Shown one piece after another: positions 1-43,729 of a DNA stretch of 43,729 nt (positions within the stretch are counted from its first letter, which is position 1; every line of letters begins with the position of its first letter). The translations under genes and the position numbers were made by a program. The DNA is from Deltaproteobacteria bacterium (GTDB lineage: Bacteria; Desulfobacterota; Binatia; DP-6). Location: the NCBI GenBank assembly GCA_005879585.1, contig VBKG01000330.1, positions 1-43,729 of the forward strand, given 5' to 3'. The notes beneath the pieces are model-generated. The model was not told the origin of the DNA. It made no database searches and worked only from the letters and a program-made list of their open reading frames with translations.

Positions 1-317
1 GCACCCTCCGCGCCGGAAGCCCGGTCACCCTGAGCGGCCCGCCGACACCCGGGTGATTGGTCAGTCGAAAAGAGAACGGTTCGTCGAGCGATACCCCGGC
101 AGTTGTGCCCTTCGACTTTCAACCCGCTGGGGCATGGGCATGGCTCCTCTTAACGACGAGCCGGGCCCGGCGTCTTGCCTTTTCACGCCCACGAAGACCG
201 GCACGTCGCCCGCGGCTCGCGCACCACCCCGATCGCCGGGCAGCGGGCACCGCCCGCCAGTCGGGTCAGCCGCGTTCGACTACGATCTCGCTCAGCGCTT
301 CGGCTGCGCCCACCGAG

Positions 318-635
318 CTACCGACACCAGACCGAGGCCTCCCCATAGCAGCGGTAGAGGAGGCCTCCTCCGCCCTGGTCCTGCATCCACTCGGCGCTGC
401 ACGTTCCGCGTTGGGAAGCACCGGCGAATGGTCTTGGAACGCCGCCGGCGGCGACACAGGCCTGCGCGCTGTACTGGGCGGCGAGGTCGATCGCCGCGTT
501 GCAGCAGTCGCGCTTGCTCGCGTAGACCCAGCCCGTGTCGCCCCATCCGGGATACTGCGCCGCTCGGGCGGCCGCCCCGGCGAGAAGGAGGCCCACCGCG
601 GCGACGAGCGCCACCGTCCGTCCACTCAGCCGCAT
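318..635 (-). CDS. Small secreted Cys-rich protein, unknown function
   Basis: The 105-residue product starts with a clear Sec signal peptide (residues 1-25, hydrophobic core VALVAAVGLLLAG, cleavage near ARA-AQ). The mature part is short, rich in Gly, Ala and aromatic residues, and has five cysteines (a CC pair near residues 44-45, then single Cys), so disulfide bonding in the periplasm or outside is plausible. The gene is divergent from the DUF3313 lipoprotein gene, with 75 bp between the starts. I recognise no domain. The competing plus-strand frames here give low-complexity Arg/Pro-rich products and lack a signal peptide, so this minus frame is preferred. Confidence 0.6.
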   Translation of the reverse strand: MRLSGRTVALVAAVGLLLAGAAARAAQYPGWGDTGWVYASKRDCCNAAIDLAAQYSAQACVAAGGVPRPFAGASQRGTCSAEWMQDQGGGGLLYRCYGEASVWCR

Positions 636-710
636 GCGCGCTCTTCTAGCAGGCGCGCGTGCGCCTTGACCATGATCCGCGCAGACGATAGGGTTCCGGC
701 CCCGACAGCC

Positions 711-1370
711 ATGAGACGGTCACGCGTGCTCGCGGTCACGCTGCTCCTCGTCGCGGCGTGTGCGCGGAGGACGCGCCAGCCGGCGGCTCTTTCCGGATTC
801 CTCGACGACTACTCGCTCCTCCGCAAGGGGGGGCCCGGCGACGTGGCGCTCGTCTACCGCGACCCCGACGCCCACTGGACGTCCTACGACAAAGTCCTCT
901 TCGAGCCGGTGACGCTCTGGCGAAGCGGCCGGAAGTCGCTCGACCCCGTGCCGGAGGGCGACCTCCTTCGCCTCATCGCCGACCTCGAAGGCGCCGTCCG
1001 CCGGCACCTCGGCGACGGCTTCGAGCTGGTCGAGGAGCCGCAACCCGGCGCCATGCGGATCCGGCTCGCGATCACCGAGGCGCGCGCCTCGGATCCCGTC
1101 CTCGACGTGCTGCGTGCCCGCGGCGACGGTGACGTGACGGCCGGCAGCGGCCCGCTGCATCCCGAGACGCGCCGGTTCATCGAGAGCGCGGAGATCGAGG
1201 GTGAGATCCGCGACGCCCGTACCAACCAGCTCCTGGCAGCGGGTGTCGACCGGCGGCGGCCCGAGGGGGCACTGCCGATCGACACGTGGGCCGACGTGCA
1301 CCGCGCGCTCGATTTCTGGGCCGCGCGGGTGTGCGCCCGGCTCGAGGCGCGCACGGGACGACCGCCCTGA
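711..1370 (+). CDS. DUF3313-family lipoprotein
   Basis: 219 residues. The start at 711 is chosen because it gives a compact lipoprotein signal (MRRSRVLAVTLLLVAAC, Cys at residue 17 as acylation site); the frame is open far upstream but that part looks non-coding. After the signal comes SGFLDDYSLLRKG and YDKVLFEPVTLWR, the typical opening of the DUF3313 family of periplasmic lipoproteins, followed by an alpha/beta region ending in a helix (WADVHRALDFWAARV). The biochemical role of the family is unknown. Immediately downstream is a short T-run (1391-1395). The next gene is convergent. Confidence 0.8.
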   Translation: MRRSRVLAVTLLLVAACARRTRQPAALSGFLDDYSLLRKGGPGDVALVYRDPDAHWTSYDKVLFEPVTLWRSGRKSLDPVPEGDLLRLIADLEGAVRRHLGDGFELVEEPQPGAMRIRLAITEARASDPVLDVLRARGDGDVTAGSGPLHPETRRFIESAEIEGEIRDARTNQLLAAGVDRRRPEGALPIDTWADVHRALDFWAARVCARLEARTGRPP

Positions 1371-1456
1371 CGGCAGCCGGCTCGGTCTTTTTGGAGCGGA
1401 CACGCTGACGTTCCCCGCAACGCGCACCCCCGGGCTCATGGGCAGTCGCATGCCCG

Positions 1457-2545
1457 TCACCGCACCGACAGCGGCGGCGCTTGCCGCTCGTGTGGACCAC
1501 CTTCGGACACCCAGTCGACCAGGAGCGTATACGCGACCGCGAGCACCACCGGCCCGATAAAGAGCCCGATGACCCCGAAGGCGATCAACCCACCGATCAC
1601 GCCGGCGAATATCAGCAGCAACGGCAGGTCGGCACCCCGCTTGATCAAGAAGGGCCGCAAGAAGTTGTCGAACGTGCCGCAGACGATCGACCACACGAGA
1701 AGCGCGGTCCCCCAGACGGCGCCATTCCTCGCGTAGACCCAGATCGTCGCAGGGAGGAGCACCGGCCCGGGCCCGACCTGCGCGACCGCGAGCATGAAGA
1801 TCAGTGCCGTCAGGATGGTCGCAAACGGCACGCCGGCGAGCGCGAGCGCGATTCCGGCGAGCATCGTCTGAAGCACCGCTGTCACGATGACACCGAGAGC
1901 TACGGCTCGGATCGCCCGCGCGGCGAGATGCACCGCGTTCTCGCCCTGTGTCCCGGCAAGGCGTCGGGCGAAGCGGTCCGCCGCCTGGGCCACGGTCTCG
2001 CCGTTCGAGTACAGGATCGCGACGACGATCACGGTGAGCAGGAACTGGACGAGCAGCAAGCCGAGACTGCCCACCTGGCTGACGAACCAGAGTACGATCC
2101 CGCGGGCGAAGGGCGAGAGGCGAGCGGACACCTCTTCCGGACTGGTCGCCGCAAGATGTTGCCAACGTTCCGCGAGCCTGGAACCGATCGCTGGGACGCC
2201 GGCCAGCCACGCGGGGGGCTGCGGGAGGACGACGGTTCCGAGCGACTTCGACCAGTCCGCGATCTGCCTGGCGTTCTCCACGATCGCCGTGAGGCCGAAG
2301 TAGAACGGCACCAGCAGGACCAGGAGCAGCGCGATCGTCATGACCGCGACGGCAAGCGAACGCCTGCCGCCGAGCCACGCCTGCGCGTGCAACAAGAGCG
2401 GCCACGTCGAGACCGCGATCATGACCGCCCACGTCAACGCCACCAGGAACGGGCGCACGATCCAGAAGCTGCTGAGCATGAGCGCGCCGAGTGCGATGAG
2501 CTGGAGGGTCGTGCGGACGAGGTCCTGCGGCCGGTTGGGTTGCAT
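1457..2545 (-). CDS. AI-2E family transporter / PerM-like permease
   Basis: 362 residues with about eight hydrophobic segments: two at the N-terminus (residues 13-45), one near 65-85, a soluble stretch near 90-150 (Pro/Trp-rich), then a cluster from residue 160 to the C-terminus. The C-terminal part contains GPGPVLLPATIW and FDNFLRPFLIKRG, typical of the AI-2E exporter/PerM (YdiK-like) family. The start was set at the Met before QPNRPQDLVRTTLQ because homologues begin about there; the frame runs on upstream but that extension is Arg-rich and unlikely. Substrate is uncertain; family members have been linked to autoinducer-2 export or Na+/H+ antiport. No operon partner. Confidence 0.85.
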   Translation of the reverse strand: MQPNRPQDLVRTTLQLIALGALMLSSFWIVRPFLVALTWAVMIAVSTWPLLLHAQAWLGGRRSLAVAVMTIALLLVLLVPFYFGLTAIVENARQIADWSKSLGTVVLPQPPAWLAGVPAIGSRLAERWQHLAATSPEEVSARLSPFARGIVLWFVSQVGSLGLLLVQFLLTVIVVAILYSNGETVAQAADRFARRLAGTQGENAVHLAARAIRAVALGVIVTAVLQTMLAGIALALAGVPFATILTALIFMLAVAQVGPGPVLLPATIWVYARNGAVWGTALLVWSIVCGTFDNFLRPFLIKRGADLPLLLIFAGVIGGLIAFGVIGLFIGPVVLAVAYTLLVDWVSEGGPHERQAPPLSVR

Positions 2546-2793
2546 GCTGTGCGCCGTCCACCGCGCGATGGCGGAATGGCGTCTTCGTACCGGGGTCCGG
2601 GCCGCGAATCTTGCCATTCGACGCCAGACTTCATGCCCGCCGGTGAATGTTCGAGTTGGCGGTGAGCCGTCATTCGCCGGGCGATTCGCATGATCGCGTC
2701 CGTGGCATTCGATGGCGGTCGCTCCAACGCCGCTCACTGCATTCATCGACTTCTCGACGGTCGCGGCGCGCGGTGATCCGCGCGCGTCCGAAG

Positions 2794-3195
2794 TTACTCG
2801 CGAACGGGATGCGGGGCCTTCGGCAGCTGGTCGTTGCACACGGGGGAGAGGTCGCTCCGATGCCGCTCGAGACAGCGGGCGACGCGCCCGTGCCCCGGCG
2901 AGACATCCCAGCAGAAGCGCGAGATGTCGTAGCGGCAGATCGCCACCAGGCGGCCCATCTCCTTCTCCAGGTTCTCGTGGCGGGCCGCGCACTCGGGGGA
3001 GAGCTCCTTCTCGTGCTCCTTCAGACACGCTTGGATCCGCCCGCCGCCTATCGGGACCTTGGCGCAGAACTTCTCGATGTCGGCCGCGCACGGGGTCGCA
3101 CTCCGGGCGATGCCCGGGAGGAGCACCACGCCGATCACCAGCGCGCCAAGCGTGAGCCGTCGCGACACCGTAGGACTCCTCGAGGCGGCCTTCAT
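2794..3195 (-). CDS. Secreted protein with two GLG1-type cysteine-rich repeats
   Basis: 133 residues. An N-terminal hydrophobic segment (residues 14-32, ending ARSA) is a signal peptide. The mature protein holds two copies of a Cys-rich repeat: CAADIEKFCAKVPIGGGRI with CLKEHEKELSPEC, and CRYDISRFCWDVSPGHGRV with CLERHRSDLSPVC. This is the cysteine-rich repeat known from Golgi apparatus protein 1/GLG1 and common in bacterial periplasmic proteins. Eight cysteines in a regular pattern imply disulfide bonds. Function is unknown. The gene lies just downstream of the broken DUF2950 gene (start 4 bp after its stop), so it may share that transcript. Confidence 0.75.
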   Translation of the reverse strand: MKAASRSPTVSRRLTLGALVIGVVLLPGIARSATPCAADIEKFCAKVPIGGGRIQACLKEHEKELSPECAARHENLEKEMGRLVAICRYDISRFCWDVSPGHGRVARCLERHRSDLSPVCNDQLPKAPHPVRE

Positions 3196-3199
3196 CCGT

Positions 3200-3840
3200 C
3201 TACCGGGTGGGTTGCCAGGATTCGTCGGGGTCGTAAGCGGTGATGGCCTTCGCCGCCTCGCCCGTCCCTTCGCCCAGGTCCTTCTGGAAGACGACTCCCT
3301 GCTCGCCCACGATTAGGGTCATGATGCCGCTCGATCCGTGATCGGCCGGCCACGCGACGAGCGCGAATCCGCCGGTCATCCGCCCGTCCTTCACGTAGTC
3401 CCTGGCACCATCCGGCGCGTGCGCTCCCTGGGCCGTCAGGATGCGGAAGAAGTAGCCGTGGTAGGGTGCCGGCGCCTGGCCAGCCTCGCCGTGGCGGTAA
3501 TCCTCGGCCGTGGCGGCTGCGACCAGCGGCCCGAGCGGGCTCACGTCGTGATCGGTCGCCTCCCAGTAGAGGCCATCTCGTTTGCCTGGCGTGCTGCGAA
3601 ACGACTGGGCATAGGTGTGGAAGCGCCTCGCGAACTCTATCTGCGCGCCCACGTACGCGCGACACACCTCGATCGCGGTGAGCTCGTTGCGCCCGATGCG
3701 GCGATTGAGCAGCTCTTCCTTGCCCGCTGCGGTGTCGAACCGCCATCCGTCGGCGTCGCGCACGATCGGGATCGGGAAGGGCCAGTCATCCCGGCCGACG
3801 TGCAGGATGGCGATCGCGTCGGAGGTGCGCTCGATCCGTG
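3200..3840 (-). pseudogene. DUF2950 gene, 3' part, separated from its 5' part by an inversion
   Basis: About 205 residues of a DUF2950 protein are readable from near TRIERTSDAI to the stop: DDWPFPIPIVRDADGWRFDT, RRIGRNELTAIEVC, QSFRSTPGKRDGLYW, APYHGYFFRILTAQG and GFALVAWPADHGSSGIM are all typical of the family. Upstream of about 3840 the frame becomes a meaningless Ser/Pro/Arg-rich sequence, because the family's N-terminal third (signal peptide, FPSPEAAARAL, IVSSGDPVGDSAARKRF) lies on the opposite strand at 3991-4215. As it stands the gene has no proper start. DUF2950 is a periplasmic family of unknown function, nearly always next to DUF3300, as here. Confidence 0.85.
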
Positions 3841-3994
3841 TCCGCTCGGCGGCGGCGGTGGACAGCGCGGCGGCGGCTTCGGAGGTGGAGGGGGAAGAGG
3901 CGGAGGAGGAGGTGGCGGCGGGGGGGGAAGAGGCGGAGGGGGGGGGGGAAGGGGCGGCGGGGGCGGCGGCCGTGGCGGCGGAGGGCGCCGATGA
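3841..3994 (+). pseudogene. DUF3300 gene, Gly-rich 3' end, inverted
   Basis: Read on the plus strand, this stretch gives GGGGGQRGGGFGGGGGRGGG and continues as a Gly/Arg tail ending GGRR-stop at 3992-3994. DUF3300 proteins commonly end in such a Gly/Arg tail, and the minus-strand DUF3300 reading frame at 4216 lacks it. The stop TGA overlaps the ATG of the inverted DUF2950 5' piece (ATGA at 3991-3994), the coupling expected for a DUF3300-DUF2950 pair. The tract includes long G-runs where sequencing indels are likely, so the frame around it should be treated with care. Confidence 0.7.
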
Positions 3995-4215
3995 GGACCA
4001 CAACGACCCTCGCCAGCCTGCTCTGCCTCGCGCTGCTGCCCGGAACCGCCCGTGCGCAGGAGCACTTCCCGTCCCCCGAGGCGGCCGCCCGCGCGCTAGA
4101 GGCCGCCGCGAGCAGCGGTCCCGAGCGCCTGACCGCCGTCCTGGGCCCCGGGAGCGAGGAGATCGTCTCGTCGGGCGATCCCGTGGGCGACAGTGCGGCG
4201 CGGAAGCGTTTCGCC
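3991..4215 (+). pseudogene. DUF2950 gene, 5' part, inverted
   Basis: The plus-strand product starts with a signal peptide (MRTTTTLASLLCLALLPG, cleavage near ARA-QE) followed by HFPSPEAAARALEAA, RLTAVLGPGSEEIVSSG and DPVGDSAARKRF. These are the N-terminal third of a DUF2950 protein. After KRF the similarity stops (ATPDPPGRV...). The expected continuation (an AYDExH-like segment and then RIERTSD) is found only on the minus strand, starting near 3838. Together with the overlapping inverted DUF3300 tail this defines an inverted block of about 375 bp. A few residues at the joint are missing from both parts. Confidence 0.85.
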
Positions 4216-5462
4216 ACCCCTGACCCACCAGGACGCGTCGCCGGCTGCTGCGAGGCACCCGGTCGCTGCCCGCCTTGCCGGCCAGGCTGACCGCCTGGTG
4301 CCGACGGCCGCCCGCCACCTTGCCCCGGACCCGCCCCAGGCCGCGAGGCCGCCTCCTTGGAGCCTCCCCGGGCGGGCTGCTGGGAGGCACGTGCCCCGCC
4401 GGGCTGCCCGCGGTCGAAGCCGCGCGCCACGTCCCGATTCGCGCGGTCGCGAGACGCCACCTGATCCCTGCCGCCATACTTCTTCGCGGAGGCCTGGTCC
4501 CGGTAAGGCACGCCGCCGCGGTGCTCGGGGTTGTGCTGCCACTTCTGCCGGCCGCCCTCGCCTCGCGTTCGGTTGCCGCTCTTGTTGACGTTCTTTTCCT
4601 TGTTCTTGTTGACGTTGACGTTCTGATTACCGCCACCACCTCCGCCGTTGTTGTAGTAATTGTTGACCTCGTTGTGACCCCAGTCGCAGTCACCCCATAC
4701 GGCGGCGCCGACCGCCATCCCGGCGCCGAACGAGAGCAGGCTCGCCGTGGCGACGTAGCCGGGAGGATACCCCGTCATTGCGGGGTAGTACGGCGTCGGG
4801 GGCGGGCCGTACACCGCGTCAGGGCTGTACGTGGGGACGTATACGACCTGCGGGTCCGCGGGCTCGACCCGGATGATCTCCTTCTCCTTGACGATCTCGC
4901 GGGTGACGACCTGCTCCTTCGTCGTCTTGAGGGCACCGGACTCGTATGCCTTCGCCCGCATCCGCTGCACCACGTCGAGGACGTCGTCCTTCTGGCCGAG
5001 GAACGCATCCCCCAGATCCTTCGTCCAGTCGAGATTGTCCGACATGCGCTGGAGCAGGTCGGGAAAGCGCGTGAGCGACTCCACGCTCGGGTCCCAGTCC
5101 TGGCTCTCGAGCGCCTGGTCGAGGGCCTCGCCCTTCAGACTCGCGTTCTTCGTGCGCCAGCGAGCAGCCTCGACCACCTCGAGGGGATAGGTCGCCGCGA
5201 TCAGGACCTGCACGGCGAGCGCGTCCGGATAGAGCGCGATGGGCGCGACGAGCTGCTCGATCTGCGCCGGCGAGAACTTCGCGGTCTGTGCCGCCGCCGG
5301 CGTCCCGTCGGGCGCCTCCTCGGCGGCGCGGGCAAGGCGTGCGATCAGCGCCGCAAGCGCGACGAGGATCAACGGGAGCGCGCGACGCCTTCCGGATGCG
5401 CCTTCCCTGTGGGGAGGCCTATCGAGCACCACGCCTCGGCGCGACCCTCCATCAGACGGCAT
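4216..5462 (-). pseudogene. DUF3300 gene, main part, 3' end displaced by inversion
   Basis: About 415 residues. After an N-terminal region with a hydrophobic segment (PLILVALAALIARLA, signal peptide) comes FSPAQIEQLVAPIALYPD, the hallmark opening of DUF3300, then LIAATYPLEVVEAARW, WDPSVESLTRFPDLLQRM and VYVPTYSPDAVYG, a GAAVWGDCDWG motif, an Asn/Gly/Lys-rich linker and a Gln/Gly/Pro-rich region. Homology is lost near 4216, where the minus frame enters antisense DUF2950 sequence. The Gly/Arg tail that should follow is on the other strand at 3841-3994. Start at 5462 (ATG); nearer GTG starts are possible. The protein is periplasmic or envelope-bound, with unknown function. Confidence 0.8.
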
Positions 5463-5559
5463 GGGGGACCTATACCCCTCGAACCGGTCTGCGTCTTGCC
5501 CTTTCGTGCCAGTGCGCTTCGACGCGCCGCCGTCCGATCGAGGAGGGTCCTGGGGAGGG

Positions 5560-5822
5560 TCATAGACGGGGGATCGTACCGACGGCGGCCGCCAGGATCG
5601 CACCGGTGGCGATGAGCACGGGGCGGCGCAGGGCCGCGCCACCCAGCACTGCCACGATACCGCACTTCACGGTCGTGTTGGTGAGGGTCGCGAGCACGAC
5701 CGCGTTGGCCGCGACGTGGGCGTCGCCGCTCCTGGCGTACTCGGCCATGGACAAAGTGATCGCGTCGACGTCGGTCATGCCGGCCAGCCCCGCGACCATG
5801 TAGAGCCCCTTGCCCGCGATGT
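5560..5822 (-). pseudogene. DUF4010/MgtC-type membrane protein, 3' fragment
   Basis: The minus frame ending at 5560 gives GLYMVAGLAGMTDVDAITLS, MAEYARSG, then NAVVLATLTNTTVKCGIVAVLGG and a last hydrophobic helix. This is the C-terminal ~85 residues of the DUF4010 domain found after MgtC/SapB domains in inner-membrane proteins of about 400 residues. Everything N-terminal is missing: at about 5820 the sequence switches to the opposite-strand serine-recombinase remnant. An ATG at 5838 could start a 92-residue open frame, but it is most likely a truncation product left by an insertion. Confidence 0.75.
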
Positions 5823-6075
5823 TCGAACCCCCGCCCATGGAGTGGATCGCGGAGCGCCTCGGACGACTCCAGGACCTCCTGGAGCGACAGACCGAGCGAT
5901 CAGCCCTACTCCTGCGACGCGTCCTGGGCCCCGTCCGCCTCGTCCCGACGAGACCGGACGTCGGCCGGCCCTTCTATCGCGCCGAAACCGCCCTCCAGGC
6001 CCTCGAGCTGCTCGAGCCCCCGGAGGGCGGTTCGAATTGGTCGCGACAGTGGAGGCGGGGGGAATCGAACCCCCG
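5823..6075 (+). pseudogene. Serine recombinase, C-terminal remnant
   Basis: The plus frame reads PPPMEWIAERLGRLQDLLE, RTERSALLLRRVLGPVRLVP, DVGRPFYRAETALQALELLE and GGSNWSRQWRRGESNPR. This is the C-terminal end of large serine recombinases of the resolvase/zinc-ribbon type, in which a coiled-coil-like helix leads to a VGRPYYRA-type strand. The catalytic domain is absent. The last codons run into the ssrA-like 29-bp repeat at 6048-6076. No start codon of its own can be assigned. It is outside the tyrosine-recombinase island as defined by the direct repeats and probably belongs to an older insertion at the same site. Confidence 0.65.
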
Positions 6076-6076
6076 T
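6048..6076. repeat. Distal attachment-site copy (att) of the ssrA 3' end
   Basis: These 29 bp are identical to 13004-13032, the 3' terminus of the intact tmRNA gene (T-arm GGTTCGATTCCCCCC plus 3' acceptor strand CGCCTCCA, read on the minus strand). The sequence on the left side is not tmRNA or tRNA, so this is a bare 3'-end duplication, as left by integration of an element into the 3' end of ssrA. Confidence 0.85.
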
Positions 6077-6465
6077 GGCGAAAATCGGAGAAGCTCCGCT
6101 CTTACGGCACCTTACGTGCAGATATGGTCTTGGGCGGCTACCACGCGGGTCGGCCAAACTTGCTCATTTTCCCTCACCGATGGACGCCGTTCTTGGAACC
6201 GTTCCAAGCCGCGCCGCAGTATCCATCCGGGCAGTCTGCCCCCTTAGACGTCGGACACTGCACCATCAAGGTTGCGCTCAGCTCCAGCAGGACCGACGAA
6301 GGATGGCGCGTGGCGGCCTGGGCGTGGGCAAAAGGCACTCGATAGCGAGTTATTGCGCCCGGCTTCTCACATCTACCACGGCGACGCGGAGCCGGTGACT
6401 TGCAGCACATCCGACTTGTGCGGAAGACGACAAGCGTTCACGGGCGCGCCGTGGCGGTTCTCTTG
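6077..6465. other. Island left end without recognisable gene
   Basis: About 390 bp of moderate GC between the distal att copy and the stop of the oxidoreductase gene. A minus-strand frame (6174-6410) ends in a Cys-containing segment (CPTSKGADCPDGYCGAAW), but it lacks a convincing start and resembles nothing I know. No hairpin with a T-run was seen downstream of the operon. It probably holds decayed element sequence. Confidence 0.5.
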
Positions 6466-7878
6466 CTAAGAATCGGCCTCGCTCGCCTGTCCCCTCGCCG
6501 TCAGGTTGAGCCGACGAGCCACGCTGGCTGCCAGGCGGCCGAGGATCCCCGCATAAGTGGGGAACGAGAGCGGAACTCGAGCGAGATCGTCCACACGCAT
6601 CCCGGCCGCCATCGCTATCGTCGCGACTTGGACGATGTCGACCGCGCGCTCACCGACGACGTGGCATCCCAGAATGTTGTAGGTTGCGCGGTCGACGATC
6701 AGCTTGCAGAACCCGTTCGTCCGTCCGTCGATGATCGTGCGGGTGGCGGAATCGAAGCGGATGATCCCTGTCACGACGTCGTGCGCTTCGCGGGCGCCCG
6801 CTTCGGTCAGGCCCACCTGGGCGTACTCCGGATCCGTGAAGCTCCCGATCGGGATCGGCCTAGGGGGGAGCACAGTCGTCGCACCGAGCACCGCGTTCGT
6901 GGCCGCGACGAAGCCCTCTTGTATGGCCTGGGGGACGAGCAAGAGGTGACCGGTCACGTCGCCGGCTGCAAAGATGTGCGCCGCGAACGTCGACAGGTGA
7001 GCGTCGACCCGAACGTACCCGCGATGGTCGGTCTCGACGCCTGCCGCCTCGAGATTCAGCGCTGCGGTATTGGCCACCCACCCGACCGCGACCACCACGA
7101 CACTGGCCTCCGTGCCGTCACGGAGACCGTCCTTCGAGAAGTTCATGCGCACGCCGTCAGCGGTCTTCTCGAACGATTCGATGGTCCCGAAGTCTTCCCG
7201 CACCATCATCCCAGCTGCCCGAAAGGCCGCCGCGACCGCGGCCGAGACATCTTCGTCCTCGGTCGGCAGAATACGCGGGCCCGCCTGGAAGAGCTGGACC
7301 CGCGACCCGAATGCGTTGAAGACCGAAGCGACCTGCGCACCAGTTGCTCCAGCGCCGATGACCAGCATCGAGGGTGGCACCGCCGTGAGGCTCCACGCGT
7401 CGCTGTGTGTGGCCGTGTATTCGACCCCAGGAACCGAGAGCCGGCGGGGTACGCCGCCTGTGCAAACGATCACCTTTTCGGCGTGCAGCCGCAGTCCACT
7501 CTCTGTCTCGATGGTGTGCGGGTCCACGAACCGCGCCATGCCGGCGCGTTCATGGACGGCCACTCCGGCGGAATCGATCTGCCCGCGGAAGGCAGAATGG
7601 GCTCGCACGTCATTCGTGACCTCGCGCACGCGAGTGAGCAGCCGGCGATACTCCAGCGCCGGCTCGCTCACGGCGATGCCGTACTGCCCGAGCTGTCGGG
7701 ATTCTCGGATCAGACGGGCGGCGTGGGCCAGCGTACGCACGGGCACGGGTCCATCGTTGGCCGCCATCCCTCCGAACTCCTCGCGGGTCACGAGGGCGGT
7801 CTTCGCGCCCAAATCTGCTGCGCGGAGCGCGGCAACCACCCCCGCCGGCCCGGCGCCGACGACCACGACGTCGAACAT
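6466..7878 (-). CDS. FAD/NAD(P)-dependent oxidoreductase of the dihydrolipoamide-dehydrogenase fold, lacking redox cysteines
   Basis: 470 residues; start at the ATG of MFDVVVVGAGPAG, whose GxGxxG motif binds FAD. A second Rossmann motif (LVIGAGATGAQVA, near residue 180) binds NAD(P)H. A third FAD segment is HIFAAGDVTG, and a C-terminal dimerisation domain follows. Overall layout is that of class I pyridine nucleotide-disulfide oxidoreductases. However, the CxxxxC redox motif is replaced by GGMAANDGPVPVRTL (residues 36-50), and the usual C-terminal His-Glu pair is replaced by PLSFPTYAG. It therefore cannot be a mercuric, glutathione or lipoamide reductase; direct hydride transfer to a quinone, dye or protein partner is inferred. 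Last gene of the island operon, 10 bp after the peroxidase stop. Confidence 0.85.
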   Translation of the reverse strand: MFDVVVVGAGPAGVVAALRAADLGAKTALVTREEFGGMAANDGPVPVRTLAHAARLIRESRQLGQYGIAVSEPALEYRRLLTRVREVTNDVRAHSAFRGQIDSAGVAVHERAGMARFVDPHTIETESGLRLHAEKVIVCTGGVPRRLSVPGVEYTATHSDAWSLTAVPPSMLVIGAGATGAQVASVFNAFGSRVQLFQAGPRILPTEDEDVSAAVAAAFRAAGMMVREDFGTIESFEKTADGVRMNFSKDGLRDGTEASVVVVAVGWVANTAALNLEAAGVETDHRGYVRVDAHLSTFAAHIFAAGDVTGHLLLVPQAIQEGFVAATNAVLGATTVLPPRPIPIGSFTDPEYAQVGLTEAGAREAHDVVTGIIRFDSATRTIIDGRTNGFCKLIVDRATYNILGCHVVGERAVDIVQVATIAMAAGMRVDDLARVPLSFPTYAGILGRLAASVARRLNLTARGQASEADS

Positions 7879-7888
7879 GCGTTCCGTC

Positions 7889-9217
7889 CTACGTCTCCAG
7901 ATCGGCGAGCCAGCGAAGGGCGCGCAATCCGGGCATGAAGGCGTATTCACCGCCCCGGGTGACCACGAACCGCGTGAGCCCCTGAAGTCGTCTGGGAATC
8001 GGGCGGCGTGGAATGACGAAGCGGCCGGGGTCCAGATGCGATCCGACGATCGGATCCTTGGCGTCGCCGCCACCGAAGAAGACGCCGTCCCCGACCCACT
8101 GCGACTGAACGAACTCGAACTGCCGCCCGAGGTGCGCTCCGACGAACGCGAACATCAACCCGCGATCGGCGCCGTCGTCCTGGAGGACTCCTTCCGGCAG
8201 GTGAGGACCGTAGGCGGCTCCACGTCGGATCATTCGATGGATCCGCGCGACGCCTGCAATCGACGCATCGCGCGGGTTCGTACGTCGAATGTGCGAACCC
8301 GGGGGTGTTTTGAATCCTGCGACATCGTCGGCTTCGTATTGGAAGTTGTTATTGCGTTGCGGATCCGCCCCTAGCTCGGGATCGTCGTGGAGCGGGCAGA
8401 GCGCCAACGGCGCGCCGCTGCGCCAGCGGCCCATGACCTTCGCGGCCAAGAGCTCTTCGTCTTCCGGGCTGGTGGAGTTGGCCTTCAGGTAGCTACGGAA
8501 TGCAGCAACGCGCTGGTGCAGCTTCCGGAAGGCGACGTAGGTTCCGTTCCGGCCGAGAATCTCGGGTCGAAGCGTCTGGACGCCGCCGATCTCGTCGCGA
8601 TAGCCGAGGACGAATTCACCCGCTTTGAGCGGCTCTTCGTTGGGATTGGTTCCCGGGATTCCACTCCCCTCGACGGCCGGGTGGCTGATCCCGTCGCGGA
8701 AGCCGAAGGGCTCCTTCTCCGTGGGCAGCGCGTGGCAGTCCTGGCGCCAGATCGCGGCCACCCCGGGTAGCTCCTGGACGGCCTTCAGCGCGCGCTCGAG
8801 CGCGACCGCGAGCCGTGCCGAATCCTTCGCTACGGCGGCCACGACGACGTGAACGTCGGCGGTCCCGAGTGGAGCTTCCCAGTGCTCCGGGCTACTCTCG
8901 CCCGTATCGCCCAGCTCCTTCGCTCGCGCCGCCATCCCCTGCCGGAATTCCCACGCGAAGCTCTCGAGCGAGTCCTTCGGCACGCCGAGCGCCCGTAGCC
9001 CGTGATAGGTGAGCGCGACGCTTACCCCCGTATGGGCCGCGAGATGATCGCGGTTGGCCGCCGGGGTTACCGCGCCGCTCGCGCGCCGCATCAACTCCCG
9101 GCCCGCCTTTCGATCGTCGATCCGCAGCAGGATGTAGGCAGCGGCATATGGCGATGGACGTGGGCGCAGAACCCCGCTCTGGATGTCGTCGAGCTCGAGG
9201 GTCACTTCTCCTACCAT
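7889..9217 (-). CDS. DyP-type heme peroxidase
   Basis: 442 residues, no signal peptide. The DyP signature GFRDGISHP (GxxDG, residues 172-176, with the catalytic distal Asp) is present, as are the downstream YVAFRKLHQRV segment, the proximal heme-ligand region GSHIRRTNPRD, and the late RGLMFAFVGAHLGRQFEFVQ segment. DyP enzymes use H2O2 to oxidise dyes, phenolics and other aromatics. Position in the operon: between an unrecognised GATase-like gene (27 bp upstream) and the cysteine-less oxidoreductase (10 bp downstream). The absence of Tat or Sec signals suggests cytosolic action or export with a partner. Confidence 0.92.
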   Translation of the reverse strand: MVGEVTLELDDIQSGVLRPRPSPYAAAYILLRIDDRKAGRELMRRASGAVTPAANRDHLAAHTGVSVALTYHGLRALGVPKDSLESFAWEFRQGMAARAKELGDTGESSPEHWEAPLGTADVHVVVAAVAKDSARLAVALERALKAVQELPGVAAIWRQDCHALPTEKEPFGFRDGISHPAVEGSGIPGTNPNEEPLKAGEFVLGYRDEIGGVQTLRPEILGRNGTYVAFRKLHQRVAAFRSYLKANSTSPEDEELLAAKVMGRWRSGAPLALCPLHDDPELGADPQRNNNFQYEADDVAGFKTPPGSHIRRTNPRDASIAGVARIHRMIRRGAAYGPHLPEGVLQDDGADRGLMFAFVGAHLGRQFEFVQSQWVGDGVFFGGGDAKDPIVGSHLDPGRFVIPRRPIPRRLQGLTRFVVTRGGEYAFMPGLRALRWLADLET

Positions 9218-9244
9218 CCCGGCCCCTTTCGTGAAGAGCGACGG

Positions 9245-10264
9245 TCAGCTCGCCGTCGCGATGTTTCTCCAGAACCGCTCCAAGCTCTCATCGGCGCCGA
9301 ACAACCGGTTGAAGACCGTGGAGTCGGCCAACAGGACGTCGCCCGCGCGCTGGTCCTTCGGGGGCATCCATAGGAACGCGTTGAACTCGGTGTTGCCCGC
9401 GTCGGTGAACGGATGCGGCCGCGACGTGTCGATCGGCTGCCTCGCGAGGACGTGAATGGACCGAGTGTCGTCGGTCGTCAGCGCGTAGTGCGGAAGATGC
9501 ATGTGGAAGTTGAACGACGTGACACCCGTGAGCCAGCCTCGGCGATCCAGGTCCCTCGCGATCGACAAGGGCGCGATCTTCTTCGTCCCGGGAACGAGCG
9601 CTGGGCGCAGGCCGTGGCGGTTCTCGACGGGTACGCCGAGTCCCCGCATCAGCGATCGCGTGTACCTCCCAAAGCGTTGCTGGCGGGGCACCAATGCATC
9701 GCCGTGGTGGTGATACTCGACGTCGCGCACCTTCGGATCGTCGGAGATGCCGACCTCGTGATGGGGACCCAAGATCAAGCACGTTCCCTCACGCTCGAGG
9801 AACTCCCGGAGGGCCTCGATCTCCTCCGGCGCTGCGTCTTGCTCCGTGATCATGTGATCCAGTCCGAACACGAGCAGCGTGTCTGCATCCGCCAGGACTC
9901 GCTCGTCGAGCGGAAGCTTGACGCCAGCGTGATCGATCCGCTGAAACACGGGCACTGCATGCCCGGTCGTCTCCTGGGCGAACTCCTGGAAGGGCACCCA
10001 GGCCCGGAAGAACAGCTCGAGTGCTCCCGCGATGCCCTGCTGATACTGCAGGGGGTTCGACCACTCGGGCCCCTCGTAGGCGGGCCATGCCACGCGCCGG
10101 ACCTCCGTCATCGTCGAGAAGCGGTTGTCGAGCTCCGAAGGATCCCGGCCTGCCTCGGCGGGGTAGCTCCACGAGATGTAGATGCTCACGCGTCGTCGGC
10201 CCGGCGTGTATTTCCGTCGCACGTGGCTCTGGTTGTAGGTACGTGCGCTGTTTGATGCGCTCAT
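9245..10264 (-). CDS. Unrecognised protein, possible GATase1/ThuA-like fold
   Basis: 339 residues from the ATG at 10264, chosen because a GGAG Shine-Dalgarno lies 8 bp upstream; a GTG two codons earlier is possible. No signal peptide. The segment VLADADTLLVFGLDHM, then IEALREFLEREGTCLILGPH, resembles the core of class I glutamine amidotransferase-like or ThuA-like folds (strand, helix, then a Gly-rich strand for a trimmed-down active site). A His-rich stretch follows (EYHHHGDALV), which could bind metal. I cannot name the family. Its place directly upstream of the DyP peroxidase gene suggests a shared substrate or maturation role. Confidence 0.75.
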   Translation of the reverse strand: MSASNSARTYNQSHVRRKYTPGRRRVSIYISWSYPAEAGRDPSELDNRFSTMTEVRRVAWPAYEGPEWSNPLQYQQGIAGALELFFRAWVPFQEFAQETTGHAVPVFQRIDHAGVKLPLDERVLADADTLLVFGLDHMITEQDAAPEEIEALREFLEREGTCLILGPHHEVGISDDPKVRDVEYHHHGDALVPRQQRFGRYTRSLMRGLGVPVENRHGLRPALVPGTKKIAPLSIARDLDRRGWLTGVTSFNFHMHLPHYALTTDDTRSIHVLARQPIDTSRPHPFTDAGNTEFNAFLWMPPKDQRAGDVLLADSTVFNRLFGADESLERFWRNIATAS

Positions 10265-10289
10265 AATCACGTCTCCGGATGCCGCACTT

Positions 10290-10823
10290 TCACTGGAACT
10301 GATCGAAAATTTCCGAGAATGCGTTCTTGACCCTCAACGCCTTCTTGATCTCGTCGGCGGTGACATACGGATACTCGCCGTATTCGATGAAACTCGGGCA
10401 CTGGTGTGCCCGGACGAACTTGATGAAGGCGTCCGGGTTCGTCTTCCAGTCCATCGGGAAACCTTCGAGGTTCTCGAACACCGTATTGACCCCTGCCTTA
10501 CCGAAGAGGGCTATTGCGTCCTCGGTGTACTTGTCGAAGTTGGTGTCGAAGATGCCCTGGTACATGAATCGCGTGTCGTCGTCGAAAAGCACCCACCGCA
10601 GGTAGTGCAGCTTCAACGGGGCCAAGAGGTATGGGTCCTTCTCCAGAGCGCTCGCGAGGTTGAGGCCGTAGCCACGGATGGCTTCAGCTCGGCCAGGCTT
10701 CACGCGCGAGATGATCGTGAAGCCGTAACACGCGGGCGTCCGGGGATAGATGGGGCCGTATTTGCCCTGCTCGAGTTGGTCCGTCTCCTTCGGTATGACG
10801 ACAGCCTGTGGTTTGATCTCCAT
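10290..10823 (-). CDS. Unrecognised 177-residue protein, ferredoxin-like fold suspected
   Basis: An AGGAGGA Shine-Dalgarno sits 6 bp before the ATG at 10823. No signal peptide or membrane segment. The central part has the pattern YGFTIISRVKPGRAEAIRGY, then LHYLRWVLFDDDTRFMYQGI and FDTNFDKYTEDAIALFG, the strand-helix-strand arrangement seen in ferredoxin-like dimeric alpha/beta-barrel proteins and in DyP-like halves. It has no heme-binding signature. It sits 25 bp upstream of the GATase-like gene, in the same operon as the DyP peroxidase. Fold assignment is inference; function is unknown. Confidence 0.75.
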   Translation of the reverse strand: MEIKPQAVVIPKETDQLEQGKYGPIYPRTPACYGFTIISRVKPGRAEAIRGYGLNLASALEKDPYLLAPLKLHYLRWVLFDDDTRFMYQGIFDTNFDKYTEDAIALFGKAGVNTVFENLEGFPMDWKTNPDAFIKFVRAHQCPSFIEYGEYPYVTADEIKKALRVKNAFSEIFDQFQ

Positions 10824-10850
10824 GCCGGTCCTCCTCTTCTTTTGTGTGCC

Positions 10851-11789
10851 CTAGAACTTGACCGCGACCGTAAACTGCAATGAGTAACCCTGGAACGTCG
10901 ACCGATTCGCAAACTCCTTGAAGTACTTGAAACCCGTGTTCACCTTCCAAACGGGCAACACCACGTTACAGGCGAATCCAAGAGCGTTGACGACGTAGTG
11001 TGCGCTCGCCTCCGTCGGCGTGACGTTCGGTCCGGTCTTGTCCCTCGTCTGCCACTGATTGTAGCCGACGAGTCCGAGCTGTAAGCGCAACGCCTCGTGC
11101 AACGCGAACGTCTGCGTGAGCGAATAGTCGAGATTGAAGGTGTCACCGGGATGAATTCCGGTGCCCTCCTGCTCGGTGTGGAATTCGTACATCTGGAAGG
11201 CGGAGAGTGCCGTCGCCTTGTTCTCCGTCAGGTAGAACGTCTCGCCGCCCGAGACGGTGGACGTCCAGTAGCCGGACCCGACGTTGTCGTTGGCGCCCGC
11301 GCTGAATTTGCCTGTGGGCGCCAAGAATCCGTAGACGGCGCGAACGTCGGCGCGTGGCTTCCTCCAGGCGAGGATCAGCGGCTGATAGTACGAGTCGGCC
11401 AATCCTTCTCCCCCGCTGAGTTCTCCCCGGCCGGTCGCGGTGAGCGAATTGTTGGCGACCGGCACCGTGGCGGAGGCGGAAGGGACCGCACCACCCAACA
11501 GCCAAATTTCCGAGTCTCCGACCCAGACTAAAGTGTTCAAGTCCATCAGCACGGACTGCCGCCCTGTGGCGAGGACCTCACCATTGGGGCCCCGTAGTTG
11601 GTCGCGAGAGTAGAACAAGAGCGCGTTAGCATAACTGAAGCCGGCGCCTGGCGTGACTCCGGAGTTGGTCGCGTTCATGCCGAGCGGGTATACCCCCCTG
11701 ACCTGCGCTCGGCCCGGCGAAGCGAACGCGACGACGGCCACGACCAGGCCAACCCATGTCGACCACGAAGCCGCAATGTCTCGTCTCAC
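10851..11789 (-). CDS. Outer-membrane beta-barrel protein of the phenol MetA-pathway family
   Basis: 312 residues with a signal peptide (hydrophobic VGLVVAVVAFASPG, cleavage near GRAQ). The mature part alternates polar and aromatic residues typical of an outer-membrane barrel and ends in Phe (LQFTVAVKF). Features such as GVYPLGMNATNSGVTPGAG, ALLFYSRDQLRG and YQPLILAWRKPRADVRAVYG match proteins annotated as MetA-pathway-of-phenol-degradation or SphA-like. Members are thought to pass hydrophobic or aromatic compounds through the outer membrane. The start is a GTG at 11789, the first codon giving a full signal peptide; it is uncertain. Follows the BASS transporter gene by 68 bp. Confidence 0.8.
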   Translation of the reverse strand: MRRDIAASWSTWVGLVVAVVAFASPGRAQVRGVYPLGMNATNSGVTPGAGFSYANALLFYSRDQLRGPNGEVLATGRQSVLMDLNTLVWVGDSEIWLLGGAVPSASATVPVANNSLTATGRGELSGGEGLADSYYQPLILAWRKPRADVRAVYGFLAPTGKFSAGANDNVGSGYWTSTVSGGETFYLTENKATALSAFQMYEFHTEQEGTGIHPGDTFNLDYSLTQTFALHEALRLQLGLVGYNQWQTRDKTGPNVTPTEASAHYVVNALGFACNVVLPVWKVNTGFKYFKEFANRSTFQGYSLQFTVAVKF

Positions 11790-11857
11790 CGATCGGCGGT
11801 CAGTCCTGGCATCTCCTCCGCTGCCTTCGTGAGCCGCGGCGGCGGATGTCTCATGGG

Positions 11858-12706
11858 TCAGCGTCCCCTCTCCTCGCCACGCACGGCCAACGCACGCGCC
11901 AGTGGGAACAGGAGCAGCAGGCCGACGATCGCCACCACGACCACCATGACGACGACCTTCGGGTCTGTGAAGTTCTGGCCGCCGACCACCAGTGCGGCGG
12001 CAATGTTCCGCTGCGCGGTTCCGAGCGCCATGACTCCCCGGATGTCCGAGACCGGTCCGCCGAGAAGCCACCCGATACCGGCCCCCCAACAGAGAAAGAG
12101 GACGCTCGCCAAGACGCCGCGGGTGCCGAACAGTCCAATCAGGTTGTTGACGTTCACCGTGAGTATCAGGAGCGTCAACAAGGCGAGGCTCACGCTGGAA
12201 GTTCGGTCTAGCAAGGGCCGCATGCGCTCGGCTGTGACCTCGTGGCGAGCCTTCACTCCAAGCCCCAGTGCGAGAGGCAGCAGCATGAGGAGCACGAGCG
12301 AGCGGGCGATCTGTGTCGCATCGACCGACACGCCGTTCAGCAACCGCGGCAGAACGAGCGGCATGTAGCCCACGGTCGCGACCATCAAGAGGACCATGAG
12401 GCCGACCGCAAAGGCGAGGTCGCCCTTGGCGATTCCCGCCAGCTTCGGGAGAAACGGCGCACCTGCGGCCGTGCCCAGCAACAGGAGGGCGACGCGCAGC
12501 GGCTCGTCCAGCCAGAGCAGCCGCGCGACGAGGATGGCTCCAAGCGGCATCAGGACGAAGTTTGCGAGCAGCGCGAGTGAGACCACCCGTCCGTTGCGTA
12601 GCGGCGCGACGACCTGCCCCACCGTCAGACTGACCCCTACCGCCAGCATGCTCGATACGACGAACGCGAGCATCGCGGCGGACACTGCGCTATTGAGCAG
12701 CGTCAT
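11858..12706 (-). CDS. Bile acid:sodium symporter (BASS) family transporter
   Basis: 282 residues, ATG at 12706 with AAGGAG 7 bp upstream. About nine hydrophobic helices. Helix 4 region GTAAGAPFLPKLAGIAKGD and the late GTAQRNIAAALVVGGQNF match BASS-fold carriers (COG0385), where the discontinuous helices around these motifs form the Na+ and substrate sites. Substrate unknown; family members move organic acids, bile salts, pyruvate and related anions. It is the first gene of the six-gene island operon. The operon promoter must lie in the 12707-12760 stretch next to the integrase remnant; I see a TTGACG (minus strand, 12740-12745) but no good -10. Confidence 0.85.
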   Translation of the reverse strand: MTLLNSAVSAAMLAFVVSSMLAVGVSLTVGQVVAPLRNGRVVSLALLANFVLMPLGAILVARLLWLDEPLRVALLLLGTAAGAPFLPKLAGIAKGDLAFAVGLMVLLMVATVGYMPLVLPRLLNGVSVDATQIARSLVLLMLLPLALGLGVKARHEVTAERMRPLLDRTSSVSLALLTLLILTVNVNNLIGLFGTRGVLASVLFLCWGAGIGWLLGGPVSDIRGVMALGTAQRNIAAALVVGGQNFTDPKVVVMVVVVAIVGLLLLFPLARALAVRGEERGR

Positions 12707-12752
12707 TCTCGGGCTCCTTCTGCAGTCGGGAGGTCGCCGCGTCAACCTCACG

Positions 12753-12950
12753 CGCACGGTCTGCGTCGAGATGACGATGCGCTACAGCCACCTCGCGCCC
12801 GCGCACAACGCCGCCGCCGTCGAGAAGCTCGCCGCAGCCCTGGAACGTTCGACGAGGCTGCTAGGGCCTCAAAACCGGCTTCCCACGCGGCTTCCCGCAG
12901 TGGCCCGAGAGCAAACGTCCGCGGACTGGAACGCAACTGGAACGTTTTGA
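12753..12950 (+). pseudogene. Tyrosine recombinase (integrase), C-terminal remnant
   Basis: The plus frame reads VEMTMRYSHLAPAH then NAAAVEKLAAALE. This is the segment around the nucleophilic tyrosine (TMRYSHLAP) of phage/ICE-type integrases, plus their C-terminal helix. The rest of the catalytic domain (Arg-His-x-x-Arg) is missing: upstream sequence is the 5' end of the oppositely oriented BASS gene. The frame stops at 12950, 53 bp before the ssrA attachment sequence, the usual place for an integrase gene of an ssrA-integrating element. Confidence 0.85.
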
Positions 12951-13003
12951 GCGGGCCGCAGACGCCCGCCAAGAAGAAGCTCGTTGAAGAACACCGTTTG
13001 AGA

Positions 13004-13032
13004 AGTGGAGGCGGGGGGAATCGAACCCCCGT
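13004..13032. repeat. Proximal attachment site within ssrA
   Basis: 29 bp identical to 6048-6076. It spans the T-arm and 3' acceptor strand of tmRNA, so integration leaves the gene functional. Confidence 0.85.
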
Positions 13033-13353
13033 CCGAAGGTGCATCCACGAGCGAATCTACGTGCGTAGCCCGCGAACTTATCTCGCCGCGCTCGCTCCCA
13101 CGGGCGGGATCTCGCGCGGCCAGCCGGCGTTTGATCTCGGCCCCCGCCCCGCCGGCGCTGACGGGGACCCAGCCCGAGAAATGGCGCCTCAGCCCGCCCT
13201 ACGGGCGCAGGCAGGTGAAGCGTCGCGGTCAATTAGGCCGCGAGTGCAAAGTTAGCGTCTGCAGTTAAGCAGCCCTGCTCGTTTTACGAGGTGAACAGGA
13301 CCCCCGGCACGCATCTCTCGTTTCCTCACCCCCGTCGAAACCAGTTCGCCCCC
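13006..13353 (-). ncRNA. ssrA: Transfer-messenger RNA (tmRNA)
   Basis: 348 nt. The 5' end GGGGGCGAACTGGTTTCGAC is the canonical tmRNA start. The 3' end TTCGATTCCCCCCGCCTCCA closes the acceptor stem with GGGGGCG. CCA is not encoded. The tag frame is at 13233-13262: resume codon GCA, encoding ADANFALAA then TAA, so stalled proteins receive A-ADANFALAA, a typical ALAA degradation tag. Pseudoknot-forming GC-rich stretches follow. With SmpB it rescues stalled ribosomes. Encoded 57 bp after smpB. Confidence 0.97.
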
Positions 13354-13367
13354 TCAGCAACGCATCC

Positions 13368-13396
13368 ATAATAGGAGCGCCCGGCGGGACGGGCAA
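13368..13396 (-). promoter_or_regulatory. sigma70-type promoter of ssrA
   Basis: Minus strand: TTGCCC (13391-13396), a 17-bp spacer, and TATTAT (13368-13373), 14 bp before the tmRNA 5' end. Spacing and position fit a strong housekeeping promoter, located between the smpB stop and ssrA. Confidence 0.75.
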
Positions 13397-13410
13397 CCGT
13401 GCGGCGTCGC

Positions 13411-13884
13411 TCATCCCCGGCCGCGTCTGCCCGCGGCCATGGCGCGGTCCATCTCGCGCCGCTCCATCCGCTCGCGGATCGCCGCCCGCTTGTCGTGGAG
13501 CTTCTTGCCGACGCCGAGCCCGAGCTCCGCCTTCGCTCGTCCCCGGGACCAGTAGAGCCGCAGTGGGATGAGGGTCAGACCGCGCTCCAGGATCCTGCCG
13601 CGCAGCCGCTCGATCTCCTTCCGGTGCAGCAGGAGCTTCCGGTTCCGCTCCGGGTCGTGGCCGAGCTGGCTCGCCGGCGCATACGGGCTGATGTGGGCGC
13701 CGACGAGAAACAGCTCCTCGCCGAAGAAGCGCGCGTAGGCGTCCTTCAGGTTCGCGCGGTTGTCGCGCAGCGACTTGACCTCGCTACCGAGGAGGGCGAG
13801 GCCCGCCTCGAAGCGCTCGGTGATCGTGTAGTCGTGGAAGGCCCGCCGGTTGACCGTGATGTCGCGCTCGCGGACCTCCTTCAT
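13411..13884 (-). CDS. smpB: SsrA-binding protein SmpB
   Basis: 157 residues. ATG at 13884 is used; a GTG one codon earlier is possible. Typical SmpB features: RRAFHDYTITERFEAGLALL, GSEVKSLRDNRANLKDAYA, LFLVGAHISPYAPAS, HDPERNRKLLLHRKEIERL, and a basic C-terminal tail (KKLHDKRAAIRERMERRE). It binds the tRNA-like domain of tmRNA and is needed for trans-translation. The gene is 13 bp downstream of panD and directly upstream of ssrA, so it is likely transcribed with the pan genes. Confidence 0.97.
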   Translation of the reverse strand: MKEVRERDITVNRRAFHDYTITERFEAGLALLGSEVKSLRDNRANLKDAYARFFGEELFLVGAHISPYAPASQLGHDPERNRKLLLHRKEIERLRGRILERGLTLIPLRLYWSRGRAKAELGLGVGKKLHDKRAAIRERMERREMDRAMAAGRRGRG

Positions 13885-13897
13885 CACCCGGTGGCCC

Positions 13898-14311
13898 CTA
13901 GCGGTATCCTTCGCTCACGCTGCCGTATCCTTCGCTCACGCTCATGGCGACCTCGGCGCGCTTCTCCCGGATCCCGTTCCGCTCGTCGACGAACACGACC
14001 TTCGGCTCGTGGACGCGTGCCGCCGCCTCCTCCATCCAGGTAAAGGCCGCGATGATCACGAGGTCGCCCGGCCGCACGAGATGCGCGGCGGCGCCGTTCA
14101 CGCAGACGACGCCGCTGTCCGGCGGTCCCTCGACGGCGTAGGTCTCGAAGCGGTTGCCGTTGGTGACGTCCCACACGCAGACGGCCTCGTTCGGCAGGAG
14201 ATCCGTGGCGTCCATCAGCCGCCGGTCGATCGTGATCGAGCCCTCGTAGTCGACGTTCGCCTCGGTCACGGTGGCGCGGTGGATCTTGGCTCGCATCATC
14301 TTGCGCATCAT
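13898..14311 (-). CDS. panD: Aspartate 1-decarboxylase
   Basis: 137 residues. Makes beta-alanine from aspartate for pantothenate synthesis. [19 protein letters not shown] is the family N-terminus. With the start at 14311 the self-cleavage site Gly24-Ser25 (YEG-SIT), which forms the pyruvoyl group, is numbered as in E. coli, supporting this start. Its ATG overlaps the panC stop (ATGA). Later motifs NGNRFETYA and [13 protein letters not shown] are conserved. Oddity: the C-terminus ends with a duplicated [14 protein letters not shown] caused by an 18-bp repeat. Confidence 0.95.
13904..13942. repeat. 18-bp tandem repeat at the panD 3' end
   Basis: GTATCCTTCGCTCACGCT occurs at 13904-13921 and 13925-13942, a 21-bp period. 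It keeps frame and duplicates seven residues at the PanD C-terminus. Confidence 0.85.
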
Positions 14312-15168
14312 CGGTCGTCTCCTTCCGGCACGAGCATCCGGTTGTCGATCAGCCTGACGCCACCCACCCACACGGCAAGGGCCAGCAGCGCCGGCCCCGC
14401 GACCTCCGTCACTTCCGCGAGCGTCTCGGGGTCTCTCAGCTCGGCGTATTCGAGCCGCGCCCGCCCCTCGGCGCCGATCACCGCCGTGGCACGCGCGACG
14501 ACGGCCGCCGCGCGACGCTCTCCCGCGCGGACGACGTCCGCCGCGGCATCGAGGGCGCGCGGCACGCAGCGCGCCGCCGCACGGTCGTCCGCACCGAGGC
14601 GGCGGTTCCGGCTCGAGAGCGCCAGCCCGTCGGGCTCGCGCACCGTCGCGACGCCCACGATCTCGATCCCGAAGTCGAGGTCCGCCGTCATCCGGCGGAT
14701 GACGGCGAGCTGCTGGTAGTCCTTCTCCCCGAAGACGGCGACGTCGGGGCGCACGGCATGGAAGAGCTTCGTTACGACCGTCGTCACGCCGCGAAAATGT
14801 CCGGGGCGCGCAGCGCCGCAGAGCGGCTCGGTGAGGCGCGCGACCTCGACCGCCGACTGGAATCCCTCGGGATACATCGCCGCGGCGCTCGGCGCGTAGA
14901 CCGCGTCGACGCGCGCCCCGGCGCAGATGCGCAGGTCGTCATCGAGGGGCCGCGGGTACTGCTCGAAGTCATCCCGCCGCTCGAACTGGATCGGGTTCAC
15001 GAAGACCGACACGACCACGCGCTCCGCACGCCGGCGCGCCTCGGCGACGAGGGCGAGGTGGCCGTCATGCAGCGCGCCCATCGTCGGCACGAGGGCGATG
15101 CGGCGGCCGGCCGCCCGCTCGGCGTCGGCCCACGCCTGCATCGGACACGGCTCGGTGAGCGTCGTCAT
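14308..15168 (-). CDS. panC: Pantothenate synthetase
   Basis: 286 residues. Joins pantoate and beta-alanine using ATP. Nucleotidyltransferase-fold motifs: [14 protein letters not shown] (with the HxGH-type HDGH), [49 protein letters not shown] and [11 protein letters not shown]. Start at 15168 overlaps the panB stop by ATGA; the stop overlaps the panD start the same way, so panB, panC and panD are translationally coupled. Confidence 0.97.
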
Positions 15169-16013
15169 GCAGCCCCGGTCGACGTCTTCGGCGGCGCGAA
15201 GGCCTGGGCGTCGGTGGGGAATGTGCCCTCCTTGACCTCGCGCACGTAGGTCTCGGCCGCGCGCACGACCTCCTGGCCGAGCTCGGCGTATCGCTTCGCG
15301 AAGCGTGGCGTCCAGTCGGCCGAGAGGCCGAGGAGGTCGTGGAGGACGAGCACCTGGCCGTCGCAGTGCGCGCCGGCGCCGATGCCGATGGTCGGGATCT
15401 TCAGCTCGGCCGTGATCTCCGCGGCGAGGTCGAGCGGGATGCACTCGAGGACCACGGCGAAGGCGCCCGCCTCCTGCACCGCACGCGCGTCGTCGAGCAC
15501 GCGCTCGCGCTCGCCGGCGCCGTGACCGTGGCGGCGTCCCTGCACGCGGTGGCCGCCCATGCGATGGACCGACTGCGGTGTGAGCCCGACGTGGCCCATG
15601 ACCGGGACGTCGATCACCGCGATCGCCTCGATCGTGCGCGCCATCGGGAGGCCCCCCTCCAGCTTGACGGCCTGCGCGCCACCCTCCTTCACGAGGCGGA
15701 TCGCGCTCTCCAGCGCCTGCGTGGGGCTCGTCTGGTACGCGCCGAACGGCAGGTCGCCGACGACCAGCGCCCGGTGCGCGCCGCGCGCCACCATGCGTGT
15801 GTGGTAGATCATCTCGTCGAGCGTCACCGGCAGCGTCGTCTCGAGTCCCTGGACGACCATGCCGAGCGAGTCCCCGACGAGCAGCAAGTCGACGCCCGCC
15901 TGGTCGAGCAGGCGCGCGAAGGCGCAGTCGTAGGCGGTCACCATCGTGATCCGCTCGCCCGCGGCCTTCATCCGCGCGACATCGGGCACCGTCACCTTCT
16001 TCCCGAGCTCCAT
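15165..16013 (-). CDS. panB: 3-methyl-2-oxobutanoate hydroxymethyltransferase
   Basis: 282 residues, full length. First step of pantoate synthesis: transfers a hydroxymethyl group from methylenetetrahydrofolate to ketoisovalerate. Motifs: [32 protein letters not shown] (Mg2+ site), [25 protein letters not shown] and [18 protein letters not shown]. The ATG directly follows a T6 run and an intrinsic-terminator hairpin whose 3' arm carries the Shine-Dalgarno, pointing to control in the leader. First gene of the pan operon. Confidence 0.97.
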
Positions 16014-16047
16014 AAAAAAGCCTCCTCGGACCGGTGGTCCGGGAGGC
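16014..16047 (-). terminator. Intrinsic terminator overlapping the panB ribosome-binding site
   Basis: Minus strand: GCCTCC-CGGACC, loop ACC, GGTCCG-A-GGAGGC, then TTTTTT, then the panB ATG. The stem is 12 bp with one bulge. GGAGG in the 3' arm is 7 nt from the start codon, ideal for a Shine-Dalgarno. Folding would both stop transcription and mask the ribosome-binding site. Confidence 0.85.
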
Positions 16048-16216
16048 CGTCGGGTGCTTCCGCTCGGAGGGGGCCGCTGCTCGTCGCCGGTTCCCGGCGC
16101 TCGCGCGCTCGGGACCGCGCCGTGCGGGCGGTCTCAGGTGCCGCTCACGATTGGTCGCGCCGTCTTTGCGTCCCGTCTCGGTCCGTTCAATCCCCGCCCG
16201 TCACGGGTCGGGGTCG
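16048..16216 (-). promoter_or_regulatory. Structured panB leader, candidate pan-type regulatory RNA
   Basis: The region between the kinase stop and the terminator hairpin folds readily. One stem-loop (16192-16213; CCCCG-A-CCCG, loop TGA, CGGG-C-GGGG) has a single bulged A. Others include a GACCGC/GCGGTC stem and a CGCCGG-GAA-CCGGCG hairpin. A GGACGCAAAGAC stretch lies between. The known pan RNA motif (stem-loops with conserved bulged A, upstream of panBCD) is the obvious comparison, but I cannot match its consensus from memory. Confidence 0.5.
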
Positions 16217-16873
16217 TTACCGGGATCCAAGCGGAATGTAGTGCTGCACCCCCTGTCGCATGCCCCGGATCTCCTTGATCAGGTCGGCGAGTTCGCCGCC
16301 ATGCTCGACGAAGTCGATGTCCGAGCAGTCGACCACGAGAAGCGGGGCCTCCGTGTAATGGTGGAAGAAGTTCCGAAATGCCTCCGTGAGCCTGCCGAGA
16401 TACTCCGGCGTGATGGCGCGCTCGTAGTCCCGCTGGCGTTTCCTGAGGTGCCGCTGCAGCACCTCCGGTCGGGCCTCGAGGTAGATGACGAGGTCCGGCC
16501 GCGGGAGCTGCCGGTCGAGGAGCTCGTAGATCTGCTGGTACAGGCGGAACTCATCCGGGTTGAGCGTGACCTGCGCGAAGATGGCATCCCGGGCGAACAT
16601 GTAGTCCGCCACCGTCCCCTTCGAGAACAGGTCGAGCTGCTCGATCGTGTGCTGCTGGCGGTAGCGCTCGAGCAGGAAGAACAGCTGGGTCTGGAACGCA
16701 TGCTTCTCCGGGTCCTCGTAGAACTTCCTGAGAAACGGGTTCTCCTCTCCTTGCTGCTCGAGGAGGAGCTGCGACCCGAACTCCGTGGCGAGCCGCCGTG
16801 CCAGGGCCGTCTTGCCGACGCCGATCGGCCCCTCCACGGCGATGTACCGCCCCGTCGCCCGCTCGGCCGCCAT
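16217..16873 (-). CDS. Deoxynucleoside kinase family protein
   Basis: 218 residues from the ATG at 16873; an ATG at 16900 is the alternative. Walker A motif YIAVEGPIGVGKTALARRLA, then a FQTQLFFLLERYRQQ helix, VADYMFARDAIFAQVTL (DRY-like region with a general-base Glu/Asp nearby), PDLVIYLEARPEVLQRHLRK and RQRDYERAITPEYLGRL (lid arginines). This is the dCK/dGK family, which phosphorylates deoxynucleosides for salvage. In many bacteria a member of this family sits next to panB or folK. Divergent from nagZ with 98 bp between starts. Confidence 0.88.
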   Translation of the reverse strand: MAAERATGRYIAVEGPIGVGKTALARRLATEFGSQLLLEQQGEENPFLRKFYEDPEKHAFQTQLFFLLERYRQQHTIEQLDLFSKGTVADYMFARDAIFAQVTLNPDEFRLYQQIYELLDRQLPRPDLVIYLEARPEVLQRHLRKRQRDYERAITPEYLGRLTEAFRNFFHHYTEAPLLVVDCSDIDFVEHGGELADLIKEIRGMRQGVQHYIPLGSR

Positions 16874-16971
16874 CCCCTCCCCCGGAATTTCGCTTAACAT
16901 TCCCCCCCGGCAGTGTCCATAGAAGCACTTCGTGCGACGGCCGCCCACTCACATGCTATAGCCGGCTGCCG

Positions 16972-18057
16972 ATGCCCACGAGCGTGCTCCGCCGGACGGC
17001 GGGCCAGCTGTTCATGGTCAACCTGCCCGGCCCGGTCCTGGACCGCGCGACGCGCGACTTCCTTGCCGAGCAGTGTCCCGGCGGGGTGATCCTCTTCAAG
17101 CGGAACATCCGCTCTGCGGAGCAGCTTCGCCGGCTCGTCGCCGACATCCACGCGACCGGCGCCGGCGTGCCGCCCCTTGTGGCGCTCGACCACGAAGGCG
17201 GCCGGGTCGACCGCCTGCCCCATCCGCCGTTCACACACTTTCCCCCGATGGCCACGGTCGCCGAGCGTGGGGACGCCAAGCTCGCCGTCGCGGTCGGTCG
17301 CGCGATGGGACGTGAGCTCCGCGCGGTCGGGATCGACCTCGACTTCGCCCCGGTGCTCGACGTGTGGTCGAACCCGCGGAACCGCGTGATCGGCGACCGC
17401 GCATTCGGCACCACGCCGCAGGCCGTCGCGCGGTTCGCGCTCGCCTTCGCGCGCGGGCTCGCGCAAGCGGGCGTGCTCGCGTGCGGCAAGCACTTCCCCG
17501 GTCACGGCGCGACGGTCGGCGATTCGCACTTCGTCCTGCCCCGCGTGCGGCGCAGCCGGCGCGAGTTCGCCGCGGTCGACCTCCTGCCCTTCGCCCGCGC
17601 GGCAGCGGCCGGCATCCCCGCGCTCATGACGGCGCACGTCGTCATCCCGGCGCTCGACGGCCGGCGTCCGGCGACGGTGTCGCCGCACATCTGTCGCGAT
17701 CTCCTCCGCCGTCGGCTGCGCTTCCGTGGCGTGCTCTTCAGCGACGACCTCGAGATGCAGGCGATGGCCGGCCACCGGCGCGTCGGCCGGGCGGCGGTCG
17801 AGGCGCTGCAGGCCGGCTGCGACATGCTCCTCGTCTGCCAGTCGGTCGCCGCGGCGCACGAGGCGATGGCCGCGGTCGAGGAGGCGCTCGCGCGCGGACG
17901 GCTCGACGAGGCGACGATCACCGCTTCGCTGGCGCGCATCCACGGGCTCCGCCGCCGTCTGGCGCCGCCGCCCGCGCGCGCGACGTTCGGGTGGCCGGCG
18001 CACGAGCGACTCGCGCGGCAGCTCGCGGCGGCGACGCAGGCGCGCGTCGCCGGGTAG
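16972..18057 (+). CDS. nagZ: Beta-N-acetylhexosaminidase (GH3, NagZ type)
   Basis: 361 residues, no signal peptide, consistent with a cytosolic NagZ that removes GlcNAc from muropeptides during cell-wall recycling. Motifs: GQLFMVNLPG, CPGGVILFKRNI, PLVALDHEGGRVDRL, LDFAPVLDVW, CGKHFPGHGATVGDSH (the flexible loop with catalytic His) and GVLFSDDLEMQAMAG (Asp nucleophile). The start ATG at 16972 was chosen over the longer open frame because the family begins there. The stop lies 4 bp before the dispersed repeat at 18062. Confidence 0.92.
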   Translation: MPTSVLRRTAGQLFMVNLPGPVLDRATRDFLAEQCPGGVILFKRNIRSAEQLRRLVADIHATGAGVPPLVALDHEGGRVDRLPHPPFTHFPPMATVAERGDAKLAVAVGRAMGRELRAVGIDLDFAPVLDVWSNPRNRVIGDRAFGTTPQAVARFALAFARGLAQAGVLACGKHFPGHGATVGDSHFVLPRVRRSRREFAAVDLLPFARAAAAGIPALMTAHVVIPALDGRRPATVSPHICRDLLRRRLRFRGVLFSDDLEMQAMAGHRRVGRAAVEALQAGCDMLLVCQSVAAAHEAMAAVEEALARGRLDEATITASLARIHGLRRRLAPPPARATFGWPAHERLARQLAAATQARVAG

Positions 18058-18061
18058 GAGA

Positions 18062-18384
18062 CCGACCCGAGATACATCTCGGGTCGGGACCGGACGCGAG
18101 AGTGGAACGCTCGGTGACCCGCGCGCGCCGCATGTCGCGGCCGGCGAAAGCCGGCGCGACAGACGAGTACGCCCGCCCCGCCGACGCCTCTGTGGCGATG
18201 CCTGTCCAGCACGCCGACGGCTGGCGGCGTCACCGCTGCGGCGGCATCCGCCGATCGAACGATGCGCGCCGGGCGCGTACCCCGCATGCCGGGCTGGCTT
18301 CGCCAGCCGCGGCACGGCAGTCGCGCGTGGTACTGTCCCTTCACGCTCACGTCTGGCTCCGACCCGAGACATACGTCTCGTGTC
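18062..18384. repeat. Dispersed structured repeat, copy 1
   Basis: About 323 bp, matching the reverse complement of 27440-27764 at roughly 93% by eye (first ~90 bp identical). Both ends are palindromes: 18062-18087 (CCGACCCGAGAT-AC-ATCTCGGGTCGG) and 18361-18384 (GACCCGAGAC, ATAC, GTCTCGTGTC). The two ends are related to each other as imperfect terminal inverted repeats. Inside is a 12-bp hairpin with a GAAA loop (18133-18161). It fills the gap between convergent nagZ and CoA-transferase genes, whose stop it overlaps. No protein is encoded. Confidence 0.85.
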
Positions 18385-19567
18385 AGCGGCTCCGGCCGTC
18401 GCCTGAGCGCCCGCGGAGCCACTCCAGGATCGCCGCGCGGTCCGCGTCGAGCTCCGGCGGAGCACGGTGATCCAATGGGTCGGGCACGTCGGCCAGCTTG
18501 ATCGGGTTGCCGGCGACGAAGAGTCTCCCGATGGCCGGGTCCGGCATCTCGACGACCATGTGCCGGGCCGCCACCTGCGGGCTCCGCACCGCATCGGCCA
18601 CCGAGTTGACCGGGCCGCACGGAACGCCGGCCGCCTCGAAGCGCGCGAGCCATTCCGCCGCCGGCCGGCTGCGGAGCACGGCCTCGAGCTCGCGCTCGAG
18701 CGCGTCGGCATGCTGGCGGCGCAGATCCGGCGACGCGAAGCGCGGGTCCTCGAGCAGCTCGGGGCGCCCGATCGTCCGGCAGAGCTTCGCGAAGTGCTCC
18801 GGGTGTCCCGCGCACACGACAATCATCCGGTCGTCGCCCGTCGCGAACGCCTGGAACGGCGCGATGTTCGGATGGCGAGTGCCGAGGCGCCCCGGCACGA
18901 CGCCGGTCACGAGATGGTTGGTGAGCGCGTTCTCGAGCATCGCGAGCTGGCAGTCGAGCATGGCGACGTCGATCATCGTGCCGGTGCCGGTGTCGCGCCG
19001 CTTGAGAAGCGCGCTCGCGATCCCGACCGCGAGGAACAGGCCGGCCGCGATGTCGCCGATCGACACGCCGACGCGCGCCGGCGGCTGGTCGGGGTATCCG
19101 GTGAGGCTCAGGATGCCGCCCATCGCCTGGGCGACCATGTCGAAGGCGGGACGCTCGCGAAGGGGTCCGCTCTGTCCGAAGCCGGAAACCGCCGCGTGGA
19201 CGAGCCGCGGCCAGCGGGCACGGAGCGTCGGCCAGCCGTATCCCAGTCGTTCGAGCACACCCGGACGGAAGTTCTCGACCAGCACGTCGGCCGCGCCGAG
19301 CAACGATTCGAAGATGGCCCGGTCCTCGTCGCGCCGCAGCTCGAGCGCGATCGACTCCTTGCCGTAGTTGAGCGCCGCGAAGTAGAGGCTCTTCCCGCCG
19401 ACGAACGGACCGATGAGTCGCGCGTCGTCGCCGAGCGGCGGTCGTTCCACCTTGATCACGCGCGCGCCGAGGTTGGCGAGGATCAACGTGCAATACGGTC
19501 CCGCGAGCACGCGCGTCAGGTCGACGACGGTGACGCCGGCGAGTGGACGAGGATCGCCTCCGACCAT
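18383..19567 (-). CDS. CaiB/BaiF-type (family III) CoA-transferase
   Basis: 394 residues. Motifs: GVTVVDLTRVLAGPYCT, LANLGARVIKVERPPLGDDA, LVENFRPGVLERLG and RPAFDMVAQAMGGILSLTGY, the last containing the Asp that forms the CoA-acyl anhydride, then a C-terminal region with GVPCGPVNSVADAV. These enzymes move CoA between organic acids; the substrate cannot be told from sequence. ATG at 19567 is used; an ATG ten codons upstream is possible. The stop codon lies in the edge of repeat copy 1. Confidence 0.9.
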   Translation of the reverse strand: MVGGDPRPLAGVTVVDLTRVLAGPYCTLILANLGARVIKVERPPLGDDARLIGPFVGGKSLYFAALNYGKESIALELRRDEDRAIFESLLGAADVLVENFRPGVLERLGYGWPTLRARWPRLVHAAVSGFGQSGPLRERPAFDMVAQAMGGILSLTGYPDQPPARVGVSIGDIAAGLFLAVGIASALLKRRDTGTGTMIDVAMLDCQLAMLENALTNHLVTGVVPGRLGTRHPNIAPFQAFATGDDRMIVVCAGHPEHFAKLCRTIGRPELLEDPRFASPDLRRQHADALERELEAVLRSRPAAEWLARFEAAGVPCGPVNSVADAVRSPQVAARHMVVEMPDPAIGRLFVAGNPIKLADVPDPLDHRAPPELDADRAAILEWLRGRSGDGRSR

Positions 19568-19709
19568 GGCGGCGGAGGATACGTGCTGGTCGCACATCGT
19601 GCGACCGTGCGCGTTTTCGGCCCCCTGAAGTCGGGAGGAGACCGGGCAACGGCGGTAGTCCGTAGATTTCCTCTTGACCGGGAGAACCGTCGCCGTGGTA
19701 TGGCAGACC

Positions 19710-21056
19710 ATGCGAACCCTCTTTGCGCTGGCCTTCGTCCTGGGGACTCTCGTCCCTGCCTCCGCTCAGACGCTCCGCTGCCGCTTCGGGCCGGGTGCCA
19801 CGCCCGCCGTGACCGCGCCGCGGAAGCCGCACGGCGCGCAGATCCCGATCGATACGATCGTCGTCCTGATGCAGGAGAACCGATCGTTCGATCACTACTT
19901 CGGCCAGCTACGCTTCCAGGGACAGCCGCACGTGCGGCGCGTGCCGCGCAACGCCTCCAACCCGGATCCCACCAACCCGAGCGGGCCGCCGATCAGCCGC
20001 TTTCACCAGACCCGCTACTGCGAAGTCGCCGACCTCGACCACTCGTGGAACGGCACGCACAACGAGTGGGACAACGGCGCCATGGACGGCTTCACAACGG
20101 CGAACCAGAACGCCAACGATCTGAACGGCAGCCGCACGATGGGCTACTACGACAGCAGCGACCTGCCGTTCTACTATTCGCTCTACAGCCAGTTCGCGAT
20201 GGGCGACCGCTACTTCTGCTCGCTGCTGAGCCAGACGTTCCCGAACCGCTTCTACCTCCTCGCCGGGACCTCCTTCGGCCACATCCGGAACGACATCCCG
20301 ACCGATCCGTCGCAGTTCGCGCCGCCCGGCGGGACCATCTTCGAGAAGCTCGACAACGCCGGTGTCAGCTGGAACGTCTACTTCGAGGAGGAGCCGTTCG
20401 GCCTCCTCTTCGCCTACTTCCGGAACCACCCCGGGCATGGGTTCCCCATCCAGCAGTTCTACAACGACGCCGCCGCCGGCACGCTGCCGCACGTCGTCTT
20501 CGTCGACCCGATCTTCAACCTGAGCGGCCAGGTCTCGCGGAACACGGAGGACGACGAGCACCCGCCGGCCAACGTGCAGGTGGGCGAGGCGTTCGTCGCG
20601 AACGTCGCCAACGCGCTGATGGCGAGCCCGCAGTGGCCGCACCTGGCGATGATCCATAACTACGACGAGCACGGCGGCTTCTGGGACCACCTGCCGCCGC
20701 CGGCCGCCTGTCTGCCGGACAACATCCCGCCGATGCTGCAAGGCGGTGACGTACCCGGGATGTTCGACCGCTACGGGATCCGCGTCCCGGTGGTGGTCAT
20801 TTCGCCCTACTCCCGCAAGCACTACGTGTCGCACCGCATCTACGACCACACCTCGGTCCTCCGCTTCATCGAGACCCGCTTCGATCTCGGGGCGCTCACC
20901 CGGCGCGACGCCAACGCCGACCCGATGCTCCGCTTCTTCAACTTCCGGCGCGCCGCGTTCGCGACGCCGCCGACGCTGCCGACGGCGCCCGTCGACCCGG
21001 CGCACCGCATGCAGTGCTCGCCGAGCGGAGCGTTCATCGACCCGGTGGTGTTCTAG
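19710..21056 (+). CDS. Secreted phosphoesterase (phospholipase C / acid phosphatase family)
   Basis: 448 residues with a signal peptide (residues 1-20, ending ASAQ). Hallmarks of the phosphoesterase family that includes phospholipase C and AcpA: IVVLMQENRSFDHYFGQL at the start of the mature domain (metal and nucleophile region), DHSWNGTHNEWDNGAMDGF, and HNYDEHGGFWDHLPPP near the end (metal-binding Asp/His). Probably releases phosphate from phospholipids or phosphoesters outside the inner membrane. Followed on the same strand by the GH114-fusion gene after 36 bp. Confidence 0.9.
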   Translation: MRTLFALAFVLGTLVPASAQTLRCRFGPGATPAVTAPRKPHGAQIPIDTIVVLMQENRSFDHYFGQLRFQGQPHVRRVPRNASNPDPTNPSGPPISRFHQTRYCEVADLDHSWNGTHNEWDNGAMDGFTTANQNANDLNGSRTMGYYDSSDLPFYYSLYSQFAMGDRYFCSLLSQTFPNRFYLLAGTSFGHIRNDIPTDPSQFAPPGGTIFEKLDNAGVSWNVYFEEEPFGLLFAYFRNHPGHGFPIQQFYNDAAAGTLPHVVFVDPIFNLSGQVSRNTEDDEHPPANVQVGEAFVANVANALMASPQWPHLAMIHNYDEHGGFWDHLPPPAACLPDNIPPMLQGGDVPGMFDRYGIRVPVVVISPYSRKHYVSHRIYDHTSVLRFIETRFDLGALTRRDANADPMLRFFNFRRAAFATPPTLPTAPVDPAHRMQCSPSGAFIDPVVF

Positions 21057-21092
21057 GCGGTCGTCGATCGGGTGGCGCGGCGCACGTCGCGC

Positions 21093-22760
21093 ATGACAGT
21101 CCGGGCTGCGATCTTGCTCGCCCTGATCGCCACGGCGGCGCGCGCCCTGCCGCCGCCGACGCCGTGCCCGGGCTGCTGGGTACCGGCTCCGTTCACGAGC
21201 TGGCAGATCCAGTTCACGGGCACGCTCGACCAGTCGCTCAACGCGACGCTCTACGAGGTGGACCTGTTCGACACGCCGCCGGAGACCGTGACCGCCCTCC
21301 ATGCCGCGGGGCACCGGGTGGTGTGCTATCTCGACGCCGGCACCTGGGAGCCCTTCCGGCCCGACGCGAGCTCGTACCCGGACTCGGTCAAAGGGAATCC
21401 GGTCGGCGGATTCCGCGACGAGCGCTGGCTCGACATCCGCCAGCAGTCCATCCTCCAGCCGATCCTGAACGCACGCCTCGATCAGTGCCAGACGAAGGGC
21501 TTCGACGGCGTCGATTTCGACAACGTCGACGGCTACACCAACGCCACCGGCTTCCCGCTGTCGGCGAGCGACCAGCTCGACTTCGACACGTGGCTCGCGA
21601 ACGCGGCGCACGCGCGCGGGCTGTCCGTCGCGCTGAAGAACGACCTCGACCAGATCCCCGACCTCCTGCCGTACTTCGACTGGGCGGTGAACGAGCAGTG
21701 CTACCGATATCAGGAATGCGATCTGCTCCTGCCGTTCGGTCAGGCGGGCAAGGCGGTGCTCGAGATCGAGTACGGTGGCAGCACGGCGAAGTTCTGTGCG
21801 GCCGCCTACGCAAGCGGCTTCAGCGCCGCGCGGAAGCGTCGCTCCCTCGACGCCTACCGGTTCCCGTGCAATGCAGGGCTCGAGTCGCCGCCGTCGCCGT
21901 GCGCGCTCTTCCCCTCCGACAACGTCTGGAACGCCGACATCTCGTCGCTGCCGCGCCACGCGCTCTCCGACGCCTACGTCGCGAGCATCGGCGCCGGCGT
22001 CGGGCTCCACCCGGATTTCGGGACGCTCTACAACGGCGCCCCGAACGGCATCCCGTATGCGGCGATCCCGGCGTCGCAGCCCGGTGTCCTGGTCACCTTC
22101 CGCTACGCGGACGAGAGCGATCCGAGCCCGTATCCGATTCCACCCGACGCGCCGATCGAGGGCGGCCCGAAGAGCCACGGCGACCGGCACGTGCTGCTCG
22201 TTCAGGCGGGAACGTGCAAGCTCTACGAGCTGTTCGCCGCGCATCCGCGCCAGCAGGGCCGACGCTGGACCGCGGGCTCGGCCGCGACGTGGGACCTCGG
22301 GTCGAACGCGCTTCGCACGGACACGTTCACGTCGGCGGACGCCGCCGGCCTTCCCATCCTCCCCGGGCTCGTCCGCCACGACGAGGTCGCGAACGGGGCG
22401 ATCCACCACGCGCTCCGGTTCACGGTCCCGGCGAGCCAGCGCGCCTATCTCTGGCCCGCACGCCATCAGGCGGGGTCGTCCACGGATCCGAACCTGCCGC
22501 CGATGGGACTGCGCCTGCGCCTGAAGGCGAACGTCGACATCTCGGGGTTCTCGGCGACGAACCAGGTGATCCTGACGGCACTCAAGCGCTACGGGATGTT
22601 CGTCGCCGACAACGGCGGCGCGTGGTTCCTGAGCGGCGCGCCGGATCCGCGCTGGGACGACGCCGACCTGCACCTGCTCGGTGCGATCACGGGTGCGGAT
22701 TTCGAAGCGGTCGACGAATCGGGATTGATGGTCGGCCCCGATTCGGGTCAGGTGCACTGA
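21093..22760 (+). CDS. Two-domain secreted protein: GH114-like N-terminus plus unclassified C-terminal domain
   Basis: 555 residues; signal peptide at 1-19 (AAILLALIATAARA). Residues about 25-260 match the endo-alpha-1,4-polygalactosaminidase (GH114) TIM barrel: WQIQFTGTLDQSL, VVCYLDAGTWEPFRPD, CQTKGFDGVDFDNVDGYTN, and LKNDLDQIPDLLPYFDWAVN. Residues about 275-555 form a second domain starting at ALFPSDNVWNADIS and including PIEGGPKSHGDRHVL, WDLGSNALRTD and MFVADNGGAWFLSGAP. I know this second type from stand-alone secreted proteins but cannot give it a function. Start at 21093 gives the cleanest signal peptide. Confidence 0.85.
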   Translation: MTVRAAILLALIATAARALPPPTPCPGCWVPAPFTSWQIQFTGTLDQSLNATLYEVDLFDTPPETVTALHAAGHRVVCYLDAGTWEPFRPDASSYPDSVKGNPVGGFRDERWLDIRQQSILQPILNARLDQCQTKGFDGVDFDNVDGYTNATGFPLSASDQLDFDTWLANAAHARGLSVALKNDLDQIPDLLPYFDWAVNEQCYRYQECDLLLPFGQAGKAVLEIEYGGSTAKFCAAAYASGFSAARKRRSLDAYRFPCNAGLESPPSPCALFPSDNVWNADISSLPRHALSDAYVASIGAGVGLHPDFGTLYNGAPNGIPYAAIPASQPGVLVTFRYADESDPSPYPIPPDAPIEGGPKSHGDRHVLLVQAGTCKLYELFAAHPRQQGRRWTAGSAATWDLGSNALRTDTFTSADAAGLPILPGLVRHDEVANGAIHHALRFTVPASQRAYLWPARHQAGSSTDPNLPPMGLRLRLKANVDISGFSATNQVILTALKRYGMFVADNGGAWFLSGAPDPRWDDADLHLLGAITGADFEAVDESGLMVGPDSGQVH

Positions 22761-22909
22761 GGATGGGGCACAACGCGCAACCGGCCGCGACTTGGGGGAA
22801 TTCGCCATGCACCCGCGCGAGCGCCGTGCGGCTGCGCGCCGCGGCGTTGGCGGTTTACGCAAGGAAAAGACCCTATTCCCCGGCATGGAACTTGGGTAAA
22901 CCCGCACGC

Positions 22910-23881
22910 ATGGGCCCCCGCCACCACACCCGCCTCGCTGCCCTCGTCATCGTCGCACTCGCCGCATCCGTCGCCTTCGCGGACGCGCCGTTCAAGCGCC
23001 CCCACATGCATCGGCCGGGTCGCGGCCATGGATGTCAGATCAACGTCGGGCCCGTCACCGTGCCGCGCGACACGGAGCTCACCGAGTGTACGTACCTGAA
23101 GATGCCGAGCACGCGCGACATGGCGGTCCATCGCGTGAAGATCAAGGTGAGCGGCGGCAGCCATCACGTGCACCTCTACCGTCCGGCGGATCCCACGATG
23201 AACCTCGCCGACGGCGCCGAGACCTGCAATCAGGCCCTCGACTTCAGCGTCTGGCAGCTCGTCCTGGCGACGCAGGACCTGTTCCTCGACTGGAAGCTGC
23301 CGCCGGGTATCGCCTTCCGATTCCGGGCCGGCGAGCAGCTCGCCGCGCAGACCCACTTCGTCGACAACGGCCTCCTCCGCACGCCGTCGGGGCAGGGCTG
23401 GGCCGTCTTCAACCTCTACTCGATGCCGCCGCGGAAGGTCCGCTCCTACGCCGGGGCGTTGTTCGGCCAGGACCGCGACGTCGTCGTCCCGGCGCACGCC
23501 ACCTCCACCGCGACCACGCGCTGCCTCTTCCCGAAGCCGGTCAAGCTGCTCGCGATCACGGGCCACTACCACTACCGCGGGGTCCGCTTCACGGCCGCCA
23601 CCTGGGACGGCACCAGCGGCGAGCAGCTCTACGAGCAGAACGGCTACCTCGATCCGCCGTTCCTCCGCTACTCGGGGACCGATGCGCCGGAGGTGAAGGG
23701 CCTCCAGTGGACCTGCACCTACGACAACGAGACGGATCAGACCTACAAGTTCGGCCCGTTCACCGACCGGAACGAGCACTGCAACCTGTTCGCCTTCTAC
23801 TACCCGACGGAGACGCCGGAGGAGTTCACGACGTGCGTGCAGAAGGACGGCGTCGTGACCACCACCGTTCGCGGACAGTGA
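22910..23881 (+). CDS. Secreted copper type II monooxygenase-like protein
   Basis: 323 residues with a signal peptide (ending AFA-DA). Motifs such as SGGSHHVHLYR, QTHFVDNGLL and LLAITGHYHYRGVRF place conserved His pairs and an HxH in the pattern of ascorbate-dependent copper monooxygenases (peptidylglycine/dopamine hydroxylase fold), whose two halves each bind one copper. Six cysteines, probably disulfide-bonded. Substrate is unknown; some bacterial members are only structural relatives. Convergent with the DUF3455 gene 16 bp away. Confidence 0.65.
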   Translation: MGPRHHTRLAALVIVALAASVAFADAPFKRPHMHRPGRGHGCQINVGPVTVPRDTELTECTYLKMPSTRDMAVHRVKIKVSGGSHHVHLYRPADPTMNLADGAETCNQALDFSVWQLVLATQDLFLDWKLPPGIAFRFRAGEQLAAQTHFVDNGLLRTPSGQGWAVFNLYSMPPRKVRSYAGALFGQDRDVVVPAHATSTATTRCLFPKPVKLLAITGHYHYRGVRFTAATWDGTSGEQLYEQNGYLDPPFLRYSGTDAPEVKGLQWTCTYDNETDQTYKFGPFTDRNEHCNLFAFYYPTETPEEFTTCVQKDGVVTTTVRGQ

Positions 23882-23897
23882 CGCGCCGCGGGCGCGC

Positions 23898-24437
23898 TCA
23901 GACCGTGCGCCGGTAGAAGAAGTAGTCGGCGGTGTAGGGCACGCGCGCCTCCCGGCCGGCGCGGGCGGCATCACAGCCCGTCGCCGGGGCCTTGCCCCCC
24001 GTCGTGTGCAGGCGCTGCACGAACGTGACGCCACGGAAGACGCCGGCGTCGTCCGCCGGCTTCGCCTGGAGAAGAAGCCACGGGATCGCGTCGGCCTCCG
24101 GCGAGGGCATGCTCTGCAGCATGGCGCCGACCACCTTGCCGCCGCTGCGGCTCTCCCAGGTCGGGCCGGCGTAGTGCGCGCCGAGGACGCTGCCGTCGGC
24201 GTCGAGTAGCTTCGCCTCGGGCGACTTGAAGGTCCAGGCGAACTGCGTCGGATCCGACACCGCGGGGTTGCACACGTAGATCTGGACGCCGGTGGCTTTG
24301 GCGTGGAAGGCCGCCGCGTTCCCCGCGGGCACTTTCAGGATCGCCGGCACCTCCGGCCCGCTCCGGTCCCGAATCCACCCCGTCGAGAGCGCCGCGCCGA
24401 CGAGCAACGCGACCGCCGAAAAGCCGCGCGGCGCCAT
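23898..24437 (-). CDS. DUF3455 family secreted protein
   Basis: 179 residues, hydrophobic N-terminus (FSAVALLVGAALSTG, signal). The mature part carries FHAKATGVQIYVCNP, FAWTFKSPEAKLLDADGSV, GAHYAGPTWESRSGGKVVGA and WLLLQAKPADDAGVFRGVT, all typical of DUF3455, a fungal and bacterial secreted family of unknown function. The ATG overlaps the stop of the upstream regulator gene by one base (TGATG), so the two are translationally coupled. Confidence 0.85.
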   Translation of the reverse strand: MAPRGFSAVALLVGAALSTGWIRDRSGPEVPAILKVPAGNAAAFHAKATGVQIYVCNPAVSDPTQFAWTFKSPEAKLLDADGSVLGAHYAGPTWESRSGGKVVGAMLQSMPSPEADAIPWLLLQAKPADDAGVFRGVTFVQRLHTTGGKAPATGCDAARAGREARVPYTADYFFYRRTV

Positions 24438-25276
24438 CACGCCATCCCCAGAGACGAAACGAGTCCCGCGAGCAGCTCGGGCAGATCGGAGACCAGATCG
24501 TCGAGCATGCCCGACAGGACCGACGCGGTACTCGCGAGGATCCACAGGACCACGAACCATGCATGCAGCCGCTGGCGCTGCATGCTGTTGCCATCGAGCG
24601 TGACGACGAGACGGATCATCTCCGCGACCGACTCGACCGACAGCTTTCGCATGAGATTCGCCCGGTGACACTCGACGGTCTTCTCGCGTACCCCGAGCAG
24701 CGCCGCGATCTTCTTGTTGGTGTGGCCGTCGACCACCAGGTCGAGCACCTCGCGTTCGCGCGGTGTCAGGAGCGCGAGGCGCCGGGCGAGCTCGGCGCAC
24801 TGAACCTCGAGCTGACACGTCGCCCGGTCGAGCTCGATCGCCTGGTGGATGCGATCGAGAAGCAGCTGGCGGCTGAACGGCTCCTCGAAGTAGTCGAACG
24901 CCCCCGCCTTGAGCGCGTCCACCGCCGTGCGCACGTCGCCATAGCTCGTGACGACGATGACCGGCAGCCCGAGGTTCCGGGCGGCGAGCTCGCGCTGCAG
25001 GCCGAAGCCGCCCATCCCCGGGAGACAGAGCTCCAGGAGGAGGCAACCCGGCCGCCGCCCGCCGAGCGCGGCGAGAAAGGCCTCCGCAGTCGCGTACGTC
25101 TCGACCGCGAGCCCCACCGACGTGCAGAGCTGGCGGAGCGCTTCGCGCGCAGGCTCGTGGTGATTCACGATGAAGACCCACGGCACGACGCCGGAAACCG
25201 CGGGCACGGTGCTCTCGGCGGGTCGTTTGCCGTCCTCGCTCGGCTTCGAGATCGCGATCGACCGGTCGTTCGCCAT
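24437..25276 (-). CDS. LuxR/FixJ-type regulator with degenerate receiver and C-terminal hydrophobic tail
   Basis: 279 residues. Residues 33-150 are a receiver domain, but the phosphorylation residues are all changed: the acidic pair is Asn38-His39, the phospho-acceptor Asp is Glu82 (LLLELCLPGMGG), and the conserved Lys is Glu132 (FEEPF); only Thr110 is kept. Residues 165-225 are a LuxR-type HTH (LTPREREVLDLVVDGHTNKK, VREKTVECHRANLMRKL). Residues 237-259 form a hydrophobic helix (AWFVVLWILASTASVLSGML), unusual for this family and possibly a membrane anchor. No partner kinase gene is adjacent. Probably phosphorylation-independent. ATG at 25276. Confidence 0.88.
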   Translation of the reverse strand: MANDRSIAISKPSEDGKRPAESTVPAVSGVVPWVFIVNHHEPAREALRQLCTSVGLAVETYATAEAFLAALGGRRPGCLLLELCLPGMGGFGLQRELAARNLGLPVIVVTSYGDVRTAVDALKAGAFDYFEEPFSRQLLLDRIHQAIELDRATCQLEVQCAELARRLALLTPREREVLDLVVDGHTNKKIAALLGVREKTVECHRANLMRKLSVESVAEMIRLVVTLDGNSMQRQRLHAWFVVLWILASTASVLSGMLDDLVSDLPELLAGLVSSLGMA

Positions 25277-25285
25277 AGGTCGGCC

Positions 25286-25315
25286 ATGATCGCCGCACGG
25301 GTACCCGACCGTCAA
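25286..25315 (-). promoter_or_regulatory. Possible promoter of the LuxR-type regulator
   Basis: Minus strand: TTGACG (25310-25315), 18-bp spacer, GATCAT (25286-25291), ending 9 bp before the ATG. The -10 is a 4/6 match and the transcript would be nearly leaderless, so this is tentative. Confidence 0.35.
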
Positions 25316-25361
25316 TTGTAAGAACTCCGCAGGCACCCGCGGGAGAACCCATATCGCAGGA

Positions 25362-25766
25362 TCAGTGGCGCGCGGGCATCTCCTCGACGCGCAACGGAAC
25401 CGTCGCCGCCACCTGTCCGTCGACGAGGACGTCGAACGCGTAGCGCCCGGGACGGTCGAAGTTCAGGTTGCTCACGTTGAGGACGTGGTCGGCGCGGATC
25501 GTCTCGCCGAGTTCGCCCGGCTGCAGGGTCATCGCGCCGGGCAACCGGAAGAGGACGATGCCGTCGCTCGACCGGAACTGCACTTCGACCTGGCGGGTGG
25601 TTCGCGCCTCCGTCGCCTGCGCCTCGAAACGGACGACGAGGTGCAGGTGCGCATGCGTCGTCGGGAAAGTCGACGCGTAGATCGTGTCGAAGATCCCGAG
25701 GATGTTGAGCTTGCCCTCGCGCGAGACGTTCGAGTAGTCGGCGAGCAACGCGAGGCTGACGCGCAT
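25362..25766 (-). CDS. DUF6941-like protein
   Basis: 134 residues. SLALLADYSNVSREGKLNI and LGIFDTIYASTFPTTHAHLH match the opening of the small DUF6941 family, followed by a beta-sandwich-like part (LVVRFEAQATEA, VEVQFRSSDG, FDRPGRYAFDVLVDGQVAAT). No signal peptide. Function unknown. ATG at 25766, 14 bp after the mtnA stop, so probably an operon with mtnA. Confidence 0.75.
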   Translation of the reverse strand: MRVSLALLADYSNVSREGKLNILGIFDTIYASTFPTTHAHLHLVVRFEAQATEARTTRQVEVQFRSSDGIVLFRLPGAMTLQPGELGETIRADHVLNVSNLNFDRPGRYAFDVLVDGQVAATVPLRVEEMPARH

Positions 25767-25780
25767 CCCGGCGGCGCGCC

Positions 25781-26869
25781 TCAGCGCCGCCGCGCTCGCA
25801 TGCGCCGCGCCTCGGCTTTCCGCTCGGGCTTCGCCGGTGCACCCTCGACGAGCCGCGGCAGCGTGCGTCCGAGGGGCTGCCGCGCGATGCCCCGCTCGGT
25901 GACGATCGCGGTGACGAGCTCGTTCGGGGTCACGTCGAAGGCCGGGTTCAGCACGCGGATGCCGCTCGGCGCGATCTGCCGCCCGAGCACGTGCGTCACC
26001 TCGCGGACGGGGCGCTCCTCGATCGGGATCTTGTCGCCGTTGGGGCAGCCGAAATCGATCGAGGAAAGCGGCGCGGCGACGTAGAACGGGATCGCGTGCC
26101 GGTGCGCCAGCACGGCGAGCGGATAGGTGCCGATCTTGTTGGCGACGTCGCCGTTCGCCGCCGTCCGATCGGTGCCGACGATCACGCAGCTCACCCGCTC
26201 GCGCTGCATCAGATGACCCGCCATGTTGTCGGTGATGAGCGTCACGGGGATGCGGTCCTTCTTCAGCTCCCACGCGGTGAGCCGCGCGCCCTGGAGGAAG
26301 GGTCGCGTCTCGCAGGCGATGACCTGGATACGCTTGCCGGCGTCGATCGCCGCCCGCACGACGGCCAGCGCCGTCCCGAAGCCCGCGGTCGCCAGCGCCC
26401 CGGCGTTGCAGTGGGTGAGGACGGTGGCGCCGTCCTCGAGCAGCGCGGCGCCATGCATGCCGAGCGTACGGTTCGTCGCCACGTCCTCGTCGTGGATCGC
26501 GAGCGCCTCGCGCTCGAGCAGCGTCCGGATCGTGTCCGGGGAGCGGTGGCGGTTGCGCGTGAAGACGCGGCGCATGCGCTGGATGGCCCAGAAGAGATTC
26601 ACGGCCGTCGGGCGCGTCGAGGCGAAGGCGCGGCAGAGGCGCTCGAAGTCGCGGGCGGGGTCGGCGGCGCGCAGCGTGCGCGCGCCGAGCGCGATACCCA
26701 TGGCCGCCGCGACGCCGATCGCCGGCGCGCCGCGGATGACCATGTCCTTGATGGCGCGCGCGACCTCGCGGTAGTCGCGATAGACGCGGTACACCTCGCG
26801 CGTCGGCAGCACGCGCTGGTCGAGCATGACCACGCAGCCGCTTCTCCACTCGATGGTTCGGACTGGCAT
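25781..26869 (-). CDS. mtnA: S-methyl-5-thioribose-1-phosphate isomerase
   Basis: 362 residues. Converts methylthioribose-1-phosphate to methylthioribulose-1-phosphate in methionine salvage. Motifs: [42 protein letters not shown] (catalytic Cys), [20 protein letters not shown] and [19 protein letters not shown] (catalytic Asp), then [11 protein letters not shown]. No other mtn genes are nearby. The basic C-terminal tail ([16 protein letters not shown]) is longer than usual. Confidence 0.95.
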
Positions 26870-26948
26870 GGCGTGCGTCGACCTCCGCGCGGAGCATACC
26901 CGAATCGCCTTCCACGCAACAGCGCAACGACGAAACGCGCCGCTGTCC

Positions 26949-26978
26949 TTGACGTCGCGACGGCGCGCTCGATATCGT
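26949..26978 (+). promoter_or_regulatory. Possible promoter of the SRPBCC gene
   Basis: TTGACG (26949-26954), 18-bp spacer, TATCGT (26973-26978), 13 bp before the ATG at 26992. It lies in the 122-bp gap between divergent mtnA and the SRPBCC gene. Confidence 0.4.
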
Positions 26979-26991
26979 CCGTGCACCACGC

Positions 26992-27435
26992 ATGAGCGAC
27001 TACAGCCAGACGTACTCCACCGTGGTCGTCGCCTCCCCCGAGGACTGCTTCGCCGTGCTCACCGACTTCGAGGCGTACCCCGACTGGTCCTCGCCCATCG
27101 CGGAGAGTCGCGTGCTCGAGCGGTACCCCGACGGGCTCGCCCGGCGCGTGGCCATGGCGCTCGACATGAAGATCAAGACCGTGCGCTACACGCTCGAGTA
27201 CACGTACGATCGGCCGCGCGGCGCCCGCTGGCGTCTCGTCGACGGCGACGTCAAAGACGTGCAGGGCTCCTACAGCTTCGAGCCGGCGGCCAGCGGCACC
27301 ACGGCAACCTGCACACAGTCGATCGACGTCGGGTTCTGGATCCCGGGCTTCCTGCGGAGCGTGTTCGAGAAGAAGGCGCTCCAGGATTCCGTCGAGGAGT
27401 TCCGGAAAGCCGTCGAGTCGCGCGGCCGGGCCTAG
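26992..27435 (+). CDS. SRPBCC (polyketide cyclase/COQ10-like) protein
   Basis: 147 residues, cytosolic. The START/SRPBCC fold is indicated by [20 protein letters not shown] near the N-terminus, a central [20 protein letters not shown] beta-sheet region, and a long amphipathic C-terminal helix. Such proteins form a cavity for hydrophobic ligands, such as quinone carriers and lipids. No ligand can be proposed. Its stop is 4 bp before repeat copy 2. Confidence 0.85.
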
Positions 27436-27439
27436 GAGG

Positions 27440-27764
27440 GCGACCCGAGACTCATGTCTCGGGTCGGAGCCAGACGCGAGCGTGAGGGGGTAGTACCACG
27501 CGCGACCGGCGTGCCGCGGCTGGCAAAGCCAGCGCGGCATGCGGGGTACGCGCCCGGCGCGCATCGCTCGATCGGCGGATGCCGCCGCAGCGGTGAAACC
27601 GCCAGCCTTCGGCGTGCTGGACAGGCCTCGCACAGAGGCGTCGGCGGGGCGGGCGGACCTCGTCTGTCGCGCTGGCTTTCGCCGGCCGCGACATGCGGCG
27701 CGCGCGGGTCACCGAGCGTTCCACTCTCGCGTCCGGTCCCGACCCGAGATGTATCTCGGGTCGG
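27440..27764. repeat. Dispersed structured repeat, copy 2 (inverted relative to copy 1)
   Basis: About 325 bp. Ends: 27442-27465 (GACCCGAGAC, TCAT, GTCTCGGGTC) and 27741-27762 (GACCCGAGAT-GT-ATCTCGGGTC), both perfect 10-bp palindrome arms. Interior hairpins are shared with copy 1. One change in the GAAA-hairpin stem turns a G-C pair into a pair that is G-U on the plus strand here (antisense of copy 1's plus strand). It exactly fills the gap between the SRPBCC stop and the convergent asparagine-synthase-like stop at 27769. Confidence 0.85.
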
Positions 27765-27768
27765 CCTC

Positions 27769-29595
27769 CTAGCCCGCGGCGCGCGCGGCCCAGGTGGCCG
27801 GCGCCGCCCGGCCTTCGAGCCACCGGCTGGCGACGAGAAGACGCCAGAGGCACCGGCCGTGATCGCGCTCGCCCGCGAGGTGCTCCTGCCAGAGCCTCTG
27901 CACGTGGTCGGGCAGGAAAATGCCCTGGGCGCGCACGCGCGCCGGTGCCAGCAGGTCCTCCGCGAGCGCGCGGAGACTCCCCGCGCGCCACGCCTCGGGC
28001 GGCGGCGCCGGAGCGCGATGCGCCGCGGCCCGCAGCGTCCGCGGCAGGAGGTCCGCCATCGCCGCGCCGAGCAGAGACTGCCGATCGCGCACGCCGCTCC
28101 GGCTCGCGGGGGGCGTGCTGGCCGCGATCTGCGCCAGGCGATGGTCGGCGAAGGGCAGCCGCAGCTCCAGACCCGCGGCCGCGGCCGCGACGATGACGGA
28201 CGCGCGCGCGGGAAGGCGAAACGCGACCTCCACGTAGTGGATCGCGTCGCGTGTGTCCGTGGCACCCGCCGCGGCCGCGTCGGCGAAGAGCGCGGCGAGC
28301 GACCGCCATGGCGTGGCGTCCCCCATGAGCGCGAGCGCTTCCGGCGTGTAGAGCGTGGCGCGCTCTTCCGGCAGCACGAGGCTCACGGTGCGCGCGTAGA
28401 GCTCGAGCGGTGCGAGCCGGGCCGCGCCGATCGTCGCATGCACGGCGGAGGACAGGAGGGCCGGCGCGACGCGTCCCGTGACGACGACCAGCTCGCGCGC
28501 GACCGCCGGCAGGCTCCCGTAGTACCGGACACGCGCGGCGGCACGCGCCGGCGCCGAGCTGCCGAAGATCTCCTCGCCGCCCACGCCGGCGAGCGCCACG
28601 CCGAGGTCGGCCGCCGCGCGCGCGATGGCGACCGCGAGAACCGCGTCGTCGAGGCTCGCGCCCGGGCCGCCCTCGGCGGCCAGCAGGCCGTCGAGCAGGG
28701 CCGGCCAGTCGGGCGCCGTGTCGACCGGGACGTGCTTCACGCCGAGCCGCGCGGCGAGCCGGGCGGCACCGCGTCCCTCGCCCGCGAACGTTGCGGTATA
28801 GGCGGCCGCGGGCGGCCGCTCGTCGGCCGCGACGAGGCTCAGGATCGCGGCGGCGTCGAGCCCGTCCGAGAGGAGCAGCCCACCGACGACGCCCGCGAGG
28901 CGGAGGCGGATCGCGTCCCGCGCCTGGTCGCGGACGAGCACCGCCGCGTCGGCGGCGGCGAGCCGTCGCTCGGGAAAGCTGAGATGCCAGTAGCGCTGGA
29001 GTCGGAGGCGACCGCCTTCCCACACGGCGAGCTCCGCGGGCGCGAGCTGGCGGATGGCGGGGTGCAGCGTGCCGGGCGGCGGGATGAAGCCGAAGGTGAG
29101 GAACGTGTCGAGCGCGGCGGCGTCCCACGCCTGGGCGACGCCGGGCAACGCCGTCAGCGCACGCAGGGCCGAGCTCGCGGCGAGCCGATGGCCGTCGGCG
29201 GCGAAGTAGAGCGGCACGAGCCCGAGGTGGTCGCGCGCGAGCAGCAACCGGCCACGCTGGGCGTCCCACAGCGCCAGGGCGAACGCGCCGCGGAGCGCCT
29301 TCACGCATTTGAGGCCGCGCTCCTCGTAGAGGTGCGCGACGATCTCGGCGTCGTCGCGTCCGCTGAGCGAATGCCGGCCGCCGAGCGCGACGGTGAGCTC
29401 GCGGCGGTTGTACAGCCGGCCGGCGAGGACCGCGCGCACCGATTGATCCTCGGTGGTGCCGACCGGCGGGCTCGGCTGACCATGCGACGCCATGTGCGCC
29501 AGCAGCAGCGCGCGCCCCGTGAGATCCGCGCCTCTCCACCCGCCCTCCGGCGGCTCGTGATCGGGCCAACCGGCGAGCACGAGCATCGTGTGCAT
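27769..29595 (-). CDS. Asparagine-synthase-like protein with degenerate glutaminase and PP-loop
   Basis: 608 residues. Residues about 50-200 resemble the class II glutaminase half of asparagine synthetases (RAVLAGRLYNRRELTVALGG, LYEERGLKCVKALRGAFALA, LLARDHLGLVPLYF), but the catalytic N-terminal Cys2 is absent (MHTMLVLAG). The synthase half keeps the fold, but the PP-loop SGGxDS reads SDGLDA (residues 243-248). Both activities are therefore doubtful. Such proteins often belong to polysaccharide gene clusters as possible amidotransferases; the heparinase-like gene upstream (2 bp apart) supports this. The stop lies 5 bp from repeat copy 2. Confidence 0.85.
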   Translation of the reverse strand: MHTMLVLAGWPDHEPPEGGWRGADLTGRALLLAHMASHGQPSPPVGTTEDQSVRAVLAGRLYNRRELTVALGGRHSLSGRDDAEIVAHLYEERGLKCVKALRGAFALALWDAQRGRLLLARDHLGLVPLYFAADGHRLAASSALRALTALPGVAQAWDAAALDTFLTFGFIPPPGTLHPAIRQLAPAELAVWEGGRLRLQRYWHLSFPERRLAAADAAVLVRDQARDAIRLRLAGVVGGLLLSDGLDAAAILSLVAADERPPAAAYTATFAGEGRGAARLAARLGVKHVPVDTAPDWPALLDGLLAAEGGPGASLDDAVLAVAIARAAADLGVALAGVGGEEIFGSSAPARAAARVRYYGSLPAVARELVVVTGRVAPALLSSAVHATIGAARLAPLELYARTVSLVLPEERATLYTPEALALMGDATPWRSLAALFADAAAAGATDTRDAIHYVEVAFRLPARASVIVAAAAAGLELRLPFADHRLAQIAASTPPASRSGVRDRQSLLGAAMADLLPRTLRAAAHRAPAPPPEAWRAGSLRALAEDLLAPARVRAQGIFLPDHVQRLWQEHLAGERDHGRCLWRLLVASRWLEGRAAPATWAARAAG

Positions 29596-29597
29596 GC

Positions 29598-31532
29598 TCA
29601 ACCGGAACCGACCAGCTCGACCTCCTCCTGCACGACGGCCATCGTATACTCGCGGTCCGCGGTGCGCAGCCTGGCGCGGAGCTGGAACGCATCGTGGTGG
29701 AAGGTGAGCTCGGCGGGGACGCCGGAGCGCGGCACGAGCGCGTAGCCGAACACGAGCGGCAGGCGGCCGATGGCGAGCAGCGAGAGGACCGGCGCCGAGC
29801 GGCGTTCGCCATGGCGCGACGCGTACCAGCCCTGCGGGCGCGCATCCTCGATGCCATGAACGGCGCGCATCTCGTGCATCCCGGCGGGGACGATCTGGAC
29901 CTGCGCCGCGTCGGAGCGGGCGGCCGTGAAGACCGGACGGCCGCGGCAGACGGCGGCGAGCTGCACGTCGGGATGCAGATGGATGAACGACTCCGCCTCG
30001 ACACCACCCGCGCCGAGCAGCTCGTCGGCGATCACCCAGAAGCGGCCCGGCAGACAGAAGACGCGCCGGCGGTGTTTCAGCGCCGGCGTGCGGTGCGCGA
30101 AGCCGTCGTGCGTGCCCGAGAAGTAGAGGAGCCCGTCGCGCATGATCCAGCGGACGTCGCTCACTTCGGGCCAGCGGCGATCGTCGACGTCGTCGACGGC
30201 CACCGTGTTGTGCGCGCGCGTGCTCCGGAAGTAGTCGCCCCACGGGCCCGGATCCTCGCCCCCCACCCCGGCGTCGACGATGAGCCGCATGCCGCCGACC
30301 GAGAGCTCGTAGCCGAACAGGTTCGGGTCGCCGCCCGGGGGCGGCGTGCCGCCGTCGAGCAGCATGACGTCGCCGGCGTCGCCGGGGAGCACGTAGAACC
30401 CGGTCCGGCGGAGCGCCCGCGGCTCGGCGGATTCCCGTCGCCGGGGCAGGTTCGCATAGGCCCGCCGGCCGGCCTCGCCGAGCACAAGCAGCGGCCAGAC
30501 GCCCGGCAGCTCCCCCGCGGCGGCGAGCGCGGGCTCGTGGAACAGGGCGGCGGCGGTGGCGAGCAGCTCGCGCGCCGGCCGGGCGACCCCGAGCGCGGCA
30601 TCGTGGAAGAGCGGCAGCTCGCCGTCGGGATGGAGGAGACGCGCCAGGAAGTCCGCCATGCTCTTCACGATCTTCCGCGCCCACGGCGGCGCGTCGTCGT
30701 TGGCGGCCCGCAGGAATGCCAGGACCTCGAGGTAGTCGGCGAGGACGAGCGCGTGGGCGACGGGGTTCCGCCCGCGGTGGCCCCCGTCCTCGTGCACCTG
30801 CTCGCGGAGCTGGCTCCAGAGGAGCGCCGTGCCGGTGTCGAGCCAGCTGCGCGCCTCGAGTCCGTCGAAGAAGCGCCCGGCCATGAAGAGCGCCCGGGCC
30901 GCTGCGACGAGCCAGTGGTCCGCGGGCTGCTCGCCCACGACGGCGGCGAGCGCCGCGGCCTGCGTGTAGACGCTGTCGCGAAGCGCCCGGCGCCCGCTCG
31001 GGTCGTCCCGCAGCTCGCGCGCGAAGAAGAGATCGACGGAGATCAGGTTCGGGATGCGCCGGGCGAGCGCCGGCAGCTCCCACGGCACGCCAGTGAACTG
31101 CGGCGCGCCCGTGATCCAGTCGCGCGTGAGGCCGATCGCGACGTCATACCAGCCCGCCCGAACCTCCGGGGTGGGCGCCAGCGTCGCCGCGACCCCGACG
31201 GCGAACAGCTCGTCGAGGCTGTTGAGCGCGATCACCCACGCCTTCGGCTGCCCGCGCGGCTCCCAGTCGACGCGCCCCGGAAAGCCGATCGTCCGGCCGA
31301 AGTACTGGAAGCGCCGGCCACGGAGTGCTTCGGCGCGCTCGAGGAGGGGGCGCGCCTCGCCCAGGTGCTGACGTCCGAGCCCGGCGAGCCCTGGCAGGAA
31401 CGGCTCGCCATAGCGCGTTCGCGGCTCGACGCGCTTTCTCCACCCCGGCGCCGCGAAGAGCGAGCGCAAGCGCGCCGGCAGGCCCGCGCGCTCAGCCCGA
31501 TGCCCAACGTGCAACGGCTGAACGTCCGCCAC
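29598..31532 (-). CDS. Heparinase II/III-like protein
   Basis: 644 residues from a GTG at 31532, chosen for the GGGGAGGA Shine-Dalgarno 6 bp upstream; no ATG fits. The N-terminal half is helical (an alpha/alpha toroid as in alginate lyases, including RFQYFGRTIGFPGRVDWEP and WCH-less helical repeats). The C-terminal half has the heparinase II/III signature: LIVDAGVGGEDPGPWGDYFR, STRAHNTVAVDDVD, FAHRTPALKHRRRVF. These are polysaccharide-lyase-like or glycan-handling enzymes. No signal peptide was found. Translationally adjacent to the asparagine-synthase-like gene, suggesting an exopolysaccharide role. Confidence 0.85.
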   Translation of the reverse strand: MADVQPLHVGHRAERAGLPARLRSLFAAPGWRKRVEPRTRYGEPFLPGLAGLGRQHLGEARPLLERAEALRGRRFQYFGRTIGFPGRVDWEPRGQPKAWVIALNSLDELFAVGVAATLAPTPEVRAGWYDVAIGLTRDWITGAPQFTGVPWELPALARRIPNLISVDLFFARELRDDPSGRRALRDSVYTQAAALAAVVGEQPADHWLVAAARALFMAGRFFDGLEARSWLDTGTALLWSQLREQVHEDGGHRGRNPVAHALVLADYLEVLAFLRAANDDAPPWARKIVKSMADFLARLLHPDGELPLFHDAALGVARPARELLATAAALFHEPALAAAGELPGVWPLLVLGEAGRRAYANLPRRRESAEPRALRRTGFYVLPGDAGDVMLLDGGTPPPGGDPNLFGYELSVGGMRLIVDAGVGGEDPGPWGDYFRSTRAHNTVAVDDVDDRRWPEVSDVRWIMRDGLLYFSGTHDGFAHRTPALKHRRRVFCLPGRFWVIADELLGAGGVEAESFIHLHPDVQLAAVCRGRPVFTAARSDAAQVQIVPAGMHEMRAVHGIEDARPQGWYASRHGERRSAPVLSLLAIGRLPLVFGYALVPRSGVPAELTFHHDAFQLRARLRTADREYTMAVVQEEVELVGSG

Positions 31533-31704
31533 GCCGCGTCCTCCCCACGCTGCCACTCTAGCCGACGACACGCCGCACGTCGAGTCCGGCGACGATGTTT
31601 CACCGGTCATTTTCGTACGAGCCCGTCGGCTGTTTCGGCTTTCTTTTGTTCTGGCAACTGGCGCTTGCAGCCGCCCCGGCGGTCGTCTAGAAGCCGACCG
31701 CGCC

Positions 31705-32907
31705 ATGCTCGCGCTCCGCCAGGCGCTCCGCGACCTCCGCCGCCGTCGCGTGCGGAGCGTGCTCACGATGGGCGGCATCGCCATCGGCGTCGCGGCGCTC
31801 GTGCTGCTCGGCTCGCTCTCGGAGAAGATGAGTCGGCTCGTCGCCGGCGGACGCGACTTCGCGACGGGCCAGGTGACCGTCAGCGGCGCCGGAACGGGCG
31901 CGCTCACCGGGATGACGCGCGGCGGGCTCCTCGCCGCGCAGCAGCTGCACGCACTCGACGGCATCGAAGGCGTGGCCGCGGTGGCGCCGATCGTGATGTT
32001 TCCGGCGGCGGATGCCCCCGCGGCCCTGCCGCTGACGCTTCCTCCCATGATCTTCGGCGTCGACGTCGAAACGCTCGTCCTCAATCGTCGCTCGCCACCG
32101 CCGCGCGTCGCCGCCGGCCGCCTCGCAGCGGCGCCGGGCTCGGACGAGGTCGTCCTCGGCAGCCAGGTGGCGCGCGTCTACCGCGCGGCCGTCGGCGATC
32201 CGATCACGCTCCGCGGCCGGCCCTTCCGCGTCGTCGGCGTCCTCGAGCCGACGCTGACCGGCCCGGACAGCTTCGTCTTCATGTCGTTCCCGTCGGCCGA
32301 GCGGCTCCTGATCGACAGCGAGCCGCTCCTCCGGCGGCTCGTGATGGTGCCAGGCGCGAACCTGCTGCCGATCGCCACCGCCGCGGCCGTCTTCTGGGCG
32401 AACGGCGAGGATCCCGAGGCGGTGGCCGCTCGTATCCGCGAGCGCCTCCCCGACCTCTCGGTGGTGTCGCCGCGGGATGCGACCGTCCAGCTCGATCGCG
32501 CCGTCACCTTCCTGAACGCCCTGATCGTGGGCAGCGGGCTCGTGGCGCTCCTGGTGGCCTCGCTCGCGGTCACGAACACCATGTTCATGGCGGTCGTCGA
32601 GCGCCGGCGCGAGATCGGGCTCCGGCGCGTCGTCGGCGCGACGCGCCGCCAGGTGATCGCCCAGCTGCTCGCCGAGGCGACGGCGCTCGGCGTCCTCGGG
32701 AGCATCCTCGGGCTCTGCGCCGGCGCGCTCGGCGTCGGCGGCCTGAACACGCTGACCGAGCGCCTCGGCGCCGCGATTTTCCTGCTGACGCCGCGTCTCG
32801 CGGCGGCCGCGGCTCTGCTGCCCGCCGCGCTCGCGGCAGTCGCCGGGCTCTGGCCGGCGTGGCGCGCCGCACGCCTCCCGCCGACGGACGCGATCCGCTA
32901 CGCGTGA
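31705..32907 (+). CDS. ABC transporter permease, MacB/FtsX type
   Basis: 400 residues. One N-terminal membrane helix (VLTMGGIAIGVAALVLLGSL), a large periplasmic domain (residues about 45-255), and three C-terminal helices. RRREIGLRRVVGATRRQVI between helices 2 and 3 is the FtsX-domain signature. This is the LolC/MacB-like half of an ABC exporter, or a lipoprotein-translocating mechanotransmission permease. The cognate ATPase gene is not in the window. Divergent from the heparinase gene. Convergent with recQ at 9 bp. Confidence 0.9.
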   Translation: MLALRQALRDLRRRRVRSVLTMGGIAIGVAALVLLGSLSEKMSRLVAGGRDFATGQVTVSGAGTGALTGMTRGGLLAAQQLHALDGIEGVAAVAPIVMFPAADAPAALPLTLPPMIFGVDVETLVLNRRSPPPRVAAGRLAAAPGSDEVVLGSQVARVYRAAVGDPITLRGRPFRVVGVLEPTLTGPDSFVFMSFPSAERLLIDSEPLLRRLVMVPGANLLPIATAAAVFWANGEDPEAVAARIRERLPDLSVVSPRDATVQLDRAVTFLNALIVGSGLVALLVASLAVTNTMFMAVVERRREIGLRRVVGATRRQVIAQLLAEATALGVLGSILGLCAGALGVGGLNTLTERLGAAIFLLTPRLAAAAALLPAALAAVAGLWPAWRAARLPPTDAIRYA

Positions 32908-32916
32908 GCGCGAGGC

Positions 32917-34836
32917 TCAGGCCGACGTCGGCGGCCCCGCCGCGTCGGGACGCGGCCCGTGGCGGCGCCGCCGGCGCCGGCGCCGGCGGCGGTGATGTCC
33001 GGGCGGCTGCGCCGGCGGCCCCGACGCACCCGCGGCCGCCACCACCGGCGGCAGCGGCGGCGCGCCGAACTCCGCCGCGAGATCGTCGGCACCCGGGTCG
33101 AGCGTCGGTAACGGAGCTGGCGGCGGCGGAGCGGCCACCAGCCGCTCCGGCCGCGGCGGCCGCTCCGCGGGGCCGGAAGCAGCGCCGTCGCCCGGCCGCC
33201 GGCCGCGCCGCCGGCGCCGGCGGCGGCGGTCGGAGCCATCCCGCGACTCGCTTGCGTGCATCGGCTCGCCCTGCGCGGAGGGGTGCTGCCAGGGTCGCCG
33301 AGGATGGCGGTGGCGCTGCGCGCGGCCGTGCCCCATCGGCGGCGCGACGCTCTGCCGACGGCAGAGGTCGCACCGGCCGCACGGGGTGTCGTCGGTGTCG
33401 CCGAAGTAGCGCCGCAGCGCGACGCTCCGGCAGCCCTGCTCGTTGGCGTACTCGACGACCGCCCGCAGCCGCCGGGCGTCCTCGCGACGCAGGATCTCGA
33501 AGCGCGAGCGGAGTGCCTCGACGCGATCGACGAGGGTGTCGAGCGCGACCGTGGGGTGCACCCGCCCGCCGTCCACGCGCTCGCAGATGCCGGCCTCGAC
33601 GAGCACCGTCACGAGGGAGCTCGCCGCACGCTGCGAGATGCCGGCGGAGAGCGCGAGCTCCTCGATGTTGGCGTCGCGCTCCTCGCCCGCCCACGCGGCG
33701 AGCGCGCGCCCGAAGCGGCCGAGCAGCGCCGGCGAGAGACGCGAGAGCGCGAGCAGGTGCTCCTGGATCTCCAGATCCGACTCGTCGAAGAGGAGGATGC
33801 ACTGCGCGCCGTGTCCGTCGCGTCCAGCGCGCCCGGCCTCTTGGAGGTAGCGCTCGAGCGACGCCGGCGCCTGGTAGTGGACGATGTAGCGGATGTCGGG
33901 CTTGTCGATGCCGAGACCGAAGGCGCTCGTCGCGACCATGACGATGCGCTTGCCCTTCCGCATGAACCGCGCCTGGTGCTCGGCGCGGTCCTTGTCGGTC
34001 ATCTTCCCGTGGTAGCGGGCGCACGGCACCTTGATCAGCCGGAGGCCCAGCCAGACGTCCTCCACGGTCTTGGTGGTGGAGCAGTAGACGATGCCGGGGC
34101 GCGGCAGCCGCCGCGCGAGCTTGGCGAGCTGACGGAGCTTCTCGTCGCCGCTCGCCCGGCGGACCGAGAAGAAGAGATTGTGCCGATGGGGCGAGGAGAC
34201 GATGACCTCCGGCTCGCGGAGCCCGAGGTAACGCACGATGTCGTCGCGGACGGGCGGCGTGGCGGTGGCGGTCAGCGCCAGGACGTGCCCGGCCTTGAGA
34301 CCGACGAGCCGCTGGCCGAGCGCCAGATACGCGGGCCGGAAATCGTGACCCCACTCGGAGACGCAGTGCGCTTCGTCGACGGCCACGAGCCCGGGCGGCG
34401 TCTTCTCGAGCAAGGTGCCGAGCTCGTCGCCGGCCAGCGTCTCGGGCGTGGTCAGGACGAGCAGCGAGCCGCCCTGGGCGATCCGCGCGAGCGCGGCGCG
34501 ACGATCGGCGGCGCCGACCGTGCTGTCGAGCCGCACCGTCGGGACGCCCACCTGCTGCATCTTGAGATACTGGTCTTCGAGCAGCGCGAGCAGCGGCGAG
34601 ACGACGACCGTCGGCCGCAGCAGGAGCAGCGACGGCAGCTGGTAGCAAAGCGACTTGCCACCGCCCGTCGGCACGACCAGGAGCACGTCGCGCCCCTGGA
34701 GCACGGCGCGCATCGCGCGCTCCTGCTCCCGATGGAGGCGGGAGATGCCGAAGCGCTGCTGGGCGAGGCGCCGGAGATCATCCGTCGGACGCGGTGCGGA
34801 TTCTCCGTTCAGGGCTACGGGTTCGAGGGTCTCCAC
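32917..34836 (-). CDS. recQ: RecQ-family ATP-dependent DNA helicase with Arg-rich tail
   Basis: 639 residues. SF2 helicase motifs: motif I VVPTGGGKSLCYQLPSLLL, motif II VDEAHCVSEWGHDF, motif III ALTATATPP, motif V VATSAFGLGIDKPDIRY, motif VI QEAGRAGRDG. The zinc-binding CGRCDLC follows with upstream Cys. Winged-helix sequence (EELALSAGISQRAASSLVT) is present. The HRDC domain is missing and is replaced after about residue 500 by a low-complexity Arg/Pro/Ala tail with RRRRRRRRGRR and HHRRRRRRRRRR runs. The tail looks disordered and may bind nucleic acid. Confidence 0.92.
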   Translation of the reverse strand: METLEPVALNGESAPRPTDDLRRLAQQRFGISRLHREQERAMRAVLQGRDVLLVVPTGGGKSLCYQLPSLLLLRPTVVVSPLLALLEDQYLKMQQVGVPTVRLDSTVGAADRRAALARIAQGGSLLVLTTPETLAGDELGTLLEKTPPGLVAVDEAHCVSEWGHDFRPAYLALGQRLVGLKAGHVLALTATATPPVRDDIVRYLGLREPEVIVSSPHRHNLFFSVRRASGDEKLRQLAKLARRLPRPGIVYCSTTKTVEDVWLGLRLIKVPCARYHGKMTDKDRAEHQARFMRKGKRIVMVATSAFGLGIDKPDIRYIVHYQAPASLERYLQEAGRAGRDGHGAQCILLFDESDLEIQEHLLALSRLSPALLGRFGRALAAWAGEERDANIEELALSAGISQRAASSLVTVLVEAGICERVDGGRVHPTVALDTLVDRVEALRSRFEILRREDARRLRAVVEYANEQGCRSVALRRYFGDTDDTPCGRCDLCRRQSVAPPMGHGRAQRHRHPRRPWQHPSAQGEPMHASESRDGSDRRRRRRRRGRRPGDGAASGPAERPPRPERLVAAPPPPAPLPTLDPGADDLAAEFGAPPLPPVVAAAGASGPPAQPPGHHRRRRRRRRRRHGPRPDAAGPPTSA

Positions 34837-35056
34837 CGTTTCAGCTCCGCCCGAGGGGCGGTATCTCTGTCAGTCGCCGGCTCCTCGAGGCGTCCCGGAG
34901 CCTCGATGCCGCACGCGACCCGGGACGACTGCGCCGGTAGTCCGCGTACGGGGGCGAGCCAGGGGCGGCGGCGACGACGCCTATCTGGCTCGCCCGCTCG
35001 TTTAACTCATCACGTCGGCAAAATCCACCCCGACGTGATCGGCCGGCCGCGGCGGC
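34837..35056. other. Structured intergenic region with four hairpins
   Basis: Between the recQ start and the stop of the small gene at 35057, four perfect inverted repeats follow one another: 34847-34852/34856-34861 (CCGCCC/GGGCGG), 34885-34891/34900-34906 (TCGAGGC/GCCTCGA), 34952-34962/34985-34995 (11 bp), and 35009-35018/35030-35039 (10 bp, ATCACGTCGG/CCGACGTGAT). No T-run follows on either strand. Either a terminator-like tail of the small gene or an unknown structured RNA. Confidence 0.6.
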
Positions 35057-35350
35057 TCAGAAGAGGAGCAGGGAGGCGAAAGTGAACCCGAGGGAGATGC
35101 CGAGCGCGACGACGCCGAGCGCCACCTTGCCCGCGGTCTCGACCCCACGCCGGACCGGGCTCTTCTCAGCCGTGGATATGCGCTGGGCCTGCTCGGGGTC
35201 GATCTGCTCGACGTGCTGCTCGCTGCCGGCATCGATGGGCTCGACGCGCTGCTCGGTCACGGGCGGCAACGGCGTCACCGTCTGCTCGGCCGGCACGGCA
35301 GCGCCGGCAAGGCCGAGGAGCAGAACGAGCGGCAGGAGCGCGGCGCGCAC
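35057..35350 (-). CDS. Small envelope protein with signal peptide and C-terminal membrane helix
   Basis: 97 residues from a GTG at 35350. Signal peptide at residues 1-21 (LLPLVLLLGLAGAAVPA-EQ), a polar region with a repeated VEPIDAG/VEQIDPEQ-like pattern (residues 30-60), then a hydrophobic helix at the very C-terminus (VALGVVALGISLGFTFASLLLF). No known domain. The start is uncertain because no clear Shine-Dalgarno precedes it. The ATG of the serine acetyltransferase gene is divergent 123 bp away. Confidence 0.6.
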   Translation of the reverse strand: MRAALLPLVLLLGLAGAAVPAEQTVTPLPPVTEQRVEPIDAGSEQHVEQIDPEQAQRISTAEKSPVRRGVETAGKVALGVVALGISLGFTFASLLLF

Positions 35351-35473
35351 GGCCGGCAGGATAGCCCACTCCGGACGACGGATGCGAGCCTCCGGCCTCG
35401 AAAGCCGATACCCGGCAGGGGTTTCCCCGGGTCGATTTGCCGGGAGGACCGTGGGCGGGTTAGGAAAAGACCC

Positions 35474-36355
35474 ATGACCATCCACCGTCTGGGCGAGCTC
35501 GAGAACGTGATCGCGCAGGTGGCGGCCAGCTACGAGGCCGGGCGGCTGATCGATAGCCTGAGCAGCGCCCAGCTGCCGAACAAGCGCCAGGTGATCGAGT
35601 CTCTCGGGCATCTGAAGGCGGTCATGTACCTCGGCTACTACGCCACCGGCACGCTCGACGAGTCGAAGCTGCGTTTCGCGATCGCCTCCCATCTTTATCC
35701 GGCGTGCGAGATCCTCGTCGAGCAGATCCGGCGGGCGGCCAGCTATGAGGGGTTCCGGACCGCCACCCCGCGCGAGCCCGAATGGCCCGAGACCGTGACC
35801 CTCGCGCTCTTCCGGAAGATCCCCGCGCTCCGGGCGCTCCTGTCGAAGGACGTGCTGGCGGCGTTCCAGGGCGACCCGGCGGCGAACAGCGTCGAGGAGG
35901 TCATCTTCAGCTATCCGTCGATCGAGGCGATCACCACGCACCGGATCGCCCACGAGCTCTACCGCGAGGGCGTCCCCATGCTGCCCCGCATCATGGCCGA
36001 GCACGCCCACGCCGTGACCGGGGTCGACCTCCATCCTGGCGCGTCGATCGGGGAGTCGTTCTTCATCGATCACGGCACCGGCGTCGTCGTCGGCGAGACG
36101 TGCGTGATCGGCAACGAGGTGAAGATCTACCAGGGCGTGACGCTCGGCGCCCTCAGCCTCGACCGCGGGGTGTCCGACGCCGGCACCAAGCGCCACCCGA
36201 CGATCGAGGACAACGTCACGATCTACGCGGGCGCGACCATCCTCGGCGGCAACACGGTGATCGGGCGCGGCTCGATCATCGGCGGCAACGCATGGCTGGT
36301 CGAGTCCGTGCCGCCGAGTAGCCGCATCAGCTACGAACCCGCACGGCCGCGCTGA
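35474..36355 (+). CDS. Serine O-acetyltransferase, EpsC-type
   Basis: 293 residues. N-terminal helical region, then a left-handed beta-helix: VTGVDLHPGASIGESFFIDH, GTGVVVGETCVIGNEVKIYQ, GVTLGALSLDRG and KRHPTIEDNVTIYAGATILG with hexapeptide repeats. The catalytic His is in FIDHGTGVV. Makes O-acetylserine from serine and acetyl-CoA for cysteine synthesis. AGGA 9 bp upstream of the ATG is a Shine-Dalgarno. The TPR membrane gene follows 10 bp later and may be co-transcribed. Confidence 0.9.
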   Translation: MTIHRLGELENVIAQVAASYEAGRLIDSLSSAQLPNKRQVIESLGHLKAVMYLGYYATGTLDESKLRFAIASHLYPACEILVEQIRRAASYEGFRTATPREPEWPETVTLALFRKIPALRALLSKDVLAAFQGDPAANSVEEVIFSYPSIEAITTHRIAHELYREGVPMLPRIMAEHAHAVTGVDLHPGASIGESFFIDHGTGVVVGETCVIGNEVKIYQGVTLGALSLDRGVSDAGTKRHPTIEDNVTIYAGATILGGNTVIGRGSIIGGNAWLVESVPPSSRISYEPARPR

Positions 36356-36365
36356 GCCGCGCGCC

Positions 36366-37973
36366 GTGCCGGCGACGCGGGTCGACGGCGCCTGGCGCCG
36401 GTCGGATGCCGTCGCGCTCGGCCTCGTCGCGCTCGTCGTCGCCATCTATGGCGAGGTCGGGGGGTTCGGCTTCGTCAACCTCGACGACGGACGGTACGTG
36501 TACACGAACCCGCACGTGCGGGCGGGCGTGACCCCGGAGGGCTTCCGCTGGGCATGGACGACGTTCACGGGGTCCAACTGGCATCCGGTCACGTGGCTCT
36601 CGCACATGCTCGACGTCGAGCTGTTCGGCGTGAAGCCCCGCTGGCACCATGCCGTGAACGTCGGGCTGCACGCGGCCGATGCGGTGCTGCTGTTCTTCGT
36701 CCTCCAGGCGGCCACCGCCGCGCGGTGGCGGAGCGCGACCGTCGCCGCGCTCTTCGCCGCGCACCCGCTGCACGTCGAGTCGGTGGCGTGGGTCGCGGAG
36801 CGGAAGGACGTCCTCAGCACGGGCTTCGGATTGCTCGCGATGCTCGCCTACGTCGCGTGGGTCCGACGCGGGGGAGCCGTCCGCTACCTCGCCCTCGGGG
36901 TCTGTTTCGCCCTGAGCCTCCTCTCGAAGCCCATGCTCGTGACGCTGCCCGTCCTGCTCCTCCTGCTCGACGGGTGGCCGCTCGGCCGGCTCTCCGCCGC
37001 CTCGATCGTGGCGCGCGTCACGGAGAAGCTGCCGCTCTTCGTCATCGGGGCGGCGTCGAGCGCGGTGACGTACGTGGCGCAGGCGCATGGCGGCGCCGTC
37101 TCCTCGACCGAGTCGCTGCCGCTCCTCGCGCGGCTCGAGAACACCCTGCTCTCCTACGCGCAGTATCTCGCGATGACCGTCTGGCCCTCCCACCTCGCCG
37201 TCGGTTACCCGCATCCGGGATGGACGGCGGGCGGCATCGGCGTCGTGCAGGTCGCCACCGCAGCGCTCGTCCTCGGCGCGATCACCGCCGTCGTCGCGGT
37301 GCAGCGCCGGCGCCGTCCGTACCTCGCCGTCGGCTGGCTCTGGTACGGCGTGACGCTTCTTCCCGTCATCGGCATCGTGCAGGTGGGACTCCAGGGGCGG
37401 GCGGACCGGTACACCTACGTGCCGCTGATCGGGATCTTCGTCGCGCTCGCGTGGACCATCGGCGATCTCGCGGCACCATCCCGCCGCGCGCGCGTCGCCG
37501 TCGCCGCTGCGACGATCGCGCTGATCGCCGTCGCGGGCGCACTCGCGCGGCGGCAGGCCTCGTACTGGCGCGACAGCGTCACACTCTTCGGGCACGCCGT
37601 GGAGGTCGTGCCGGACGACGCCCTCGCGTGGCGAAACCTGGGTGTCGCCTACCACGACCTCGGACAGGACCGGCCGGCAGCGGCCGCGCTCAAGCGGTCC
37701 GTCGACCTGATGCCCTACGACGTCCACGCGTGGATGGATCTCGCCGTCGCCTACACGGCGCTCGGCCAGCGCGCGGACGCGGCCGAGTGCTTCGCGAAGG
37801 CGCTCGCGATGAACCCGGACGACCCGTCGCTGCTGTACGACGTCGCGATCGCGTCGGCCTCGCAAGGCCAGTGGGCCCGGGTGCGCGAAGTCCACGCGCG
37901 GCTGCAGCGCATCCGGCCGGAGCTGGCGGACCAGCTGGCGGCCCGACTGAAAGGCGCGCCGCTGTCGCCCTGA
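36366..37973 (+). CDS. Polytopic membrane protein with C-terminal TPRs, TMTC-like
   Basis: 535 residues from a GTG. Ten or so hydrophobic helices (from VALGLVALVVAIYGEVG to VAVAAATIALIAVAGALARR). Conserved FVNLDDGRYVYTNPHV and WHPVTWLSHMLDVELFG between helices 1 and 2, then WVAERKDVLSTGF, are hallmarks of GT-C-like TMTC/O-mannosyltransferase-related proteins. Residues about 400-520 are three TPR units (AWRNLGVAYHDLGQDRPAAA, AWMDLAVAYTALGQRADAAE). Probably transfers or handles lipid-linked sugars in the envelope. Convergent with the phosphoesterase gene 8 bp away. Confidence 0.85.
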   Translation: MPATRVDGAWRRSDAVALGLVALVVAIYGEVGGFGFVNLDDGRYVYTNPHVRAGVTPEGFRWAWTTFTGSNWHPVTWLSHMLDVELFGVKPRWHHAVNVGLHAADAVLLFFVLQAATAARWRSATVAALFAAHPLHVESVAWVAERKDVLSTGFGLLAMLAYVAWVRRGGAVRYLALGVCFALSLLSKPMLVTLPVLLLLLDGWPLGRLSAASIVARVTEKLPLFVIGAASSAVTYVAQAHGGAVSSTESLPLLARLENTLLSYAQYLAMTVWPSHLAVGYPHPGWTAGGIGVVQVATAALVLGAITAVVAVQRRRRPYLAVGWLWYGVTLLPVIGIVQVGLQGRADRYTYVPLIGIFVALAWTIGDLAAPSRRARVAVAAATIALIAVAGALARRQASYWRDSVTLFGHAVEVVPDDALAWRNLGVAYHDLGQDRPAAAALKRSVDLMPYDVHAWMDLAVAYTALGQRADAAECFAKALAMNPDDPSLLYDVAIASASQGQWARVREVHARLQRIRPELADQLAARLKGAPLSP

Positions 37974-37981
37974 CGCGCGGC

Positions 37982-38683
37982 CTACTGCGCCGGCCGGCTG
38001 GAATGCCAGACCGCGCGCGTGCCGCGACGGCGTTGCCGCACGAGACGCGGCTCGGCGATGAGCTTCTGGATCTCGCCCGGGGGATCGCCGGAAGCCGCTT
38101 TCTCGACGTTGCCCCCTTCGTGCCACGCGATCTCGGCGAGCAGGCGACGCGAGACCACCGAGCGGGGCTCGGTCGCGGTGACGTCGTCGGTCGAGACCGC
38201 GGCGTCGCGGTGCTTGATCAGGAGCCAGCCGGCGCGCCCGCCCGGCGCCGCCGACCGCGTGCGCACGAGGACCCAGGAGCCGGTGAGCTTTCGACCGTGG
38301 AGCGTGAACTTCAGCTCGCCCTTCCGCAGCGCCGCGTCGACGTCCGGGACGTCCGGGGTCCACGTCCCCCGATCCCACACCATCACCGTCCCGCCGCCGT
38401 ACTCTCCCTCCGGAATGACGCCTTCGAAGGTCGCGTACTCGAGCGGATGGTCCTCGACCGCCATGGCGAGCCGCTTGACCGCCGGATCGAGCGACGGGCC
38501 CTTCGGCACCGCCCAGGAGAGGAGCACGCCGTTCCACTCCAGGCGGAAGTCGTAATGGAGGCGGGACGCGCGGTGCTTCTGGACCACGTAGACGAGCCGT
38601 CGCGCGCTGCGGCGCTGCTTGCCACCTGCCGGTTCCGGCGTGACCCCGAACCGGCGTTTCCGCCGGTATTCCGCGAGCGCCAT
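37982..38683 (-). CDS. Stand-alone LigD-type 3'-phosphoesterase domain protein
   Basis: 233 residues. FVVQKHRASRLHYDFRLEW-like segment (VYVVQKHRASRLHYDFRLEW) with the active-site His, GVLLSWAVPKGPS, EDHPLEYATFEGVIPEGEYG, GGTVMVWDRGTW and ELKFTLHGRKLTGSWVLVR define the 3'-phosphoesterase module of bacterial non-homologous end-joining ligase LigD, which trims 3' ends. Here it is free-standing, with a Lys/Arg-rich N-terminus and a C-terminal extension. No ligase, polymerase or Ku gene is in the window. Confidence 0.9.
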   Translation of the reverse strand: MALAEYRRKRRFGVTPEPAGGKQRRSARRLVYVVQKHRASRLHYDFRLEWNGVLLSWAVPKGPSLDPAVKRLAMAVEDHPLEYATFEGVIPEGEYGGGTVMVWDRGTWTPDVPDVDAALRKGELKFTLHGRKLTGSWVLVRTRSAAPGGRAGWLLIKHRDAAVSTDDVTATEPRSVVSRRLLAEIAWHEGGNVEKAASGDPPGEIQKLIAEPRLVRQRRRGTRAVWHSSRPAQ

Positions 38684-38857
38684 CTGCCTGCCTGTAGCGC
38701 GGACGGCCGGGCCTTGGAAGCGCCCGCCACCGGCGCGCTACCGGTCTGCCGCCGGCTCCGTCACGAATAAATTGTTTGTGGGATAACCTGTTGCCGTGAC
38801 AGATTCCCCGTCCATCCGCCGTTGACAACGCGCGCCGCGGCGGCCTACACGCGAGCG

Positions 38858-40963
38858 GTGCGCGCCGCCCTTCTTGCCGCGAAGGTGACCCTCCTCTGTG
38901 GCGCGCTGCTCGTCGCCGGCGCGCCGGCAAATGCCACCGGGCAATTTTTTGTCGGCGCGTCGGCGGTGGACATCACACCGCCGCTCGCGGCATCGGCCAC
39001 GTCCAACCCCGCCGACTGCGACCTGACGGGCACGTTCGACGGACCGCACCTCTTCTCGCTCGAAGAGCCCTACAAGGATCTCAACGGCAACGGCCGCTAC
39101 GACGCCAACCAGGAGGATGGCGGGCCCGAGCCCTTCGTCGACTGTCCCACACCGACCGCCAACGGCGGCACGCGGCCGCCCGACGGACGCTGGGACGGCA
39201 TCTATCTCGACGGCGGCAGCGGCCACAACCGCATTCCCACCACCGTGCTCGACCCGATCTGGGCGCGGACCATCGTCGTCGGCAACGGCAGCCGGAAGAT
39301 CGCGATCACCGTCGCCGACCAGGAGGGCGTCTTCAAGGAGATCTGGGACCTCGTCCGGCAGAAGGTGCGCAGCGACGGCGGCTTCGGGCTCGACGAGATG
39401 TTCATGAGCTCGACGCACGACGAGTCGGCGCCGGACACGATCGGCATCGGCGGCCCGAGCGACACGACCTCCGGCGTCGACCCGTTCTACGTCGAGTTCA
39501 TGATCGCGGCGACAGCGCGCAGCATCGAGGAGGCGGCCCAGAACGCCCGTCCGGCGACCATTCGCTTCGGTCAGATCCATCCCGACGACCTGATCCCGTG
39601 CTGGTCGTCCTACCCGTTCGTCGCCGACGAGATGGTCGGCGTCATGCAGGCGCGGGACCACGGCGGCAGCGTCATCGCGACGCTCGTCAACTACGGCATC
39701 CACGCCGAGGAGCTCGGCTTCTCCGACGACAGTCAGGATCGGCTCCATCTCTCGTCGGACTGGCATCACTTCATGCGCGCGGCGCTCGAGCAGCGCTACG
39801 GCGGCGTCGCCGTCGGCATGGCGGGCCCCGTCGGGTCGGTCGAGATGCCGAAGGTCTTCGACATGACGCGGTCGTTCGTGCCGGTCGGGACCCACAGCGA
39901 GCCCGGGAACGGCGGCTGCCGCACCGTCTACGACACGTCGGGCACGTACGCGCCCTACGGCTATCTCCTGTCGAACGAGGAGCGCGGCGAACGGATCGCC
40001 GTGTGGGCGGAGCGGGCGCTCGATGCCGGCGCCGATTCGCGCACGAGCACGATCGCCTTCGCCCGGCAGAGCCTCTTCGTCCACATCGACAACGTGCTGT
40101 TCGCGGCGGCCGGCACGGCCGGGGTCTTCACGTACAAGAAGACCTACGTCGGTGGCGTCGAGCAGCCGCAGGCCGCAAACGGCAGCGAGACGGGCCAGGA
40201 CGCGAAGACCGACGTCGGCTGGTTCACGATCGGCGACGGGCAGTTCGTCACCACGCCGGGGGAGCTCTTTCCGTTCACCTACGAGCACGGCTTCCAGGGC
40301 GCCGACGACCTGCCCCATCCCGAGTTCGGCGGCGTCCACGGCTGGGTGCTCGCCGCCATGAACGGCAAGTGGCGCTTCATCGAGGGCCTCGGTGAGGACA
40401 TGCTCGGCTACATCTTCCCGCACGCCAACGCGGTCGGCGTACCGACGACCATGAACCCGAGCCCGGACGACACCGACCGGTTCGGCTGCGGCCACTCCGA
40501 CGACGGCGAGGCCGCCAACGAGTCCGCCGGCGACATGTTCAACGACGCGATCCTCGCCATGCTGCCGCCAACCGTGCCCGCAGCTCTCCAGAAGATCCAG
40601 GTGGGACGCTACGTGTGGTCGGACGGCACGCTGCACCGGGGCCCCATCGGCGACGGCCGTCTCGGCTGCGACGCCGGCTCGAGCGGCTTCACCCCGGCAC
40701 CGGACGGCGGCGCGATCGGTGTCTGGGTGCTGCCGCCGGGTGTCACCGAGTTCCGCGCGGGGGTCGGGCGGATCTACCGGCTGCGGACGAGCGCGTTCGG
40801 CCGCGGCCGGCACAACCTACGCTGGATGGACGTGCGCGGCCGCCCGCAGGGTACGGCCGAGGCTGCGCCCACGACGCAGACGCGCGGCATCATCCTCGGG
40901 CCACGCCGCCGGATCTGGGTGGACGTCTACCCGGAGACGACAGGTCTGACGCGCGTTCCGTAG
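38858..40963 (+). CDS. Secreted neutral-ceramidase-like protein
   Basis: 701 residues from a GTG at 38858, which gives a good signal peptide (ALLAAKVTLLCGALLVAG, ending ANA-TG); a TTG at 38822 is also in frame. VGASAVDITPPLAASA and the later MFMSSTHDESAPDTIG match the N-terminal opening and metal-site region of neutral/alkaline ceramidases and related amidases. DLNGNGRYDANQEDGG (residues about 75-90) looks like a calcium-binding EF-hand/dockerin loop. A C-terminal beta domain ends in Pro. Convergent with the P460 gene with no base between the stops. Confidence 0.8.
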   Translation: MRAALLAAKVTLLCGALLVAGAPANATGQFFVGASAVDITPPLAASATSNPADCDLTGTFDGPHLFSLEEPYKDLNGNGRYDANQEDGGPEPFVDCPTPTANGGTRPPDGRWDGIYLDGGSGHNRIPTTVLDPIWARTIVVGNGSRKIAITVADQEGVFKEIWDLVRQKVRSDGGFGLDEMFMSSTHDESAPDTIGIGGPSDTTSGVDPFYVEFMIAATARSIEEAAQNARPATIRFGQIHPDDLIPCWSSYPFVADEMVGVMQARDHGGSVIATLVNYGIHAEELGFSDDSQDRLHLSSDWHHFMRAALEQRYGGVAVGMAGPVGSVEMPKVFDMTRSFVPVGTHSEPGNGGCRTVYDTSGTYAPYGYLLSNEERGERIAVWAERALDAGADSRTSTIAFARQSLFVHIDNVLFAAAGTAGVFTYKKTYVGGVEQPQAANGSETGQDAKTDVGWFTIGDGQFVTTPGELFPFTYEHGFQGADDLPHPEFGGVHGWVLAAMNGKWRFIEGLGEDMLGYIFPHANAVGVPTTMNPSPDDTDRFGCGHSDDGEAANESAGDMFNDAILAMLPPTVPAALQKIQVGRYVWSDGTLHRGPIGDGRLGCDAGSSGFTPAPDGGAIGVWVLPPGVTEFRAGVGRIYRLRTSAFGRGRHNLRWMDVRGRPQGTAEAAPTTQTRGIILGPRRRIWVDVYPETTGLTRVP

Positions 40964-41452
40964 CTACGGGCGGAAGCCGGAGAAGACGAAGTCGTTCGCC
41001 TTCTGCTGCTGGTGGCAGCCGAAGCACTGGCCGGCAGCGTCGGTGACGGTGCGCTCGGTCCGGCTGTCGCCCTTGAACGCCTCGAAGCCCCAGCCACCCG
41101 TCGGCTTGTAGCGCACGCGATCCTTCGCCATGACGGCCGTGAGCTTCCGGTCGCCTTCGACATATGCACCGTTCTGCTCACGCGCTTCGAGCAGGTCGAA
41201 GACGAGCACGCTGCCGTCGGGAAAGCTGCCACCTTTCGTCATGGCGGGCAGGCCCTTCGGGTTCACGTACACGGAGTGAAACCCCCCGAACGCGCCGAAC
41301 AGCGGATGCTTGTCGGAGTAGATCACCATGGATTTGACGTGCGCCCACTGGCGGAAGCCGGCGGGATATTCCACCCGGGCAGGCTCCGCGGCGAGGGCGA
41401 GTCCACCACCGAGAAGGACGACGGTGAGGAGCGGGAGCAGCGGTCGCGCCAT
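40964..41452 (-). CDS. Cytochrome P460 family protein
   Basis: 162 residues with a signal peptide (residues 1-21, ending LAA-EP). The domain YPAGFRQWAHVKSMVIYSD, HPLFGAFGGFHSVYVNPKG, FPDGSVLVFDLLEAREQNG, and the C-terminal CFGCH heme-binding motif are typical of cytochrome P460-like proteins, periplasmic c-type hemoproteins, some of which oxidise hydroxylamine; activity needs a crosslink I cannot see. Start at 41452; an in-frame ATG lies six codons upstream. The TAG stop abuts the TAG of the ceramidase gene. Confidence 0.9.
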   Translation of the reverse strand: MARPLLPLLTVVLLGGGLALAAEPARVEYPAGFRQWAHVKSMVIYSDKHPLFGAFGGFHSVYVNPKGLPAMTKGGSFPDGSVLVFDLLEAREQNGAYVEGDRKLTAVMAKDRVRYKPTGGWGFEAFKGDSRTERTVTDAAGQCFGCHQQQKANDFVFSGFRP

Positions 41453-41515
41453 GGTCGCGCCGCATAGCATGGGATCGCCGGCCGATGCACCCCCCGTCGG
41501 GCGGCGGAGGGCGTG

Positions 41516-41761
41516 TCAGCCGACCCGGGTGCGGAGGCGCCGGCTCGGCCGTTCCCGGACACGCGCCGCCCGCGGCTCGACCTGCCCGGGGCGCGCCCGC
41601 CAGATGCCGGACGTGCCGTAGCGCAGCCAGCGGAGCGCGCGGCGCCACCAGGGTCGCGGGGGCGCGACGGCGTGACGCGGGAAGAGCACGATCACCCGCG
41701 CCCCGCGGCTGCCCACCACCTCATCGTCAGCCGCCGGCGACTTCCTCACCCTCGCGCGCAT
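41516..41761 (-). CDS. Possible small basic protein
   Basis: 81 residues, highly basic, containing RGARVIVLFPRHAVAPP and PPRPWWRRALRWLRYGTSGIW. No homologue comes to mind. The open frame continues upstream to 42145, but that extension looks less protein-like. It could be a shadow of GC-rich sequence; included because the region otherwise lacks a gene and the frame uses an ATG. Confidence 0.3.
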   Translation of the reverse strand: MRARVRKSPAADDEVVGSRGARVIVLFPRHAVAPPRPWWRRALRWLRYGTSGIWRARPGQVEPRAARVRERPSRRLRTRVG

Positions 41762-42181
41762 GACCTCCGTGCGGCCATCTGGAAGCAAGATACCCGCCAG
41801 TAACGAGCAACAGGATCTCGCGGCTTCACGCGCGGCGGCACGCGATATGCCCGAACGTTGGGCAGCCGCGATGCCTGTCCGAGAGGCGCCGACAGTTTTG
41901 ATCGCGTCCGGTACGCCCTTGAACGAGCGCAGTGCGCCGTGGAGGCAATGCGGGACCCAGGACGCGGCCGGTGTCGTACCCGAGAACCGGGAGAGACTCC
42001 CTGCAAAAGAGGTGAGGATCGCCCGGGTGATGCAGGTGGTCTCCGCCATCCGGCGACACGATCGACCTCCCAGATGACCGGTTTCATTCGCTTTCCGTCC
42101 CAGGACCCGTCGCGCACCGGGCTCATCGTCGGATCTCGGCGGCACAATCCCTGCTCATCGCGCGGCGTGGAGGGAATGCCC
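41762..42181. other. Intergenic region without recognisable gene
   Basis: About 420 bp of slightly lower GC. Several open frames exist on both strands but none shows a start with Shine-Dalgarno, a signal peptide or a known motif. GGAGGG at 42170-42174 belongs to the next gene. No terminator hairpin with T-run was seen. Confidence 0.5.
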
Positions 42182-42475
42182 ATGTATCAGCCCGGCGACT
42201 GCGTCTATCCAGCGGATCTTCCCCGGCGGTTTCTCTGCCGGGTGGCCGGCGCGGAGAGCTTCTCTACCGCCGCCGGCATCTCGCAGATCTTGCGGCTGCA
42301 ACCGCTCGAGGGACCGTGGCCGGCCGAGACGATCCTGATCCGGCTCGACTGTGCCGTCGTCGCGGTACCGGCGCGTCACCTCTGGCAGGCCCAGCGGCCG
42401 AAGCGCCGATCCGCAACGCGCCGTCCCGTGCGACGCGTCACCACGCTCCATCCCGCTCGCCGGGCGACCGCGTGA
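42182..42475 (+). CDS. Small conserved protein, unknown function
   Basis: 97 residues. The ATG at 42182 has GGAGGG 7 bp upstream; an ATG at 42176 is too close to it. MYQPGDCVYPADLPRRFLC, RVAGAESFSTAAGISQILRL and QPLEGPWPAETILIRLDCAV suggest a small beta-rich domain. I have seen similar short proteins in deltaproteobacterial-type genomes but know no function. The stop overlaps the start of the ACP-fusion gene by one base (TGATG). Confidence 0.7.
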   Translation: MYQPGDCVYPADLPRRFLCRVAGAESFSTAAGISQILRLQPLEGPWPAETILIRLDCAVVAVPARHLWQAQRPKRRSATRRPVRRVTTLHPARRATA

Positions 42476-43023
42476 TGACCGCCGCCTACGCGACGCTTGA
42501 GCCGCGGGTGCGGCAGGCGGTGGCGGAGAACCTGGGCGTCAGCCTCGAGGAGCTCACCCCGGACGTCTCGCTGACCGACGATCTCGCCGCCGACTCGCTC
42601 GACCTTCTCGAGCTCGCACTCGCCATCGAGCACGAGCTCGGGATCACCATCCCCGAGCGCATCCTCGAGGAGGTCCGCACGTACGGCGAGCTCGTGCACG
42701 CGACGTTCGCGCTCGTCGAAGAGCGTCTCCAGCCGGAACCCGAGCCTGTCCTGTTCCGTTCCCGCGTCGTCGCACCGGGCCGCGCGGCCAGCGTGCTCGA
42801 GCGGGCGGGCTGGCTCACGCCCCATGCGGAAGAGATGATCGCCGAGGACGCGCTCCGCGCCGGACGCGGCGCCCATCTCTCCGTCACGGTCGCGGCCGAC
42901 GCCGGGTCCGCGGACGTCGCGCGCGTGCAGGCGCGCTTCGCACGCCTCGGCGGCCGCGGCATCGCAGTGAGCATCTCGCGTGCGGGTCATCGGAAACGAG
43001 CGCGTCGGGAACGCGCCGCCTGA
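42475..43023 (+). CDS. Acyl carrier protein domain with C-terminal extension
   Basis: 182 residues. Residues 1-80 are an ACP: VRQAVAENLGVSLEELTPDV, then DLAADSLDLLELALAIEHEL, with Ser in the DSL motif as phosphopantetheine site. The rest (residues about 95-180) is a basic, Ala/Arg-rich segment including VLERAGWLTPHAEEMIAEDA and a possible small alpha/beta part. The pairing of an ACP with an additional segment of unknown fold is uncommon. Coupled with the upstream small gene. No ketosynthase or fatty-acid genes are nearby. Confidence 0.85.
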   Translation: MTAAYATLEPRVRQAVAENLGVSLEELTPDVSLTDDLAADSLDLLELALAIEHELGITIPERILEEVRTYGELVHATFALVEERLQPEPEPVLFRSRVVAPGRAASVLERAGWLTPHAEEMIAEDALRAGRGAHLSVTVAADAGSADVARVQARFARLGGRGIAVSISRAGHRKRARRERAA

Positions 43024-43026
43024 TCG

Positions 43027-43212
43027 ATGGTTCACATCGCGCGCCGGATCGTGACCCAGCACGGCGGGCGCGTGCACGTCGGACCGCGCGAGGGCGGTGG
43101 CGCCGTGTGTACGGTCGCGCTGCCGTGCCCGGTGGCCGAAGGCAGCGGCGGCTACGCGGCCTCGCGCGCGGACCGGAGCCGCGGCGCGATCACCCGCGGC
43201 CGCAGCAGGTAG
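43027..43212 (+). pseudogene. Histidine kinase C-terminal remnant
   Basis: HIARRIVTQHGGRVHVGPRE and GGGAVCTVALP (43027-43125) match the last part of a histidine-kinase ATPase domain (G2-box-like segment and final strand). The N-box, G1 box and sensor domains are absent; upstream is the intact ACP-fusion gene. After 43125 the frame becomes unrelated, and its end overlaps the convergent hydrolase gene. The ATG may be fortuitous. Confidence 0.7.
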
Positions 43213-43718
43213 GCCGCGACCGCCCGCAGCACCGCCGGGTGGTAGAGCAGCGCCAGATGGCCGGCGTCGGGAATCACGCGTATCCCGTCACGGTCCGGGG
43301 GCCGCACCAGGAAATCTTGATCGCCGAAGATCGCCAGCTCCTGCTCCGGATAGGCGTCCGTGTAGTACGGCGCGCCGAGTGTCACGAGCCGCCGCACCGC
43401 CCGCTGCCGGCTCGATTCGGTCACATACCGCGCGACGAGACCCCCGAGGCTGTGTCCCACGAGATCCACCTGCCGCGCGCCGGTGGCATCACGGATACCG
43501 TCGATCGCCCGTCCGAGCTCGTCCGCGAGCCGGTGGTGGTCGATGCGGGGCCCGTAGGAGAAGGTCGCAAACGAGCGGATGCCGACGGACGTCAGATACG
43601 TCCGCATCGGGAGGAAGTTCGTGCGGTCGCCGAGCAGGCCGTGCACGAAGACGACGGGGATCGGGTGCCGCGCGGTCGGGTCGAACTCGAGGTCGGCGAC
43701 CAACCAGCGGAGCGGCAT
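43152..43718 (-). CDS. Alpha/beta hydrolase (lipase/esterase), possibly 5'-truncated by the window edge
   Basis: 188 residues from an ATG at 43718. HPIPVVFVHGLLGDRTNF contains the oxyanion-hole HG; VDLVGHSLGGLVARYVT contains the catalytic Ser (GHSLGG); GIRVIPDAGHLALLYHP contains the catalytic His; the acid is probably Asp in IFGDQDFLV. Layout is that of small triacylglycerol lipases/esterases. The frame remains open to the end of the window, so the real start may lie beyond it. Confidence 0.85.
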   Translation of the reverse strand: MPLRWLVADLEFDPTARHPIPVVFVHGLLGDRTNFLPMRTYLTSVGIRSFATFSYGPRIDHHRLADELGRAIDGIRDATGARQVDLVGHSLGGLVARYVTESSRQRAVRRLVTLGAPYYTDAYPEQELAIFGDQDFLVRPPDRDGIRVIPDAGHLALLYHPAVLRAVAAYLLRPRVIAPRLRSAREAA

Positions 43719-43729
43719 CGACAGCGCCG

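Follow-up and report, generated by a model that had tools for sequence, protein, structure and literature searches.

A class V DyP-type peroxidase gene with two unnamed protein families in a mobile cassette at the ssrA gene of a deltaproteobacterium

The physiological substrates of DyP-type heme peroxidases are a standing question, and most work has been done on isolated enzymes. A DyP gene in a Deltaproteobacteria bacterium of the DP-6 lineage (contig VBKG01000330.1) raises the question of which other proteins such an enzyme may work with. The gene is one of six tightly spaced genes, all on the minus strand, at positions 6466–12706 of the window, i.e. the whole 43,729-nucleotide stretch of DNA that was analyzed. 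In order, the genes encode a BASS-type (SBF) inner-membrane carrier (11858–12706), an outer-membrane barrel (10851–11789), two proteins termed P177 (10290–10823) and P339 or P341 (9245–10264), the DyP (7889–9217) and a flavoprotein (6466–7878). The intergenic gaps are 68, 27, 25, 27 and 10 bp; the gap between P177 and P339 is 19 bp, not 25, if P339 starts at GTG 10270. Coordinates, strand and gaps are as the first-pass annotation had given them. The parts are of known kinds except for P177 and P339, which no family library names: neither has a Pfam or NCBIfam family or a PADLOC defence match, and no credible match came from profile searches against PDB sequences.

The BASS carrier passes the PF01758 cut-off (52.3 bits against 24.3, E-value 7e-14). 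Against TIGR00841, the bile acid:sodium symporter family, it scores 53 bits where 326 are needed, and the assignment is at the family level only. The barrel has a Phenol_MetA_deg domain (PF13557, E-value 2e-30) and a signal-peptide-like N-terminus, with its start at GTG 11789. The DyP scores 116.5 bits against TIGR01413 (cut-off 100.5). It retains the Asp of the GxxDG motif, the proximal His and the distal Arg (D175, H309 and R331/R332), which are invariant. Its score against DrDyP (8re3) is 403 bits, versus 176 for the next kind (7anv). It is a class V, DrDyP-like protein and a predicted heme peroxidase. PF20628 (Dyp_perox_C) matches nothing in this genome, a result of the Pfam model and not of a missing DyP. 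An export signal was not seen by eye on P177, P339 or the DyP, thus the chemistry is probably cytoplasmic.

The flavoprotein has the lipoamide dehydrogenase fold. The FAD/NAD (Pyr_redox_2, PF07992) and dimerisation (PF02852) domains of the pyridine nucleotide-disulfide oxidoreductases, such as lipoamide dehydrogenase and MerA, are present and the redox CxxxxC is absent: GGMAANDGPVP replaces GGTCxNxGCxP, with A and P standing where the two cysteines would be. The description of this protein as cysteine-less is correct for the redox pair but not for the whole chain, which has other cysteines. As judged from its sequence, it is a FAD/NAD(P)H oxidoreductase incapable of disulfide chemistry. The disulfide is also lost in other lipoamide dehydrogenase relatives, i.e. 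the NAD(P)H-quinone dehydrogenase LpdA and soluble transhydrogenase.

The AF2 model of P177 is mediocre (pLDDT 73). Its top Foldseek matches are nearly all ABM/NIPSNAP proteins, and these are weak, the best E-value being 1.8e-3 (0.001 is not reached) with a TMq of about 0.3. The earlier proposal of a ferredoxin-like protein is weakly borne out with respect to the fold, which may be ABM/NIPSNAP-like; the term denotes a fold and not an Fe-S protein. The model of P339 is better (pLDDT 81, pTM 0.85). Here the guess of a GATase/ThuA-like fold agrees with the best PDB match, the ThuA-like 1t0b (E-value 4e-4, probability 1.00), although the TM of 0.42 on the query is weak and by sequence P339 matches no Pfam family at an E-value of 1. 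P339 displays the family-wide His-rich motifs PHHD[VI]G, HHGD, NxHxHLP and HPF, and has no conserved Cys. Even the lone homologues with 37% identity keep these motifs with little or no change, and we read them as a putative metal site. In the predicted secondary structure, the PHH appears to follow the strand after which GATase1 proteins bear their nucleophile.

The operon starts directly after the 3′ end of ssrA, the tmRNA gene, at positions 13003–13353 on the minus strand (ARAGORN; Rfam RF00023, 184.7 bits). Flanking tRNA genes had been considered as the border and were ruled out, since ARAGORN finds a tmRNA. The last 29 bp of ssrA (13004–13032) recur as a perfect direct repeat at 6048–6076, and the unit between, which consists of the operon and one att copy, is 6,956 bp in length (6077–13032). 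Its G+C content is 64.7% and that of the surroundings about 70–71%. In a genome of the same family but another genus (G004), the site is empty: the left flank (262 bp, 100% identity) joins the ssrA of that genome, which is 86% identical, exactly at the far repeat, and there is no operon. In a genome of the same genus (G001), the operon and adjoining left flank are about 99–100% identical to those of the window and the sequence beyond ssrA is 80–88% identical. P339 is rare in the phylum (one of 297 sampled genomes; three of 98 relatives, with its own genome counted). The operon is therefore a recently inserted mobile cassette at ssrA, an aspect which the first-pass annotation had missed. Both the repeated ssrA end and the empty site in a relative are as in an island integrated at ssrA. 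An integrase of its own is absent: the contig of the window has no integrase match, and the 11 matches to integrase domains are elsewhere in the genome, on other contigs.

It might be argued that the near-identical segment of G000 and G001 is an artefact of metagenome assembly or binning, as both genomes are fragmented and the 3′ half of ssrA is itself conserved. This is highly improbable, however, because the G004 contig, which lacks the operon, joins the same left flank to its own ssrA at the 29-bp repeat and is only about 80% identical beyond ssrA. In addition, the insert differs from its surroundings in G+C content.

To the left of the far repeat, positions 2686–6076 contain DUF2950, DUF3300 and a DUF4010 remnant. 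This region is 99.8–100% identical to G001, except around 3860–4218, and 98–100% identical to G004 sequence in parts that adjoin ssrA; beyond ssrA the identity is 80–88%. A probable explanation is an older island in tandem at this ssrA site.

A P177 profile was scanned against about 85,000 species genomes, and 340 were found to encode relatives. The best 80 of these by P177 similarity, four plasmid loci and two relatives make up a set of 86 loci from actinomycetes, myxobacteria, Caulobacter and Nostoc. In all 86 of these loci, a set picked by P177 similarity, P177 and P339 are found with a class V DyP, and the possibility that the 177- and 339-residue proteins never accompany a DyP elsewhere therefore does not hold. 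The gene order is P177-P339-DyP in 82 loci. It is P177-DyP-P339 in Nostoc and DyP-P177-P339 in a genome of another family of the same class (G032); a Caulobacter locus (L093) has P339 close by but on the opposite strand. Because the 86 loci had been picked by P177 similarity, a second sample of 198 actinomycete genomes was analyzed. A full-length P339 is present in eight of these (one of the eight genes has a stop codon), a close P177 in the same eight, and each adjoins a class V DyP. In the same sample, all 15 P177-like genes are within about 2 kb of a class V DyP, and at four of the 19 places with a class V DyP a P177-like gene was not detected. Thus P177, P339 and the class V DyP are the constant core, a conserved unit across several phyla. 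In Nostoc the DyP is 43–44% identical and P177 and P339 are 64–69% identical, thus the DyP is perhaps the member of the set that can be exchanged. Trees group the core of the window weakly with Myxococcota and Caulobacter (support 0.59–0.84), and no donor is therefore named.

P339 also occurs without the core, in Rhizobium and Caballeronia homologues of 37–42% identity that are beside other genes. In Rhizobium sp. T1473 a lone homologue is between a DUF692 and a DNA-binding-domain protein (L009:5697–8862); we take this operon (DUF2282, DUF692, DoxX) to be bufferin-like. Streptomyces sp. CB02959 has a second DyP (55% identity) with a 31% identical P177 paralogue (L051:15241–17183) about 3 kb from its P339-type cluster.

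Clustering of neighboring open reading frames at the 86 loci shows the SBF carrier to be the sole further common gene. It follows the DyP on the same strand in 45 of the 86, with Pfam confirmation in examples; in Nostoc HK-01 it is present but divergently oriented. The BASS proteins are 23–32% identical between clusters, thus the cargo is possibly not the same. The flavoprotein without CxxxxC recurs as an accessory in 13 of the 86 loci; it is after the DyP in Myxococcota, as in the window, and before P177 in Nonomuraea. Its orthologues in Myxococcota, Nonomuraea, Thermoactinospora and Caulobacter are mostly 65–73% identical and all lack the Cys pair. The Phenol_MetA_deg barrel accompanies the module in its own genus only and is therefore an add-on. 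G032 has the DyP, a 25% identical P177, P339 and two SBF carriers, with a divergent flavoprotein in which the Cys pair is again lacking. It also encodes an exported, outer-membrane-barrel-like protein, which has no Pfam family and differs from the barrel of the window. That one and the same functional set is built here from other versions of the genes is the strongest argument for a linked function. The proposal that the set forms one functional unit agrees with this recurrence of the two unnamed proteins with the DyP, and of the BASS carrier and flavoprotein. The proposed aromatic substrate is unsupported, as the name Phenol_MetA_deg is insufficient and ring-cleavage genes do not recur in the neighborhoods. 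The claim that no described pathway has this set is in agreement with our search of open-licence PMC papers, where a description was not found, although this does not prove novelty.

Distant P177 homologues adjoin class V DyPs in several other architectures. At 19–37% identity they have in common the signature LHxxRxxxFDxDTRx(6)FDxxxDxY. A P177-like gene, a class V DyP and a catalase-family gene are found together in Deinococcus, Rhodococcus, Microvirga, Methylorubrum, Sphingomonas, Rhizobium and Acinetobacter. The gene that directly precedes DrDyP in Deinococcus is the P177-like one. In Streptomyces (L101:4145–7514) and Sinorhizobium (L102:4264–8820) the third gene encodes a DUF4331 protein. 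The Sinorhizobium locus additionally has a NIPSNAP gene and a second P177-like gene. Some sister clusters contain a P450 with ferredoxin and reductase, and a plasmid of Pararhizobium qamdonense encodes a 1,423 residue protein which is a fusion of a P450, a P177-like domain and a DyP (L098:3775–8043). We tentatively suggest that the P177 superfamily might be an obligate and overlooked subunit of class V DyPs, which activates the heme or delivers the substrate, with the third gene (P339, catalase-like or DUF4331) setting the subsequent chemistry. DrDyP by itself is reported to be low-spin and to lack activity at physiological pH (PMC10820274). If P177 is an obligate subunit, this would explain the inactivity of DrDyP alone at neutral pH, and P177 may be what the purified enzyme lacks.

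From the gene association and the ssrA cassette that are observed, we infer molecular steps and contacts for a mobile, self-contained cytoplasmic DyP module that oxidizes an imported organic anion; we put the probability of this reading at about 0.45. The BASS carrier would import a small organic anion, which in Gram-negative bacteria would also pass the outer-membrane barrel. P177, as a small ABM-type barrel, would bind the DyP as a partner subunit and either present the substrate or bring the heme into its active state, and the DyP with peroxide would oxidize the anion. P339, as a His-rich and probably metal-dependent enzyme of the ThuA fold, may convert the oxidized product, e.g. by hydrolysis or isomerisation. 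The flavoprotein may move hydride from NAD(P)H to an oxidized quinone- or radical-like product or, alternatively, to O2 to make peroxide. The best-supported order, as read from the gene association, would be import by BASS, oxidation by DyP/P177, conversion by P339 and hydride transfer by the flavoprotein. Several points count for this module: co-location of the core in 86 of 86 loci and in the eight actinomycete genomes, the invariant DyP catalytic residues, the fold and invariant histidines of P339, the SBF carriers in 45 of 86 loci and in Nostoc HK-01, the gene set of G032, and the other architectures in which a P177 homologue adjoins a class V DyP or is fused with it. The weak structure matches of P177 and P339, a P339 metal site predicted from sequence, the low identity of the BASS proteins between clusters, the SBF relatives that export and the divergent DyP of Nostoc count against it.

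The DyP and P177 may instead be protective and destroy organic hydroperoxides, perhaps of fatty acids, or another toxic oxidant, with BASS and P339 processing the products. The patchy, mobile distribution fits a conditional benefit, the pairing with catalase-family proteins in sister clusters would be the same idea, and a 3-hydroxyacyl-CoA dehydrogenase adjoins the P177-like/DyP clusters in Deinococcus and Acinetobacter. However, neither a catalase nor a fatty-acid gene recurs near the P339 version, and an outer-membrane barrel with an importer-type carrier is unexpected for detoxification; we regard protection as unlikely. Some SBF relatives are exporters, and a small biosynthetic or tailoring pathway could make an oxidized metabolite for export by the carrier. 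Many hosts are actinomycetes and myxobacteria, ABM-type proteins such as the Foldseek matches of P177 are common in polyketide tailoring, and the P450 clusters and P450-P177-DyP fusion point in this direction. This is quite improbable, however, as carrier-protein, ligase or synthase genes do not recur within ±9 kb of the core loci, and diversified metabolites are not usually made by proteins as strongly conserved between phyla as P177, P339 and DyP are.

P177, P339 and a heme peroxidase form a set that recurs in distantly related bacteria, in many cases together with a membrane carrier, and the ssrA cassette shows that a single event can bring in the whole unit. The conserved partner set, taken from neighborhood and a natural fusion, is a first handle on what class V DyPs work with.

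The closest known system is DrDyP of Deinococcus radiodurans (DR_A0145, 8RE2/8RE3), a class V enzyme that is 45% identical to the DyP of the window and has a P177-like neighbor; its crystal work was on the DyP alone (PMC10820274). Unlike the window, the DrDyP locus has a catalase-family third partner, no P339 and no adjacent BASS gene. Here again, in the catalase-family clusters of Methylorubrum, Sphingomonas, Rhizobium and Acinetobacter, the P177-like gene adjoins a class V DyP as in the window, but a catalase-like protein is in place of P339 and an SBF-type carrier is not annotated beside it. LpdA and soluble transhydrogenase have the fold of the flavoprotein, which however is far below all equivalog cut-offs and is in an operon with a DyP. 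ThuA/GATase1-like proteins (1t0b; Agd3, PMC7229062; Paracoccus dimethylformamidase, PMC7686228) may be similar in fold to P339, whereas P339 is without a sequence-family match and has its own set of His motifs. Islands integrated at ssrA are known, e.g. the vcrABC islands of Dehalococcoides (PMC3146451); in comparison, the unit in the window is only 7 kb, is integrase-free inside and consists of exactly one operon.
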